NCBI GenBank assembly: GCA_027923505.1 | Contig: BROI01000017.1 | Coordinates: 186,001 to 250,000 of the forward strand | DNA length: 64,000 nt | Direction: 5' to 3' | DNA from: Mayamaea pseudoterrestris | Taxonomy: Eukaryota > Bacillariophyta > Bacillariophyceae > Sellaphorales > Sellaphoraceae | In this document: piece after piece, positions 1-64,000 of the stretch | Layout of the letters: each line of letters opens with the position of its first letter | Numbering within the stretch: position 1 is the first letter of the stretch | Notes under the pieces: generated by a model | Told to the model about the DNA's origin: nothing | What the model saw: only the letters and a program-made list of their open reading frames with translations | The model's database searches: none | Position numbers and translations under genes: made by a program

Positions 1-159
1 ATACAAGGCACGTTATGAACGAGGCAGCTCTGGCACTTCGTTTAGAGACTCGGAAACTAGGCAAGGCTCAGGCGGATGGTAGTCAACAAATATAATTAAT
101 TATTATGTAATGAAAAATGTAGAGCACACTAAGGCTTGTCACGTTAGATTTTGCTCGCC

Positions 160-1716
160 TCACATTCGAAAGGAGTGTCGTTGGTACATGCACGATGTCT
201 TGAAATAACGACGGCACAAGAGAAACATCATGGCTCCTAGTAGCAACGCTCGGGATGCAACAATGGTCGCTGTAAGGGCGGCAGACTGAGTTTGGCCAAT
301 CATATGGTCAACTGGAGACGCCGCACCCCGGTAATTGACGCACACCCATTCGCTGTTCGGCAAGGCATGCAAGAGCGACTCCTTGGCTAGATGAAAGTCA
401 CTGCTGTCGACGGATGCGCCATAAATAGTTTCCTTTCCAGATAACTGAGCCAGACTCAGCCTGGCTGACAGAAGAGATTTACCGTCCTCGCCGATTGATC
501 GAATCGACACTGACTGCTGGTCCCAGTCAAACTCTAGCTCGCCAAAATTCTTCTCGAGACTGAACTGCAGACCTTGCTTCGAAGCTTCGGCCCCGCCATT
601 CACAAACAATCCTTTCGCCACATCTTCCGTCTGCGACTCGAGGAGCTCAGTCCACGGACATGTCGCATGCATGGTGGACATGAGCGTCTTGGCCGCAAAG
701 TGTTCAAAGCGCGCAACCATGGACGCTGATTGAGTCGCCGCAAACAACGGTGGACTCGTCATGGACCCCCACGAGTGCGTCATGCCAGACGTGGTTAATT
801 CGAGCAAGGGACGGGGAGCGTCATTCGAGTCAACCTTGACGCAGTCCTTGCGCATGAGCTGCGACATGTGCACGTCACCAGAAATCAATATGGGAGACTG
901 GACGTTCTCCTGCAAAATGGCGTCGAATAGGCGACTGCGGCTGCGTGGAAACTTGTCCCACGACTCGGCAATGTGAGCGTTAGGAAAACGGCTTGCATGA
1001 ACTTGGAGTCCATTCACAACCACATTGACTGTGGCTTGTGAGCGACTGATGGCTTTTTCGAACCATTGCCACTGCTCTTCACCAAGAAAGTCTCCCTCAA
1101 AGTCCGAACGAAAAGCTGCAGATCCCTTCTTCCATGGCGACTTGTTCGTGCGTACGTCGAGCACAAAGATTGCAACCGTCTTGTTGGAGTAAGCTGGCAT
1201 GTAGGGTGCATTCATGGGGCAAGCATCCGGATCGAGGCACGCCTCCTCGTCGGGAATCTCCTGATACCCGACAGGCCGATCAAAGTCGAATAGCTTGACT
1301 CCGTAAACGCCAAGTCCTTCCTGGGTTCGGCGACGCATCGGCGACTGCGCTGGCTCACCCAAAAAGTCAACAAAGGCGAGTCCACTCTCGTGGCGATACT
1401 TGTACGTCGAATCTCCATTGTTGCAGCCAAAGTCATGGTCATCAAACGTGCCAAAAACAGTAATATTGGTCTCCAGCAGGCGTTTGTAGCCAGGCACCGA
1501 CTTTTGAAAGCGATAGAGCGACCGGATTCGTTGAGGCGAGGCGCATGTAGTAGTTGACTTTGGTGGGTAGGTGCTCCAGTCAATTGGCTTGTGTTCATCG
1601 GCGTATATTGCATCGCCGCCCCAGATGAAAGCTGTCGGTGACCTTGACGTGATGACCGGCCAGAGCTTGTTGGTCAAGTCCTGATTGTTGCACGAGCCAA
1701 ATGCGATACGATTCAT
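160..1716 (-). CDS. PhoD-like metallophosphatase, C-terminal membrane anchor
   Basis: 518 aa, single exon, ATG at 1716. The protein belongs to the PhoD alkaline phosphatase-like group, which hydrolyses phosphoesters with a metal centre. Visible metal-site motifs are GGDAIYADE near residue 33, DDHDFGCNNGD near 92 and SGDVHMSQL near 279, in the order expected for PhoD. A hydrophobic stretch near residues 480-500 followed by CRRYFK suggests a C-terminal membrane anchor. There is no N-terminal signal peptide on this start, which is unusual for a secreted PhoD. Just upstream, on the minus strand, a good donor (gtaagt near 1797) and an acceptor (ctctag, six bases before the ATG) could flank a 5'-UTR intron; the frame before the donor is closed, so it would add no protein. 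Family call is firm; substrate and location are inferred. Confidence 0.85.
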   Translation of the reverse strand: MNRIAFGSCNNQDLTNKLWPVITSRSPTAFIWGGDAIYADEHKPIDWSTYPPKSTTTCASPQRIRSLYRFQKSVPGYKRLLETNITVFGTFDDHDFGCNNGDSTYKYRHESGLAFVDFLGEPAQSPMRRRTQEGLGVYGVKLFDFDRPVGYQEIPDEEACLDPDACPMNAPYMPAYSNKTVAIFVLDVRTNKSPWKKGSAAFRSDFEGDFLGEEQWQWFEKAISRSQATVNVVVNGLQVHASRFPNAHIAESWDKFPRSRSRLFDAILQENVQSPILISGDVHMSQLMRKDCVKVDSNDAPRPLLELTTSGMTHSWGSMTSPPLFAATQSASMVARFEHFAAKTLMSTMHATCPWTELLESQTEDVAKGLFVNGGAEASKQGLQFSLEKNFGELEFDWDQQSVSIRSIGEDGKSLLSARLSLAQLSGKETIYGASVDSSDFHLAKESLLHALPNSEWVCVNYRGAASPVDHMIGQTQSAALTATIVASRALLLGAMMFLLCRRYFKTSCMYQRHSFRM

Positions 1717-1732
1717 GTTGCACTAGAGAGGC

Positions 1733-2181
1733 GCAGAGTTGAAGAATGAGACTGAAAGTTGCTCTGTCAAAATCTTGAGCTGTAGGCTCACTTACGAATG
1801 GTAGAATCTACTAGCAACCGAGGTTCGAACGAGCAAAACTAAGGCAAGTGATCCAACATGTGCGTATTGCAACAGCCAGGAACATTAACGTCATTTGCCG
1901 CGATGAAGAATCTCAAAGGAGATTCGATCTCCCATTAGCTTTGCGTATCAAGGCGAAGAATCTGTCGGCATCTCGAGGATCGACTATAACGAATCTCGCG
2001 TGCCAATCACGGATGATCGTCCTTGCGTTCGTTTTCATGTGCACTCGAAACGGCTGCTCGCGAATATCACTCTTGCAACACCTTGCATTCAACGAAGACA
2101 CAGACGAATGTGGTATTACAAGCAAAAAATTGTTGTAAGACGCTCATGGACCAAATGCTAGAACGTTCATGCATCACTCTC
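1733..2181. other. Intergenic, no gene supported
   Basis: Between the phosphatase start and the 3' end of the C2 gene. Short open frames exist on both strands (96 codons plus, 70 codons minus) but none resembles a known protein or joins convincingly to a neighbour by splicing. It probably holds the phosphatase 5' leader and the 3' UTR of the C2 gene. Confidence 0.4.
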
Positions 2182-3205
2182 CTAGTGGTAAACGGCCTTG
2201 ACAATGACGATGAGTCCCCTGGTCATGTGCAAATTTTGGTTGTCGTCTTCGCCTTCCTTGAGTATTTCAAAGGCTGTCCTGCGGTCCGCATTGCCTCGCA
2301 CAGACACATTGTTCATCATCAGCTGTAGCGTCGTCTCGAAGGAGCCAATGACCCGGTGATTTCCATTTGCTTGGTAATCAAACACGCGAATCAGTAATGG
2401 CCAATCCAAATCGCAATAGCAAAGCTCCTCCAAGTCCATGGTGAATTCCTTCCAATGTGGATTTAAGTGGTTCATAATGTACTCCGATCGATAAACTGTA
2501 ATCCTGCGAGTATTTAGAAACATTATTGCTCAGTGAGCGAGCAATGCACTTTCACGTTTCAAGCGTACTGGAACGACAGAGTTGTTGTGATTTGCAGTTT
2601 GCAGACACTCACCATCTCACAACCCCTGCAGTCGTATCCAAACTCTTTTTCGAAATCTCAAAGCCGGGATCAGATCGTCCTAGACCAAGTAGACCAGGTT
2701 CAACATTTTTAATATCAAGTCCACGAAAGTGCAGCTCCGCAGTGCCATGCGACGAGCCCTTCCTCGAATGCTCAATTGAAGCAGTAATTCTGCAGAACAA
2801 ACTCGAAATATGAGAAGCAAGTAGTCCAATAGTTCCTCTACCGTTACAGATATATGGTACATACATTATTCCAGTCGCAGTCTTTTCAGTTTTGAACCTC
2901 CCAGGGCTCTGGAAGATGGCAGTTGCTTCTGCTGTCATTTCACCAAGCAGCGTCCCATTCACTTTATAAACGCGAATTGTTAACGGCATGTATATGGACG
3001 GATCGGTTTCTACAAAGAGCGTCTTGATCCATTGTATTCGTCGCCCCATGTGGCTCTCCGTCCTACCAATCACTGTGTTTTGTTGAGGACCACCCGTGAC
3101 AACGATTTCGGCGTAGACTTCGTGGGATTCTCTTGCAAACCAGCGCGACCATAATGATGTTCCCGGCAAATTCTCAGCTTCAATGGCTAATTGGTAACGC
3201 GTCAT
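2182..3205 (-). CDS. Tandem C2-domain protein, copine-like
   Basis: Two exons: 3205..2613 and 2503..2182, joined over a 109-nt GT-AG intron (donor TG|gtgagt, acceptor ctcgcag|GA). The junction restores the copine-style C2B text WITVYRSEYIMNHLNPHWKEF, which is strong evidence for the splice. The product is about 304 aa. The first C2 lies near residues 1-130 (YQLAIEAENLPG, VIGRTE), the second from about 165 to the end (SEYIMN.LNPHWK, LIRVFDYQANG, GSFETTL). C2 pairs bind phospholipids, usually with calcium. Copines continue into a von Willebrand A domain, which is absent here: a stop follows the second C2 directly. It is either a truncated copine relative or a plain double-C2 protein. The first in-frame ATG is at 3205. 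Confidence 0.75.
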
Positions 3206-3517
3206 TATATTCAAAAGGATGAACTACCGTAGTCTCTTGTTAATGCTGACAGTCTTTGTGATGATGTTTGTTCATCTGGCAGCAAGATCTCGGCAAAAGT
3301 TTAAAACCGCTGCGACGGATGGCCTGAAAATTCGTTCATCGCGGTTCATCATCTTAGTTTCATCCGGCCATCACATTGCGATCGATCGACCTCTCACGAT
3401 TTCTCGTGCATCACTATATATCCATCCATTACAAGAAAGAGAAGAAATGATGAGTCGTATATTTATTCAATAGAAGCTTCTGCAACTTGATACAAAAGCT
3501 TGAGTGGTGACTCCAGT
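3206..3517. promoter_or_regulatory. Shared 5' region of the C2 gene and the LSD-like gene
   Basis: Divergent intergenic stretch. A plus-strand frame of 84 codons at 3219-3473 starts with a hydrophobic run, but it has no recognisable family and lies in the likely leader of both genes, so it is not called. No clear promoter motif was seen. Confidence 0.3.
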
Positions 3518-6500
3518 ATGGCTGACGAGGTACGACCTTGTAGCGTTACCTTTGCATATGTAATAGTCAAACTGTATATTGTTTGTTCACATAGGATCAC
3601 ATGATTTGTCGGAACTATTAGATTGTTTTGACGGCTTGAGAGATCTGCTGTATCGTTGTAGTATCTTCAGTTTATAGACAGCGCGAAGGCCATTCTCACA
3701 TTCACAACCATCATTCCCAGATTCCATCAAAGAAACGCCGCAGTCGGAAAGCCCACGGGAAATTTAATAAAGGCCAGACGATAGATCCAGTTACTATTGA
3801 AGATACGTTCACTTTTAAGCATCCTGATGATGGCGATAGCCAGATTGCTGGAGAGGGTGCCTACATATCTGCGACTTTGAACAGTCGACGGTATTATGGT
3901 ATGCTAGTGGACCAATCTACCTTGAAGGCCGCTAGTCTCTTGCATTTGCAGCAAGAAGCTGCTGGGCTGGACTTAAATCGCAGGATAATGTCGCTAATGC
4001 CAAGCGAAATACAGCACCAGCAAACATCAAGCGAACATTTCAACTTGAACGGGTTCACCAATAAGCAGGTGCAGAAATTTCGCTTCATCCGGGCCAATGG
4101 AACCAGCCCGGGGTACAGAGAGTTGCTTGCTACTTACGCGGATGCTGCAGCGGCTGCCGAAGACAATTCCGACAAAGAAGCTTTGATCAAAAACGCATGC
4201 GCAGCGGGAGGAAACTTTGTTGGCTCATATTACTTTCAATTCGCTGAATCTGAGAAAGCTTCACTCGTCCCATCGACTGACAGAAAGGTTGGACGAGCTA
4301 TTAGTTTGTCCATGTCAATGGGCTTCAACAAATTTCTAGAATCGACGGCGTTTCCGCCATGGTCTCCGCCAGTCAACCTCGACATTGGACAACAAGCGAT
4401 GCTCAATATGCTACAGCTCAAAAAAGACAGAAAAGGCAACTTTGTCCCAGACGAAGCACCTGTCAGTTCATTCACGGTTCCATCCACGGCTTCGTTGACT
4501 CAAGCGATGCTACCGATGGAGCCACGACAGTTTTACCGTGTATGCGTCGTCGGGGCTGGAATCGCTGGCATGTCTGCATGTTTGGAGATCTTTCGACAGT
4601 GTGAGCGCGAAGGCATTGATGTCGAAGTTCACCTTATGGAGGGTCGCAACCGACTGGGTGGCAGGCTTCATACTGATAGGAATACGTTTAAACGTAGTGA
4701 CGGTGACTCACCGTTTCCGGTCGATCTTGGAGCTTCATGGATCCATGGTATTGAATTGAACCCTTTGGCAACGTTAGCACGCGAAGCGGGTGTCGATTTT
4801 GTTGTTACTAGCGAAGAAGTTAAAATGCTGCAAGGGAATATGGAAGTGATTGATGCGACGAAGGATAAACATGCTGGCGAATTCTTTGATAAACTTTTGG
4901 ATGTTGCTGCTGAAATGACTTGGTCATCGAACACCGCACGCTCGGCGAATGATGAAGCGACCGTCAAATGGTATGCCTCAGTGTTGGACAAGGATTGTGG
5001 GCGCGGGCAACGGCCGTCAAAAACCAAAGTCCCATTCCATCGACAGTCGTCCGACGTTTCAGTCGATCATGCGATCGGTCGAGCCATCGCGGAGCGACTC
5101 TTACAGGAGTTTCAGTCTCTGTCACCAGAAGAACGACGGATGCTGTTTTGGAACATGAAGAATGTCGAATATGCGCTTGGCGCCAATCTGAGCGACTTAT
5201 CGCAAATGTTCTGGGACATTGATGAACGACATGCCTTTGAGGGTGACCACGTAATATTAAAGCAGGGTTATTCGGTTGTGATAGAGCATTTGCTGAGCCA
5301 ACTTCGACAAAGGGGTAAGCGTTTCCAATGTTATCTTAATTGTCCAGTTGGAAGTATAGCGTATGCTCGATCAAGCACAAGCCAAACGTACATTGGCAGG
5401 ACGCCGAAACGGCAAATTTTGACTGAGCTTTCCGATACATGCTGCGTCACATCAGAAAATGGTGATACGAGGATTTTATGCGATTTCGTTGTTTGCGCAG
5501 TTCCACTAGGCGTCCTCAAGCATGCTCTTGTTGAAAAAAATGAGGAAGATCGCTGCCTGAAATTCGACCCACCGCTGCCATTCTCAAAAGTAGATTCTAT
5601 AAACACTGTCGGGTTTGGGCTACTTGACAAGATCTACATTCAGTTTCCAACCGCGTTCTGGAGAACTAACAACAATGGAGGCACAGAATCGCATACATTG
5701 TTCGGAAACGCATCGGGCGTGCATCCACATCATTACATGTTCCTAGACGTTGGTAAAGCTCTCGACCCTGGTGCTAATCCGCCGGCAGTCCTTATGTCGC
5801 TTGTTTCGGGAGTCGAGGCTGTTGTTTTAGAGCGGCTTACATCTGAAGAGGTTGTACGGGAGGTTATGGAGACGCTTCGAACTCTCTTTGGGTCAGCGAG
5901 CGTTCCGGATCCCTTACGAGTGAAATTGACGAGGTGGGGTTCTGACAGATTTTCGCGGGGATCGTATACATTTCTGGGTCCTGGAACAACTGAAGCTGAC
6001 TTCCACGTCTTGCAATCACCCTGCAACGGCAACGGAGATAGCATCTTGCTCGATGGCTTTGAGACAATGAGACTTTTCTTTGCCGGTGAGCACACTACTG
6101 CACTTCATCCATCGATGGCGCATGGTGCGTTGCTCTCAGGGACTAGAGCCGGGCAAGAAATTATGGATGCCATAAAGCTATCATCTGACTCCGAGAGTGT
6201 TGACAAGCTGATTCCTCTTTGGCTCTATCGCCACATGAACCCTAAAGCGCCGCTGTACTGCGCGCTGTGTCGCTCTGGTGAATCGGGCGACGAGGGGCCG
6301 CTGCTTGCATTTAAGCGAGGATCGAGAAGCGTTTGCGTTCACAACAATTGCGCTGAAGCCAGTTCTGAGGTGGAGGTATATGAAGGAAAATGGGAACACG
6401 TGGTGAAGGCTGTCAATCGAGGCCTTCTAGTTGATTGCCATGTGTGCGGGCAGCCTGGGGCCACAATTGATTGCCACGATTTACAATGCAATCAAAGCTT

Positions 6501-7077
6501 CCATTACGCATGCGCTTCTAAGACAGGATGGAAGTTTGAGGCATATGGAAAGGAATTTCTATGCAATGAACACTGCGACAAGATAAATAATATGTTGACC
6601 ACCAATGACGGCACCTTTCAACACGATCTTTTGACAAGAGTACCAGTCGGCAGTATGTCAGTGGACGATAAAGAGATGAATGAGACAGATGAGCAGATAT
6701 CAGGCACTGGCAAGTTGGCGACAGTGCCAAATGGGACAACACTATCAACGATACGCTCAGCGCGACTGACGCGTAATGGCTTAGACGACGAATATAGCAC
6801 ATCGACTCGGCTTGTTCGAATTACTCGTTCTTCGAAAGAGAACATGTGGAATCTGGAGTTACAGATAGATAGACTCGGGGAGATTGACAAGCATTTGCTT
6901 TTGGTTGCTCAGTCGAAAGCGGATCAACCGTACGATGGACCTGTGGTAGGAGATGTTATCAGAAGCATTAATGGCTGGGAAATTGGCTCAGCCAAGCTTG
7001 ACACACTCGAAAAAGTTCTTCACATTTTGAATGATCAAATCGATATCGTCATGCAGGTCGAGAGCCGTGTGCACTGA
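3518..7077 (+). CDS. LSD/KDM1-type flavin amine oxidase with ePHD finger and PDZ-like tail
   Basis: The open frame runs from at least 3643 to 7077; no ATG opens it, so a short first exon is needed. ATG GCT GAC GAG at 3518 followed by gtacga could splice to 3643 in phase, but this junction is uncertain. Counting from 3877 as residue 1: FAD-binding GAGIAG near 225, GASWIHG near 287, substrate-side Lys in GFGLLDKIYIQF near 583, and the closing GEHTTALHPSMAHGALLSG near 737. The order and the conserved Lys match LSD histone demethylases, without a tower insertion. A Cys/His-rich extended PHD unit (CALC to CNEHC) follows at about 794-905, then a PDZ-like fold at 976-1064 (VVGDVIRSINGWE). A basic KKRRSRK run upstream suggests nuclear import. 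The oxidase call is firm; the histone substrate is inferred. Confidence 0.8.
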
Positions 7078-7210
7078 TGCATTCCTGTTGTCATATTTGG
7101 GTGCAGAGGGTCGAAGCCTGTGGTTATCTCTCTTGATTTGCATATTGGCCAGAGGCCCAAGCACATAACACATATTGAAATTTAACCATGGTTTTTAAAA
7201 TTAACACTTG

Positions 7211-8681
7211 CTACGAAACCATACAATTATTTTGAGACGAAGCTCTGCTCGGTCGTGGTGCTGCAGCAGGAGTTGTCGATCTTTGCTGTTGGGATCGGGC
7301 ATTCTCCTCTGCCTGCAACTGAAGTGCGAGCTGTAGGCTTGCTGCATCATCTGTCGTTGACTCGCTATTCCAATCTGCTTGTAATTGGCGAGCTAGCATA
7401 ATGTCAGCATCCACCGGTTGACGGGCAGGTGCGCCCACCGCATGCTCCAATTCACTTGATCCAGCCACACCCACATCCACAGGTAAACGAGGTACTTCGC
7501 CACCGGACGAAGCTGGGTTACTTGTCAATTTCGGCATGGTAGGCATACCTACTGCGACCATTGGCAGTTGTTCTGCTATTGCTGGCTCATGTAACGCCGC
7601 TCGAGTTCCTTCCGACACTGGCGGAAGCGCCACTGTCGTTCCTTGCTGCTGCTGCTGCTGCAGACTTAGTTGTAGTGCCATTTGATACGCTTCCTCCTCC
7701 TTTCCTCGCTGCGTGTTTTCGCAGAAATCAGCATTCACAAGCGTAGTATTGCCGTCAATCGCATCCAGTCGCTCCCAAACAATGTCTTGCGAGTCAGCAT
7801 ATCCCAGATCCGTGACTAATAGATACAGCTCACCGTCATGTTTTGTCATGAGCGCAAAATGGTTGTTCCGAAAGAAAACTGCCAGCTGATCCTCCGACAA
7901 GTGTTCGCGAAGTTTCTCCAAACCATACGCAGTAAGCTGGTGGCTCGTCGACTCCAAAAAATGCTCCATGAGCTTGCCTTGCGTCGCCGAGTGTTGTAAG
8001 CGCTCCAGTTTGTTCTGCCGCTCTACGAGAACTTCGTAATTCGTTGTTGAAACGTCCGTAGGTTCTTTCTCCAACTGCTCTAGTTCAAGCGCAGCATCCT
8101 GCGCCTGAAAAATTATATCCACCAGCACGTTGTAAGTCTTAGTTTGTATGACTTGCGCCTCCGCTGACTGCGGGTCCACCAGCCAGCCATGAACTAGCTG
8201 AATCCTAAACATGTCCCAAGCCGTCAATTGCGCCGAATACTCGTATGCATCCACCTTGGTGAATCCTAAATTAACATCCATTCCGTTCTGAAACTGCGGG
8301 ATCCACTTCATTAGTTCATCAATATGAAATGTCTTGTCATTCGACTTTATTGTTGTTGACTCGTCCTCAATTGCAAGCGCCTGGTTGGCCAACATGTTTG
8401 TCACATCCTCGAGAGACGCAACCCCGTGCTGGAGACAGTGAGCTGGAAACTCTAGCGTTCCTCGCAGGAGTAGCCCGTTGGCCGCGGCCAAGAGCGGACA
8501 TGGGCCATTCTCATTTTGCAGTAGTATATGACAGTTGGAATTGTTCTATTTATAGTAAAATATGATTTGTAAGATAATTCGGAACAACGTTCGGGCAGGC
8601 AGCATCCTGTTGCCGGTGTTCTGTCGGCCTTGTCGCGTTACTTACCTGGTAGCGAATACGTTTCAACCGGTACGTTGTCAT
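7211..8681 (-). CDS. MINDY-type deubiquitinase with UIM-like tail and CaaX end
   Basis: Two exons: 8681..8646 (12 codons) and 8545..7211, separated by a 100-nt GT-AG intron (CAG|gtaagt, aaatag|AAC). The join gives MTTYRLKRIRYQ followed by NNSNCHILLQNENGPCPLLA, the signature start of MINDY (FAM63) proteases; catalytic Cys is residue 28 and the active-site His lies in FFRNNHFAL. The product is 456 aa. MINDY enzymes cleave Lys48-linked polyubiquitin. The C-terminal third has ubiquitin-interacting-motif-like helices (EEAYQMALQLSLQQ, IMLARQLQADW, SLQLALQLQAEE) around a short Gln run. The last residues CMVS form a CaaX box, so farnesylation is likely. Starting at the first ATG of the large frame would lose the catalytic Cys. 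Confidence 0.9.
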
Positions 8682-8876
8682 TCTTTGTCCAAAAGCAAAA
8701 ACAAAGAGAAACTGCTAATGATTCTATAGATGTATCCGTTATGATCGGATGGTAAGGTTCCTTGATGATTCGTTCCGTCAAATCTTCCATTGTGCAAACG
8801 TCTGAGTGGTACTGCATGAGTACCGCAACGACATCAATGATTTTTCTTCTTCGACAACTCGTCGGGGTCGTTGCTG

Positions 8877-9740
8877 ATGTTGCTGAACAAGGTGGAGAAC
8901 AAAGGTGAACATAACTCTGTCGTATTGTTAATGATGAAGTCGCCATTTCGACAACGAAATGCATCTGTAATGCTAGATGCAAATGAACACAAAAGTTCGG
9001 CACAGCATGATCAAAATCGCGCAAGAAGTGACACCGGATCATCCTGGCCTGGAAGCTTTGGTCAAGAAACGGCAACGATGCCCAATGTTAGGGCAATTAA
9101 TTTTACCACACTGTTTCGAGGTGAATGTCAGACCGTCATATTATATCTATTGGGATCGACAGTCATACAAGCAATTTTTCACTACGCCAAAGCCATGCTC
9201 GCATTGTCACATTTGCCGCAGCAGCATCTGACCTCCACAGCATGCTCAATCGAATCTTTCCTGCTGGCAACGTGGCTCTACTACACTTCACGTGACAATA
9301 TGAAAACTACATCTGCTAATTTGCAGCCAATTTTGTCGGCGAGAATCGCATCGTGGCGCTTGGGCCGTGTGCGACGAGGGGAGCTCCTGTTGATAGCTTG
9401 CATTCACCTCTCTTTGTGGATTGCTTACACGTATTTAATGTCCTTCACTAGCAAACTGCATGTGAGTGATAGCAATGAGAAAGTGGCTTTTTCTATCAAG
9501 GCATTTTTACAAACGTTGATGCAGACGACAGCTTGCGTACTCTTGCTGCTGGTCGGGCCAACCATTTTGCGAATCAATCGACTGCATTCCAGTCTAGTCG
9601 TACTGCTGCTGCGTCCTCCTGCCTTGATGATTGCGCCATTGGCCGTTAGCACGTTTCTCGATCTGGCGGCGAGCCAGGTTTTGAGTGGATTGCTGGCAGG
9701 AAAGGTGCTGGAGGTCTTTTTTCCGGACGATCCTCAATGA
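8877..9740 (+). CDS. Multi-pass membrane protein, family not recognised
   Basis: About 287 aa from the ATG at 8877; later in-frame ATGs (8932, 9079) are also possible starts. I do not recognise the family. The N-terminal 65 residues are polar and probably disordered. From about residue 80 there are five or six hydrophobic segments (VILYLLGSTVIQAIF, LLIACIHLSLWIAYTYLM, TTACVLLLLVGPTIL, LMIAPLAVSTFLDLAA). It is divergent from the MINDY gene, whose start lies 195 bp away, and convergent with the C19orf12-like gene. The hydrophobic pattern and the length of the open frame support it as coding. Confidence 0.55.
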   Translation: MLLNKVENKGEHNSVVLLMMKSPFRQRNASVMLDANEHKSSAQHDQNRARSDTGSSWPGSFGQETATMPNVRAINFTTLFRGECQTVILYLLGSTVIQAIFHYAKAMLALSHLPQQHLTSTACSIESFLLATWLYYTSRDNMKTTSANLQPILSARIASWRLGRVRRGELLLIACIHLSLWIAYTYLMSFTSKLHVSDSNEKVAFSIKAFLQTLMQTTACVLLLLVGPTILRINRLHSSLVVLLLRPPALMIAPLAVSTFLDLAASQVLSGLLAGKVLEVFFPDDPQ

Positions 9741-9853
9741 TAGCCGGTTGATGACGTATCGCGGCTTTATGCAAACGTTAACTACTGATACACAGCATGA
9801 GTTCTTAACATACATTTTGTTACGCACAACCGAATATATTCTTTCTAAACGTG

Positions 9854-10294
9854 TCAATGATGATCAACCGCATCCATGCATAATTTCCAAACCTGCTCTC
9901 GGACCGTTCTCTGTTGCGCAAATTGCATCAACGCTCCACGAAAGCCTGCCGCCGACGAAGGCATGGTCGCTCCCGCCTGGAGCAACACTTGTCGCACGCC
10001 CTTGATGAGTCGATCCTTTTGTGCTTCCGACTGCAGCTTGACAATCTGTTGAACGACTCCATCGTAATCATCGACCGACATGAATCCTGCAATACTGCCA
10101 ACAATGCCTCCGACGAGCCCACCAAGTGGTCCCATGATTAGTCCACCAAGAGTTGCTCCAGCGGCTGCGCCCAAGCCTTGCTTCATGGCGGACCGAGCGG
10201 CATGCTTCATGTTTGGATCATGCACCAAAAACTCAACGAGCTCGGTGTGATAGTCGTCAATGTTAGGAATTTCCGTGTCGTAATCGCCCTCCAT
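9854..10294 (-). CDS. C19orf12-like glycine-zipper membrane protein
   Basis: 146 aa, single exon, ATG at 10294. The central region (about residues 38-72) is a glycine-zipper hairpin of small residues, GLGAAAGATLGGLIMGPLGG and then GIVGSIAGF, preceded by a His-Ala-Ala-Arg helix. A charged helical C-terminal half follows (VVQQIVKLQSEAQKDRL). Size and arrangement match the C19orf12 family, whose human member sits in mitochondria, ER and their contact sites and is linked to iron-related neurodegeneration; its biochemical role is not settled. The assignment rests on the hairpin plus the flanking helices, so it is likely rather than certain. Confidence 0.7.
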   Translation of the reverse strand: MEGDYDTEIPNIDDYHTELVEFLVHDPNMKHAARSAMKQGLGAAAGATLGGLIMGPLGGLVGGIVGSIAGFMSVDDYDGVVQQIVKLQSEAQKDRLIKGVRQVLLQAGATMPSSAAGFRGALMQFAQQRTVREQVWKLCMDAVDHH

Positions 10295-10589
10295 ATTTCG
10301 GTGTTTCTATAGCGGTAAAGTAAGACTGTAAAGGTAAAGAGTCGACTGCTCCGAGTGTCTCGTGTCGAAAGTGTGTTTGGCGGCAGAATTCTGCGAGATT
10401 TTCGCGGTCGCCGCGCCGAAACCTATCTGACGTCATCGTTATCGCAACGGTTTCAAGCACCACCACGCGGAAACGGCGCCGCGCTTTTGACGAGGCGATT
10501 CCATTCCGGCCTCTGCTCAAAGCAAGGATCGACTTTGAACCTTTTTCGCAACCTTCACTTACTCTTACTCGAAGCGACTAAAAACAGAC

Positions 10590-11158
10590 ATGGATACGTG
10601 GGTGCTTGGACAGATCAGTTTTTGGTTCACGGTTAAGGAAGTGAGTACAGCGCCGAATGGCCTCATTATTAGCGAGTTGCGGTTCCTGGTTCTCGTTTCA
10701 TTTCTTTCTAACAATCGTCTCTCGCTTGTAATCTTCTTCCAGATCAAGCCAGCGCAGGTAGTCGACAAAGTCATTGAAATATGGCTCGATCTGGTGACGC
10801 CAGGTCGTGGAGCGGGTGAGCGAAACTGGTACGCCGTTCGTCAAAGATTTTGCGTTCCTCTATTCGCTCTATTGTATCAATCTCATGCATTACTACTTGA
10901 ATTTTACCATACTGCATCAGGTTCCACCGTGCATACCGTACGGTAGAGCAAAGCACGACGCGAGCCTCGCGCGAGCTCGACATTCGACGAGAGTTGCGTG
11001 ACTGGGACAGTAGCTATCCGGAAATTCATCATGAGCTCATTGTTCGATGGATCGTTGGAGCCTTGGTGAGCATTACAGTCACAAGCGTCTACAATAGCAT
11101 CAAGCGAACCATGATGGGTGGCGGAGGCTATCGACGGGATCCCTACAATCGATTCTAA
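10590..11158 (+). CDS. Small C-terminally anchored membrane protein, three exons
   Basis: Exons 10590..10640, 10743..10815 and 10947..11158, with GT-AG introns of 102 and 131 nt. Phases are 0 and 1 and give one 111-aa frame. The protein starts MDTWVLGQISFWFTVKEIKP, continues with an amphipathic helix (VVDKVIEIWLDLV) and a charged segment (ASRELDIRRELRDWD), then has one membrane segment (IVRWIVGALVSITVTSVY) and a short Gly/Arg-rich tail (MMGGGGYRRDPYNRF). I do not recognise the family. Tail-anchored topology is inferred from the hydrophobic segment near the end. Support comes from three mutually consistent splice sites; an unspliced second intron would give a shorter, unconvincing frame. Confidence 0.6.
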
Positions 11159-11585
11159 AGTGGTGGGCGGTGGACGACGAGCTTCTGCGACTTACGGGAA
11201 GACCTTGAACGAGCCCAGCTTTTTGAAATAAATAAGGATTCATTGACTGTTATGATGATATAATATTGAGATACATCATGGCTTGCTGTATGCTAAAGCT
11301 ATTGTCAGCGGCTTAACGGCGTCTCGGGTCTCGGAGGTCTAACAGGTGCAAGTCTAATTCAAACATCCTCCCTTCATTATTTTTCGATGGAACCATAGAA
11401 TATAACTATTAATGCATTCAGCTGTACTTCAAATGAGTAGCTAATGCACCGGATGGTGTTTAGGCTACAACTAATTGTAATATGCATGACGGCGACAATA
11501 TACGCCGCCCCGTGCTCCACGAAACTGCTCGACCCCACCAAAGTCTCCTCCATCCTCCAAGATGATATAATCTCCAGCAATTCAC
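11159..11585. other. Intergenic, convergent 3' ends
   Basis: Lies between the stop of the small membrane protein gene and the stop of SUMO. AT-rich, with only short open frames. It probably contains the two 3' UTRs. Confidence 0.4.
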
Positions 11586-12121
11586 CTAATTGCGTCCTCC
11601 AGTCTGCTCCAACAAGCAATCAATTTGGTCTTGGTCTTCCAACTCGAGCATCTTGGGCGTCTGGTCTGGCTCAATGCGCTCGCCATCCAACAAGAATCGA
11701 AGCGAGCTGGCTTGGACGCCGCGACGCGAGGCATACGTCTCGAAAATCTTCTTCATCTTGGTAGTCTTCTTGACCTTGAAGAACGTCTCCTCTCCCGTCT
11801 AACAATTGATAAAAAAATAGAATAAAATGACGGGCGATGGAAGGGTGAGTTACGAGTTACTTCACTACACAGACTAACAATTAACCAGCAGCTTTCGTTT
11901 CACGCAACGCAGGTCCAGGGACGCTTTTTATAATATAAATCAATTATGACGCCAGATGGTACAAGCTGCAACGAATTGCAAGAGTAGCTTTTCGATTTTC
12001 GCAAACCGACGCTTTTCCGCGCACCCCACGCTCTCTGCCATCCGCTCCTTTATTTTCTCACCTGGTCCTTGACGCGAATCGTGATCTGCTCCGGATCGGC
12101 TGCCTTTTCTTCTTCCGACAT
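11586..12121 (-). CDS. SUMO: SUMO, small ubiquitin-like modifier
   Basis: Two exons: 12121..12062 (20 codons, MSEEEKAADPEQITIRVKDQ) and 11798..11586 (TGEETFFKVKKTTKMKKIFE onward), phase 0, across a 263-nt GT-AG intron. The 90-aa product has every SUMO landmark: a short acidic tail, the beta-grasp core (ITIRVKDQ, FFKVKKTTKM, LRFLLDGERI), the LELEDQDQIDCLLEQTGG end and two residues (RN) after the Gly-Gly. SUMO proteases must remove these two residues before conjugation to lysines of nuclear proteins. Neither exon is long enough to stand out as an open frame, so the gene is easily missed. Head-to-tail with PheRS beta, 353 bp away. Confidence 0.95.
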
Positions 12122-12474
12122 AATAAATGTGTTTTTAGTTATAGTAAGCAAGGGCGATAGTGGCAATAAAGAAGGATGATCTTCTCTCAGTTAAAGCGAA
12201 TGATGCAGCGTGGGGCGACAGCGCAAGCATCAATGCACGAAGGCGCGCCCTTCACGTGGAGTTCGAAAGACTCAAATGTCGTAGTGCGACACGTCTGCCC
12301 AGCGTCCGTTTGTGTCATTGCTAGTCGTATGTACAGTACTTGGGTAGCTTGTCCAAGAAGCACCAGCACTTCGTTGAAACAGCGCGAGCTTTAGCTCTCG
12401 CGAGAGTCAAGCTATTAGGATAGAGCAATACGACATGTATACGTGTGATGCTTCTAAGAAATCAATTATGCCGT
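12122..12474. other. SUMO 5' region, no gene seen
   Basis: Between the SUMO start and the stop of the next minus-strand gene. It should hold the SUMO promoter and the PheRS beta 3' UTR. No coding sequence is supported and no clear promoter motif was found. Confidence 0.4.
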
Positions 12475-14382
12475 CTACATGAGTGACTCCAAATCCAATT
12501 CAACACATGAGCTTGGATATTGTATATCAAAGTTCGACAAAACGTTTGGGTGAATGATACCAAACGTTCCAATCGAGCGGCGCCCTTGATGAGGCGTGCT
12601 GAGCAATATACTGGCGGCGCGGCCTGGGAAAAAAGTGCCGGCAGATGGATCTGACTCCTCCAGCGGAGCTATTGTGTATGTCCAACCTTCGCGGCTGACG
12701 CGATACTTTTCCTCGTCCGACTTGGCAGAGTTGGCAATGTATTCGGCTTCTGGTGCTACCTCGGATAGAGTCATGATACGGTCGACGAGACCATGAATGA
12801 CTTCAAATCCCGACGTTGGACCAGCGTAGACGGCGCATAAGCGTCTTGCATTCTTCGTTCCAACAATGGTTTCTGTCACGACATGCTTGTCATCCACATA
12901 AACGACATCACTGATTTCAAACAACTTGAAACCGCTCGTGAAACTCGCAGACTTGTTGTGTTGCAGCGTCTTGAGCAAGCCCGTCAGAAGCGTCGTTCGC
13001 ACAATCTGGTACTCTATATTGGCCGGATTGAGCAACGATACGGCAGCCGTCACGGGACGCCCGAGCGCCGTAAAGTTCTCGTGAATGCTGCACAGACCGT
13101 GCGTCAAGACTTCCGTGTATCCAGCGCGGGCAATTTCATCGCGCAGCAAGTCCGCAAACTGATTCAATGGAAGCTCGGCGCCAACGGTACATGTAGAAGG
13201 CACCTTCTTTTGAATATTATTGTAGCCGTAAGCAATACCAATGTCTTCTGCAATGTCGACTGCATGTAAGATATCGCTTCGAGTCGGAGGGACTTGTACG
13301 TCCAATATAGTGTCATTCTCCAACAGGACGGCGGGTCCGAGCTGCACCTTGTTGCACAACTCCTTAATTTCTTGCGCGCTAAGCTGGATCCCAATGAGTG
13401 AGTTGCAAAAGTCCACTCTTGCGCGCTCCCGCCGCGTAAAGAGCTTGGGCGTCGTGTAGCTGTCCACAATGCTGTTAAGCGCATCAACATAGTTGACCAC
13501 CACTGGCTCAACCGAAAACGGCTTGGAACAGTACTCGGAAAACATGCACACCACTGTATCGAGGACAATGTTGGCCTTGGTCAAGTCTGTGGCAGTGCAC
13601 TCGATAAAGACATTCTTCGTGTCGAGTGTAATTTTGCTCTTGCTTCCATTGATAATGGGCGGCAAACTCAAAACAGTCTCTTGACTATCCAAAATGACAG
13701 GGTAAAGAGGCGAATCCTGAATAATGGACGTATATGGCTTCAAATGTTTGGCCGTCGGGTCTGTATTGTAGAACCCGAGCAGCTCCTTGGCGTTAAACGA
13801 CCGATCGTTTGGCGTCAGCGGTACAAACTCAATGTCACTCGGCACCCGCGCGTCATAGACGAAGGGCCGCTGTATGCTATCCAAATCATGCGTTCCAATG
13901 GCAACCAACGTCCGCTGCCGACAAAGGTTGCGGTGCAGTTGATCCTGCAGGTCAATGAACGACGCGTATCGATGCTCGTCAAACGCCAAGTCGCGCAGAA
14001 TCGCGCAAACGACAAAGGGACGTATCTGATCGACATTGCCCTTTTGCACCGTCATGGTTGTCATTGACTCTGGCTCAAGAAGCTTGTACTCCGGCGCCTC
14101 CATGTCTCCCAAAAAGATGCGCAAGGCTCGACTCAATCCTTCGACGCAAAGCAAATCGTAGCGATTCGCCGGTACATCAATTTTGTAGACAACCTTGTCC
14201 GAATAGGCGGCAAGTTGTTTTTCAGTCAAGTTTGCTTGTCCTTTCAGCACCTCGTGACGTTCACTAGTGATTTCATCAAGCTCGATTCCAAACTCGAAGC
14301 ATAGTTCGTCAAAGGCTTCGTCACTATAGGTTCGACCAAGGTGCGTGTAGAGCAGGTCGCGTTCAATGGCGACCGTCGGCAT
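12475..14382 (-). CDS. FARSB: Phenylalanine-tRNA ligase beta subunit, cytosolic
   Basis: 635 aa from the ATG at 14382 (MPTVAIERDLLYTHLGRTYS). The frame is open further upstream, but eukaryotic beta subunits begin at this MPTV-type sequence. The alpha2/beta2 enzyme charges tRNA-Phe. Visible features are the B1-like N-terminal segment, the B3/B4 tRNA-binding core (FVVCAILRDLAFD, GTHDLDSI, LLGFYNTDP), the B5 domain (KELCNKVQLGP, VQVPPTRSDILHAVDIAEDI with YGYNNI), and the inactive synthetase-like C-terminus (LTHGLCSIHENF, IVRTTLLTGLL, SIGTFGIIHPNVLSNFDIQY). Length fits the archaeal/eukaryotic cytosolic form, not the bacterial form of about 800 aa. No targeting peptide. Confidence 0.95.
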   Translation of the reverse strand: MPTVAIERDLLYTHLGRTYSDEAFDELCFEFGIELDEITSERHEVLKGQANLTEKQLAAYSDKVVYKIDVPANRYDLLCVEGLSRALRIFLGDMEAPEYKLLEPESMTTMTVQKGNVDQIRPFVVCAILRDLAFDEHRYASFIDLQDQLHRNLCRQRTLVAIGTHDLDSIQRPFVYDARVPSDIEFVPLTPNDRSFNAKELLGFYNTDPTAKHLKPYTSIIQDSPLYPVILDSQETVLSLPPIINGSKSKITLDTKNVFIECTATDLTKANIVLDTVVCMFSEYCSKPFSVEPVVVNYVDALNSIVDSYTTPKLFTRRERARVDFCNSLIGIQLSAQEIKELCNKVQLGPAVLLENDTILDVQVPPTRSDILHAVDIAEDIGIAYGYNNIQKKVPSTCTVGAELPLNQFADLLRDEIARAGYTEVLTHGLCSIHENFTALGRPVTAAVSLLNPANIEYQIVRTTLLTGLLKTLQHNKSASFTSGFKLFEISDVVYVDDKHVVTETIVGTKNARRLCAVYAGPTSGFEVIHGLVDRIMTLSEVAPEAEYIANSAKSDEEKYRVSREGWTYTIAPLEESDPSAGTFFPGRAASILLSTPHQGRRSIGTFGIIHPNVLSNFDIQYPSSCVELDLESLM

Positions 14383-14762
14383 TTTGCAATGAGCTGATAC
14401 TAGAAGAAGATAATCGGCTTTGCTATCAAGCACTGAACAATCGAGTCGATTTTGTCCTTGCTTCCGTGGGTTGACCGTGTGACAAGGAGATGAGGCCGGC
14501 CGATGGAAGGAGCTTCAACTTGCATGAATGAGCGGCTCTTGGCTGCACGACTGGTGACCATTGATTCAGTGACGGTAAGACAAATTTTTTACCGCTACGA
14601 CGCGATCGACCCGCGCCGTCGCGCGCAACCATGAATGCCAACGCTGCCCCAATTTCGACTCTGCACCTTTGAAACAGACGATCATCCTGCAATCAACCAA
14701 GTGTGCATCAAGGCATCACAGCGCGACTGTTCTGTCGAATAGAAGTCGTCTATATCGAGTCC
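14383..14762. promoter_or_regulatory. Divergent 5' region of PheRS beta and the CaaX protein
   Basis: Head-to-head intergenic stretch that must contain both promoters. No clear core element or extra gene was seen. Confidence 0.35.
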
Positions 14763-15508
14763 ATGACGTTGACACCGCCCAAGCTCGAGTTTGTGGAAGC
14801 CTCCGAGGTGAGTCGATGAAGAAACGTGTGACGATTCTACTCTTCTCGCAATCAATGATCGTTTCCAGTGATGTGTTCTACATGAGATTACAGAATACAC
14901 AATGTTGATCTAATTTAACGTAATCAATGCAACTGCTGAGGAAACATATTGTTTGCAAGAGAGTGAATGCGAGGCAGCGCAACGAGGCAAGCAAGCCAGC
15001 TTGTTGTCCATGATGACATCTTTTTGGATCAAGGTCCAAACACAAATCACGTGGATGAGGACGCTTTCTTGTTATCCGCTAGATAGTATCTGAGACGATT
15101 CGGTTATACTGCCGTTGCTCCGCTTGATAATCCGCGAGATGATCTTGTTCGCACGACAGTTTATGTCTCTCACATTCATTCTTTACATTCAAAATATAAA
15201 CATATCAGACATCACTCACTGTACAGTTTCCTCCGCCGCCGGCAAGCGTCAAGGTATTACTGCAATGGAAGGAACATGCATGTCCTTCCTGGGAGCAAGG
15301 AGGTAGCATGAACGTATCTCTTGCGACGGCCCAAGAAAAGCTTGTTGTGACGGCCGACTCACTCGAACCTGGCAAGTCGTACCAACTGCGACTAGTCTAC
15401 ACCAAGGCTGGTACGGATGCTGCTGTGGAAGGACCAGAGGTTGTCCTGGATACAGAGCAAGTGGGGTGTACGCCAAAGGCAGACAAGGGATGCTGTGTCT
15501 TGCAATGA
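14763..15508 (+). CDS. Small fibronectin-III-like protein ending in a CaaX box
   Basis: Two exons: 14763..14807 (15 codons, MTLTPPKLEFVEASE, donor GAG|gtgagt) and 15227..15508 (acceptor tgtacag|TTT), phase 0, intron 419 nt. The product is 108 aa. The core resembles one fibronectin type III domain: PPPPASVKVLLQWKE at the start and SLEPGKSYQLRLVYTKAG, where the Leu-x-Pro-Gly-x-x-Tyr turn is typical, near residues 70-90. The last four residues are CVLQ after another Cys, a likely farnesylation signal, so a membrane-tethered adaptor is plausible. I do not know the family. The intron is the longest in the window, so an extra exon inside it cannot be excluded. Confidence 0.6.
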
Positions 15509-15772
15509 ATGCCAAAGGCTTTTTGGGGTTTTCGTTCACACTTTATTATTTAAACATGCATCAGTCTATACTCTTAATCTGGAAGGTAGTTCTCGTACTT
15601 CCATACACTATAATCGAACATCGGATGTCCATACCGTACAAGTCCTCGATATACTGTACTCGTACCGGTAGATGGAGAACCAGTCAGACACGCTGAGGTG
15701 AGTCGAGCGAGGTGAGCGACAGACTTCGAATCCACGGAATTCCCTTCGCCAGCCCAAGTTGCGTTGATCATT

Positions 15773-17779
15773 ATGAACCCACCATCTTCACAGCTGACTG
15801 ACGAGGCTCTCTTGTCCGCAATGGCTGATAGTCACGGAGATGTTTCGCGGCAGCATGTGGAAGCGAATGCGACTATAGCTTCGCCGTCGGCAGCAGGTCG
15901 CTCGCCCAGGACCTCTACCATGGATCAGACTTTTGCCGGAATTATGCCATCCACTATCACCGATACTGTTGCCAATGAAACTGTTGATCAAGAAGACCAG
16001 CTCTCGCTTCCCGATGACTTTATGCCAACATCTGTTTCCGATCGGACCGACTTGACGTCCAACATTAAGCCACGATTTTGGCGATCGCATTCATTGTCGG
16101 GTACCAAGCCTTCCAAAGAATTCGCTTCGACGACAAAACCAAACATGTTTCGATACACGACGACTCAGCAGACGGGTCTTTTTCGTGGAAAGGCTGCGCA
16201 TCTTGATCACAAGGTGATTGGTCTTGGCCAGTATGGGTTGAATGCAGCAATGCAGGATGAGCGTCAGCAACACTTGGACGAGTTTTCGCAATCATCCTTT
16301 CCCATGAAGAGCAATAAGCAGACATATCGGTCTGTCGAGGAAATGGAGGAGGAAGCCAGAGTTGGAGCTGCCAGTAATCCCTGGTACTTGCTCATCTTTG
16401 GTAACCTTGCGGCCTTCAAAATCCTATTCTTTTACCTCATTACGCTCGAGACGATTCTGGCATGCCTTTTGACCACTGGCTTTACCTGCTACTGGTACTT
16501 TGCGAATTTGAACAAACCTAACTGGTATGGTGGCGGCCTCGACTTTATACTACTGGCATTTACTGTATCAACGTCGATTGCAACGGCCATCAACATGTCG
16601 TTTACGCGGCGAGAACGGGCGCTGATTGCCATTGGAGACTTTCGATCCTTCTCGCATCACTTGTTCTTGGCTCACTGTCTTTGGGACTGGAACGAGAAAG
16701 GAGGTAGACGAGAAGCTGCAAAGAAGGTAGACTGGGTGGAACACGTTGATGCTGTCATGGCGCAGCTCATTGGCATTGGAGACGAACTGTCACGCTTCTT
16801 GACCTTGCCATCAACGAGCCGCAGTCGCCATCGAATGACTGCGACTGGGAGAAAGGAAGCTAGACGTACCATGGAGGCTGCATATCACTTAATTGAAAGC
16901 ATTGAAACACAGCGCATGACCCGGCTTATCCTGTACAGTGAACGCTTGAAGAAGATTGGTCTTCCTGCAGGAGAAATGAGCCGTATGCGGCAATATGAGC
17001 GCTTCATTTCCGTTTGCGTCGAGCAGCTGCGGCTCATCAAGATGTATCGCACTCCTCAAGCCTTGCGATCATTTGCTCGCATCTTTAGCGTATGTCTTCC
17101 TCCCTTTTATGCCCCAACGTTTGCTCAGGTTGCACGCGAGACGGGTAGTCTTGGTATGGGAATTTGCTTTGGAATCATTGCGTGTCTCTGTCTGACATGT
17201 CTTTTTGAGAGTCTACAAGTTCTCGAAGATCCATTTACAGCGTTCTTGGCTTTGGATGGAATTGATGTCCGCGAGGAGTTTGAAGTCTTGCACTATGCGC
17301 AGCTCGTCAATACGCGGCAAATTGCCTTTCCTGACGCTCCTCCGTTTCCGGCTGGAAGACGTTCGGCTTTGGTTGCCATGGGTGACAAGAAAAATTTGAA
17401 GAAGCTTCATCATTTGGTCGGACTACCGCCAGTGCAGGCACATCATGGAGGCCACAGTCGGAAGCCGAGCGAAATTGTTCTCACCACATCGAACGAGCAG
17501 GACGCACTCGACATGCATGCCGTCGATGCTATATTCGCAGATCATGAAGACTTGGAACTAGGCACTCCACTTATTTCTGGAACAGACGACGATGCCCGGC
17601 TCCGTCGTGACCTAAAGTTTTCAGACGACGAAACAACGGTGCACAGTGGAAATCGCGGCCGCCGTAAAACATCATCGAATGCGAGTGACAGCATGTCTAT
17701 TAGTGGCAGAGGCATTTCGCTAAGTCAGCGATTGACGCGGCGCGTATTGCAAGCTAAGCCGACAGCTTCCGAAGTTTGA
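15773..17779 (+). CDS. Bestrophin-like multi-pass membrane protein
   Basis: 668 aa from the ATG at 15773. About 190 polar residues precede the first membrane segment (WYLLIFGNLAAFKILFFYLI), followed by ILACLLTTGFTCYWYF and DFILLAFTVSTSIATAINMSF. A charged helical middle (residues about 290-430) leads to a second hydrophobic block (SLGMGICFGIIACLCLTCLF) and then LEDPFTAFLALDGIDVREEF. Two membrane blocks around a helical cytosolic part and a closing Glu-Asp-Pro-Phe with acidic residues resemble bestrophin/UPF0187 anion channels, where that motif binds calcium. I treat this as a likeness, not an assignment. The last 130 residues are disordered and Ser/Arg-rich. The gene ends 70 bp from the convergent UNC-50 gene. 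Confidence 0.6.
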   Translation: MNPPSSQLTDEALLSAMADSHGDVSRQHVEANATIASPSAAGRSPRTSTMDQTFAGIMPSTITDTVANETVDQEDQLSLPDDFMPTSVSDRTDLTSNIKPRFWRSHSLSGTKPSKEFASTTKPNMFRYTTTQQTGLFRGKAAHLDHKVIGLGQYGLNAAMQDERQQHLDEFSQSSFPMKSNKQTYRSVEEMEEEARVGAASNPWYLLIFGNLAAFKILFFYLITLETILACLLTTGFTCYWYFANLNKPNWYGGGLDFILLAFTVSTSIATAINMSFTRRERALIAIGDFRSFSHHLFLAHCLWDWNEKGGRREAAKKVDWVEHVDAVMAQLIGIGDELSRFLTLPSTSRSRHRMTATGRKEARRTMEAAYHLIESIETQRMTRLILYSERLKKIGLPAGEMSRMRQYERFISVCVEQLRLIKMYRTPQALRSFARIFSVCLPPFYAPTFAQVARETGSLGMGICFGIIACLCLTCLFESLQVLEDPFTAFLALDGIDVREEFEVLHYAQLVNTRQIAFPDAPPFPAGRRSALVAMGDKKNLKKLHHLVGLPPVQAHHGGHSRKPSEIVLTTSNEQDALDMHAVDAIFADHEDLELGTPLISGTDDDARLRRDLKFSDDETTVHSGNRGRRKTSSNASDSMSISGRGISLSQRLTRRVLQAKPTASEV

Positions 17780-17849
17780 TAAGGCTCTTCGCCGAGAAGG
17801 CAATATGTAAATGATGCATTGTTATAATTCTGTACGTTAACTATCGGAA

Positions 17850-18876
17850 TTACATGAAATAAAATCGTGCCATGACTCGAGCAGCATTCCATCCAAGTCC
17901 AAACGGATATCCAACAATCATGCCGATGTAGAGAAGGATAAAGGCAGCAATCGGAAACAGAAACACTTCAGTATTCTGCAAAAAAGGCAGACTCCTGTAG
18001 CCGAGATGGGTAATGTACCAGTACCAACTGAGAGCGACAGCGTAAAGCGTATTCGCGACGATCAATGCAGTGAGACCTTCGTCCAATACAATAGGGAGCA
18101 TGAAGAATTGGAGGACGTCTGTATATAAAAAGATAAAGAAACCGTTTCGTCAGAACGGCCGCATCGTTTATTCAACAAATGCAACCAATATAACACTCAC
18201 ATAGCACCATGAACACTGGAAAGAAGCTGTTGCAGTGAATGTCGAACGAATACATCCATTCCACCGTTTGCTTGACGTGAGTGGAGGACTGATGCACGAC
18301 CAGATTTCGATTAGCAACTTCTCGACAAAGCGTCGCAAGTACCCATCCCAAGCCCAAGTAATTCAAGACCGTGTACAGAAAGAAAGAAAGGAATCCCGCA
18401 AACGTCGTCCGAAAGGCAACCGAGTAAGCAATAGCGGCAATGCCCAAGAACAAAACTTGTAGGGCACCAAAGGCCGGGTCGTCACGAGCCCAATGGTTCT
18501 TTGTTTGCTTGCGATAGTACGACGTCTTGTACACGGATTGCGGCCGCGTTCCAAGCAGCTGCTTCATTTGATCCATGGCGCTTTGAACATCCATTTGCTT
18601 CAAGTCCGAAAGGCGATGCAAATATTGCATGGGAGGTATCGCAGATGATGAGCGAGGAGCCAGCTGGTGAGCGCCGGAACTGGAGACGAGTGCTTCGCCT
18701 CCAGTTGGAACAGAAAGTCGCATTTTAGATCTATCGTTCATATGCTTGCAGTCAAACAAGACGGAGAGGCCGGACAGGTGATTGCCGAGTGAGCAAGACA
18801 GGTTATCTGATGAAAAATGTTTTGCCGGCCATGGTGGTTTCGTCGGTGTGCTCGAACGCGTCGCAGTGGTTCTCAT
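17850..18876 (-). CDS. UNC50: UNC-50 family protein
   Basis: Two exons: 18876..18201 and 18118..17850, over an 82-nt GT-AG intron (CTAT|gtgagt, atatacag|ACG). Phase 1 joins MVLYVLQFFMLPIVLDEG in frame. The product is about 314 aa. UNC-50 is a conserved Golgi and inner nuclear membrane protein needed for delivery of some receptors. Diagnostic stretches are SYYRKQTKNHWARDDPAF, the following membrane segments, VEWMYSFDIHCNSFFPV, and the C-terminal HLGYRSLPFLQNTEVFLFPI with GYPFGLGWN. The N-terminal 100 residues are longer than usual; later ATGs (for example the one encoding MNDRSKMRLS) may be the true start. Confidence 0.92.
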
Positions 18877-19134
18877 CTAGCTACTCACGACGGACCTGAA
18901 GGAAGGTTTGAATGTACCGGCAAATTCATTAGCTCAACGCAACACCACATAGCATTCATGGTCCGCAACGACTCTTCGCAACAGAATAGAATCATTAGCT
19001 GCCGGATAAGCTCTTAAATGTTTCACTCCAACACGAACTTATGTGGATGGAGGGCAAGTCTATTAAACTCTTATATGAAAGCTAGGTAGAACGCATTCTA
19101 AACGGTTCATTATTGAAAGCATCGGAACAATGTT

Positions 19135-21693
19135 TTACTGCTTACGTCCGCCTTCGAGGAGCTCCTGCACGACAAACGCAAATTGCTTTTTACTAATACC
19201 ATGTTCGGCATCGCCCCCGAAAACTTGGTCAAGTTCCTTCTGCGTTAAGCGGCGGCAAAATTCTCGTCGAAAGCCTTCGCGTAGCTCTGTAGCATTCACA
19301 GAGCCATTATCGTTCGAATCAAATTCCCGAAACAACTTGTCCGTATCCAATGTTTCAAGCTTTTTGCCAAGTTGAGCGTGATGGAAAGCTCCTCCGGCGA
19401 AGCGGCGTACATTAAGATAAAACTCATTGGCGATTTCTTGAGTCTCTTGCCAATATCTGTTTTCCAATGAGCCGTTCAAATTTAAACCATCATAGTTGAT
19501 GACCATGTTCATTTTGCCGTGTTCGCTCTTAACTTCACCAAAAGTTTCCCGTAGGCAGCGGAAGTACCAGTCCATGTCCTCATCTGAATTTAAAGATATA
19601 CCACAAAGGTTGAGAAACATGACATTGTCCTCAGCGTGGTAGGAGAAGCGATCCTTGAACGAGCCAAATATTTCGGAAGCTGCATTCATCTTCTTTTCCA
19701 AAAATATACGACGGTCCATTAGCTTCAAATTTGAGCTGACCACTGGCTCAAACTCGATCTGATTTAGAACATCCTTTTGCAAGTCAACTCCTGGAGCAAT
19801 CTCAATCAGCTCCAGGACGGGATGGTGCGACGAACGCCGAAAGACGGCTCGTTCGGTCACATAGAGTACCTTCTGGCCACGTCGAACGGCTTCGTCACCG
19901 CTAAACGTAACTTCGCCGACCATGTTGACAAACTTCTTGATGCTGCCCTCCTTGTTGATAATCAACTTGCCATTCTTAGTTGTTGTCACATCTAGTCCAC
20001 TTGCTGTCAGAGGCGACATGAACATGACAACGTCGGTCGATTGAGATATGTCGATGAATCCGCCAGGGCCAGTAAGGCGATCCTTTGACATTCTCGAGAC
20101 GTTCACATCACCACGAGGCGAGATCTGAGCTGCTCCAAGAAATGAAATATCTAGACCACCTCCGTCATAAAAGTCAAACATTTGATTCATTTCAATTACT
20201 GCCGCTGGGTTGTAAGCCGGTCCAAAACTGTGCCCGCTCGCCGGAAGGCCACCGAAAACGCCAGGTTCCGTTGAAAGAGTAATGTAGTCCAGCATGTCCT
20301 CTTCTGCAGCAACTCGGGCCACGCCTTCCGGAAGTCCGATACCCAAATTGACAACCATGTCTGGTTTCAGCTCGAAAAACGCTCGTCGAGCAATGACTTT
20401 GCGTTGCGACATGGGCAAGGGTGCAATTGCATCCTCTGGCGAACGAATCTGCCCTGTAAGAGAGGGATTGTACCGCTCCACAAAGCTCATTGAATGGAGC
20501 TCATCTTGATCCTCCTCATCAACAACCACGACACAGTCTACCAGTGGCGCGGGAACAGCGACTTGCTTGGGGTTCAACGAGCCGTTTTTGGCGAGTCGCA
20601 TCACTTGCGCAATGACAATGCCTCCACTATTTCTTGCTGCCATAGCAGTGTTCATTTGGTCGCACATGAGGGACTCGCGCTCAATGGTCAAGTTACCAGA
20701 AGTATCAGCGGTGGTCGCGCGAATGATCGCGACATTGATAGGAAGAGCCTTGTAAAGCAGATTCTGCTGACCGTCAATGTCAATTTTTGATACGGGCTGA
20801 AAGAGACTTTTCCTAGCGGCTTCGTTGCAAGTTCCGCCGCCCAAGTCAGGGTCCACAAATGTACCTGTTCCGACCATTGTGATATGGCCTAAAAGATGGT
20901 CAGGGCGAGAAGGGTCGACAGATACACAGCACCTTCAAAGCGGACAAACATACCTGGGCTATGCGTTGCCTTGGCACGCAGCATGCGAGAGATACTTCCC
21001 ATCGGTAGAGCCCAAGCCTCGCACTCTTCATCGAGCGCCATTTGCGCCACCATTGGTACTTGTCCGTAGTGACTTCCAATGGTGCGCTTGAGCATATTCT
21101 TTGTGCCACCCTTTTTTGCCAGGTGATTAAGTCCTCGCGTAGACCAGTCGCCTGTGACAGGAATAACAATGAGGTCTGATTTGCAAGCAAAGTTCGTAAA
21201 GATAATGACTGTATCATCATTGCCCAGCCGACTTACCTGGACCACCACCAAACACAAGCGTCAAGTCGAATGGCGCGCCTTCTGATTCATATCGCTTCCC
21301 CAACGCCTTTAGCACTGCCTCTGGCGTTCCTTGACACACGAAACCAGAAACAGCCACAGTATCTCCGTTCCGAATAAGGCTGACAGCATCCTCGGCCGTC
21401 GTTATCTTTTGCTTTGATCGCTTGGGAATATTGTAGTAGCTGCTTGCTCCGCCGTCCAGAGCAGTCTGCTTGGTGGGATACTCATTCAAGGAATCAACGT
21501 GAGCTTGAAGATCTTTGGAGATGCGAAAGTAGCGATATGTTGTCTTTGTAGTGTTGTGGTGGCTGGTAACCGTCGGAGAATTGGCAGCAAGGATGGATAT
21601 TGTACGCTTCAAGTCTGAAGAGTGAGAAGTTAGCGTCGAATTCGCGGCGACACGGCGAGCCAAAATTGGGGTATAGCGCAATTGATTTGCCAT
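19135..21693 (-). CDS. Acyl-CoA:carboxylate CoA-transferase with C-terminal EF-hand
   Basis: Three exons: 21693..21237, 21151..20954 and 20888..19135; introns are 85 and 65 nt (GT-AG). The joins read GGGPG-DWSTRGLNHLAKKG and HSPG-HITMVGTGTFVDPDLG, and the total is 802 aa. This is a class I CoA-transferase of the propionate/acetate (YdiF-like) type with both halves fused: GDTVAVSGFVCQGTPEAVLKAL in the first, NLGIGLPEGV and the likely catalytic Glu in STEPGVFGG (near residue 425) in the second. A C-terminal family segment (VINYDGLNLNG) follows. The N-terminus (MANQLRYTPILARRVAANS) looks mitochondrial. The unusual part is residues about 735-790: a canonical EF-hand loop DSNDNGSVNATE and a second, degenerate one, suggesting calcium control. 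Confidence 0.88.
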
Positions 21694-22099
21694 GGCAAAG
21701 AAGAATATTCACTTCTTTTCCGAAGTAAACATCTTGCTGGTCCTTTTATGTGTCGAATAGTAGGCATGGAGGGTCATGAAGAATGGACGCCGATGGCCGG
21801 ATTCGACAGATCGATGCGAAGCCTTTTTCGATCCCGAACTCGTTCAGTCATGAGCATTGAATGCTGACGTGGTTTTCGAGTGGCCTCGCGTGTATAGCGG
21901 CGCATGTGCTTTTTGAATCTAGCGAAGACCAATGCGAAATATTTAGTCACTCTAATCATAAAGTGAGTCAGCAGCGCTTGATTCGTCGCGCGGCGCCGAG
22001 CACCATGGAAGTTGGAACGTCTTCGACCAGCACATACACATCATCCCTTTCTCCGCTTTCATCTCAAATACTTTGCATTTACTCACGAGAAAGTCAAAC
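21694..22099. promoter_or_regulatory. Divergent 5' region
   Basis: Between the CoA-transferase and the plastid CREST-like gene, head to head. Only short open frames on either strand; both promoters must lie here. Confidence 0.35.
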
Positions 22100-23137
22100 A
22101 TGATGACCCGAAAATCTCTACTACTTCCGCTACTGCTATGCGGCGTGAGCGTGAATGCCTTTGTGGCGACTCGTACGTCACACCCCGTTGGATTCTCCAC
22201 GAACAGCATTCCATCACTGGGTCGGCCTTTTGTATCCATCTCATCAACTCTGCTGCAGCAGCAGCCAAGTCAAACAGCGACTTTAACGACGACAAAGACA
22301 GAGCAGCAAACGGTTCTAGATCGCTTGTCTGTTTTTACAATAGATGTTCCAAAGCAAAAGGAAGCTCTACACCGCACATATCAGTCATTTGTCAGACAGA
22401 GTCACAAGTCACTTCGTGATGGCCAAGCTCTTTTATCAGATTCTTGGTGGGCATTTCCCATGACTCTTTGTCTTGTTCCAGTCATATGCAAATTCATGCT
22501 GAATATGGATGCAACGACGCCAGCTTTTTGGAAAATGGTGGACATGCAGTTTGTCCACTCGCTCCCACACGGCGCCGCCACAGTGGGAGCCTTTCTATTC
22601 AGCAATATTGCCTACTTTATGAGCGGACTGTACTTGCTACTTAAGAGTACTTCGCAATCCATTAAAACAACGACGCTTGGACGGTTGAGCGATTCGCGGC
22701 TACCGCAAATACAGTTGCCTCCACTGACTCGAACGTCGGCGCTTGGCTACTGGATCCTTGCAGCAGGTTTGATCAGTACTCTGTTTCATTCGGTACAAGC
22801 ACTAGGCGATTATACAGTTGCGGAAAGTTGGTGCTACTTGGATCATGGCATTGCCATTAGTGCTGGTTTGTATTTCTGGAAGGTTTGCGGACCGCCCGCC
22901 AAGCATGCCTTGTCCTTTGGTGTTCCTGGCTTGGTCTGCCTTGCGGTGACACCCCAGGCGGCATATACTTGCCTGCACTCGGTTTGGCACTTTTTAAGCG
23001 CGGGTGCTGCAGTCGCATGGGGGCTACAGGCATATTCAAAGGATGATCAGCGAGTCAAATTGGAGCTTGCATTTTTGATGAATGACAAGCTGCGACAAAA
23101 TATCGACGACGACAACAATGCGCCTTCCGAAACATGA
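22100..23137 (+). CDS. Plastid-targeted CREST-superfamily membrane protein
   Basis: 345 aa from the ATG at 22100. The N-terminus is a signal peptide (KSLLLPLLLCGVSV) followed by NAFVATRTSH, the Ala-Phe plastid cleavage motif of diatoms. After a Ser/Thr/Gln-rich linker come about six or seven hydrophobic segments. They carry the three marks of CREST putative hydrolases (alkaline ceramidase, PAQR, Per1, TMEM8 and kin): SxxxH in ISTLFHSVQ, an Asp in CYLDHGIAIS and HxxxH in CLHSVWHFL. In relatives these residues bind a metal and cleave amide or ester bonds in lipids. The exact subfamily is not clear, and the substrate is unknown; a plastid-lipid role is inference from targeting. Confidence 0.65.
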   Translation: MMTRKSLLLPLLLCGVSVNAFVATRTSHPVGFSTNSIPSLGRPFVSISSTLLQQQPSQTATLTTTKTEQQTVLDRLSVFTIDVPKQKEALHRTYQSFVRQSHKSLRDGQALLSDSWWAFPMTLCLVPVICKFMLNMDATTPAFWKMVDMQFVHSLPHGAATVGAFLFSNIAYFMSGLYLLLKSTSQSIKTTTLGRLSDSRLPQIQLPPLTRTSALGYWILAAGLISTLFHSVQALGDYTVAESWCYLDHGIAISAGLYFWKVCGPPAKHALSFGVPGLVCLAVTPQAAYTCLHSVWHFLSAGAAVAWGLQAYSKDDQRVKLELAFLMNDKLRQNIDDDNNAPSET

Positions 23138-23460
23138 GCGTGAAAGCAGAAAGCTTTCAGACACTTTATAATAGAGCCTTGTGCAATACTTGGCCGCATA
23201 CTTTTACCTTAATAGTATATTCTTACATGATACACTGAATTATTACTTGAACGCATTATTTACAGTTACCGCTGCTAACTCCCAAGTATAGAAGAGCAGC
23301 ACTACTCATACAATTATTAGACCTACTGTGCGAAACCAAGATTTTGCTCGAACTGTATGATACGCGTCAACAATGTCAAATGAAACGACCCACTTATCTT
23401 TCGACACGTTTGCCTCCTGACAGAGCATCGCTACGGCTCGCCATGCCGACTTTGCTTTAC
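23138..23460. other. Convergent 3' ends, no gene seen
   Basis: Between the CREST-like gene and FRA10AC1, tail to tail. AT-rich with no supportable coding sequence. Confidence 0.4.
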
Positions 23461-24186
23461 TTAACTGTGCTTGAAACGCTTTCGCTGTCTCTTCTTTCGT
23501 TCACGCTCAGCTGGTGCAGTCGTCGTTGACTCAAGTTTCCCATTGAATGATGATTGCGTTTGAACAGGTAGTGACGTAGCAACTGCCGTGTTTTTGCATG
23601 CGGCAAGACAAGGGTCAGCCTTGTTATGCGAAATAAAGAGCAACGGCGCACATTTGGCGCATAGACGGAGCTTGACAAGCTCCAGTTTGGATTCGCCTTG
23701 TTCCTGGTAGGAAAATGGAACTTCATAGTCGACTTGATCATCCCCGTAATCTAGTTTCATAAGTCTCTTTCGCTCTAATTCTTCATCAATACCAATGGGT
23801 TTGACCTTTACAATTGCCGCATGTAGTTTCGTCTCGTTGAATTGGCCTTTGTGTGACGGGCAGTGCTTGTTTCCGCATGACGTCGAGCCTTTGCCGCTAG
23901 CAACTTCGTCCTGCGTCCTCCATCGCAGCCCCAGTCGCTGCTCCGACGCAAACGTAAGGTCAGCGAGCACATACTCCTTGTACAAATGCTGATGATAGTG
24001 CTGCACCATTCGGTCCTGCCAGGTGCCGCGCTGTTCCTTCGACGGTTCAGAGAAAGCTGTTGCTGTTGACGGCTGCTTGCTCGGAACGAAACGATAATGT
24101 CGTTCCAACTCTGCCATGTCGGCATCGCTAACAACATTTCTGCGCTTCCGCTGATCGTCATTACTGCCACTGAGGTTACTGTACAT
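23461..24186 (-). CDS. FRA10AC1: FRA10AC1 family protein
   Basis: 241 aa, single exon, ATG at 24186. The family signature is clear: HLYKEYVLADLTF, then LGLRWRTQDEVASGKGS, two CxxxC-type clusters (SCGNKHC and LRLCAKC), and VPFSYQEQGESKLELVKLRL between them. The Cys pairs probably bind zinc. FRA10AC1 is nuclear and has been linked to the spliceosome in other eukaryotes. The C-terminus is basic (ERERKKRQRKRFKHS), which fits nuclear import. The protein is somewhat shorter than the human one at its N-terminus; nothing suggests a missing exon. Confidence 0.9.
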   Translation of the reverse strand: MYSNLSGSNDDQRKRRNVVSDADMAELERHYRFVPSKQPSTATAFSEPSKEQRGTWQDRMVQHYHQHLYKEYVLADLTFASEQRLGLRWRTQDEVASGKGSTSCGNKHCPSHKGQFNETKLHAAIVKVKPIGIDEELERKRLMKLDYGDDQVDYEVPFSYQEQGESKLELVKLRLCAKCAPLLFISHNKADPCLAACKNTAVATSLPVQTQSSFNGKLESTTTAPAERERKKRQRKRFKHS

Positions 24187-24687
24187 AATGCGGCATCGTC
24201 GGTAAAAGAGGATAAGGTACCATGCGAAGCAACAAAACTGACGATCGCAACTGGTTCATGTCGACGGGCGACGGGCCATCATCGCACCACAATAATGAGG
24301 TGGTCATAGCGGTACTCGCTTGCGACATCTCATGAAGTCGTACGTATTGTGGTAGTTGTGTCTTTACTGGGAGCAATGGATAATTAACTACTGAATGAGT
24401 CCTAGACAGGGTTGGGCATCGTTCTATTGACCAAGATATTCAGATGTCAGCCCTGGTGCAGAACTAGGGCCTGCATTGACCTTTTAGCTAAGTCTGAAGA
24501 AATGTGAGGGCAAGGGTTACCACAGGCTACTATTAACGAACCACAGATGGGTTCCATGACGAGGGAAGGGCACCACAAGATGCACCAAGATGTTGTCCAT
24601 CGAGCCATGGTGAAACTTGGGCCTGCATGGCTTTTTGTTATACATCTTTTTCCGCACTTGCCAGTCATTTAATCAAAATTTATTTCA
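24187..24687. other. Intergenic, contains a short imperfect direct repeat
   Basis: About 500 bp between two minus-strand genes. A segment near 24453-24478 (containing gggcctgcat) recurs imperfectly near 24608-24630. No coding sequence is supported. It should include the FRA10AC1 promoter and the next gene's 3' UTR. Confidence 0.35.
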
Positions 24688-25716
24688 TTATTGACAAGGA
24701 AGAGATGAATCTGCCCAGGCTACAACCCCTTCAAAATATTTCTCATCGAGCTCTTCAATTAGTCGGCGAAGACGCCGTCGCAAATTCGGGTCGTGGCTCG
24801 TTGCGTGATTGCCGCTGTACTCCTTGGTTTTGGTGGGTTTCCTTCCATCCCACGCACCGTGACCCGTTGGAAACCACCAATCCAAGCATTCGTTTATGAC
24901 TCGCAAGTCCTGTTCTGGATCGGACATGTCTTTGTAGCAAATATAGCGAGTGCGATTAAAAGGATCAAACATGTTGTAAACGTAGCTGGAAATGACGCCT
25001 TCATATCCATTGTTCAAGATCCAGGACATGTACGCTCGCATGCCTACTTTCTCCGAGTTATTGGCAAGGTAGTGACACAAGGTGTCGCCAGGCTTTGCCG
25101 GAGGGTCCAATTCGTATTTGATGTAAGACTTTTCTCCTCCGGCAAATTTTTGAAAATTGTCGTTTCCCCACTTTCCGCGTCGTGTAAAGCGTCGTCCAAC
25201 GTGATCCAGCCAACATTCCTTGCCCTGCTTGTGATAGAGGTATCCACTGGCGATGGAGTCGTAAAAGTTTCGTACTAAAACAACATCTCTGTAGTCATGT
25301 TCGGCAGGAAAGCGTCGAAAGGATTGCGTCGTGGAGATTCGTGCACCAAAAGTCTTGGTAGTAAATAGCCGCTCGGTCAGTACATATCCCATTTTGTGAG
25401 CTCGACGAAAGGTTCGCTCGCAGCAAGGAGGTTTGGCGTCAGGGTTCCAGCAGCTACAATCTTCGTCGGGTGAAGGTTGTGGGAAGGGACTGGTGCGTTC
25501 GTCGTGCAGCCATCGTTTTGCAAGTTTGCTCATGTATGCTTGCTCACTGTAGTCTTCCATTGTCAATAAGAGCAACGGATTTAGGTAGATAGTAGTTTCA
25601 AGAAGCAGTTGAGAAATAAAAACTGCCGCAATGAGTAGTGAACTGAGGATTAGCCATCCTATTTTGCACTGCTGTCGTTTCCGTTTGCGAAGAGAAAGGT
25701 CTGCCGACCGAAGCAT
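24688..25716 (-). CDS. Sulfotransferase-like type II membrane protein
   Basis: 342 aa from the ATG at 25716; the open frame extends upstream but without an ATG. A basic cytosolic head (LRKRKRQQCK) precedes one membrane segment (WLILSSLLIAAVFISQLLL), the layout of Golgi glycan-modifying enzymes. The luminal part has the 3'-phosphate-binding-like segment YRDVVLVRNFYDSIASGYLYHK near residue 150, typical of sulfotransferases, and a Cys-rich stretch (DCSCWNPDAKPPCC). A canonical 5'-phosphosulfate loop is not obvious, so the catalytic call is tentative. The C-terminus (SGNHATSHDPNLRRRLRRLI) resembles the end of carbohydrate sulfotransferase-like proteins. Confidence 0.55.
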   Translation of the reverse strand: MLRSADLSLRKRKRQQCKIGWLILSSLLIAAVFISQLLLETTIYLNPLLLLTMEDYSEQAYMSKLAKRWLHDERTSPFPQPSPDEDCSCWNPDAKPPCCERTFRRAHKMGYVLTERLFTTKTFGARISTTQSFRRFPAEHDYRDVVLVRNFYDSIASGYLYHKQGKECWLDHVGRRFTRRGKWGNDNFQKFAGGEKSYIKYELDPPAKPGDTLCHYLANNSEKVGMRAYMSWILNNGYEGVISSYVYNMFDPFNRTRYICYKDMSDPEQDLRVINECLDWWFPTGHGAWDGRKPTKTKEYSGNHATSHDPNLRRRLRRLIEELDEKYFEGVVAWADSSLPCQ

Positions 25717-26208
25717 GCCGATAGACGACAAGACTCGACAAATTGTTTGTATTATAGCAATCAGTAGCCAACGGTGTCTCCCGCGCAATATACGTAACTT
25801 AAGCTTGCTTCTTCATAATGCACGTCGAACAATATACAGACGTCGCACCATTTTGATCGACGAGGATTGATGGGATGCGCGTTAACGAAACCGGCCGAAG
25901 ATGTCGCAGCGTTAATAATTTGATTCGTAGTGGCACTCAGATTTTCGTCGTTGGATGTGCCGCGTCGCTTTTGCTTCGATATCCCGTGGACTTTCTCAGA
26001 TCGTACTCTCCCATTAGTCGTTATCTGTCGAGCTTCTCACAATGATACTTCCCGGAGCCGGGAAATTGGTCGAAATAGGTCGCCGACGAGCCTAAAGACG
26101 CGCTAAGAACCTTAAGAGACGAATCGCTGTTCGACGTGAACTGCCCTGGCCCAAAAGCAAGCTAACGCTGCCGTAATTGCAAGCTCACAAATCTCTCATT
26201 CGACCTGT
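25717..26208. promoter_or_regulatory. Divergent 5' region
   Basis: Head-to-head between the sulfotransferase-like gene and the secreted Pro/Thr-rich gene. No gene or clear motif seen; both promoters are expected here. Confidence 0.35.
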
Positions 26209-27237
26209 ATGATGCGTTTCATTCATCTCATACTAGGAGCAGTGCTCAACTTTGCGCTCACTCTTCAAGCCCGTGCGGACGATGTAGACTTAACGCTGCC
26301 CTTTTGCCAATCGAGCGTCTTCGGGAGACCCATCCTTACTGGCAACTGCCGGCCTCGGTCCGGAAACAACCGATTGAGGAGTCGTCAACCGATTTCAACG
26401 GGTCAAAATCGTTATGGGAACAGACCGAGAGCACCATCCAACCAGATGATGTCGCGGCGAGGCAATCGCCCTCATCAGGGAACAAAGAATCGAGGATGCG
26501 GCGCAACCCCGTCACCCAGTCCTTCAAAACCTCCCGTTGCGCCTCCTACTGAAACACGCGGCCGAAAGACGCGACCGCCAACCCGATCCCCCACGGGTCG
26601 TCCCACCGGGGCACCCACTGCTAGCATCGCGACTGCACCTCCAACGCGACGCCCGTCCGCAGCTCCCAGTGCAAAACCTTCAGCTGCGCCTTCGCCTCGC
26701 GCTCGGCTCATCACTCCCGCTCCCACGCGAAAGCCGACGCAAGCTCCCGTTCGTCCGACGCCACCTCCAACAACCCGTCCGACGCCAACACCAACTTATG
26801 CCCCTTCAAGATCTCCCAGCGCAGCTCCAACAACTCCCTTATCGCGGTCTGGAGGGCAAAGATGCTGTGAGGACGCGAGGGACCCAACGGGCAATCCTTA
26901 CGGTACTCTTACGGGGACGGTGACGCCGCAGGACATTACCGCGTTTGATCCCTTTATTGTCAACATTACCTATGCTGAGAGCGGCATTACAATGTCCACC
27001 AGCGCTGGCTGTGGCGGCAGCAATTCGGATTCTGCCAGTTACTTGGTGATCAAGGAAGGGCGTTTATGCTGGACGCAGGGAATTGACTATGGAGTCTCGG
27101 CGAGTCCTGGGCCGTGCCGGAACAATACCATTTACTCCTTGGTGGAGGGAGTAAACTTTTGGCAGCTTGTTGGCGTCGATGAAAGCAATTTCGTGATGCT
27201 TGGGCAACTTGATCTTACATGTCTTTCAACATGTTAA
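26209..27237 (+). CDS. Secreted Pro/Thr-rich protein with conserved Cys C-terminus
   Basis: 342 aa, single exon. A signal peptide (MMRFIHLILGAVLNFALTLQARA) is followed by a basic segment and, from about residue 100 to 215, a low-complexity region of short APT/RPT/SPS units (PTRSPTGRPTGAPT). Such linkers are common in diatom cell-surface and wall proteins and are often glycosylated. The last 125 residues form a compact domain with eight or so Cys (RCCEDARDPTGNPYGTLTG, AGCGGS, LCWTQG, TCLSTC). I do not recognise that domain. The layout suggests an extracellular or wall protein; function is unknown. Confidence 0.7.
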   Translation: MMRFIHLILGAVLNFALTLQARADDVDLTLPFCQSSVFGRPILTGNCRPRSGNNRLRSRQPISTGQNRYGNRPRAPSNQMMSRRGNRPHQGTKNRGCGATPSPSPSKPPVAPPTETRGRKTRPPTRSPTGRPTGAPTASIATAPPTRRPSAAPSAKPSAAPSPRARLITPAPTRKPTQAPVRPTPPPTTRPTPTPTYAPSRSPSAAPTTPLSRSGGQRCCEDARDPTGNPYGTLTGTVTPQDITAFDPFIVNITYAESGITMSTSAGCGGSNSDSASYLVIKEGRLCWTQGIDYGVSASPGPCRNNTIYSLVEGVNFWQLVGVDESNFVMLGQLDLTCLSTC

Positions 27238-27599
27238 ATGTATACATGGAAGGATTCATCATGGTTTGAGCTACTTGTACCAGTGTCGCGCGCTAATGTC
27301 ACGCGTGCGTTTCTTAGGGGATGCTACATCAGAACTATATGAGAATGCAAATATATTATTTGATAGTTTACGTGGAAAATAGCAAGCACAATGCGCAGGT
27401 ATATAATCTGATTAGTTACAGCCTCAATAGCTAAATTTGAACGACATGCCTAAAGGTGAGTAACGAAACGACATCCGAATCGATTTTCGAAAGATACAGT
27501 TTGACGACCACCATGAGAAGATCCTCTCACGCGTTCTGCGCAATCATTTGCCAAATATCTCGTACACACACCCAAATTCCAGCAATATAAAGAAATATT
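27238..27599. other. Intergenic, no gene seen
   Basis: Between two plus-strand genes, AT-rich. It should hold the upstream 3' UTR and the F-box/FIST promoter. Confidence 0.4.
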
Positions 27600-29221
27600 A
27601 TGGATGATTGGAACTCTGACATTATGCTGAATGTAATTCAGTTTCTTAACGTTCGCGACTGCTCCAAACTTTCGCAGACGGCCTCTCGATACTTTTACTT
27701 GACGCGTCAGTTTCAAAAGCTAATTGGCCCGCAGCTTGTAGCGGCGACCAGTCATGATCCTGCAATAAAGACTCGGCAAAAGACGCCTGCCGAAGTTTGT
27801 CAAGAAGCCATTAGCAAAATACAGACTACCCCGAACCTTGCCTTGGCCTTTTCAAAGGGCAGCGGGTCGTTCAGCACGAGCCATTTGCCGGATGATATCG
27901 TTGCGATGGAGACAGTGGCGGAATCAATTCAGTGTCCGGAATTGATCACCACATTGAGTATAAGTCTCAAGCTAGCTTAATGCTTGCGAGCATGCCGCAG
28001 GCTAAGATATATCCCTTTTGCTTGGAATGCGAAGCTTTGGATTGCAGTCAAGGCGGCGTTGTCGACCAATTTTTGGCGCACTTAGCCACTACGGACGACT
28101 GGAAGGTTTTTATTATCAATGTCGCCGGCTCGGTGACTGGAGCGGGAGTCTTTGTAACGAAACTGCAGGCGCGATTTCCTGAAGCAACTATTGTTGGAGG
28201 CGTTTGCGACCACGGGGCAGTGAGTGTTCCAGTCGGCGCTAGCACAAAGGAAGACCTTGGCAAGCAAACTACTTCAAGTCTTGTCAAACTATATCGTTCT
28301 CTTGGAGGAACGACAAAGTTTACTGGATGTATGAAAGATGAAGTCGTCGAGATAATTTACAATCTCCAGCAATCCAAGAAGTTTCGCCTCGCTCGTATAG
28401 ACGAGGGTATATTTGGTATTGCCCTGACTGGACAGGTCCCATTCAGGTCTGTCGTTTCGCGAGGCGTGAGGAGCTTGATACATGGAGGTGTCCCTCAATC
28501 TGCAACAACTTACTACATCGAAGCTGCCGATGTTGTGCATCATGATGACGACGCGAACATGTTCGAGCGTGAAACCCCCTCATATCACTTAATTCGGAGT
28601 GTTCGAAATCAGGAAGATGGAAAGTTGTATACGCCAATTAACTTGATGCAGAAGTTTGGATTAGCTGATATGGTGGGAATTCGAAGGGAGAGTCATGATG
28701 GATTCGAGGTCCTACCGCCACATCAGGTTTCTTTTAGAATAAATGAGATCTTGCTCTTTTGTGACGGTCAATTACTCGACGAGCAATCTCTAGTTGGGGC
28801 GAATTTTGATTTGTTTCAGCTGCAGGCTGAGGCTTGCTGCTTAGATCTTGAAAGCAAAATGAAATTGCTGGAGGAACAGACAGTTGGCGAACAAATCCTC
28901 GGCGCCCTCATGATTAGCTGCAACGGACGGGGGCCATCACCTGGTAGCTTTATTCCAGAGGAAATGGCAGATGCCAGACGATTTGCAAATGTGTTTCCTA
29001 ATGTGCCTTGTCTTGGTTACTACGCAAACGGCGAAATTGGCCCAATGGCGTTGGCCGGTCGACGATCAATCTTTCAAACGGGTAGTGCCTGCGTGCAAGG
29101 CTTCACCGCTGTCTTCGCTCTATTCATCGTTCCACCAGTCGATCTTGGAGCTTTTGAACTGGATGATTCTGCGGAAAACGTGCATCTCTTCGTGAAAAGT
29201 GAGCTACATGGGTCGAAATGA
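27600..29221 (+). CDS. F-box plus FIST-domain protein (FBXO22-like), frame split
   Basis: Two overlapping frames. The first (27600-27980) encodes an F-box-like start (IMLNVIQFLNVRDCSKLSQT) and the beginning of a FIST sensor domain (NLALAFSKGSGSFS, CPELITTLSIS). The second, open from about 27932 to 29221, carries the rest (YPFCLECEALDCSQGG, FIINVAGSVTGAGVF, then a FIST_C part ending LGYYANGEIGPMALAGRRSIF). F-box plus FIST is the FBXO22 layout, an SCF ubiquitin-ligase substrate receptor. The frames differ by one base (-1) and no GT-AG pair in the overlap restores phase without removing conserved text. An unusual intron, a sequence error or a real break are all possible. Confidence 0.7.
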
Positions 29222-29278
29222 CAGGGAAATTGCTTCTGGCGGAAAATACATGACTACGTGTATACCTCCCAATTTATA

Positions 29279-30064
29279 TTAGTCTTCATCCATGGCATCT
29301 TGATCTTTCTGTATTTGCTTTTCTACCGTATACACAAGAGACTTGACCATGGCGCGGATTTGCTCGGGTGTCAATACTTCGCTGTTCGTAATAGCATTTT
29401 GAATCAAAATAATGTAGTCTGGTTTCTGTGAATGCATCCACAAGTAACCATTGACTCCAATCGCCACTTCAAACGGGAACTTGTTTTTAGATAATTCTGC
29501 AAGCACAAGATTGTTCGGAAGCAGCAACTGCCGAGCTAATCCAATGGAAATCTTTGTCAAAGTCCCTCCCTTCAACTCGCCGTAGGTTCCCTCGTTTGTC
29601 AGCCATTCCTTTCTCGGCACACCAGCATCATGCGGCCCCAAGACACAGGAAAGTTCCGGATCCAAGTAGCCATCAAATAGTTCACTGACTCGAAGATACA
29701 AGACTTGTCCCGGTTGAAACTGCGGCTTATTGCGCTTGGACGCTCCTTCAAACGACAAGTTGTTTAACACGGCATAGTTGGTTGCTCCAATTTCGAGCCG
29801 GTACAAGTCACCTCCGCCCCCACTGTCCGTACCCATGCGATCAATGACAACTCCAATGACTCGATCTTGTGCTTGAGGTAAGTAGCGCTTGCGGTTGTGG
29901 CGAATGTAGGCGTGCTTTAATGTCAAAATTAGAGTGCCTGGAAGCGTTGCGACGACTTGCTGTTGGTCGGTGACGGCGCTTAACGAATCACTGCGGCGAA
30001 GGCCGGGACCGAGCTGAAGGTTCGACGGAACGCTCACCGAATCGCCAGGTAGAAGGACTTGCAT
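29279..30064 (-). CDS. RRP40: RNA exosome subunit Rrp40
   Basis: 261 aa, single exon. This is a cap subunit of the RNA exosome. The N-terminal domain starts LLPGDSVSVP, the S1 domain has RVIGVVIDRMGTDSGG and YAVLNNLSFEGASKRNKPQF, and the KH-type domain has FPFEVAIGVNGYLWMHS, where Gly-x-Asn-Gly followed by a Trp is characteristic of the Rrp40/Rrp4 group. The SFEGASKRNKP stretch favours Rrp40 (EXOSC3) over Rrp4. Length fits. It ends 57 bp from the convergent F-box/FIST gene. Confidence 0.9.
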   Translation of the reverse strand: MQVLLPGDSVSVPSNLQLGPGLRRSDSLSAVTDQQQVVATLPGTLILTLKHAYIRHNRKRYLPQAQDRVIGVVIDRMGTDSGGGGDLYRLEIGATNYAVLNNLSFEGASKRNKPQFQPGQVLYLRVSELFDGYLDPELSCVLGPHDAGVPRKEWLTNEGTYGELKGGTLTKISIGLARQLLLPNNLVLAELSKNKFPFEVAIGVNGYLWMHSQKPDYIILIQNAITNSEVLTPEQIRAMVKSLVYTVEKQIQKDQDAMDED

Positions 30065-30243
30065 TATAAGCGGCAGCTGTATAACGGAGAGAAAGTGGGG
30101 CTACGCAAGTTGAGACGATGGAAAAAGTGATGGTCGTCGTTGAAAACGAATTTAGTGAGTCACTGTACGACAGGCTACTGTTTTCGCCATAGTTCTTGCA
30201 CGAAAGCCATCACTTCCATCATTCGACCATGGCGAAATGAAAA

Positions 30244-31461
30244 ATGAAGTCGCATCCATCGTTGGTCCTGGCGTACCTTTTTATAGTACAATTTTGCATA
30301 TTGATTTTAGTTGATGGCTTCTCATTGACAGCGAGTAATGGAAATTGTCGAACTACCGGCCCAACGACCCGGTTCGAGACAGTGACGACGTCCACATCAA
30401 CAACTGCATCTAAGACTAGCAAATTACACTTGCTATCACTACAATACACTCCCCCAAATGATCCTGGTACATTTAGTGAAGTAGTAACAACTGTCTGGCG
30501 ATGGAAGGATACGGTTCTCGGCAATGGACAAGACTTTTTCGTTCCAAAACCAAAGACATTGACGGCACTCCAAGATTGTTTGCTTGCCAAGACTTCAGTC
30601 GACGAAGTCGTTGTCATTTCCAACTGCGCTCGATTGGAACTGCTCATCTTTTGCTGCAATGAAAATATAGTCGACATAATTTCTCGTGAGCTACTGCGGC
30701 AGGTACAGTACCATCAGGAGCATCCTCACACGCTTCAGCTGGGCCTTGGTTGGGACATGCCGACTTGCATTGCTACAGCCCATCATCAGAGCACTCTCCG
30801 TGATAGCCAAGTAAATGAATTGTCGCGATACTGGACTCATTATACAGATCTGGCCGACATTACTCGCCACCTTTGCCTCATTGCATCCGGCATGGCGAAC
30901 CGCCCACGACGTCCAATTCGACCCGTTCCCTTTCAACCATTTTCCTCGCGCGACGCGCACGTGCTGCTGCAGCTAAAGCGAACTCTCGACGTATGTCGAG
31001 GCAGGCAGACGAGCATTTTGCTCAAGGGGGCGTTGGAAGCAGGCAAGGCTGTTCGAAATGATCGTATTGTTTCCGAGCTTCAATTGCTTCAGCAATACGG
31101 AACGGGCGATAACAAGTATTCGGTAGACCCACCCAGTCATGTTCTAGAGCTCGTCACGCAGGCCGCCATGAAGAAAGGGATCCAGCCTGCTATAGAAGTG
31201 ACACTGGAGCGACTGTCCATGGCGCTGGATGAAGAACGGACGCAACGAATCGTTCAACTTCGAAGGCAAGCGGACAATCTTGCGCTCAACGCCGACGAAA
31301 GTGCCTTTATCCAAAAGCGCTTGCACGAACCAACGATGCGTCTGCGAGAAGGAAGTTCTTTGCAGATAGATTCAGTCTTGGCAGAGCTACAAAGCGATTT
31401 AAAGCGCCTGCGAGGGAGACGCTTACAGCAAGCCTATAGCGACCAACGTATGACAGACTAA
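30244..31461 (+). CDS. Plastid-targeted glutamyl-tRNA reductase-like protein lacking the NADPH domain
   Basis: 405 aa, single exon. A signal peptide (SLVLAYLFIVQFCILILV) and DGFSLTAS form a diatom-type plastid presequence. The mature part follows GluTR: DEVVVISNCARLELLIFCCN (near 120-138) corresponds to the catalytic Ser-Thr-Cys-Asn-Arg site with Cys128 kept, FSSRDAHVLLQLKRTLDVC to the Glu-x-Gln-Ile-x-Gln-Val helix, and LLKGALEAGKAVRNDRI to the Gly-Lys-x-Val-Arg segment. GluTR should then enter a Rossmann domain of about 150 residues; here it runs almost directly into the dimerisation helices (IVQLRRQADNLAL, IQKRLHEPTMRLRE). Without NADPH binding it cannot be a normal reductase. A regulatory partner of GluTR is plausible inference. 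Confidence 0.7.
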   Translation: MKSHPSLVLAYLFIVQFCILILVDGFSLTASNGNCRTTGPTTRFETVTTSTSTTASKTSKLHLLSLQYTPPNDPGTFSEVVTTVWRWKDTVLGNGQDFFVPKPKTLTALQDCLLAKTSVDEVVVISNCARLELLIFCCNENIVDIISRELLRQVQYHQEHPHTLQLGLGWDMPTCIATAHHQSTLRDSQVNELSRYWTHYTDLADITRHLCLIASGMANRPRRPIRPVPFQPFSSRDAHVLLQLKRTLDVCRGRQTSILLKGALEAGKAVRNDRIVSELQLLQQYGTGDNKYSVDPPSHVLELVTQAAMKKGIQPAIEVTLERLSMALDEERTQRIVQLRRQADNLALNADESAFIQKRLHEPTMRLREGSSLQIDSVLAELQSDLKRLRGRRLQQAYSDQRMTD

Positions 31462-31791
31462 GCTTCAATCGTATCGCATTTGGTTTTGACCGCCAAGTCC
31501 GTGGCTGATGCAACGCCAATTATTTATTCGTACGAGAATGTTGCCGAGCCGTCTTTTCCAAAGCTGGAGCGCTCGCTCACCAGCACCTCTAAGGCCAAAG
31601 TGTGCAAACATTGTTTCGCCAGTTAGTCTTGACTGGCGCCACATGCAACGGCTGACTCGTCTTTGACAGAATGGGATCAAACGCACTGCTCCTGTCATGA
31701 TTCCAGGTTTGGATGCATGAGGTGAGCGGAAAATGATCAGGAGAAACCTCTCATAAATCGCGATCCGCCAAAGTTGCAACAAATTCTCATC
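31462..31791. other. Intergenic, no gene seen
   Basis: Between the GluTR-like and silaffin-like genes, both on the plus strand. A hydrophilic minus-strand frame here is not supported. It should include the silaffin-like promoter. Confidence 0.4.
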
Positions 31792-32769
31792 ATGCGCATC
31801 CAGCTTGCTCTACTCTTGGCCATTGCCTTTTCTGAAGATGCCGTTGCCCAACGGGGCATGCATCTTGGTCGGAAGATCCTCTTGGAATCGAGCACTTGGC
31901 GTTCTAGCCGAGAACTCATTGGTAACGGAACGCATGACTCGTCCCTTGTCCCTGCCAAAAAGGACGTTCCCAAAGCAGTGGAAGACGACGATGCCGACCA
32001 TACTGAGACGGTTCCTTTGCTGACGAAGAAGGAAGATTTCAAGGGAGTGGCGGATGTTTCCAAGGAAATCAATTCGACAAGTGCTCAGGAGCCAGTCATT
32101 CAGAAAGGTGGCGGCGGAGCTGATGACAAGGGACGTCGCTTGAAAGGATCCAAGGGAGACTCGAAAAGCAAAGGAAAGTCATCGAAGGGCTCGAAGAGTA
32201 GCAGTAGTGTCTCGGGAAGCCATAGCGGCAGCTCCAAAGGGCACTCGCATTCTTCCAGCAGCAAGAGCGCCTCTGGAAGCCATAGTGGTAGCTCCAAGCA
32301 CCAGAGCAGCAAGAGCGCCTCCGGAAGTCATAGTGGCAGTTCCAAGCATCACAGTTCGAAACATCACAGCAGCAAGAGCGCCTCTGGAAGCCATAGCGGC
32401 AGCTCAAAGCATCACAGTTCGAAACATCACAGCAGCAAGAGCGCCTCTAAAAGCCATAGCGGAAGCTCCAAGCATCACAGCAGCAAGAGCTCCTCCTCTA
32501 AAAGCCATAGCGGCAGCTCCAAGCATAGCGGCAGTTCTAAACATCACAGCAGCAAGAGTGGTAGTTCGAAGAGCCACAGCAGCAAATCGAAGGGAAACTC
32601 AAAGGATAGCAGCAAGGCGAAAAAGAGTTCCAAACATCACAGCTCAAAACATCATAGCAAGGCGAAAGGGAGTTCCAAACATCACAGCAGCAAGAGCTTG
32701 AGCATTCACCACAGCAAGGGCAGTTCGAAGGCTTATGGCAGCAAGGGCTCTGGCAGTGCACGTATTTAA
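31792..32769 (+). CDS. Silaffin-like secreted Lys/Ser/His repeat protein
   Basis: 325 aa from the ATG at 31792. A signal peptide (MRIQLALLLAIAFSEDAVA) is followed by an acidic propeptide-like region to about residue 105, then GRRLKG, an RxL site like the one processed in diatom silica proteins. From there to the end the protein is almost only Ser, Lys, His and Gly in units such as SKHHSSKSASGSHSGSSKHH. Silaffins share the signal peptide, the RxL processing site and Ser/Lys-rich repeats, in which lysines carry polyamines and serines phosphate; this chemistry precipitates silica. The high His content is unusual. Assignment rests on composition and layout, not on alignment. Confidence 0.65.
   Translation: MRIQLALLLAIAFSEDAVAQRGMHLGRKILLESSTWRSSRELIGNGTHDSSLVPAKKDVPKAVEDDDADHTETVPLLTKKEDFKGVADVSKEINSTSAQEPVIQKGGGGADDKGRRLKGSKGDSKSKGKSSKGSKSSSSVSGSHSGSSKGHSHSSSSKSASGSHSGSSKHQSSKSASGSHSGSSKHHSSKHHSSKSASGSHSGSSKHHSSKHHSSKSASKSHSGSSKHHSSKSSSSKSHSGSSKHSGSSKHHSSKSGSSKSHSSKSKGNSKDSSKAKKSSKHHSSKHHSKAKGSSKHHSSKSLSIHHSKGSSKAYGSKGSGSARI
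32200..32750 (+). repeat. Tandem coding repeat of the silaffin-like gene
   Basis: Imperfect units of 30-60 bp built from agcaagagcgcctc, ggaagccatagcgg, cagctccaagcatcac and similar blocks. The copies keep the reading frame and differ mainly by block number, which fits unequal exchange or slippage. Long open frames on the opposite strand in this stretch are by-products of the repeat. Confidence 0.8.
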
Positions 32770-33130
32770 GATGACAATGGCCATGGCCGGCTTCGATTCT
32801 TCAAGTGTCTTTGATTGACATTGAAACAATTCATTTGTGGCGCATGTTGCGTCTATCCACTATACTTTGCTAATATATTATAATTGGTCAAGTATATACG
32901 TCGTACGTTGCATAACTTTAGCGGTAAGATGCTACGATGCATCTGTAATGCAAAGACCTGCCGCATGCTAACGCTCAATTACATCGACGAATTTATAGTA
33001 AAATTATTTCATATGTACCACATACCGTAAACAACTACAATGACGGATCTTTGTCTATTTAGGATAAAGAATCGCTACGTAGTTGGTTAAAATCATATCA
33101 GGTGGCGGATTGCGCAGCTCTATAAAGCAA
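32770..33130. other. Convergent 3' ends, no gene seen
   Basis: AT-rich stretch between the silaffin-like gene and the PDI-like gene, tail to tail. Presumably the two 3' UTRs. Confidence 0.4.
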
Positions 33131-34116
33131 TTACAATTCGTCCGCCTTTCCGGAAGCACTCTTGCCCTTGAACGCCTTGACCGATTTCAAAAGACCAAGT
33201 CCAGCCTCCTTGACTTCCGCAAGCTTCTTGTCCTTGTCTTCCGAAAGCTTTTGGTAATCGGACTGGAGCTTCTCGACTGCCGCCTTGAACTCCTCCTCCG
33301 CCTTGGTAAGCTTGGTTTCCTCCTCCTTAATCTTGGAGTCAAGTGTGGCGTCGTCCAACTTCAAGTAGTCATTGATTTGCTTCTTCTTGTCGCTCTCGCA
33401 AAGGTCAATGTTGGCGGGCGAGCACACTGGCTTCAAGTTTTCCTTGGCAAACTTTTCCAAGTCCTTGAATGAGCGTTGGCCCTGGTAGTCCTCGAGGCTA
33501 TTGGGATCACCAAATTTCAACGTGGGGAATCCCTTGATGCCGTTTGCATCACAGAGAGACTTGCCCTCGGCGGTGCAGTCAACTTCGGCGACGAGACCAA
33601 CCTTGTCGCCGTCGAAACCTTCGGCGAGCTTCTCCCAGTCGGGTGCCATGCGCTTACAGTGGCCGCACTGTGATTGAATGAGAAAGAGCAAAATGGTTAG
33701 CGTCTATCGATTTCTTCACCGGTGAAACACTATTCAGAATGAATCTTATTGCGCCACTGGTCGCCAAATGATTGGACCCTTACGTGCAATGCCGCGCACG
33801 AGCGGCTGCTTCCGAGAATGCAACGAATGAAGGGTCATTGTGGCAGCTTGCGCCAGTATCAAGAGCTCCAGTAATAAGACGATGCAAGCCTTCAATTATT
33901 CACCGCATTTGATGCAACTAAACGATTCACTCGAGGCAGCAATGCAGCATTATCGGGTCATGAGACGTGCAGACTTACCCAAGGTGCAAAAAACTTGATA
34001 AAGACAGTCTTTCCATCCGTCATCTCCGCGTAGTTGTCCTCCGTGAGACTGACGACATCATAGGCACTAGCCGAGGCGCAAAGGGCGAGAAGAGCGACAA
34101 GAGAGTATTGCATCAT
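33131..34116 (-). CDS. ER protein disulfide isomerase-like, single thioredoxin domain
   Basis: Two exons: 34116..33979 (46 codons) and 33667..33131, phase 0, intron 311 nt (TGG|gtaagt, atcacag|TGC). The intron splits the active site exactly before the first Cys: FIKFFAPW joins CGHCKRMAPDW. The product is 224 aa. A signal peptide (MMQYSLVALLALCASASA) leads into one thioredoxin fold (to about residue 125, with GIKGFPTLKFG, cis-Pro included). A charged coiled-coil helix (KEEETKLTKAEEEFKAAVEK) follows, and the end is KADEL, an ER retrieval signal of the KDEL type. It should make or reshuffle disulfides in the ER. The single domain plus helical tail is shorter than classical PDI. Confidence 0.92.
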
Positions 34117-34584
34117 GGTGATTCGATTTATGTTCCTTTTGTTCAGCGGTGAAAATGACCAGTGCCGAAGGCCCCTTCGTGCATCGCAGCCGCTCGTCCG
34201 AAAGATCCTTCCACGTGCTACTCCTTCGCGGAGCGGGAATGAAAATGTGACGGTCTGATCGTTTTCACGACGACCAGCTAAGTAAGCATACTATCCCTAA
34301 CCTTATCAATTCAAAAAGCTTCGTTTCCATGACATTCCTCGTCACTGTCCGGTAGAAAGTACTCACTGGGACACATGCCATGACTTTTTGGTGTGGCTGC
34401 TGCACCCAGCAACACAACATCTCAACTTCGATCTGCCAGCACGACCAGCAAGCATCTAATATAGGACGGTGCTTTAGTCTCTGTTGCAACGGGTGACGAA
34501 AAGACCGACGCTTAGCTAGTCCGGAGGAAAGTGAATTCCACCTTTTCCTTGTATCATCGCGAATTCTCCAGCCGATAATCTATC
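34117..34584. promoter_or_regulatory. Divergent 5' region of PDI-like and NAK kinase genes
   Basis: Head-to-head intergenic stretch of 468 bp. No coding sequence is supported; both promoters are expected here. Confidence 0.35.
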
Positions 34585-36860
34585 ATGTCGGACGGCGGAC
34601 TCGGACAAACGCTTGTGGGCGAGAAGATCATGATCAATAACAAGCATGTATCAGTTGTCAAGCTGCTTGGTGAAGGTACGAGACTCGGTTGCTCTCGTAT
34701 GGAAGCGAGTCTGTATGCCAGCTGCTATCATCGACCGCACTGCATTCGAAATTTAGAATTACTCGCACCTCACGTTGACTTACTCACTTCTTTTATTGCA
34801 CTTGATTCTCTCCAGGAGGCTTCTCTTTTGTCTATTTGGTTCGCGAGATCGCTGACACATCCGGTGGACAGTCTTTGAATAGCACGGTTCATGGTGGAGA
34901 AGGTGCCACGCAGCGCGGATCTGGTTCGGGTCGCAGCGGATCACTAGGCAATGGCAAAGGCGAGCGACGATCCATTGGAAACACCAACGGAGGGCCCGGT
35001 GAAAAGAAGGAACTGGTCCTCAAAGTAACTTCCATTCTGTCCAGACAGCAGCGCGATATCGCGGAAAAGGAAGCGAAACTTCTCAGCCGCCTCTCGCATC
35101 CCTCGATTATCAAAATGTTCGACACTTGTTACAGAACAGTGTCACATGCTGGGAGCAAGAAAGACCCGAAAAAGGATAGACCACAACATTTGATTCTCAT
35201 GGAGTACTGCGATGGAGGTCATGCACTTGACGTATGCACTGAAATGGTGAGCGGTGGCACTAGGTTTGACCTTTCGACTCTTATCATTGCCTTTGGACAA
35301 ATATGCAATGCAGTCTCGTATCTACACGCGCAGCGTCCTCCAATCGTTCATCGTGATTTGAAACCGTCCAATTTTTTGGTCAAGAATGGTGCCTACAAGC
35401 TATGCGATTTCGGATCAGCTGTCTTTGGGCATGTTGATTTAAAGACACCGGAAGCGAGACGTGAAGCGGAGGAGGTCATTGAAAGGACAACAACTCAAAT
35501 GTTTCGAGCACCCGAAATGGTGGACCTGTACATGGCCAAGAAATTGACGCAATCAACTGATGTTTGGGCTTTGGGCTGCTGCTTTTATTCGTTGGCGTTT
35601 TTGCAAAATTGCTTTGAAGAAGGTTCCAATCTCGCTATACTATCAGGCAAGTACAAAATTCCCGAGGATAATCCTTACGGAGAAGGCTTAGTGGAGCTGA
35701 TTGATCGGATGCTGACGCTGGATTGCAAGGCTCGGGCCGACATGACGGAAGTGATTTTGTGTCTTTCGGCAGTTTACTCGGGGCGGCCGCTTCCAGCGCG
35801 TAAAGATCGGAGCAAGAAGAAAGAAGGAGAAAAAGAAAAAGATAAGGACCGAAAAGAAAAGAGTGGCGACAAGGACAGATCATCTTCGTCGTCCTCGAGG
35901 AAAAAAAAGGACGAGAAGGCTGACCCTACAACTGGAACGTTCAGAACAAACTCACAAGGAGTGATCTATGGCGAAGACCTCGCCCTGGACCCAGAGCTTG
36001 CGAAGAAAGCACCGACTGAGAAGCGCAAGGTTGATCCCAATTCGGCTTTGGCGCGACGACTGGCGGCTGCTGGGAAGGTAGAGCCTACAGCTGGTGCTGA
36101 TGACGACAAGGTGGACGATTTTGCCGCATTCCCAGCTTCGTCGGCTGACTTCTCTGTCGACTTTGAAAATACGGCAGCGTTTGGAGAGTTTAACGCTAAG
36201 GCCGATGTTGATGATGGCGGTGCCGCTTTTGCGGGTTTCGATGCACCGGCTGGTGCGGGTGTTGACATTGATGAAGCCTTTGGCGTTCCTACGGGCGCTG
36301 GGTCTGATTGGGGAGAAGGCTCAGAGTCGAATGGCACCAAATTTGACGCATTTTCTTCATTCTCACCCGATGGAGTCGAGCTCATTGAAGGAAATCTAGA
36401 AGATGTTGTTGATGCCGATGATAAAGAGGAAGGTGATGTGGCGAAGGGATCGAGTGATCATCATCGCCGACGGAAATTGTCCAAGCCGACGTCGACATCA
36501 AGCTCTGATGATGCCGACGAGGATGGAGGTGAAGCTGATAAAGGTCGGAGAGGACAGCTTCGACGAACACGTTCCAGCGCTCGTCGCAGTAAACGGGACG
36601 TCCACAAAAGTGGGGAAGAGTCTGAAGAGCTTGGTGTTGTGCCAGATAGTCTCGGCGACGAAAGCAAACATCGACACTCGTCTCGTCCAAGTTCGCGCGG
36701 CAAGAGGGAAGGGGTGCGACGTTCAGCAAGTAATCCCGATGATTTAAAAGAAGCTGCAGAGAAGGCACGCAAAGAAGCGAGGCCCTCAAGCTCGAGGCAT
36801 AGCAGCTCGTCTCGGAAACCTACTAAAAGCAAGGATGACGAGGATAAACCAGATCCATGA
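34585..36860 (+). CDS. NAK-family Ser/Thr kinase (AAK1/GAK/Ark1-like)
   Basis: Two exons: 34585..34675 and 34816..36860, intron 140 nt (GAAG|gtacga, ctccag|GA), phase 1, joining KLLGEG with GFSFVYLVRE. The product is 711 aa. The kinase domain spans about residues 22-330: glycine loop GEGGFSFVYL, Lys in LVLKVTSIL, VHRDLKPSNFLV, CDFGSAVFG and FRAPEMVDLY. GGFSFVYLV with LVLKV is typical of NAK kinases, which phosphorylate clathrin-adaptor subunits. A Gly/Ser-rich insert of about 55 residues sits between the second and third beta strands. The tail is low-complexity, first Lys/Glu-rich, then acidic with many Asp-Phe and Ala-Phe pairs (DFAAFPASS, FENTAAFGEFN) that recall adaptor-binding motifs, then Arg/Ser-rich. 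Confidence 0.9.
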
Positions 36861-36964
36861 TGATTCTACTCTAGGCATGATACTTAGATAAACTTCAGTT
36901 TAGGCGCTGATCATACACTACTAGTATTGCATATATATATTTATCTATAAAACTAATGCAATTG

Positions 36965-38707
36965 CTAATCGCAGGAAAATGAACAACCAACAGCTGGCTC
37001 AAATGTGCATGCAATAAAATGTTCCACATCACTGGAGCACTCTCCGCAAGGACAATCGGTAATTGCTTCGCAGACGAGTGTTTCCAGTTCGTCACAACGT
37101 GGTGCTGATTTCGGTATCGCTTTAGCCACACAAGCGTCACAACTCGCCGAGTCGACTAAGGTTTGAAAGCACTGTATAAGATCCCTCTGAGCGCCTTTGC
37201 AGGTTGCTTCACCTGCTGGTTGAATACTACTTGGCAGCAGCATATTATTTGCTGGAGCAACAGACGTTGCGACTGGTGCAATTGTTGGCGTGGCTAGGCC
37301 AGGGCAATCGCCAAAGGTGCAACCGGTGGCTAATCCAACCTCACAATTTAAATAGACTGTCACTTCATCCGTGCATGGCTCGCAAGAACAGGTTTCGAAG
37401 GCTGAACAAACAGCGTGCTCAAGATAATCGCAACCAGCCGTGGAGTTCGATATGGCCGACGCCACGCATCGATCGCATTCTTCTCCATCAACCATCGTCA
37501 GCTTTGTTTCAAGACACTGCGCAAGATTGTCTTGCGCTGCTGCACAAAACGCAGTCGTTGTAGGTGCATGTGTCGGCGCCACTGTCGGATACGGAATCAA
37601 GGTTAACGTTGCTGCCAGCGAGGGTGCAACCGATAGTGTCTGAAGGTTACAACTCACTGGACATTTATTCTTTGGCGCAACAGAGCAATTGATAAAGTCT
37701 TCGATATCTTCTCGACATGCTCCGCAAGGACAAGATGCAATTGCCGCGCATAGTCCCTCCTCATATGCGGCGCACGTTGCTTCCAATTGCAAGTCTTGTA
37801 GCGCCAACGCGACGCAAGAGTCGCAAGCATCGCCGTCCTGCAACGCTGTATAGAGGCAAGTCTTGAGCGTATCCGCCTCAGCGCCGGTGCACGAATCAGC
37901 AACGGCAGTGGGAGCGGCCGTCAACTCTTCGTTCACCGTTGGAACCACGGATGGAGCATCAGATGGTACGTCTGACGGAACGTCGGATGCACGAGTCGCT
38001 GATAGCGATGGAGCCATGGATCCCAGTGTTGGTGTTGAGAGAGATGGAACTTTGGAACCAGTCGATGCGAGTGAAGGAGCGTCGGTGTATAGAATCGCAT
38101 CATCATTGACCGTGTCAGACGCAAATATAACAGTATAGTTGGAGTAGTAGTAGACGGATGTGTCAACGCTGTTTCGCGTGGTAATGGTCAAGTCTAACGA
38201 AACTGTCGTTGGCACGTCGAAACGGAGCGTTGCTTTCGATGCAATCTTGGCTCGCGGATTGAAATGGGAAACTCCTGCAACGGACGATTCATCGCATGCC
38301 TCCTCGTGCTGTAAATTGTCGCCTGGTAGTAGAGCCGTTGAAGCATCTGAACCGTCAGCAGTCTCAATTCGAAGAAATAAACCTTGATAGGACGTTTGTT
38401 TGGTGTCCAGCGGGTCGTTCATCCATACACGTCGTTGACTGGGTGACGTAATCTGTATCGTTAATTCATAATCTGTGCACATTTCCGCTATAAACGGCTT
38501 GTCAGGTGTAAACGGTGATCCGTTTAAAGTTATTTCAAATAGTGCTGCGATTGGGCCTGACTTGACGGCCTTGTCAGTCGATGTATGATAGCCAGCCACC
38601 GCGGCCTTTCCTCCAACACATGTCCCCGCTCTGTCAGGAAATGCACGTGCAAAAGGTATTAAACTTGCTGCTGCTGTTGCAATGTGGAGGAGAGCTCGCA
38701 CTGCCAT
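36965..38707 (-). CDS. Secreted protein with three 10-Cys modules
   Basis: 580 aa, single exon. A signal peptide (ALLHIATAAASLIPFARA) is followed by a beta-rich domain of about 180 residues (PIAALFEITLNGSPF to SVYYYSNYTVIF) that vaguely recalls Reeler-type domains. A Ser/Pro/Thr linker (SDVPSDVPSDAPS) comes next, then three copies of a module of about 80 residues separated by Pro/Thr linkers. Each module has the pattern C-x(6-7)-C, CxxC (CDSC, CDRC, CDAC), a C before Glu-rich helix, CPCGxC or CSCEPC, and two or three closing Cys. The same module occurs five times in the gene at 56178. I do not know its name. It is probably a disulfide-bonded cell-surface or wall protein. Confidence 0.75.
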   Translation of the reverse strand: MAVRALLHIATAAASLIPFARAFPDRAGTCVGGKAAVAGYHTSTDKAVKSGPIAALFEITLNGSPFTPDKPFIAEMCTDYELTIQITSPSQRRVWMNDPLDTKQTSYQGLFLRIETADGSDASTALLPGDNLQHEEACDESSVAGVSHFNPRAKIASKATLRFDVPTTVSLDLTITTRNSVDTSVYYYSNYTVIFASDTVNDDAILYTDAPSLASTGSKVPSLSTPTLGSMAPSLSATRASDVPSDVPSDAPSVVPTVNEELTAAPTAVADSCTGAEADTLKTCLYTALQDGDACDSCVALALQDLQLEATCAAYEEGLCAAIASCPCGACREDIEDFINCSVAPKNKCPVSCNLQTLSVAPSLAATLTLIPYPTVAPTHAPTTTAFCAAAQDNLAQCLETKLTMVDGEECDRCVASAISNSTAGCDYLEHAVCSAFETCSCEPCTDEVTVYLNCEVGLATGCTFGDCPGLATPTIAPVATSVAPANNMLLPSSIQPAGEATCKGAQRDLIQCFQTLVDSASCDACVAKAIPKSAPRCDELETLVCEAITDCPCGECSSDVEHFIACTFEPAVGCSFSCD

Positions 38708-39356
38708 TTCTAATACAGCTTGTAGTGTTACGTCTCAAGTCGCAAGGATAGCCGTGCGCAATGCTCTCGACACAACCTGGAGCATACGTTCACACGGAAC
38801 TCCACGTTCGCTATTGATAGGACTGCTGACAAGCTCGTATCATCATTCTAGTAGCAATGTACGTATACATGCTCAAATTAGTCAATCATGGCAGAGTGGT
38901 GGTCCCACAAAATCGTCGTCGTTGGGTCTTTGAACCGACTTGCATCGGCCGACGAATTCGTCAACATTGTGATTCGTGACTCACTTTTCAAGATCGATGA
39001 GAGACATTCACGACTACTCAATCGTGTCTGATTAGGTCATTATAGGCACAATGACCACTGCCGCCGCGCACTGCGCGTTCCGTCGTCACCGTGATGTTTA
39101 ACATGACGAGCGCATCACAGCCTTCCTTGGTTTTGCTTGGCCGAGCCCGCTGCCCTCCGCGTTAGTATTGCAAAGCCTGCGCACAGCAATTGACAAAGGA
39201 GCTGGTGGATGCTGTCATAACAAGAGAGCTGCTCCCCAAGCGGACCGTGCGCAGCTGCAAGCTGCAAGTGGCATTGAAAGCAGAAACAGCGAAAGTTTTG
39301 ATTGACCAATCGGTGGACCGAGTGTTTTCTTCGCCTGCCTCGCCAATAGTTGAGCC
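38708..39356. promoter_or_regulatory. Divergent 5' region, 650 bp
   Basis: One of the largest gaps in the window. Only short frames that overlap the next gene's start in other phases are present. It should contain the promoters of the Cys-module gene and the UIM gene; no motif stands out. Confidence 0.35.
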
Positions 39357-42300
39357 ATGCATCGACGCAACAAGTCACAGAATGCTGTTGGTCGCTGGCT
39401 CTTTCGCGCCAAAGAAGAGAAGAATCGGCAACTACCTGCTTTACTTGGATCGAGCAGTAACAGCAGTGGACCAGCAGCTAGGGAAGAATCTGACGGTCCC
39501 CTTTGCCCAGACACAAACTTTCCATCGATTGGAATCAGTCCATACGAGGTAACGAAGACAAAATCATCGCAGCCTCCGCTGCATAACAGTTTTGAAGAGT
39601 CCTTGAGCAAAACGGTCGGCTATCCATCAGTCGCAGCGTCGTTTGCTGCTCACAAGGCAACAATAGCGTTACCCATGAGAAACCAGTTCAACGATGCGTC
39701 TGCCATGTCCCCATCTCTGTCTATACGTTCCATGGTCGCTGCTGAAGAGTCGACGCTGGTAACTGGCAGCAAGCCGCAACCACGTAAATCATTTTCATTC
39801 GTCAACAAGGACAAAGTAAGAGATCGGCGCCTACAATCTCAATCTCGCAAGTCCTTTTCGTTCATTGAGACGAATGTTAAAGACAAGAAGAAGTCCCTTT
39901 TATCGCCAGGTAAACGCAAGAAGGTACTCGATGCAGTTCTTTTGATGCAAGACTTTGACTCGGCACCTACGACAAATGTTGCGAAAGGGTCTATCGTGAC
40001 ATCGCTGCAACAGTCAAGCTCCTCGTTGACAAAGTCTCTGGCTGTAAAAGCACCATTGCCATTAGCTTCTCGTCCCGTGCTCCGTACCGAGCGTCAAAGT
40101 AGTGTAAATCTGAGCAGAAGTGGAAATGAGGTGTCTGATGCCAAGCAAAGGCCACGACGGAACGAACGACCAAAGAGCGAGAGCCTGAGTAAAAGCTCCA
40201 GGAAGGAATTGGAAATGCTAGCCAAAACAACTCTACCGCCGATAATGGCATCCAAAGATATTACAAAGGCAAAAGGACAACTTGCTTCAGGGATGGCTTT
40301 TCGCGGTGAGATAGACATTCATCCCACATTGACTGGAACTATTAGCGAAAAGGGCCGCAGCACAGAGGCTTTGAATGAGCTACACTCTGATACACTTGAT
40401 GGAGACGTTAGGGATCTTGGCATGTCAGTGGTTTCGTTGGTGATAGACGATCTTAATGGTGACTCGCAGTGTGGTTTTCCAGTCAGTCCGCTGGCGTCGC
40501 CTCTTCAAGCTCCAAGTTGCATTGCTCGAAGCGATGAAAATGAGCGAGAGATACAACGTCTCCTTGCTGACCTCAGAAAGCTGAACGAATTGGCCGGTGT
40601 GAATGATATTAAAGAGGACCTTGTTTGCGGATATGCTACCAATTCAATTTCTGCAGAATACATTGGCAGTGACAACGTCTACCCAGAACATTGCTTCGGG
40701 CCCCAGCGAGCTGATCCTAGCATGAGTTATCTTAATAACAGAGCTGACGCTGCTTCATTAGTCACAACTGTGACACCGTCAATGGAAAACCTGGCTTTAA
40801 CATCACCTCCTACTAATCAACCGTGCCGAAGCCGCTACCACGACAACGATAATACAGAAAACGACGAAGACGATGATAACAACCAGCTCTTATTCTCAGT
40901 TCCTTTTGATTATGATAAATATCCAATGGCACCCACGAAGCAGCGCCGTTGGAAACAAAATGAAACGGAAGATCACCGCTTATTAAATGCCAGCGCCGCT
41001 AGCATAGGTTTTGAGGATGTTTCCCCGTCTGTCAGCAGAAGCTTGTCTCGCCTCCGATCCTGCACGTATCGCCCGCACGACATCCACCGCATCACATCCA
41101 CATACCTGTAGCGCGTCATCTTTCACCAATAATTGGGACGCTTGACCGACGGCAACATTCAACACGACTGGAACAGTTTCAAGTGGCGTCGTTTTCGCGT
41201 TCGTTTTCGCATTGCGAGGACGATCTCGTTGACGAGCTAAACGAAGAAGAAACGCTCCGCATTGCACTAGAAAGAAGTCTTCATGAGTCGTATAGTTCCA
41301 TTAACAATTGGCAAGACGTTGGATATTGTGGCAGCTGGCAAAATGGAAGCATTCGAGGAGACGACGGAAGTTTGCCGCGAGGAATGAATCATAATGGTTG
41401 TTTACGAAATGGCGATGCCAACAGTCCTATGCCAATTAACTTCGATAAGCTGCAGTCATTTGAAGGCATGAATGTCGAGACGCTGCGGGTTAGGATGTAT
41501 GCTCAGGACAAGGGATCGCAGATTGCATCTAAAGCGGATCGAAATGGGCGAGATAGACTGGTAGAGAATGGCGCACGTATGTGGCGTGCTGGAAATCCCC
41601 GGCTGCTGGAATTGGATGATGAAATGAGCTTAACGCAGGCAGAACAGGAAATGCTTGTTGAATTGAAACTGGAACAGGAACTGCGCAGTTCTATCTCGAG
41701 TCGCAGCCATGTTGATGATCGAGGCCATCGCAGCAGTTCCCTAGTGAGCGGGGTAGTGGACTCGTCTGGCATGCTTGTACCGCAATCATATGCTTCGCTC
41801 AATCGAGCAGAACAATCTGTCCTGGCACAGACCAGTTTTCACGACGCTGAAAACGATGACGAAGCAGCTTTGCTTGCGGCAGGCACTATGATACTGGATG
41901 CGCAGCAATCTCGGCCTTCGGAAAGCAGACGAATACATCGCGTATCGTCTACGCGATCGCAATCATCTATTTCCTCTCAAATATCTCATGCGTCTCATGT
42001 GTGCACGCGAGCTTCAGACTCGCGAGGGTCGTTTGTCTCGTACGCATCTGCATCGCAATCATCATTCGTTTCCCATGGGACTGCTTCTACGATCGACGGA
42101 CGTCCCAGGCCAGTTTATGATTGGGAACGCGAGTTGATTGCGAAGAGAGAAGATGACATGGATGCCAGCATAGACGGGATTGAAGGGTTTTACGAAGACT
42201 CAAACGTGTACATCGAAACTCAACCAAGGAATCCACAGGAATCTCAATTGAATAATTTGGGACGGCCAGAAACCGGTTACGGTCGTCAGTCAGGCGTGCC

Positions 42301-42604
42301 ATCCGATGAACTCCAACATTGGGCCCGTCGTCCGCCTGGCCGAACAAGAAGTAGCGACTTTAATGACGGAATTGAACAATACTGGGTCGATGACGACCAG
42401 GAGCTCTTGTCGCAGCATGTAGCAGTTATTCCGCAAGGACACACGATTGTCTCCGGGCAACGTTGGAACCAACGGCAGCAAAGGGATACTGGCCGCGCAG
42501 TCACTGACACTGAGATCGAGCATCTGTCATACTTGGAGCAAGAAATGATGGAGCTCGCCGTGCAAAGCTCGATGGATGGTGGTGGGGTTTACGAGAACGT
42601 CTAA
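39357..42604 (+). CDS. Large disordered protein with UIM-like helices, frame split or unrecognised intron
   Basis: Two long frames. The first (39357-41111, 584 codons, MHRRNKSQNAVGRWLFRAKE) is Ser/Lys-rich and mostly disordered. The second is open from 41015 to 42604 but has no ATG before its likely functional start, and reads smoothly upstream (SPIIGTLDRRQHSTRLEQF), so the two should belong to one gene. It carries ubiquitin-interacting-motif-like helices: EEETLRIALERSLHES, AEQEMLVELKLEQEL and EQEMMELAVQSSMDG. A GT-AG intron at 41008-41111 (104 nt) would restore phase, though its donor (gtttt) is weak. Joined, the protein would be about 1,020-1,080 aa. No enzyme domain was seen; ubiquitin binding is inference from the helices. 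Confidence 0.55.
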
Positions 42605-43135
42605 TGTGGTTTTACGCAGATACTGTCAGTCCACCACATGGGCTGCCTTACCGGCCCTGCCTACTGATTTGCTCGTAAAGTCTAGCTCATCTGCGGATAC
42701 TAAGATGATACATGCTCAGTCAATGAATTTGGTCGCTCGTCCGCTGCCTGACTTAGATACAATGCATGGGACAAAGTCTGAGCTTAAGAAATGAGCTCGT
42801 AATCTCGCCATTCTTGCTGGAATACACCTCATAACGATTTTTGTAGTCAGTCCTTCTCGTTCAATTATATTTGACAAGTTTCTTTGCCCGAAACTACTGA
42901 AACAAGTGAGGAAATCCAAGCTAGCTGATTGAGTACCGCTACGAGAGCTGCCATCGGCGCTTGACCCGTCGCAGTCAGTCGATGATGAAGATCAAGGTTT
43001 AACTCATTGCTTTCTTTTCGAAGCTACAAACTCGACCAAAGACTGGTTTTATACGCCACCGAGGATCGTGGGCATCTCTGTTATTAACATAATTTGGCCG
43101 TCGACAATCTGCGAAGGAGATTATTCAACAATAAT
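42605..43135. other. Intergenic with one unexplained plus-strand frame
   Basis: 531 bp between two plus-strand genes. A frame continuing to 42794 (ending DLDTMHGTKSELKK) has a protein-like composition and could be a last exon of the UIM gene, but only implausibly short introns would join it. The rest appears to be non-coding and should contain the next promoter. Confidence 0.3.
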
Positions 43136-43816
43136 ATGTCACGCTCATGCATCTTTCTCGGTGCCCTCCTGTTGGTCATCGGTTTGATGGCTCCCCTGTC
43201 AGATGCGTTTCTCATCCGATCTACACATGTTAAAATCTTGGTGAATACAAAAGTTCTTAAGTTGCCAGGATCTTGTAACGTGGGTGGAAGAAGCCGTTCA
43301 GTTGAGCTAGTACAACCATCAGCCAGCCGCACCTCGTTTCTCAAGGCGGCGGCTAATGACAAAGAAAAGGAAACCAAAGCCAATAAGCTTCCCTTCTTCC
43401 TTGACCCTGGAACTAAAGGAGGAGCGGTGTTTTTGAGTCTCGTTCTATTCGTTGTCCCACTTGTGCTTTACAACATTTCGCTCTCCATGGGTCTTGAAAT
43501 GATTGACGCCAATCGGATCTTTGGTGTCGGCTTTACGGTCGTGCTTAGTTTGGCATGGGTCAGCACCTATATCTTTCGAGTGGCAACCAAGGACATGACT
43601 TATGTACGTTTCAATACGTAGAGAAGCTAATTGTGGGATAGCATGCGAAAGACGCTCGGGATGCTCACTTGAATTGTCATCTACTCACTTGTATATCAAT
43701 TGCAGGCAAAGCAATTGAAAGACTACGAAAATGCGGTAATGCAGAAGCGACTTGAGGAGCTGGACGATGATGAGGTGCAAGCTTTGATGGAGGAAGTGGA
43801 CAAGGACGAGTTTTAG
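43136..43816 (+). CDS. Plastid-targeted DUF3007-type membrane protein
   Basis: Two exons: 43136..43603 and 43706..43816, intron 102 nt (TAT|gtacgt, attgcag|GCA), phase 0, joining ATKDMTY to AKQLKDYENAVMQKRLEEL. The product is 192 aa. A signal peptide (CIFLGALLLVIGLMAPLS) and DAFLIRST form the plastid motif. The mature part has two membrane segments (GAVFLSLVLFVVPLVLYN and VGFTVVLSLAWVSTYIF) followed by RVATKDMTYAKQLKDYE, the hallmark of DUF3007 proteins of cyanobacteria and plastids. The C-terminal helix is acidic. A thylakoid or envelope location is inferred; the function of this family is not known to me. Confidence 0.82.
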
Positions 43817-44118
43817 CTTTGTTTAACTCAAAGCTGTTTGGCCACTTCGCTGCCATGTGTCTAAAATCAATTGCACCACTTCGTGATAATACTACAGCAA
43901 ATAGCGTTTGGTTTTAGCCTCTTTTCTACTATGATTATGTTTGTATCCTTTACGCATCTCATATCCGTCTCGACCAATCGCTCCAACAGTACCCCTCGTT
44001 AACCTTCACACGCGACCAGTTCCTCGACACCCGACAGATATGCCTTTTGTTACCTCCCAATGCACAACTCCACCTCAACATATACAATATCCACTCTCTT
44101 GCACTCTCACTCCGGCGC
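43817..44118. other. Convergent 3' ends, no gene seen
   Basis: Between the DUF3007 gene and CDC20, tail to tail. No supportable coding sequence. Confidence 0.4.
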
Positions 44119-45882
44119 TTAGCGAATCGCTGGCTGCCCAAATGTCAATTCTGGGATGCCGCTTGCTGCCGCACCAGCCTTGCGAAACACCGATTGACTT
44201 CCAAATATGTTCCAGAAACGCAGTGTTTCATCAGCCGCTGCAGAAACCACAGACGACCCGTCTGGACTCATCTCCATGTTCAATACTCGCGCAGTGTGCC
44301 CTTGCAGCTCCTTGATCCGCGTCATTGTCGGGTACTTCCATAGTATGAGCTGATTCTCCGAGTACCCATGGCTGCTGCAAAGCTCGCGCTGATTCTTATT
44401 CCAAATAAGACTGCAGACTTGACTACCAGTGTCGACACTATTCAAAAGAGCACCCGAGCTTGTGTTCCAAAACTTGATGGTCCTATCCGACGTTCCCCCG
44501 CCGCTGGCAAGCAATCCACGATAGAATGGGCACCAATCCAGCGCCTTGACGGCGGCACGATGCTTGCGCAAGGTCAACCGCGGTGCCGTGTCAGTTAGCT
44601 GTCGCCGAGCACTGCGCGCCGCGCCAGTAGAACCAGTTCCACCTGACATGGCCGCGTCCCACAAACACAAGTAGTTCTCATTGCCGCCGCTTGCCAGACA
44701 AGAGCCATCTTCGTTCCATTTCATTCCACACACTTCCTGCAAATGGCCCGAGTATCGTGCTGCAATGGAATGAGGTGACCGAATGTCATGGTTCAAAATC
44801 TTTGAGTCTCGAGACCCGCTCGTCAACCAATCCTGGTTCCACGCCATGGCGCTCACGCGTCCATGATGCCCTGGCAGCGTCCGAATCTTTTGCATGGTCG
44901 ATGCGTCGTACAACATAACAGCATGATTATTCGTTCCAACTCCAATATACTTGGTATGGCCTTGCATAGTGCACCACGAGACTGATGTAACGTAGTCTTG
45001 GTTGTTTTCGTTCTCCAGAGTGACCAAGTTACTAATATCGCCATTCCCAGCGTTCCACAAATAGACACTCTGCGCGAGCGCCACTGCCAAGACATTGTCC
45101 TTTCCCCATGATATTAAATTCAAGTAATAATCATCTACAATGTCGGGCGCATCAAGAATGCGAAACGGCGCCGACGGAACCTTGCGAAGAATCTTGTTTT
45201 GCACCGTTCGATCCATGGCGGCAGCGTCATCCTCCGTTTGGTCCTCATCCGTCACGCGTCCCAACTTGATGCTCCGGAGCAAATCATGAGAAAATGGATT
45301 CTCTGGTCGCTGCGACGGAGTCTTGTGGGGAGGTGACGTCGACGATGCTCGTTTGTTGCTCACATGGGTGTTTGCATCTCCAAAAGTAAGCAAACCTGTT
45401 AATTGAGCATCCTCATCGAGCTTCTCAAGAGGAATATTGCAGAGGGAGCTCAGCATGCGCCGCTTAAACTCCTTTTGCAAAGGATTCTCCGGTGCCGCGA
45501 CAGCTGGAGCCGGTCCTTCCGGCTCTGAATGAGGTCGCTTCTTCGTCTGGTTCTTGTCGCCAGAGAGGAGCGCCTTGCGAACCAAACTCAAATTAGTGTA
45601 ACGACGACTCGGTATAAATCGATCGTCATCTCCATTCTGCGTTGTTGATTGCGCGCTGTTCGGAGGAGCCTGTGTCCAATACGGCCGCTTCGATGAAGAG
45701 CGTGGCGGCGTGCCGTCGAGCCGCAAGCGTCCTCCGGTGGTGACGGGGCTCGACCGCAAGAGACGATGATGACTCGGCGTTGCATTCTTCGACGGAGTCA
45801 CAAATGAAGTGGGAGCAAGAGTAGATCCTCGTATACCGCGTCTCGGCGGAGTCTTGGGAGGTAAGTATAGCCTGGTTTCCAT
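44119..45882 (-). CDS. CDC20: CDC20, activator of the anaphase-promoting complex
   Basis: 587 aa, single exon. CDC20 brings substrates to the APC/C ubiquitin ligase. The N-terminal third is basic and disordered and holds the C-box DRFIPSR (near residue 87), which docks on the APC/C. The seven-bladed WD40 propeller starts with RILDAPDIVDDYYLNLISW, typical of CDC20 rather than Cdh1, and includes NVLAVALAQSVYLWNAGNGD, GHLQEVCGMKWNEDG, LASGGGTSDRTIKFWN and AAADETLRFWN. The protein ends in Ile-Arg, the IR tail that binds the APC3 subunit. The N-terminal region is longer than in animals. Divergent from the FAD synthase gene. Confidence 0.93.
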   Translation of the reverse strand: METRLYLPPKTPPRRGIRGSTLAPTSFVTPSKNATPSHHRLLRSSPVTTGGRLRLDGTPPRSSSKRPYWTQAPPNSAQSTTQNGDDDRFIPSRRYTNLSLVRKALLSGDKNQTKKRPHSEPEGPAPAVAAPENPLQKEFKRRMLSSLCNIPLEKLDEDAQLTGLLTFGDANTHVSNKRASSTSPPHKTPSQRPENPFSHDLLRSIKLGRVTDEDQTEDDAAAMDRTVQNKILRKVPSAPFRILDAPDIVDDYYLNLISWGKDNVLAVALAQSVYLWNAGNGDISNLVTLENENNQDYVTSVSWCTMQGHTKYIGVGTNNHAVMLYDASTMQKIRTLPGHHGRVSAMAWNQDWLTSGSRDSKILNHDIRSPHSIAARYSGHLQEVCGMKWNEDGSCLASGGNENYLCLWDAAMSGGTGSTGAARSARRQLTDTAPRLTLRKHRAAVKALDWCPFYRGLLASGGGTSDRTIKFWNTSSGALLNSVDTGSQVCSLIWNKNQRELCSSHGYSENQLILWKYPTMTRIKELQGHTARVLNMEMSPDGSSVVSAAADETLRFWNIFGSQSVFRKAGAAASGIPELTFGQPAIR

Positions 45883-46128
45883 GGTAGCCTCGATAGTTTA
45901 GAACCTGTGAGCGAAGCAGACGATGCTGTTGAAAGCGCTCTGGCTGGAGGGACGTGCGTTATCTCCTGTCACGGTTAGGGACAATCACGGATTGAACCGT
46001 AAGTACGAAACGTGTTGCGTGACAGTCGGATCGGTACTCGGACGCGCAATGGAACGAGAAACGCGCGACAACCATGCGATGATGGAACGATCAAGATCTA
46101 TCAGTATATTATAGCTGATAATCAGACG

Positions 46129-48330
46129 ATGCTAAAGTATAGTCCCACACTACTAGCAATAAGGAAACGAGCTTTTATTCTTCTCTACGCCGGAAACTTC
46201 ATTCTGGCAGCGAAAGCCTTTTCTGCCCCGGCTTTCCTTCGTCATCGCGTCGACTTCCGACCAAATTCCATGTCGGCTTCCACGGGAATTCAAGACCACG
46301 ACACTTTAAAGCCTACCAAGTCTGGACTAATTCCAAACTGGAGGTCAATATCATCTCAAGAATGCCTGGCTGATGCGGACTCTTCATTTCCGAACGCAGC
46401 CGCTTCCATTCTGCGGACACGCGCCGAATGGTCTCAAGACAATTTTCAAGACGCCTTGGATCTTTACGATAAACTCAATAAGTGTCAAGACTCCTACATA
46501 TCTGGGAGGTTAGCTCAAGCTCTCAAAAGTCTTGACAGTGCATATCGCCTTTACCGACCAGAATCTGTCATTTGCTCCTTTAATGGCGGCAAGGATGCCG
46601 TCGTCATCCTACATTTAGTACGGGCAGCTTGCGCACACTATCACGCAACCATGAACGGTGGTAAAAACACTCCATTGCATCGTCCACGCGTTATTTACTT
46701 TAATCACAATGACGAATTTCCCGAAATACTCGAATTTCTGCGTGAAACTGTCGAGCAATACGACCTGGACATGATTGCATTCGACAAGGAAATCTCGTTT
46801 CCTGCGGGTCTCCAAATTTTGGTTGACACCAACGTTCCTCCAAGCACAATCGGTGAAAACAATCAACAACCTTATCCAATGGCGTTTGTACTGGGAACGC
46901 GTGAGAGTGATCCAAACGCCGGCGCCCAAGGGCAGTTTGCGCCGTCGTCATCGAGCTACATGCCTCCGTTTATGCGCGTCAATCCAATTTTGCACTGGAA
47001 CTATGGACATGTTTGGCACTTTTTGCGTCTTCAAAATCTACCATACTGTCGGCTTTATGATCAAGGATATACGAGCTTGGGAACGACGAAGAATACAGTT
47101 CCATGTCCTGCTCTGCAAGTCGCCGGTGCCGACGGAAGTCGTGTCCCAAAATTTTGGCCAGCATATATGCTTCGAGACTACGATCAAGAGCGAGCAGGTC
47201 GGATGAGTAGTACTTCAAACAGCAGCAAGAAGACAAAGGCAAAGCAGTCAAAAGACAAGACATATGAAGAGTCTGAAACCAACTTGTCGAGCAGAAATTC
47301 ATCCGAGATGGATCGTTTTTCGACCTACACTGATTCGGTTGCCGAACCAGTCAATGCTACAGGTACTAACAGTGCTGCTGTAACTTTTGACAACGTAATT
47401 GATGTATCGACATTCAACGTAACGAATGCAGCTGGCGGTGAAGATGACGACTCCGTGGTATCATACAGTTCCGATGCTAACAGACAAAAATCAGTCGGCT
47501 TACTCATTGTTGGCGATGAAATACTGAAAGGTTTTACCCAGGACACCAACACACAAGCGGCAGCCAAAGCACTGTTCTGTCAGAATGTTGTATTGAAGCG
47601 AGTAGTTGTCGTTTCAGATAAGCAAGAATGCATTGTGCAGGAGATTCACAGACTGCAGAAGGAGGTTGATGTCATTATCACAAGCGGCGGAGTAGGGCCT
47701 ACCCATGACGATGTGACCATCAAGAGCGTCGCTGAAGCTTTGAAGTATGATATGATTGTGCATGAAGAAATGTCAATGCTTCTTAAAGACAAGATGAACG
47801 CCGGCGACCGTTCGTCCGAGCTGACAGAAGCACAGTTGAAGATGGCGACACTTCCAAGTGCATCCAAGCTCAGATACCTTTCCGGTCCTTCAAACTGGCC
47901 AGTATTGCAGGTACGAAATATATTTATACTGCCTGGCGTTCCAGAATTCTTCTCGGCAAAGATTGAGGATGTTTCGCGCTACCTTTCCTGCCAGCTTGAA
48001 CGGAGTGCGGCGTACAAGGTTGTTTTGTCTACGGACGAAAACACCATTGTTCCTATCCTCAATGCAGTCGTCGAGAATCATCCAAATGTTAGTATCGGAA
48101 GCTATCCTTTTGTCAGCCACCCTGAGTACAAAACTGTCATTACTGTGGAAGGCCGCCTTTTGGCGAATTTCACGAGAAGCAACTCAAGCGTGTTTGACCG
48201 CTTGGACCTGAGTCAACGATCACCCAAGGTAGACTTGGACAAGTACGTGCAACTTGCGCTTGATGAATTAATCACCACGTTACCAAAAGGGAGCGTTCTA
48301 CGCGTCGATGACGACGATTTGCTACTTTAA
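46129..48330 (+). CDS. FAD synthase with reversed domain order, plastid-type presequence
   Basis: 733 aa from the ATG at 46129 (the frame is open upstream without ATG). Residues about 140-350 are the PAPS-reductase-like FAD synthase domain (ICSFNGGKDAVV, RVIYFNHNDEFPE, FVLGTRESDPNAG, NPILHWNYGHVWHFL, YTSLGTTKNT), which adenylates FMN to FAD. After a Ser-rich linker, residues about 454-700 form a molybdopterin-binding-like (CinA/MoCF) domain (SVGLLIVGDEILKGFTQDTN, VDVIITSGGVGPTHDDVTI, FILPGVPEFF). Animal FLAD1 has these in the opposite order. The N-terminus (FILLYAGNFILAAKAFSAPAF) looks like a signal peptide plus Ala-Phe plastid motif. An internal ATG (MSASTG) could give a cytosolic form. Confidence 0.88.
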   Translation: MLKYSPTLLAIRKRAFILLYAGNFILAAKAFSAPAFLRHRVDFRPNSMSASTGIQDHDTLKPTKSGLIPNWRSISSQECLADADSSFPNAAASILRTRAEWSQDNFQDALDLYDKLNKCQDSYISGRLAQALKSLDSAYRLYRPESVICSFNGGKDAVVILHLVRAACAHYHATMNGGKNTPLHRPRVIYFNHNDEFPEILEFLRETVEQYDLDMIAFDKEISFPAGLQILVDTNVPPSTIGENNQQPYPMAFVLGTRESDPNAGAQGQFAPSSSSYMPPFMRVNPILHWNYGHVWHFLRLQNLPYCRLYDQGYTSLGTTKNTVPCPALQVAGADGSRVPKFWPAYMLRDYDQERAGRMSSTSNSSKKTKAKQSKDKTYEESETNLSSRNSSEMDRFSTYTDSVAEPVNATGTNSAAVTFDNVIDVSTFNVTNAAGGEDDDSVVSYSSDANRQKSVGLLIVGDEILKGFTQDTNTQAAAKALFCQNVVLKRVVVVSDKQECIVQEIHRLQKEVDVIITSGGVGPTHDDVTIKSVAEALKYDMIVHEEMSMLLKDKMNAGDRSSELTEAQLKMATLPSASKLRYLSGPSNWPVLQVRNIFILPGVPEFFSAKIEDVSRYLSCQLERSAAYKVVLSTDENTIVPILNAVVENHPNVSIGSYPFVSHPEYKTVITVEGRLLANFTRSNSSVFDRLDLSQRSPKVDLDKYVQLALDELITTLPKGSVLRVDDDDLLL

Positions 48331-48385
48331 AATGATTATTTGCTAAATTTTATATATTTTCGGACTATGAGTCTCTCCGGCCACT

Positions 48386-49519
48386 TCATTTACGAACTTT
48401 TCGTCGCAGAGCCCTTTCAGGTCTCGCGCCAAAGCCTTTCGTAGCTGCCGATAGTTTTTCGAGCTTTGGAAACAACCTCATTGCTTGCGCTTCCATTTCC
48501 GCTCGAAAACGCTCCTCCGGATCTTCGCTGGTCAAGCCAGGCAGTTCCAAGCAATCGTAAGTGAATTGCAGCGCCTGCTTCTCCACTGCAGTCAAATCTG
48601 GATGCCATAGGCGAATCATGAGAATGTACCGTGCTCGGTCACTATCATTGATAGCATCATGAATAAGACTCGTGTCAAACAGCATGAGTTCGCCGTCGAT
48701 CCATTCCCGCGTCGTATCGCCAACCGTTAGTCGACACTGATTCGTCCCCGCGTATGGAACGATGAGCGGCAAATGACTCGTCAATACAAAGTTTGTAAAG
48801 TCGGAATGAGGTTCAATCCGCGTCTGTGGCTGCATGCGGGCAAAGAATACTTCCACGGCGTCGACGCCGCAATCTTGGACGGCTTGCGCCGCCACTGGAA
48901 ACAGGTTGCAGTTGACTGAATCCCATCGCCCGCGATCCATCAACACTAACGTTCGCCAGGAGTCTCCATACTCTGCAGCATTCTTTGTCAATGCTCCCGC
49001 CCAAACATTGTTGCCACGCTGTTCAATGCTGCCATTTTCAGCGAGGGCAACGCTTATGAACTCGTTGCGAATCGCCTGAAAGTGCTTCTGCAGCTTGCCA
49101 CACCAATCCATCTTGGTCGTGTCCCAAAATGGTTTGACAGACAAACCAGGAACGTAGGAGTGACAGTACTGCAAGTATCTTTGCTTTTCATTGTTTTCAT
49201 TGGTTTGACTGCTGCTGCTGCTTTGGAACCACTGCTTGTGCTCGTAGTCCTGATCGAGCAACATCCACGAGGTGAGCACCCTGGAAATATCTTGCCCTTT
49301 GAATTTTCGTTCCAGCGCTTGGGCTACCATTCCAGCAAACGTATGAGGAGCTAGTGTCTTTGTATTTGGCATGTTGGTTTCGACAAAGCTATCAAAGTCA
49401 GTCAGGCCGAGTTGAGACAAAGACGATCGGCACTGCGATGGTGGCGAGACCCATGCTTCAGTCAGTAATGCCAGGTACAGCAGTAGTAGAATCCATGATT
49501 GTACTATGCGTAAACTCAT
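48386..49519 (-). CDS. Aspartyl/asparaginyl beta-hydroxylase-domain protein
   Basis: 377 aa from the ATG at 49519 (MSLRIVQSWILLLLYLALLT). The frame continues 17 codons upstream, but this start gives a proper signal peptide ending EAWVSPPS, which fits the diatom plastid motif with Trp in the key place; simple secretion is the alternative. The hydroxylase domain (about residues 150-310) shows VEVFFARMQPQTRIEPHSDF with the iron-binding His, ELMLFDTSLIHDAINDSD with the second His, and RYILMIRLWHP with the Arg that holds 2-oxoglutarate. Family members hydroxylate Asp/Asn in EGF-like domains. The substrate here is unknown. Confidence 0.8.
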   Translation of the reverse strand: MSLRIVQSWILLLLYLALLTEAWVSPPSQCRSSLSQLGLTDFDSFVETNMPNTKTLAPHTFAGMVAQALERKFKGQDISRVLTSWMLLDQDYEHKQWFQSSSSSQTNENNEKQRYLQYCHSYVPGLSVKPFWDTTKMDWCGKLQKHFQAIRNEFISVALAENGSIEQRGNNVWAGALTKNAAEYGDSWRTLVLMDRGRWDSVNCNLFPVAAQAVQDCGVDAVEVFFARMQPQTRIEPHSDFTNFVLTSHLPLIVPYAGTNQCRLTVGDTTREWIDGELMLFDTSLIHDAINDSDRARYILMIRLWHPDLTAVEKQALQFTYDCLELPGLTSEDPEERFRAEMEAQAMRLFPKLEKLSAATKGFGARPERALRRKVRK

Positions 49520-49701
49520 TCTGTCTTGCAAGGAGTTGCAAGAGTGTGTGGATGGATTGTCACTCGGCAAGTCAATCGCCTTGCTGAGTTACTCGATGTG
49601 TGAATGTGAAAAATGAGTCGCAAGGTTCGGGAACGCATTCTTTTCACGAAACTAGTCTTCCGCCCAGCGACCACTCAAACCTTCCGTCAGTCAAAATCAC
49701 C

Positions 49702-49989
49702 ATGGCGCTCCTTCGATATCAAGTGATCTTGGCTTACGCAGTAGCATTCTTTTCCGCGTGGTATTTCGCTCTGCAAGCAGCCAACAATAGCAACATTTCC
49801 GGGCCGACATTTAGCTTGATTTGTTATGCACCAATCTGGGTCGTCTTTGCGATTGGCATTTACGCACTCGTTCGACTGATCATTGGCGTCGCAAGGTTGC
49901 AGGACCGACCGGACGCAGCTGCCGAGTTGGATCGTGACGTCAAGGAAGCGAAACTGGAGTTGGCCAAGCGGGGAATCAAACTTGATTGA
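49702..49989 (+). CDS. DPM3: DPM3, dolichol-phosphate mannose synthase subunit 3
   Basis: 95 aa from the ATG at 49702 (ATCACC ATG G context). DPM3 anchors and stabilises the catalytic subunit DPM1 at the ER membrane. Two membrane segments (VILAYAVAFFSAWYFAL and LICYAPIWVVFAIGIYALV) are followed by the diagnostic C-terminal helix LQDRPDAAAELDRDVKEAKL and ELAKRGIKLD, matching the Asp-Ala-Ala-x-Glu-Leu and Leu-Ala-x-Arg-Gly pattern of the family. Size is typical. Its start is 182 bp from that of the divergent hydroxylase gene. Confidence 0.92.
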   Translation: MALLRYQVILAYAVAFFSAWYFALQAANNSNISGPTFSLICYAPIWVVFAIGIYALVRLIIGVARLQDRPDAAAELDRDVKEAKLELAKRGIKLD

Positions 49990-50246
49990 CTGTGAACAAG
50001 GGCTTGTTGAAAGGCGAGCAGGAATAACGACAATTTGAACGTATCAAGTTTCAAGTTCATGTTTCTCTGAAGAGCCGAAATGGTCCTAAACGAAGTGTAC
50101 TGCATGTATGGTCAAAAGTGAAAAAACGACGAGTCGTCACTATTAATCTGATCGATGAAACGGTCAAAAAATGGCACGCTTCTAGAGTAGCATGTACTTG
50201 TACGATTGTAGCGCTTTGTATTTTAATTTAACATAAACACAAATTA

Positions 50247-51845
50247 CTAATCGATAGCAAACTCAGCTGCAATGAGCATGTGATCAGATGGGTAGGATAG
50301 ACCGGGTAGCCGCGAGTCGTTAATGTCTGTTGGAACCTGCAACGCCGCCAAACAGGTGAGGTTTGAGTAAAATATGTAGTCAATGATTCGTCTCGTTTCC
50401 TTGGTGCCGCGAATCTTCCACGTTGTATAGAAGGAAGGTGGTGGAGGATCAATGAGATAAGCCGACTGCAGCGGCGGCGTTAGCAAGTCGCTGTGCAATA
50501 TTCGCTCACGAACGCAGGACTCGTCAAACTCGCAATCTGCATCGGCGTTCAAATCGCCGACAAACAAAATGGGCACCGATAAGTGTTCTCTGCTAGTGGC
50601 ATCGCCATCCACTGTCGTCGTGTCTTCCACCAAACTAGAGACGCAGCGCGAAACCTCCAAAAGGAGATCCTTCACTTGGACGCATCGAATCTTTTCGTTT
50701 GATTCGCTCGCTTGAGCCTTCAAATGAGTTACTGCAACCACTATGCTGCGATTCGTCGCATGGTGCTGCAAGACAGCTAATATAAACACTTGCGATCCGA
50801 CGCGGAACTCGTGTCGCTTTGCTGATATTAGTTTGAACTTGTCGGTTCTCCAAAACAGGGCACACCCATCAGAATAGTATCCAAGCGGCAAGCATGGCGA
50901 TCTAGTCTTTGGTGCAAAGAAAGAGTCGTAGCCAAACAGTCGTAGCATTGGCGCAAAGAAACCGTGGTAGCGATCCATTTCCTCGATCGCAATAATATCA
51001 AATAGAGATTGTGACTCTGATGATTGTCGGTATGTTTTCAGCAATACTTCCAAAAGTCGCCATCGCCGACGCGAAAAATCTAACACCTGCTCAATGTATG
51101 GGACGCTGGTAAAGCCGCCATATCCGGTGGCATTCTTGTCGGTATGATTGGTGTGTCCATCGGCCGAATCATTTGGAAATGGGCGCTTCGCATCGGGACC
51201 TGATGACAAGCCTTCTGCGAGAGCATTAAATTGCGCAATGGTGAAAGTAGTATTTGTGGACTTTGGAGTAAGACCGTTTATGGCGTCTCCATTGATCGTA
51301 AGCGACATGTCTTTACTGCGTGCCGCAGCGCGTTGGCGCCTTTGCCAATGTCGTGCATACACATTGCAGTTCAAACCACTCTTGGCCTGTTGTAGTTGCT
51401 TGACTTCTTCAATTTTGTCATAAACATTCTGCTGATCTGAAATGTCTCGTACGCTTGGATCAGCGTTTTGCTCCAAACGAATCCATTGATAGACTTCCCT
51501 TGGGTGCTGCTCGTCTCCAGCATTATCATCGTTGACTTCTACCAGCGACTCGAGCGCCGCACACCCAAAGTCGTCAACGACATCGCAGTATTCGTCCATA
51601 TTGTCGTCAATAAAAGCCTCTAAATTATCTTCGTTGAATGAAGATGCTAGCTTGCTTTGTATTGACTGTTTTTTGCGTGAGTACGGTAAAGAAGTGATTC
51701 GATGACAACGTTTTGTACCAAACAACGGTGTTGGAGGATTGACGACAAATCCAAAGCAAGGCAATAATGGTTGGTTTGATATCAGTATCCGTAGCACGAA
51801 ACACCGTCTTAAATTTTGTGATTTAGCACTGCGTCCTCGTGCCAT
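50247..51845 (-). CDS. Nocturnin/CCR4-like endonuclease-exonuclease-phosphatase
   Basis: 532 aa from the first in-frame ATG at 51845. The frame extends to 51995 without an ATG; splicing from an upstream exon (donor catga|gtgagt near 52000, acceptor ggcaacag at about 51854) is possible and would be in phase. The catalytic domain, from about residue 185, shows TFTIAQFNALAEGL, the metal-binding Glu in IIAIEEMDRY, TRSPCLPLGYYSDGCALFW, VTHLKAQASE, VGDLNADAD and the closing SDHMLIAAEF. KTRSPCLPL plus DGCALFW is typical of nocturnin and CCR4-type enzymes, which remove poly(A) or the 2'-phosphate of NADP. Which of these applies here cannot be read from sequence. Confidence 0.8.
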   Translation of the reverse strand: MARGRSAKSQNLRRCFVLRILISNQPLLPCFGFVVNPPTPLFGTKRCHRITSLPYSRKKQSIQSKLASSFNEDNLEAFIDDNMDEYCDVVDDFGCAALESLVEVNDDNAGDEQHPREVYQWIRLEQNADPSVRDISDQQNVYDKIEEVKQLQQAKSGLNCNVYARHWQRRQRAAARSKDMSLTINGDAINGLTPKSTNTTFTIAQFNALAEGLSSGPDAKRPFPNDSADGHTNHTDKNATGYGGFTSVPYIEQVLDFSRRRWRLLEVLLKTYRQSSESQSLFDIIAIEEMDRYHGFFAPMLRLFGYDSFFAPKTRSPCLPLGYYSDGCALFWRTDKFKLISAKRHEFRVGSQVFILAVLQHHATNRSIVVAVTHLKAQASESNEKIRCVQVKDLLLEVSRCVSSLVEDTTTVDGDATSREHLSVPILFVGDLNADADCEFDESCVRERILHSDLLTPPLQSAYLIDPPPPSFYTTWKIRGTKETRRIIDYIFYSNLTCLAALQVPTDINDSRLPGLSYPSDHMLIAAEFAID

Positions 51846-52345
51846 CGGGTTACTGTTGCCAGTATTACCGTAGGTTTGATAGCCGATTGCAGCATGGGAA
51901 GGAAACCGGCCATGGCGAACAATGAGCCACCGATGTAAATGTCGTAGCGAAATTAAATTGAGAAGACGTTTTGCGATTAACAAACTTGGTGGCACTCACT
52001 CATGAACGACTGGCTGGCGCGCAAAATGAATGAAGCTTTGGATGACCGGAAAATGACCGTCGCGATCCGCTGTGCGATGCGCAAGGCGACGAAATAGATG
52101 GTCTCTGCCAACGCCGACAGTTAACATTTCTAGCTTTGATGCAACATTTGTGGAAGGCTTAAAGGCGTAAAAGGTGAAAAACAGACAGTGATTGCTACCG
52201 GTAGACGAACCAAGGCGATTCAGCACATCTTTGTCGAGTGATAGGCAGCTGTTCCTCGAATTTTCGTGGCTACCGCAAGCTCCAGCGACATCCCCTTTCA
52301 TATTACTATCTCGCCTCTTGTTTCTCGACGCAACGGACATAAATC
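51846..52345. promoter_or_regulatory. Divergent 5' region, possible upstream exon of the nuclease
   Basis: Head-to-head with the GRK-type kinase gene (ATG at 52346). A minus-strand frame of 114 codons reaches to within five bases of that ATG and ends at a good donor site, so part of it may be a first exon or spliced 5' UTR of the nuclease gene. No other gene is supported. Confidence 0.35.
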
Positions 52346-54679
52346 ATGGAGGAACTCCAAGATGCTATTGAGGACGCTCAGTATGTCAACGCCATTGCTA
52401 CTCAAGATGATGGTCCTCGACCGGTAGTAGCATGGGAGAAACCAACCGATGAGCAACTGCAACAATGGATAGCTACCAAGCAACCCAAACTTGACTCGAT
52501 GGATTGGGTTCTTTCGCATGCGATTGGCTATTTTCTATTCAGCCAATATGTAAAAAAGGAACGAGATGAATATACACGGATGGTTTTTTGTGAGGAGGTT
52601 CAGCGACTATTAAAATTGCCAGACAAGGCTCGCGTCGGCAAGGCGACATTTATATTGGCACAATTTCTCCAAGTAACGCGATCTAACAGCGACGAGGCAC
52701 TACCATCTTCTGTTAAAACGGAAATTATTGAGACAGACTTGACTAGACCCATTCCATTAAAGCAAGTGTCCGAGAAGGAAATCCAAAAATTGATAGACAT
52801 GAGCATGGATTGGCCGAGTTGTAGCGAGTCGCTCATTGGCTTGAAGGGACCTCTCTTGAAGGAATTTAAGCAAGACTTTGTCGATGCAGAGACGCAAAAT
52901 GAAATTTGGGTTAAACGAGAGTCGGTCCGTGGTTGTGGCGAGGCTCGCACGAGTCTTTCGTACCATGCGCTCAGTGTTCCTATACCTCCCGACGGATCCC
53001 CGGCCGTTTCCGATCAGACACTTCCAACGAGCGTCGATGGAGACGGATCGTCGTCATCAATTTCATACAACGGCAACGCACCTGCTTTTGTAAATGACAA
53101 GACGGAAGCAGCAGTAACCGCGCAAACCGTCGCGTCGCACCAGAGCCGAACGTACGCGGCAAGTATGCACGAAGTAGCAGGCCGAAAGGGTGGACAACAT
53201 GTAAAGAACAACATAAACATGCAGCAATCAATTGGGGAGCTGCTTTTCATGGATGCTGAGCGTGTAGTCATGGAGAGTTTGAAGCGAGACTATTGGGACG
53301 ACTTTAAAGCGTCGGAACATTTTATAAAGTTCAGAAACTTTTTGTGGTATCAAGACCGTCGCGTCAAGCCAGATGATTTTTATACCATGAGAGTTCTTGG
53401 ACGTGGAGGTTTTGGGCTTGTTTATGGTACGTTGTTTGCGTGTTCTCCGAGTTGCGATTGTTGTCGGGTGTAAATTGCATGAATCGTGTTGCGTTGGCTC
53501 ATTCCTCACTTCGCTATATCTGTAGCCAGCAAAAAAGGCACTTCGGGAAAGCTGTACGCAATGAAAGTTATGAATAAAAGGCGGATCAAGATGAAGAAGT
53601 CAGAGCAGTTGGCAACAAATGAGCGACAAGCTCTCGGTGACGTTGACAGCTTGTTCGTCGTCAATCTAATTTACTCCTTTCACTCCAAGGATGATGTTTA
53701 TTTAATTCTTGATCTCATGACGGGCGGTGACTTGGCCTACCACTTGCAAATAAAGGGTCGCTTCTCAAAAAAAGAGTGTTTGTACTACGCAGCCCGTATC
53801 ATGTTTGGACTCCAAGACCTTCACAACGCGTAAGTATTGTGTGCAGCGAAGTTTGCTGACATACATAGTGTGATCGATAGTCCGTCGTGACTCATATTCT
53901 AATACTTCGCTACCCATGCATATAGAGGGTACGTTTACAGAGATATGAAACCAGAGAATTGTTTGCTATCCGAGGATGGTCGTGTAAAAATTACAGACTT
54001 GGGTCTCGCCGTCAAGCTAGTCCCTGATCTACACGGTGCAGCCGGAACGAGAGGATATTGGGCTCCAGAAATGCTTCGACGAGACAACACTGGCAAACGA
54101 AAGACTTATGGACAATGCGTTGACTGGTTTAGTTTTGGGTGCTGTGTCGCAGAGTTTATATCAGGTACGAATCCTTTTCGGACTGAAGAAGCTCTGCAAT
54201 TCGGCATGGACAAGGGCAAACCCACCAAGGAGAAGGCGATTGATTGCGCAACGCTAGAAATGGATCCAGTGTTTAAATCGGAGAAATACGAGCCCGATGC
54301 CGCCGATTTTTGTAGACGATTGCTGGACAAGAACGAAAATACACGCCTCGGCGCGAACGGATGCGAAGAAATCAAGGCACACCCTTGGTTCAAGCACACG
54401 AATTGGGAGAGTATCCTTGCTGATAGTCAGTTGCCTCCATTTCTTCCGCCCAAGGATGTTAACGCTGCGAGCCAGTCGGAGATTGGTCAGTTTGCTCTAG
54501 ACAAGCAATACCAGGAGACAACCCTCGACGACAAGGATGAGTTGGTCTACAAGGATTGGGATTGGACGAACCCACAGGCATTTGGTGCTGAAGTGATTGA
54601 ATTTTTAATGTACGAGCGCCAAACAGGCCGTCCTTTGCTTCCCATGTCGCAAGCAGGCGGTTGTTGTGTTATTCTATAA
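52346..54679 (+). CDS. GRK-type AGC kinase with RGS-like domain and CaaX end
   Basis: Three exons: 52346..53426, 53526..53829 and 53926..54679; introns 99 and 96 nt, GT-AG. The joins restore GRGGFGLVYASKKGTSGKLY and DLHNAGYVYRDMKPEN. The product is 712 aa. An N-terminal RGS-homology-like helical domain (about residues 38-175, HAIGYFLFSQYVKKE, FVDAETQNEIW) precedes a linker and the kinase domain (about 345-610), with AMKVMNKRRIKMKK, YVYRDMKPEN and KITDLGLAV. Asp-Leu-Gly in place of Asp-Phe-Gly is a hallmark of G-protein-coupled receptor kinases. An AGC-type C-tail follows. The last residues CVIL form a CaaX box suited to geranylgeranylation, as in visual GRKs. Confidence 0.9.
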
Positions 54680-54767
54680 AACGAATCCCATAGTTATACT
54701 ATCTACGCAACCGCGAAGAACGGGTTTTGTAGATGCTTAAACGGTTTTGCTCGTTTTACCTAATACG

Positions 54768-55856
54768 TTAACTTGTTTCATGCACTTGGACATCTCCAAA
54801 ATCGGTTCCAGTTCGTCGAATAATCTCCACTGCGTAGTTATCCGGATCGTATGCAAATGCGAGTCCCTTCATCGATCCATCATCTGGTTTTTTCTTCAAA
54901 CCATAGCCCATCTGCTCAATCGCATCACAAGCTTGGTAAACATCGTCCACGAGAAATGCTATATGGCCGAATCCTTGGCGACCCTCTTCATTACCAGTAA
55001 AGTGTTTGAAACTGTCATCCTTTTCCGTTCCATGGTTATGCGTCAGCTCCAAGACTGGTTGAAATAAGTTCTTTGGACTGGCATCGTCCGGTACGTTGCT
55101 CGATCCCAAAAAGTATAAGGAAAAGCTGTCAAAGTGGCGCTCGGAAAGAACCTTCATGCCGAGAGCTTTGTAGAACGGAATACTCTTGGAAGGGTCCTTA
55201 ATGCGGAGCATGGTTTGACTAAAGTTCATCTCGTTTTTGATATCAGCGTCTTCACCTCGCTTGACAACTTCTACCCAGTACCCGTCTGGGTCATATACAA
55301 AGGCCAAACCTTTCATGCGACCTTCGTCTGGCTTCTTTTTGAATGTGTAGCCCAGTTTTTCAAACTTTTCCGACGTAGCGTACACGTCATTGACATTGAT
55401 TGCGATATGTCCAAAGCCATCCTTCTCTTCGTTTCCGGTATGCGGCTTGTAGCTGTCGTCAGATTCAGTTCCGTGGTTGTGCGTCAATTCAATCGCAACA
55501 TTTTCACTCGTCCACAGCTTATCATGGGCAGCCTTCGTTCCTGGCGTTAAATCGTAGACTTCACCTTCGCGCAAAGTCCCCATGAAATAAAGAGTCATCT
55601 TGTACTGCGGAAAGTCAAATTTGTCGAGCAAGGTGAATCCAAGCGACTCGTAAAAGGGAATGGATTTGCTTGGATCTTTTACGCGGAGCATGGTGTGATG
55701 CCAAGTTGGGCGACCTGGAACAATTAAAGTTTCGCTGGCTTGGGAAGACATGCTGAGGCGATTTATTTGAATGTAGCGACTAGGAAGAGTGGAGATGCGA
55801 AATGATCTTGCAGTAGAAAGCAAAAGAAAGGGAGTCGCTACTCGCAAGAACCTCAT
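54768..55856 (-). CDS. GLO1: Two-domain glyoxalase I, plastid-type presequence
   Basis: 362 aa, single exon. Glyoxalase I converts the glutathione adduct of methylglyoxal to lactoylglutathione. A signal-like start (MRFLRVATPFLLLSTARSF) fits a plastid presequence with a Ser-Phe motif. Two complete domains follow. In the first the metal ligands read His (HTMLRVKD), Glu (ELTHNHGTE), His (FGHIAINV) and Glu (WVEVVKR); in the second they read Gln (QTMLRIKD), Glu, His and Glu. The enzyme would therefore carry two potential active sites with different ligand sets. It ends 88 bp from the convergent kinase gene. Confidence 0.92.
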   Translation of the reverse strand: MRFLRVATPFLLLSTARSFRISTLPSRYIQINRLSMSSQASETLIVPGRPTWHHTMLRVKDPSKSIPFYESLGFTLLDKFDFPQYKMTLYFMGTLREGEVYDLTPGTKAAHDKLWTSENVAIELTHNHGTESDDSYKPHTGNEEKDGFGHIAINVNDVYATSEKFEKLGYTFKKKPDEGRMKGLAFVYDPDGYWVEVVKRGEDADIKNEMNFSQTMLRIKDPSKSIPFYKALGMKVLSERHFDSFSLYFLGSSNVPDDASPKNLFQPVLELTHNHGTEKDDSFKHFTGNEEGRQGFGHIAFLVDDVYQACDAIEQMGYGLKKKPDDGSMKGLAFAYDPDNYAVEIIRRTGTDFGDVQVHETS

Positions 55857-56177
55857 GGCCGAAAATGCTCGAAGAACGTCACGCGATCTTTCGAATCTGC
55901 GTCACAGCATCCGGGTTAGCTAACGTTTCGAATGGGACGACTTTTCGGCCGTTGCCGACAACTGACCCTATTTTGGCCTTCATCTTGGACTAAACTATTC
56001 GACAAATTCTCCTTATTGTTTAGAGATGGAGTGGATTCGCCGGATATAAAAGCATGCATTAGCGAGGAGTTCTTGCCAACCTCTTCATTCGAAAGGTTGG
56101 GACTGTCATTTTATTAAACTCGGACGCCGCGGCACACATTTCTCATCTTGCCTTGCACAATCACACAACATACAACA
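55857..56177. promoter_or_regulatory. Divergent 5' region
   Basis: Between glyoxalase I and the second Cys-module gene. No gene or clear motif seen; both promoters are expected here. Confidence 0.35.
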
Positions 56178-58358
56178 ATGAAGTTCACGACACGGATACT
56201 TGCCCTCGCAGCAGTCATTGGTGCTGTTAAGGCCAGCACTGGCGTGGAGGAGCGCATCAGTCCTTCACCATCTGGCGGTACATCGGACGCACCATCCGAC
56301 GTTCCTTCGTATGCTCCAACTCTTCCCGCAATGGACACCTTTGCTCCGACAGTCATCGATACACTGTCGCCTACACCGATTGATACCGTTCCACCCACGC
56401 CAATTGACTCACTTGCCGAAGACACGGACGCACCAACCCTCACACCAACTGCGGCATCACCAACAATTTCACCAACTATTCAGCCAGCAACGGCAGCACC
56501 AACAGTTTTGACCGTCACGGATGCACCAACACTGCAGCCGACGACGACTGCAACAACGGCCTCATGCGATGCCAGCACTGAAACTCTTCAAACGTGCTTT
56601 GTAAACGAGTTGAACGGGGGATCCAGCTGTGATTCGTGTGTTGCGACGGTGCTGCAAGATTTGAACATCACCAGCGGCTCCTTGTCCTGCGAGGACTATG
56701 AGTCTCAAGTTTGTGCAGCCATATCAACTTGCTCGTGCGGAACATGCATTGACGAGTTACAAGACTTTTTGGATTGCAGCATCGGATCCGCCATTGGATG
56801 CAGCTTGAACTGCTTACAGCCCACCGTAGCTCCAACATCTGCTACAGTCACTGACCAGCCCACATCAGTTCCCGCCGAAGAAACCATTGCTCCAACCGTT
56901 GCTCCAACAGTTGCGGCGACTACAGTCCTTCCAACAGCCACGCCAACCTTAATCCCAACCGTCGCCGCAACAGATGCTCCTACTCTTGCGGCGACACCTG
57001 AACCAGGGTGCGATGGAAGCACTGATACTCTTCAGACTTGCTTCGCCAACAACTTGAACGGCGGAAGTGAATGCGATCAATGTGTGGCAACTATTCTTCA
57101 AAATATTGGAGCAGTTGGTAGAAATGGCGACGTAAGCTGCGACGATTACGAAACAGAAGTATGTGAGGCTCTCTCTGATTGCCCTTGTGAGGGATGTCTT
57201 CCTGATCTGCAAGACTTTTTGAACTGCAATATTGGACCAGCCGTTGGATGCACTTTGAGCTGCCTTTCACCAACCTCTGCTCCGGCGCCGTCGGCATCGA
57301 CAAGTGTGCCGACTATAGCCGCTGCCACTCCGGCGCCAACGTCCTGCTCCGATAGCACCGAAACTCTTCAAACATGCTTCGCCGACGAGCTGGGCGGCTC
57401 CACCGAGTGCGACATGTGTGTTGCTACCATACTGCAGGACATTGGAGCAGTCGGAAGCAACCCTTTCAACCAAACATGTTCCGACTATGATAGCCAAGTG
57501 TGTGCTGCCATAAGTGCGTGCCCTTGTGGAACGTGCCTCGACGATGTCCAAACATTCATCAATTGCAATGTCGCGCCAAATATTGGATGCTCTCTGACAT
57601 GTTCCGACGAACAGCCAGCGACGAATGCAACTTGTCCCGTCACGCAAGACGACATTACGACGTGCTTCGCCGCAGAAGTCTTTGAGTCTACATGCGGAAG
57701 TTGCTTGCAAGATCTGGCTGGAAACTTGAGCGCGACCGCTGGTATAAATGCGAATGATCTTATAGCAGGTGGCATGGCTAACCTTTCGGACGTACTTGGC
57801 GGCTCATTCGGTGACTTTGGGGAAGACTTCAACTGCTCCTTCTACCAAGACAGCATGTGCCAAGTCGTGTCAACCTGCGACTGCGGAACATGCTTTGACG
57901 ATGTGGCAACGTTTTTAGACTGCAACATTGGTGCAGCCACTGGTTGCTTTTTAAATTGCGACGACGGCGAGACTGTTGCTCCTTCCGCAGCCTCCGTGAC
58001 AGAAGCACCAGTGGCGGCTCCATCGTGCGCACAAATTGAGGAAGAAGCAATAACTTGTCTAGCCAATGCCGGCGATATGGGACAAGAATGCGACAGGTAC
58101 GTCTGATGAACTGCCATAGTTCATGCGACTTGAAGTTTACTTCCCTCGTTCTTAACTAACTCTTGCTCGCCTGCATCGTCATTGTCAATCAGCTGTGTAG
58201 CAACAAGTATACCGAGCGACACTACTGATTGCTCAGCATTACAAGATGGCGTCTGCTCAGCAATCGCCGGCTGTCCTTGCGGCGACTGCAGCTCCTTGGT
58301 CGAGCAATATCTAAGTTGCAACTTTGAGAGTCAAGGTGCTTGCGGAATTTCTTGTTAA
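56178..58358 (+). CDS. Secreted protein with five 10-Cys modules
   Basis: Two exons: 56178..58096 and 58193..58358, intron 96 nt (GACAG|gtacgt, aatcag|CTG), phase 2; the join completes the last module (EECDSCVATS). The product is 694 aa. A signal peptide (MKFTTRILALAAVIGAVKA) and a Ser/Pro/Thr linker (SDAPSDVPSYAPT) precede five modules of 80-110 residues, separated by APT-rich linkers. Each module runs ETLQTCFxxEL, CDSCVATxLQ, CxDYxSQVCAAI, CxCGTC, DFLxCNIG and GCxLxC. Modules 1-3 are close to each other, 4 and 5 more diverged. The same module occurs three times in the gene at 36965-38707. The family is unknown to me; extracellular location is inferred. Confidence 0.78.
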
Positions 58359-58742
58359 CGACACATCAGGGGGGTGAAATTGTTCTACACCAGCGACTGA
58401 GCCATTCACGTTGATAGCCAGCAGCAACCAGCAAATTCTTTAAATACATGTGCATATATAAATGTTACTCGTTGCGAACATTGTTGCTGTATTCTATATA
58501 GCATTGTCCATTCAACTGGAAACGAAAGACGTCATCATGCTTTTTAGCGAGTAGCAAATGTGTCTTAGTCACGTCGTATCGGTTCTCAATTTGTGACGGT
58601 TTCTCCGCGCTGCGATGGTGAGGTTACCATGGAGATTGGATCGCATAAGTCGCCGTCACTGATGCTAAGTACAGCATTCTAATTGTTATTTGAGCTAAAA
58701 GGCTAACGAAGACTTTATAGATCAAATACTGAGCATACGAAA
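58359..58742. other. Intergenic, no gene seen
   Basis: Between two plus-strand genes, AT-rich. It should hold the Cys-module 3' UTR and the TM9 promoter. Confidence 0.4.
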
Positions 58743-60857
58743 ATGTCCCGATTTATAAGAAAGCTCGTTAACGCCGCCTCCATTTTGCTGCTGCTATCCA
58801 TCAACAACCCAGCTGCCGTTGCACTCACTGCCAAGCAGGAGCAGGAAGCCCAACTCCAGGCCAATGCAGTAGCACTTCGCGAATCGGGTGTATCGGAGGT
58901 TGATCATACCAAGGAAGCAGCGGCTCTCCGGTCCTACCAGCTCCGCAAGAAGAAACGCAAGGGTTTGCTCCGCAAGCGTGAAAGTAACTTGGCAGATATT
59001 TTATTTCCTGGCGTTACGCCAGAGCTTTATCAGCAATCAGAAGAGGTTTACATTGTAACGGATATGGTGACGAGTAAAAAGACTCATGTCCCATTCGAGT
59101 TTTACGACCTGCCGGGCTGTCCGGCTCCGGCGCTGAGCGAGTTTCGGGCAAGTCGAGCCAACAAGCGCAAGAATTTTGGAGCTCGCTTGCAGGGAGCCCA
59201 GTACTTGCCAGCACCTTTTCAACTCAAAGTTTTAGAGGACCAGCCTTGTAAGGTCGTTTGTCAAGTTGATATTGGAGCGCGAAAGGTCAAGTGGTTGCGA
59301 AATTTGGTGGAGCGACAGTATCGGGTGCACATGACGTTGGATTCGCTACCGGTCCTCATGCGATCGGCCGAGTTTAACTACGCAGTACGTGGATATCCAT
59401 TGGGATTTAAGGCTGGACCAAAGTACACGGGCAAGGAGGAAAGCGAATTCTTTCTTTATAATCACATGAAGTTTACTATCGCTTACCAAGATGACCCCAA
59501 TGAGGCATCGGGCATCTATATAACCGCCTTTGACGTATTGCCAGTTTCGATTCAGCACGACAAAGAGGGAACAACCTGCAACGCTGATGCTACCGTCGTC
59601 AATAATCCAACCAGTTATTTGCCGCTTCGAGTCGGCATGACGGGGGATCAAGACATGGCCGTTTTGTACTCGTACGAAGTCAAGTGGGTCAAGCGTGAAA
59701 TTGCCTGGGCTGATCGGTGGGACGTTTACCTAATCGGTTCACCAGATGATGATATTCACTTCTTCGCCATTGTTAACTCGTTGATGATTGTCTTGTTCTT
59801 GACGGGAGCGATTGCGACAATTATGGTGCGTGCGCTTCGCAAGGACATTTCCGCTTATAACGAGATGGCCATGCTTGAAGATGGATCGGCGGAAGAAACA
59901 GGATGGAAGCTGGTGCATGGCGATGTTTTTCGTCCTCCACAAACCTGGCCGATGCTGCTGGCCGTCTTGGTGGGGACGGGCGCGCAGATTGGAGCAGCAT
60001 TTGGAATGACAATGCTGTGCTCCATTCTCAAGCTGGTGAATCCCATCAAAAAGGGGCAGACGCTCACGGCCGTTTTGGTCTTGTACGTCTTGAGCGGATC
60101 CGTTAGTGGCTACGTTTCCGCACGACTTTACAAGTTTTCCGATGGCAAAAACTGGAAATTTTGCACGATGGCAACAGCGTTAGGCATGCCGGGCCTCATG
60201 GTGACCATGTTTTGCATTCTGAACATATGCCTGAGCTTTGCTGGTGCCGCTACCGCTGTCAGTTTCTGGTTGTTGCTGGCGATCTTTGCGCTCTGGGTTT
60301 GCGTATCGTCGCCACTTGTGTTTCTGGGATCGTACTTTGGCTTTCGAGCGAAAACGATTGAAGTGCCAACAAAGACGAAACAGGTTGCTCGGGTTGTACC
60401 AGATATGCCGTGGTATTCCACTCCTCCAGTCTCATTATTACTTGGTGGTATCTTGCCCTTTGGGTCAGTTTGTATCGAACTCTTCTTTATCATGAGTGCC
60501 CTATGGTTGCATCAAATATACTACATGATGGGTTTCTTACTGGCTGTGTTGCTGATCCTCGCGGCAACATGCGCACAAGTCAGCATCGTCATGGATTACT
60601 TGCAGCTTTGTGGGGAGGATCACAGGTGGTGGTGGAAGAGTTTTGGAAACTGCGCATCGGCGGGTTTTTACTTGCTGTGTTATAGTCTTTGGTTTCTCTC
60701 TAGTCGACTGGACTTGGTCGGTATCCTGCCAGTGATGGTTTACATGACCTATATGACCATGATCAGCCTTTGCTTCTCACTGTTTTGTGGAAGCGTTGGC
60801 GTTCTTTGTGCGTTCTGGTTCAACTTAAAAATATATGGAGCCGTCAAGGTCGACTAA
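58743..60857 (+). CDS. TM9SF: Transmembrane 9 superfamily protein (EMP70/nonaspanin)
   Basis: 704 aa, single exon. A signal peptide (ASILLLLSINNPAAVAL) is followed by a large luminal domain with the family start FPGVTPELY and VPFEFYDLPGCPAP, then nine predicted membrane segments. The first of these (FFAIVNSLMIVLFLTGAI) is followed by ALRKDISAYNEM and WKLVHGDVFRPP, both diagnostic. The C-terminus KIYGAVKVD carries the KxD retrieval motif that binds COPI and keeps these proteins in the Golgi. They act in sorting of membrane proteins. A basic stretch of about 20 residues (LRKKKRKGLLRKR) before FPGV is unusual for the family. Confidence 0.95.
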   Translation: MSRFIRKLVNAASILLLLSINNPAAVALTAKQEQEAQLQANAVALRESGVSEVDHTKEAAALRSYQLRKKKRKGLLRKRESNLADILFPGVTPELYQQSEEVYIVTDMVTSKKTHVPFEFYDLPGCPAPALSEFRASRANKRKNFGARLQGAQYLPAPFQLKVLEDQPCKVVCQVDIGARKVKWLRNLVERQYRVHMTLDSLPVLMRSAEFNYAVRGYPLGFKAGPKYTGKEESEFFLYNHMKFTIAYQDDPNEASGIYITAFDVLPVSIQHDKEGTTCNADATVVNNPTSYLPLRVGMTGDQDMAVLYSYEVKWVKREIAWADRWDVYLIGSPDDDIHFFAIVNSLMIVLFLTGAIATIMVRALRKDISAYNEMAMLEDGSAEETGWKLVHGDVFRPPQTWPMLLAVLVGTGAQIGAAFGMTMLCSILKLVNPIKKGQTLTAVLVLYVLSGSVSGYVSARLYKFSDGKNWKFCTMATALGMPGLMVTMFCILNICLSFAGAATAVSFWLLLAIFALWVCVSSPLVFLGSYFGFRAKTIEVPTKTKQVARVVPDMPWYSTPPVSLLLGGILPFGSVCIELFFIMSALWLHQIYYMMGFLLAVLLILAATCAQVSIVMDYLQLCGEDHRWWWKSFGNCASAGFYLLCYSLWFLSSRLDLVGILPVMVYMTYMTMISLCFSLFCGSVGVLCAFWFNLKIYGAVKVD

Positions 60858-60923
60858 AAGATTAAATGGTTCATACTTTACACGTATCGATCATACCATA
60901 CCGTGTAATAGTCGAGATCCCAT

Positions 60924-62780
60924 CTATTCCTCTTTTCTAGAGTATTCTTCTCCATTGACCGACTGCAATAGCTCAATCGCTGGAGCAATTTTACGTTCCA
61001 AAGTACGCCGATCGTAAGACGTGCGCTGCATTTGGATGCTGTGGCCCATGAACAAAGCCAGACTCTCTAGTTCCTTCTCGGACGCATCAGATTCACGAAC
61101 GTGAGTTACAATCATGTCACGTAGTAAGTGAGGATTGGTCCGTTTGCCAGCGTGTTGGTAACAAGCTCTAGATACCGTTTGATAGACACTATCTCGCGAA
61201 AAGGGATTGCCAGTCTTAGGTTGGACAAAGAGGAAAGAAGTAGACGGTTCCAGCTTCGGTCGCCAATTGCCGACAAACTCGTCAACATCTTTTGACAAAG
61301 CAGCCGACAGCATCATGGGTGGCCGCTCTCCATATGTTTCGCCTGTCTTATAGTCGCCAGGGTTATGCTTGATGAACCAGCAACCCTCCACCGATTCTTC
61401 CTTGATAAGTGTTCGACCGATCTCGAGCTCGCGTATCGTTCGTTGTCGATCAGGAACATTTGTAAATATCGCCAAAACAAGATACCTCTGGCAAGCTGCG
61501 GCGACTTTACGCTGCAGCGATTTCAAAGCATCCTTGCTAGATTTGCTTCTTGTACCCGCCGTTAATGAATGTTCCGCATCAACAACAAGTCGGTCAAAGT
61601 CCGCCTTGGTCGCTTGCACCACTCTCAAATACTCCGGCCAGGACAACCACTTTTGTCCTTCATTACTAGACTTTGGAGCCAGCTTGGCTTGCTTATGAGC
61701 ATTGCGATGCAGCCGTCGAAGCTCCTGAATGACTGGGATGTCTTCATATGTTTTGCGATTGTCGCCACCGACCGACTCGCTGGCAAAGCAAAACTTGAGC
61801 AGTTTAATAATTCCGCGAAGCAAGTTGGCTTCGTAGTTTACAGAAATTTGGCGCTCCTTGCGAAGCCACATGACGAATTGAATGATAGCAGTGGCAGAAT
61901 CCTTGTCCTTGGAGGACAAAATGTCTTGCAGAGACAGGGATGCGTCGGCTTGTGCAACCTCATTCATCTGCTGCGCCACGTACCATCCAAGATATAGTTT
62001 GGCATGCACCATGTACACATTGGCTGTCGCTGGACGTATTGGATCTTCCTGTGAGAGTATCGATGGTTCCGTCATGAACTGATAAAACTGATCGAGCTGG
62101 TTTGACAACGAGGGAAACCTCATCATCTCTAATTTGTACGTGTTGGTTTTATTTCGTCGACGGACTGCGGCTGCCTGATTGACAACGACGGCTTTGTAGC
62201 GTGGCTGCTGTCGCTCTGGAGAAATGTTTGTGTCTAACTCTCCTTTTGGGTCTTTTGTCGAACCAGTTTCCATGGCCTTCATCGTCGTATATTGCCGCGT
62301 ACTTGTTGCCTGCTGCAATGGTTCCATGGGCAGCATTCTTTCCTCCGGTTCCTGTTCATGTCGCTCCAAAGCACTCATGACTACTGATCGTATCTGATTC
62401 GCCATTAACGGATTGATTTGAAAGTCTCGTATGAGCATTTGCGAAACTTCGGCGGCATTCAAGCCTTGGCAGATGGCGAGCAAAGGACCAAATGAACCTT
62501 GAACGGTGGTCGACGTTGATGAGTAGAGATTTAGAGCTTGGAGACTCTCTACAATAGTTACCTTTTCGTCTGCAGACCAATCATTTTGAATCAGTGCATC
62601 ATAAAAAGGATCGGAGGCACTGGACAAGATGCAATTTGTTGATTGATGACGAAGAGAGCGTTTAGTAATTGGCGCTCCAAAACTTCTGTGGCTCGAATGA
62701 CGAGCCTTGGTCGATATAGGCTGCAAATTCTTGAAAATTCGTGGAACTACAAACAATCCAATCCATAGCAACGGAATCAT
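60924..62780 (-). CDS. Tyrosine recombinase (phage-integrase fold), possibly organelle-targeted
   Basis: 618 aa from the ATG at 62780; the frame continues upstream without an ATG. The C-terminal 200 residues have the tyrosine recombinase layout: an Arg in DRQRTIRELEIG (near residue 449), HLLRDMIVTHVRE (near 550) with His and second Arg, FMGHS (near 578), and the nucleophile Tyr in SYDRRT (near 588). A SAM-like core-binding domain lies before it (about residues 230-340). All catalytic positions look intact. The N-terminus (MIPLLWIGLFVVPRIF) is hydrophobic and then basic, so organelle import is possible. No terminal repeats or partner genes were seen around it, which argues for a resident gene rather than a mobile element. 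Confidence 0.75.
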   Translation of the reverse strand: MIPLLWIGLFVVPRIFKNLQPISTKARHSSHRSFGAPITKRSLRHQSTNCILSSASDPFYDALIQNDWSADEKVTIVESLQALNLYSSTSTTVQGSFGPLLAICQGLNAAEVSQMLIRDFQINPLMANQIRSVVMSALERHEQEPEERMLPMEPLQQATSTRQYTTMKAMETGSTKDPKGELDTNISPERQQPRYKAVVVNQAAAVRRRNKTNTYKLEMMRFPSLSNQLDQFYQFMTEPSILSQEDPIRPATANVYMVHAKLYLGWYVAQQMNEVAQADASLSLQDILSSKDKDSATAIIQFVMWLRKERQISVNYEANLLRGIIKLLKFCFASESVGGDNRKTYEDIPVIQELRRLHRNAHKQAKLAPKSSNEGQKWLSWPEYLRVVQATKADFDRLVVDAEHSLTAGTRSKSSKDALKSLQRKVAAACQRYLVLAIFTNVPDRQRTIRELEIGRTLIKEESVEGCWFIKHNPGDYKTGETYGERPPMMLSAALSKDVDEFVGNWRPKLEPSTSFLFVQPKTGNPFSRDSVYQTVSRACYQHAGKRTNPHLLRDMIVTHVRESDASEKELESLALFMGHSIQMQRTSYDRRTLERKIAPAIELLQSVNGEEYSRKEE

Positions 62781-63046
62781 GGGCGCTTTTGCTAGGTTTA
62801 AAAGGCTTACTAGCCGCGAAGGAAGCGACGTTTGATCATAGATCCAGCTGGTCGAATGCTTGTCGCGTTTCAATCCAACTGAGTACCGAAAAGATTAGTT
62901 GACGTTTTGTGCGCTTGTCACGCTTCCACGCAATGGCGCGCCTTTGACGAAAGATCCTTGCTGATGCGGTGACTCATACTTGGAGCATTGACAAGACCAC
63001 AGGCTCTCTTTATTCATCTTAATATACAAGGGCAACCCTGACTCTC

Positions 63047-64000
63047 ATGTCCTCGATGCTCCTCTCCTTTCGTGCTTCACGTCTACTAGTATTGAGTTTG
63101 CTTGGAACGTCTGCAACTCACCGTGTCGCTGCCGCCTTTGTCGTTCCAACAGTTTCTTCGGCGCTCGTCGGAAGCAGCAGCTTTTCTCGCTCGTATCCAT
63201 CATATTCCACTACATCAAGACTATTTTCTTCTCAAGAAAAGAAAGCAGAGGAACCGCAGCATACAATCAGTAGCGACAAGGAGCAAGAAATGTCAGTCGA
63301 ACTCTCGGAACTCCAAGCCGCCTACCAGACGCACCAACAAAACGCGCCCAGGCTCTCCCACGCGCAGGAGGTAAGAAGCCTTGTGGCGTACAATCACGGG
63401 TTTGCCGTACTGAGTACCTTTAGCAAGCACCATTCCGACTTTCCGGCGGGTGGCGTCGTGGCCTTTGCTCCCGATGAACAAGGAAGACCAATCATGGTCC
63501 TTTCCAACTTGAGCACGCACAAGCAAGACTTGAAAGTCAACAGCAAGTGTAGCTTGACAGTTGCTACCAAGGAATTCAAAGGATTGGCGGATGCCCGCGT
63601 CAATCTCATGGGGACTTGTCACGTTTTGGAGAGGGAAACGCCCGAGCACGCGCAAGCGAAGGAGTTTTTCCTCGCCAAGCATCCAGATAGTTTTTGGATC
63701 GAGTTTGGTGACTTTGATGTGATGCGAATGGATGTTGAACATGTTCGCTTCGTTGGAGGGTTTGCCCGCGTTGGAAGCATTTCTGCAGCCGACTATGCCA
63801 AGACGCAACCCGATTCCATTGCGGCGTTTGGCGGCCACGTGGCCAAGCACATGAACGACGATCACATGGAGGCAACCATTGCCATGGTGCAAGCCAATAT
63901 TCCAGGGATGAAAGATCCAAACAACAAGGTTACTTCTGCTGTCATTACATCGGTGGATTCCTTGGGCATGTACGTCAAGGTGACCCGCGAATCAGGCAGT
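63047..64000 (+). CDS. HugZ/GluTR-binding-protein-like plastid protein, cut by window edge
   Basis: Open frame from ATG 63047 to the end of the window (318 codons, no stop). The N-terminus is a signal peptide (SRLLVLSLLGTSA) followed by AAFVVPT, a clear Ala-Phe plastid motif. From about residue 110 there is a FMN-binding split-barrel domain of the pyridoxamine-phosphate-oxidase fold (LVAYNHGFAVLSTFSKHH, PIMVLSNLSTHKQDL, CSLTVATKEF), then a DUF2470-like segment (GHVAKHMNDDHMEATIAM). This two-domain order occurs in haem-handling HugZ proteins and in plant GluTR-binding protein, which docks on glutamyl-tRNA reductase at the thylakoid. The stop lies beyond the window. Confidence 0.82.
   Translation, partial: MSSMLLSFRASRLLVLSLLGTSATHRVAAAFVVPTVSSALVGSSSFSRSYPSYSTTSRLFSSQEKKAEEPQHTISSDKEQEMSVELSELQAAYQTHQQNAPRLSHAQEVRSLVAYNHGFAVLSTFSKHHSDFPAGGVVAFAPDEQGRPIMVLSNLSTHKQDLKVNSKCSLTVATKEFKGLADARVNLMGTCHVLERETPEHAQAKEFFLAKHPDSFWIEFGDFDVMRMDVEHVRFVGGFARVGSISAADYAKTQPDSIAAFGGHVAKHMNDDHMEATIAMVQANIPGMKDPNNKVTSAVITSVDSLGMYVKVTRESGS

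Follow-up and report, generated by a model that had tools for sequence, protein, structure and literature searches.

Can a relative of glutamyl-tRNA reductase (GluTR) exist in a diatom without its NADPH-binding domain and, if so, what might it do? According to passages of PMC4726326 and PMC6399207, GluTR is a three-domain protein whose reaction commits precursors to chlorophyll and heme and is under tight regulation, being the first committed step of that synthesis. The question is raised by a gene in a 64,000-nucleotide stretch of the genome of Mayamaea pseudoterrestris (the window). A preliminary description had presented its product as a plastid protein in which the GluTR landmarks follow one another in an unbroken frame, with the NADPH (Rossmann) domain between them deleted. 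The open reading frame is indeed intact, encoding 405 amino acids at exactly 30244–31461 on the forward strand, and the landmarks occur in that order, with SNCAR beginning at residue 126, GK at residues 267–268 and LHEPTMRLR beginning at residue 360 (Table 1).

Table 1 Features of the GluTR-like gene and its predicted product, in window coordinates
Feature	Position	Strand	Basis or remark
GluTR-like protein without NADPH domain, uninterrupted ORF, 405 aa	30244..31461	+	ATG start
Signal-peptide-like hydrophobic segment, residues 1-25, ending in VDG, followed by F26	30244..30318	+	simple scan without control
GluTR-like catalytic domain, residues 58-275	30415..31068	+	profile and model comparison
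SNCAR, residues 126-130, with Cys128 (E. coli C50) and Arg130 (E. coli R52)	30619..30633	+	alignment
His209, aligned with E. coli H99	30868..30870	+	alignment
Residues 220-247, family-specific Arg/Pro insert RPxRPxR and FxPFSSRDAHxLLQLKRT, the latter aligned to the GluTR GEPQILGQVK segment	30901..30984	+	alignment
Short linker in place of the GluTR NADPH domain, residues 276-297	31069..31134	+	profile alignment and spacing
All-helical spine/dimerisation-like domain, residues 298-405, with LHEPTMRLR (codons 31321-31347)	31135..31458	+	profile and model comparison

The family to which this protein belongs is easily overlooked, as the window protein lies under the Pfam cut-off. Searched alone, it matched Pfam GlutR_N with 20.1 bits (E = 5.9e-4) against a curated cut-off of 27 bits, and it scored 12.8 bits with the NCBIfam hemA equivalog TIGR01035, below the cut-off of 209.55. 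When 68 family members were searched against Pfam at E ≤ 0.01, GlutR_N was recognised in 48, GlutR_dimer (PF00745) in 6 and the NADPH domain (PF01488) in none, which bears out the description as a GluTR relative without that domain. Among eight more divergent members searched at E ≤ 0.1, four matched GlutR_N, three matched GlutR_dimer and two gave no match; in the divergent member P0147 GlutR_dimer was above its cut-off.

Profile comparisons located the missing part. Local alignment (hhalign) of profiles built from 80 family members and 81 GluTRs, with E-values that refer to a single comparison, placed residues 98–275 of the window protein on residues 39–176 of the organism's own GluTR (probability 97, E = 7.7e-11) and residues 308–371 on residues 346–429 (probability 86, E = 5e-6). 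A third local block of 13 columns had a probability of 0.1, and no credible block fell on GluTR residues 177–345. Other settings produced one long alignment (probability 98.9), with the linker scattered as small islands over the NADPH region. The sole match at E ≤ 1 in a profile search of the PDB was Arabidopsis GluTR1 (E = 0.0019), found as an N-terminal and a C-terminal piece; the single window sequence retrieved a chance coiled-coil match only. In the predicted structure, the dimerisation-type domain superposes on GluTR within one alignment, the match extending through GluTR residue 524. Sequence, profile and model comparison together show a diatom family with the GluTR fold minus the NADPH domain, in which the helical spine and dimerisation domain is retained, dimerisation itself being putative.

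The size of the gap, put at about 150 residues in the preliminary description, comes to 157: the Lys-to-His spacing is 93 residues in the window protein and 250 in the organism's own GluTR. From the Lys of GKxxR to the Pro of LHxP, GluTRs span 187–263 residues (median 243; 79 of 81 measurable) and family members 81–149 (median 95; 79 of 80 measurable). All 69 full-length members among the 120 relatives listed have a Lys-to-His spacing of 80–129 residues. Five transcriptome-derived members (P0020, P0113, P0124, P0138 and P0151) share the gap, and in P0080, also from a transcriptome, the spacing is 91. A skipped exon encoding the Rossmann domain, the outcome that would have undone the earlier interpretation, is excluded because these transcript-derived relatives show the same gap. 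A six-frame motif scan of window positions 27001–34500 revealed no GluTR Rossmann signature nearby, only three chance NRS matches. It is true that a single contig carries the gene and that no transcript comes from M. pseudoterrestris itself, as would suit a faulty gene model or a decaying gene. The intact reading frame, the gap shared by full-length and transcript-derived relatives, the six-frame scan and the retention in the window protein of every fully invariant residue nevertheless leave such an artefact practically ruled out.

A gap in the chain would also permit a split enzyme, with the NADPH domain supplied in trans by another polypeptide. At E ≤ 0.1 the genome contains 11 PF01488 matches, five of them over the cut-off. 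The two strong matches lie inside the GluTR loci; the third (38.5 bits) appears by eye to be ornithine-cyclodeaminase-like and the fifth ThiF/MoeB-like; these four yielded no candidate for a separate Rossmann subunit. Moreover, an intact GluTR is already encoded in this genome, and we consider a split enzyme highly improbable. This true GluTR, which the earlier proposal of a heterodimer presupposed, lies at C5:516731 (L001) in the genome of 30.6 Mb and 41 contigs. In a second GluTR copy 26 kb away (C5:542672, L002), the 3' part matches and the 5' part is degraded, owing either to recent duplication or to an effect of the assembly. No close paralogue of the window protein was found in this genome.

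The named relatives are diatoms. A precomputed PF05201 label is attached to 33 of the 120 relatives listed; JGI names P0008 after this domain, and others are called "hypothetical protein". A second clade from metagenomes (P0143 and P0145–P0149) is without the RPxRPxR insert and has ANCAR or GNCAR instead of SNCAR. Scanning viral contigs with the family gave 21 stretches that fitted a pattern, none of which was confirmed. The view that no protein of this kind had been described agrees with open-licence full-text literature, where no Rossmann-less GluTR was found among the matches listed. Passages of PMC11914136, on the heme pathway of P. tricornutum, mention one GluTR and none without a Rossmann domain, and no such protein is described in excerpts of PMC5115734, PMC7242693, PMC6399207, PMC4726326, PMC9992760, PMC11528492 and PMC6723447. 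The family is a conserved diatom group that has the GluTR fold minus its NADPH domain, which does not imply enzyme activity as GluTR.

Plastid targeting of the family is likely, judging from its presequences. In the window protein, the presequence looks plastid-type, in keeping with the initial assignment: the hydrophobic segment ends in VDG before Phe26, which we take to be an ASAFAP-like pattern of the diatom plastid type. This was scored by a simple rule of our own, neither SignalP nor ASAFind. Among 69 family members that begin with Met and extend far enough at the N-terminus, the same scan, run without a control, found a hydrophobic N-terminal stretch in 61, and in 56 an ASAFAP-like site as well under a loose rule that accepts Leu, Trp or Tyr beside Phe, with no shuffled control. 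The neighbouring genes encode a FIST_C protein (27932–29221), the exosome subunit RRP40 (29279–30064, reverse strand) and a thioredoxin-domain protein (33131–33691, reverse strand); they are unrelated, and the context therefore gives no functional clue. A further open reading frame at 31792–32769 (forward strand) begins with a segment resembling a signal peptide and contains an RRL motif and a long Ser/Lys/His repeat region (SSKHHSSK, GSHSGSSK), a composition that, in our estimation, recalls diatom silaffin-like biomineralisation proteins.

We sought the origin of the family in a tree of 26 of the 80 members and the 81 GluTRs (213 columns). The bacterial GluTRs were sampled as the best 80 of 573 matches to a query alignment (A2), one locus without a usable GluTR being dropped; a scan with the diatom GluTR alone as query had confirmed none. 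The sampled members form a single clade (98), set off by a branch of ~1.44 substitutions per site. In unconstrained trees, it falls next to one Armatimonadetes GluTR (L045), away from the own and cyanobacterial GluTRs, with support of 100 in IQ-TREE and 0.83 in FastTree (values as printed after re-rooting). This attachment speaks against an origin from plastid GluTR, though long-branch effects are likely. Grouping with the own and cyanobacterial GluTRs was not rejected by the AU test, with p = 0.23 in the presence of L045 and p = 0.56 without it, based on fast searches and 5000 resamplings, a number that IQ-TREE warned was too few; the constrained tree without L045 scored slightly better than the unconstrained one. 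When the 81 GluTRs were ranked by the family HMM, the two loci titled Cyanobacteria came first and second and the own GluTR 24th. The signal for plastid GluTR or another source is thus mixed. The NADPH domain was probably lost in the family lineage, by parsimony, because the long spacing occurs in every one of the 79 GluTRs in which it could be measured.

What, then, is left of the active site? We compared residues in the 80 family members and 81 GluTRs using E. coli numbering, with residue roles, including a glutamate pocket of T49, N51, S109, E114 and Q116, that we presume from the E. coli and M. kandleri enzymes. Cys128 (C50), noted from the start as kept, is Cys in all 80 aligned members, and both it and Arg130 (R52) are invariant in the 81 GluTRs and the family alike. 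The same holds for Gln243 (Q120; 80/80 and 81/81), while Lys268 (K150) is found in 78/80 family members and 78/81 GluTRs and Arg271 (R153) in 80/80 and 71/81. At the general-base position, His209 (H99), His is universal in GluTRs (81/81) and present in 67/80 family members, including the window protein, with Arg, Tyr, Glu or Ser in the other 13. The pocket has been rewritten: T49 is replaced by Asn, N51 by Ala and Q116 by His in all 80 members (Gln itself is found at Q116 in only 62/81 GluTRs), and E114 by Asp in 78, Glu being kept in two. A further switch, of G113 to Arg, likewise affects all 80. Ser at S109 occurs in 18/80 members versus 81/81 GluTRs, at a position beside an insert where the alignment is uncertain. 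As a consequence, glutamyl-tRNA is uncertain as a substrate, and its binding may have been lost.

The family thus keeps an active-site constellation within a changed pocket. Like GluTR (HemA, EC 1.2.1.70; PDB 4n7r, 5yjl, 5che and 1gpj), it has the catalytic-domain fold, the nucleophile Cys with an Arg close by, the Gln of QILxQV, a GKxxR helix and a helical C-terminal domain with LHxPTxxLR. Unlike GluTR, it is without the NADPH domain, has most glutamate-pocket residues replaced, does not universally keep the general-base His, and carries two extra motifs: WxWK[DE]xxLGxGxDFF, which precedes the Cys strand, and FxPFSSRDAH, which follows the His helix. The nucleophile motif is STCNR in GluTR and [SAG]NCAR in the family, and 148 of the 152 proteins fetched contain NCAR; the other four, of 231–266 aa, appear to be truncated at the N-terminus. 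The extended second motif, FxPFSSRDAHxLLQLKR (window-protein residues 230–246), is near-invariant, far better conserved than the aligned GluTR segment outside its Gly, Glu and Gln, and possibly forms a re-specified ligand site.

Passages of PMC7242693 and PMC6399207 describe GluTR as forming a Cys thioester, releasing the tRNA and then reducing the thioester with NADPH, and PMC4726326 mentions an esterase activity of GluTR that accommodation of NADPH would prevent. We propose, with a probability of roughly 45%, that the family consists of plastid-targeted thiol enzymes that carry out no reduction but form an acyl-enzyme, whose acyl group is then hydrolysed or transferred. These nucleus-encoded, probably plastid-targeted proteins combine GluTR architecture minus the Rossmann domain with a retained catalytic domain, spinal helix and helical dimerisation-type domain. 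With no hydride donor, GluTR-type reduction by the protein alone would not be expected, given the GluTR mechanism. The target of the invariant Cys would be an activated acyl group, for which the ester of an aminoacyl-tRNA is the simplest candidate. The thioester would then be hydrolysed (deacylase or esterase) or handed to another acceptor (transferase), the part of the reaction still open to GluTR in the absence of NADPH. The changes in the pocket suggest that the family differs from GluTR in its acyl group or its acceptor.

Of the two roles suggested originally, a heterodimeric brake on tetrapyrrole synthesis or separate chemistry with glutamyl-tRNA, we lean towards separate chemistry because the Cys is invariant; glutamyl-tRNA chemistry in unchanged form is made less likely by the altered pocket and by a His that is not universal. 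Counting against a thiol enzyme are the replacement of the H99 equivalent in 13/80 members, that of T49, N51, E114 and Q116 in nearly all, and the 37/80 members that reach only E > 1e-3 with the GluTR HMM. The lost His and rewritten pocket, together with the strictly conserved constellation R236, H239, Q243 and R246, would also suit a catalytically dead sensor, with a small molecule or an activated amino acid as the ligand of the Cys/Arg pocket and the nitrogen or tetrapyrrole status of the plastid as the signal. A binding site does not usually need a completely invariant nucleophile Cys, and we consider such a sensor improbable.

The main rival to a thiol enzyme is a regulatory partner of GluTR, which would tune 5-aminolevulinate synthesis by forming mixed dimers through the helical C-terminal domain or by binding GluTR regulators, and may sequester glutamyl-tRNA unconverted. 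Conservation separates the two poorly. Fully invariant columns number 19/214 in the catalytic and 2/92 in the C-terminal domain of the family, and columns conserved at ≥95% number 35/214 and 5/92, compared with 23/156 in the catalytic domain, 12/134 in the NADPH domain and 2/120 in the spine and dimer domain of GluTR. The C-terminal domain of the family is hence about as conserved as its GluTR counterpart. We dropped strong catalytic-domain conservation as an argument against a dimer partner; conservation alone decides nothing here because true GluTR shows the same distribution. A partner is further suggested by the retained dimerisation-type domain with its predicted superposition on GluTR, by the true GluTR in the same genome, and by the control of plant GluTR through proteins that attach to its dimerisation domain or elsewhere on it, as passages of PMC4726326 report. 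On the other hand, PF00745 was recognised in so few members, an invariant NCAR is more than a mere binding partner would require, and the genome already encodes DUF2470 split-barrel proteins. Overall, we view a regulatory partner as somewhat unlikely.

The family might share a role in plastid GluTR control with the plant regulators FLU and GluTR-binding protein, to which we know of no sequence relation. A gene at window positions 63047–64000 (forward strand), which runs off the end, encodes a split-barrel (PF13883) and DUF2470 (PF10615) protein with an AFVVP presequence, an architecture that we take to be of the plant GluTR-binding protein type. It lies 32 kb from the GluTR-like gene, and the linkage may be chance.

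A thiol enzyme could be specified further, more doubtfully still, as a deacylase or transferase for aminoacyl-tRNA or another activated acyl group in the plastids of diatoms and perhaps other ochrophytes, its pocket re-specified through WxWKD and PFSSRDAH. If true, this activity would employ aminoacyl-tRNA, or another activated acyl group, outside translation and independently of ALA synthesis. A conserved diatom family without the reductase domain but with an invariant Cys points either to a new control point of pigment synthesis in a major group of primary producers of the sea or to a reaction of activated amino acids that would be new.
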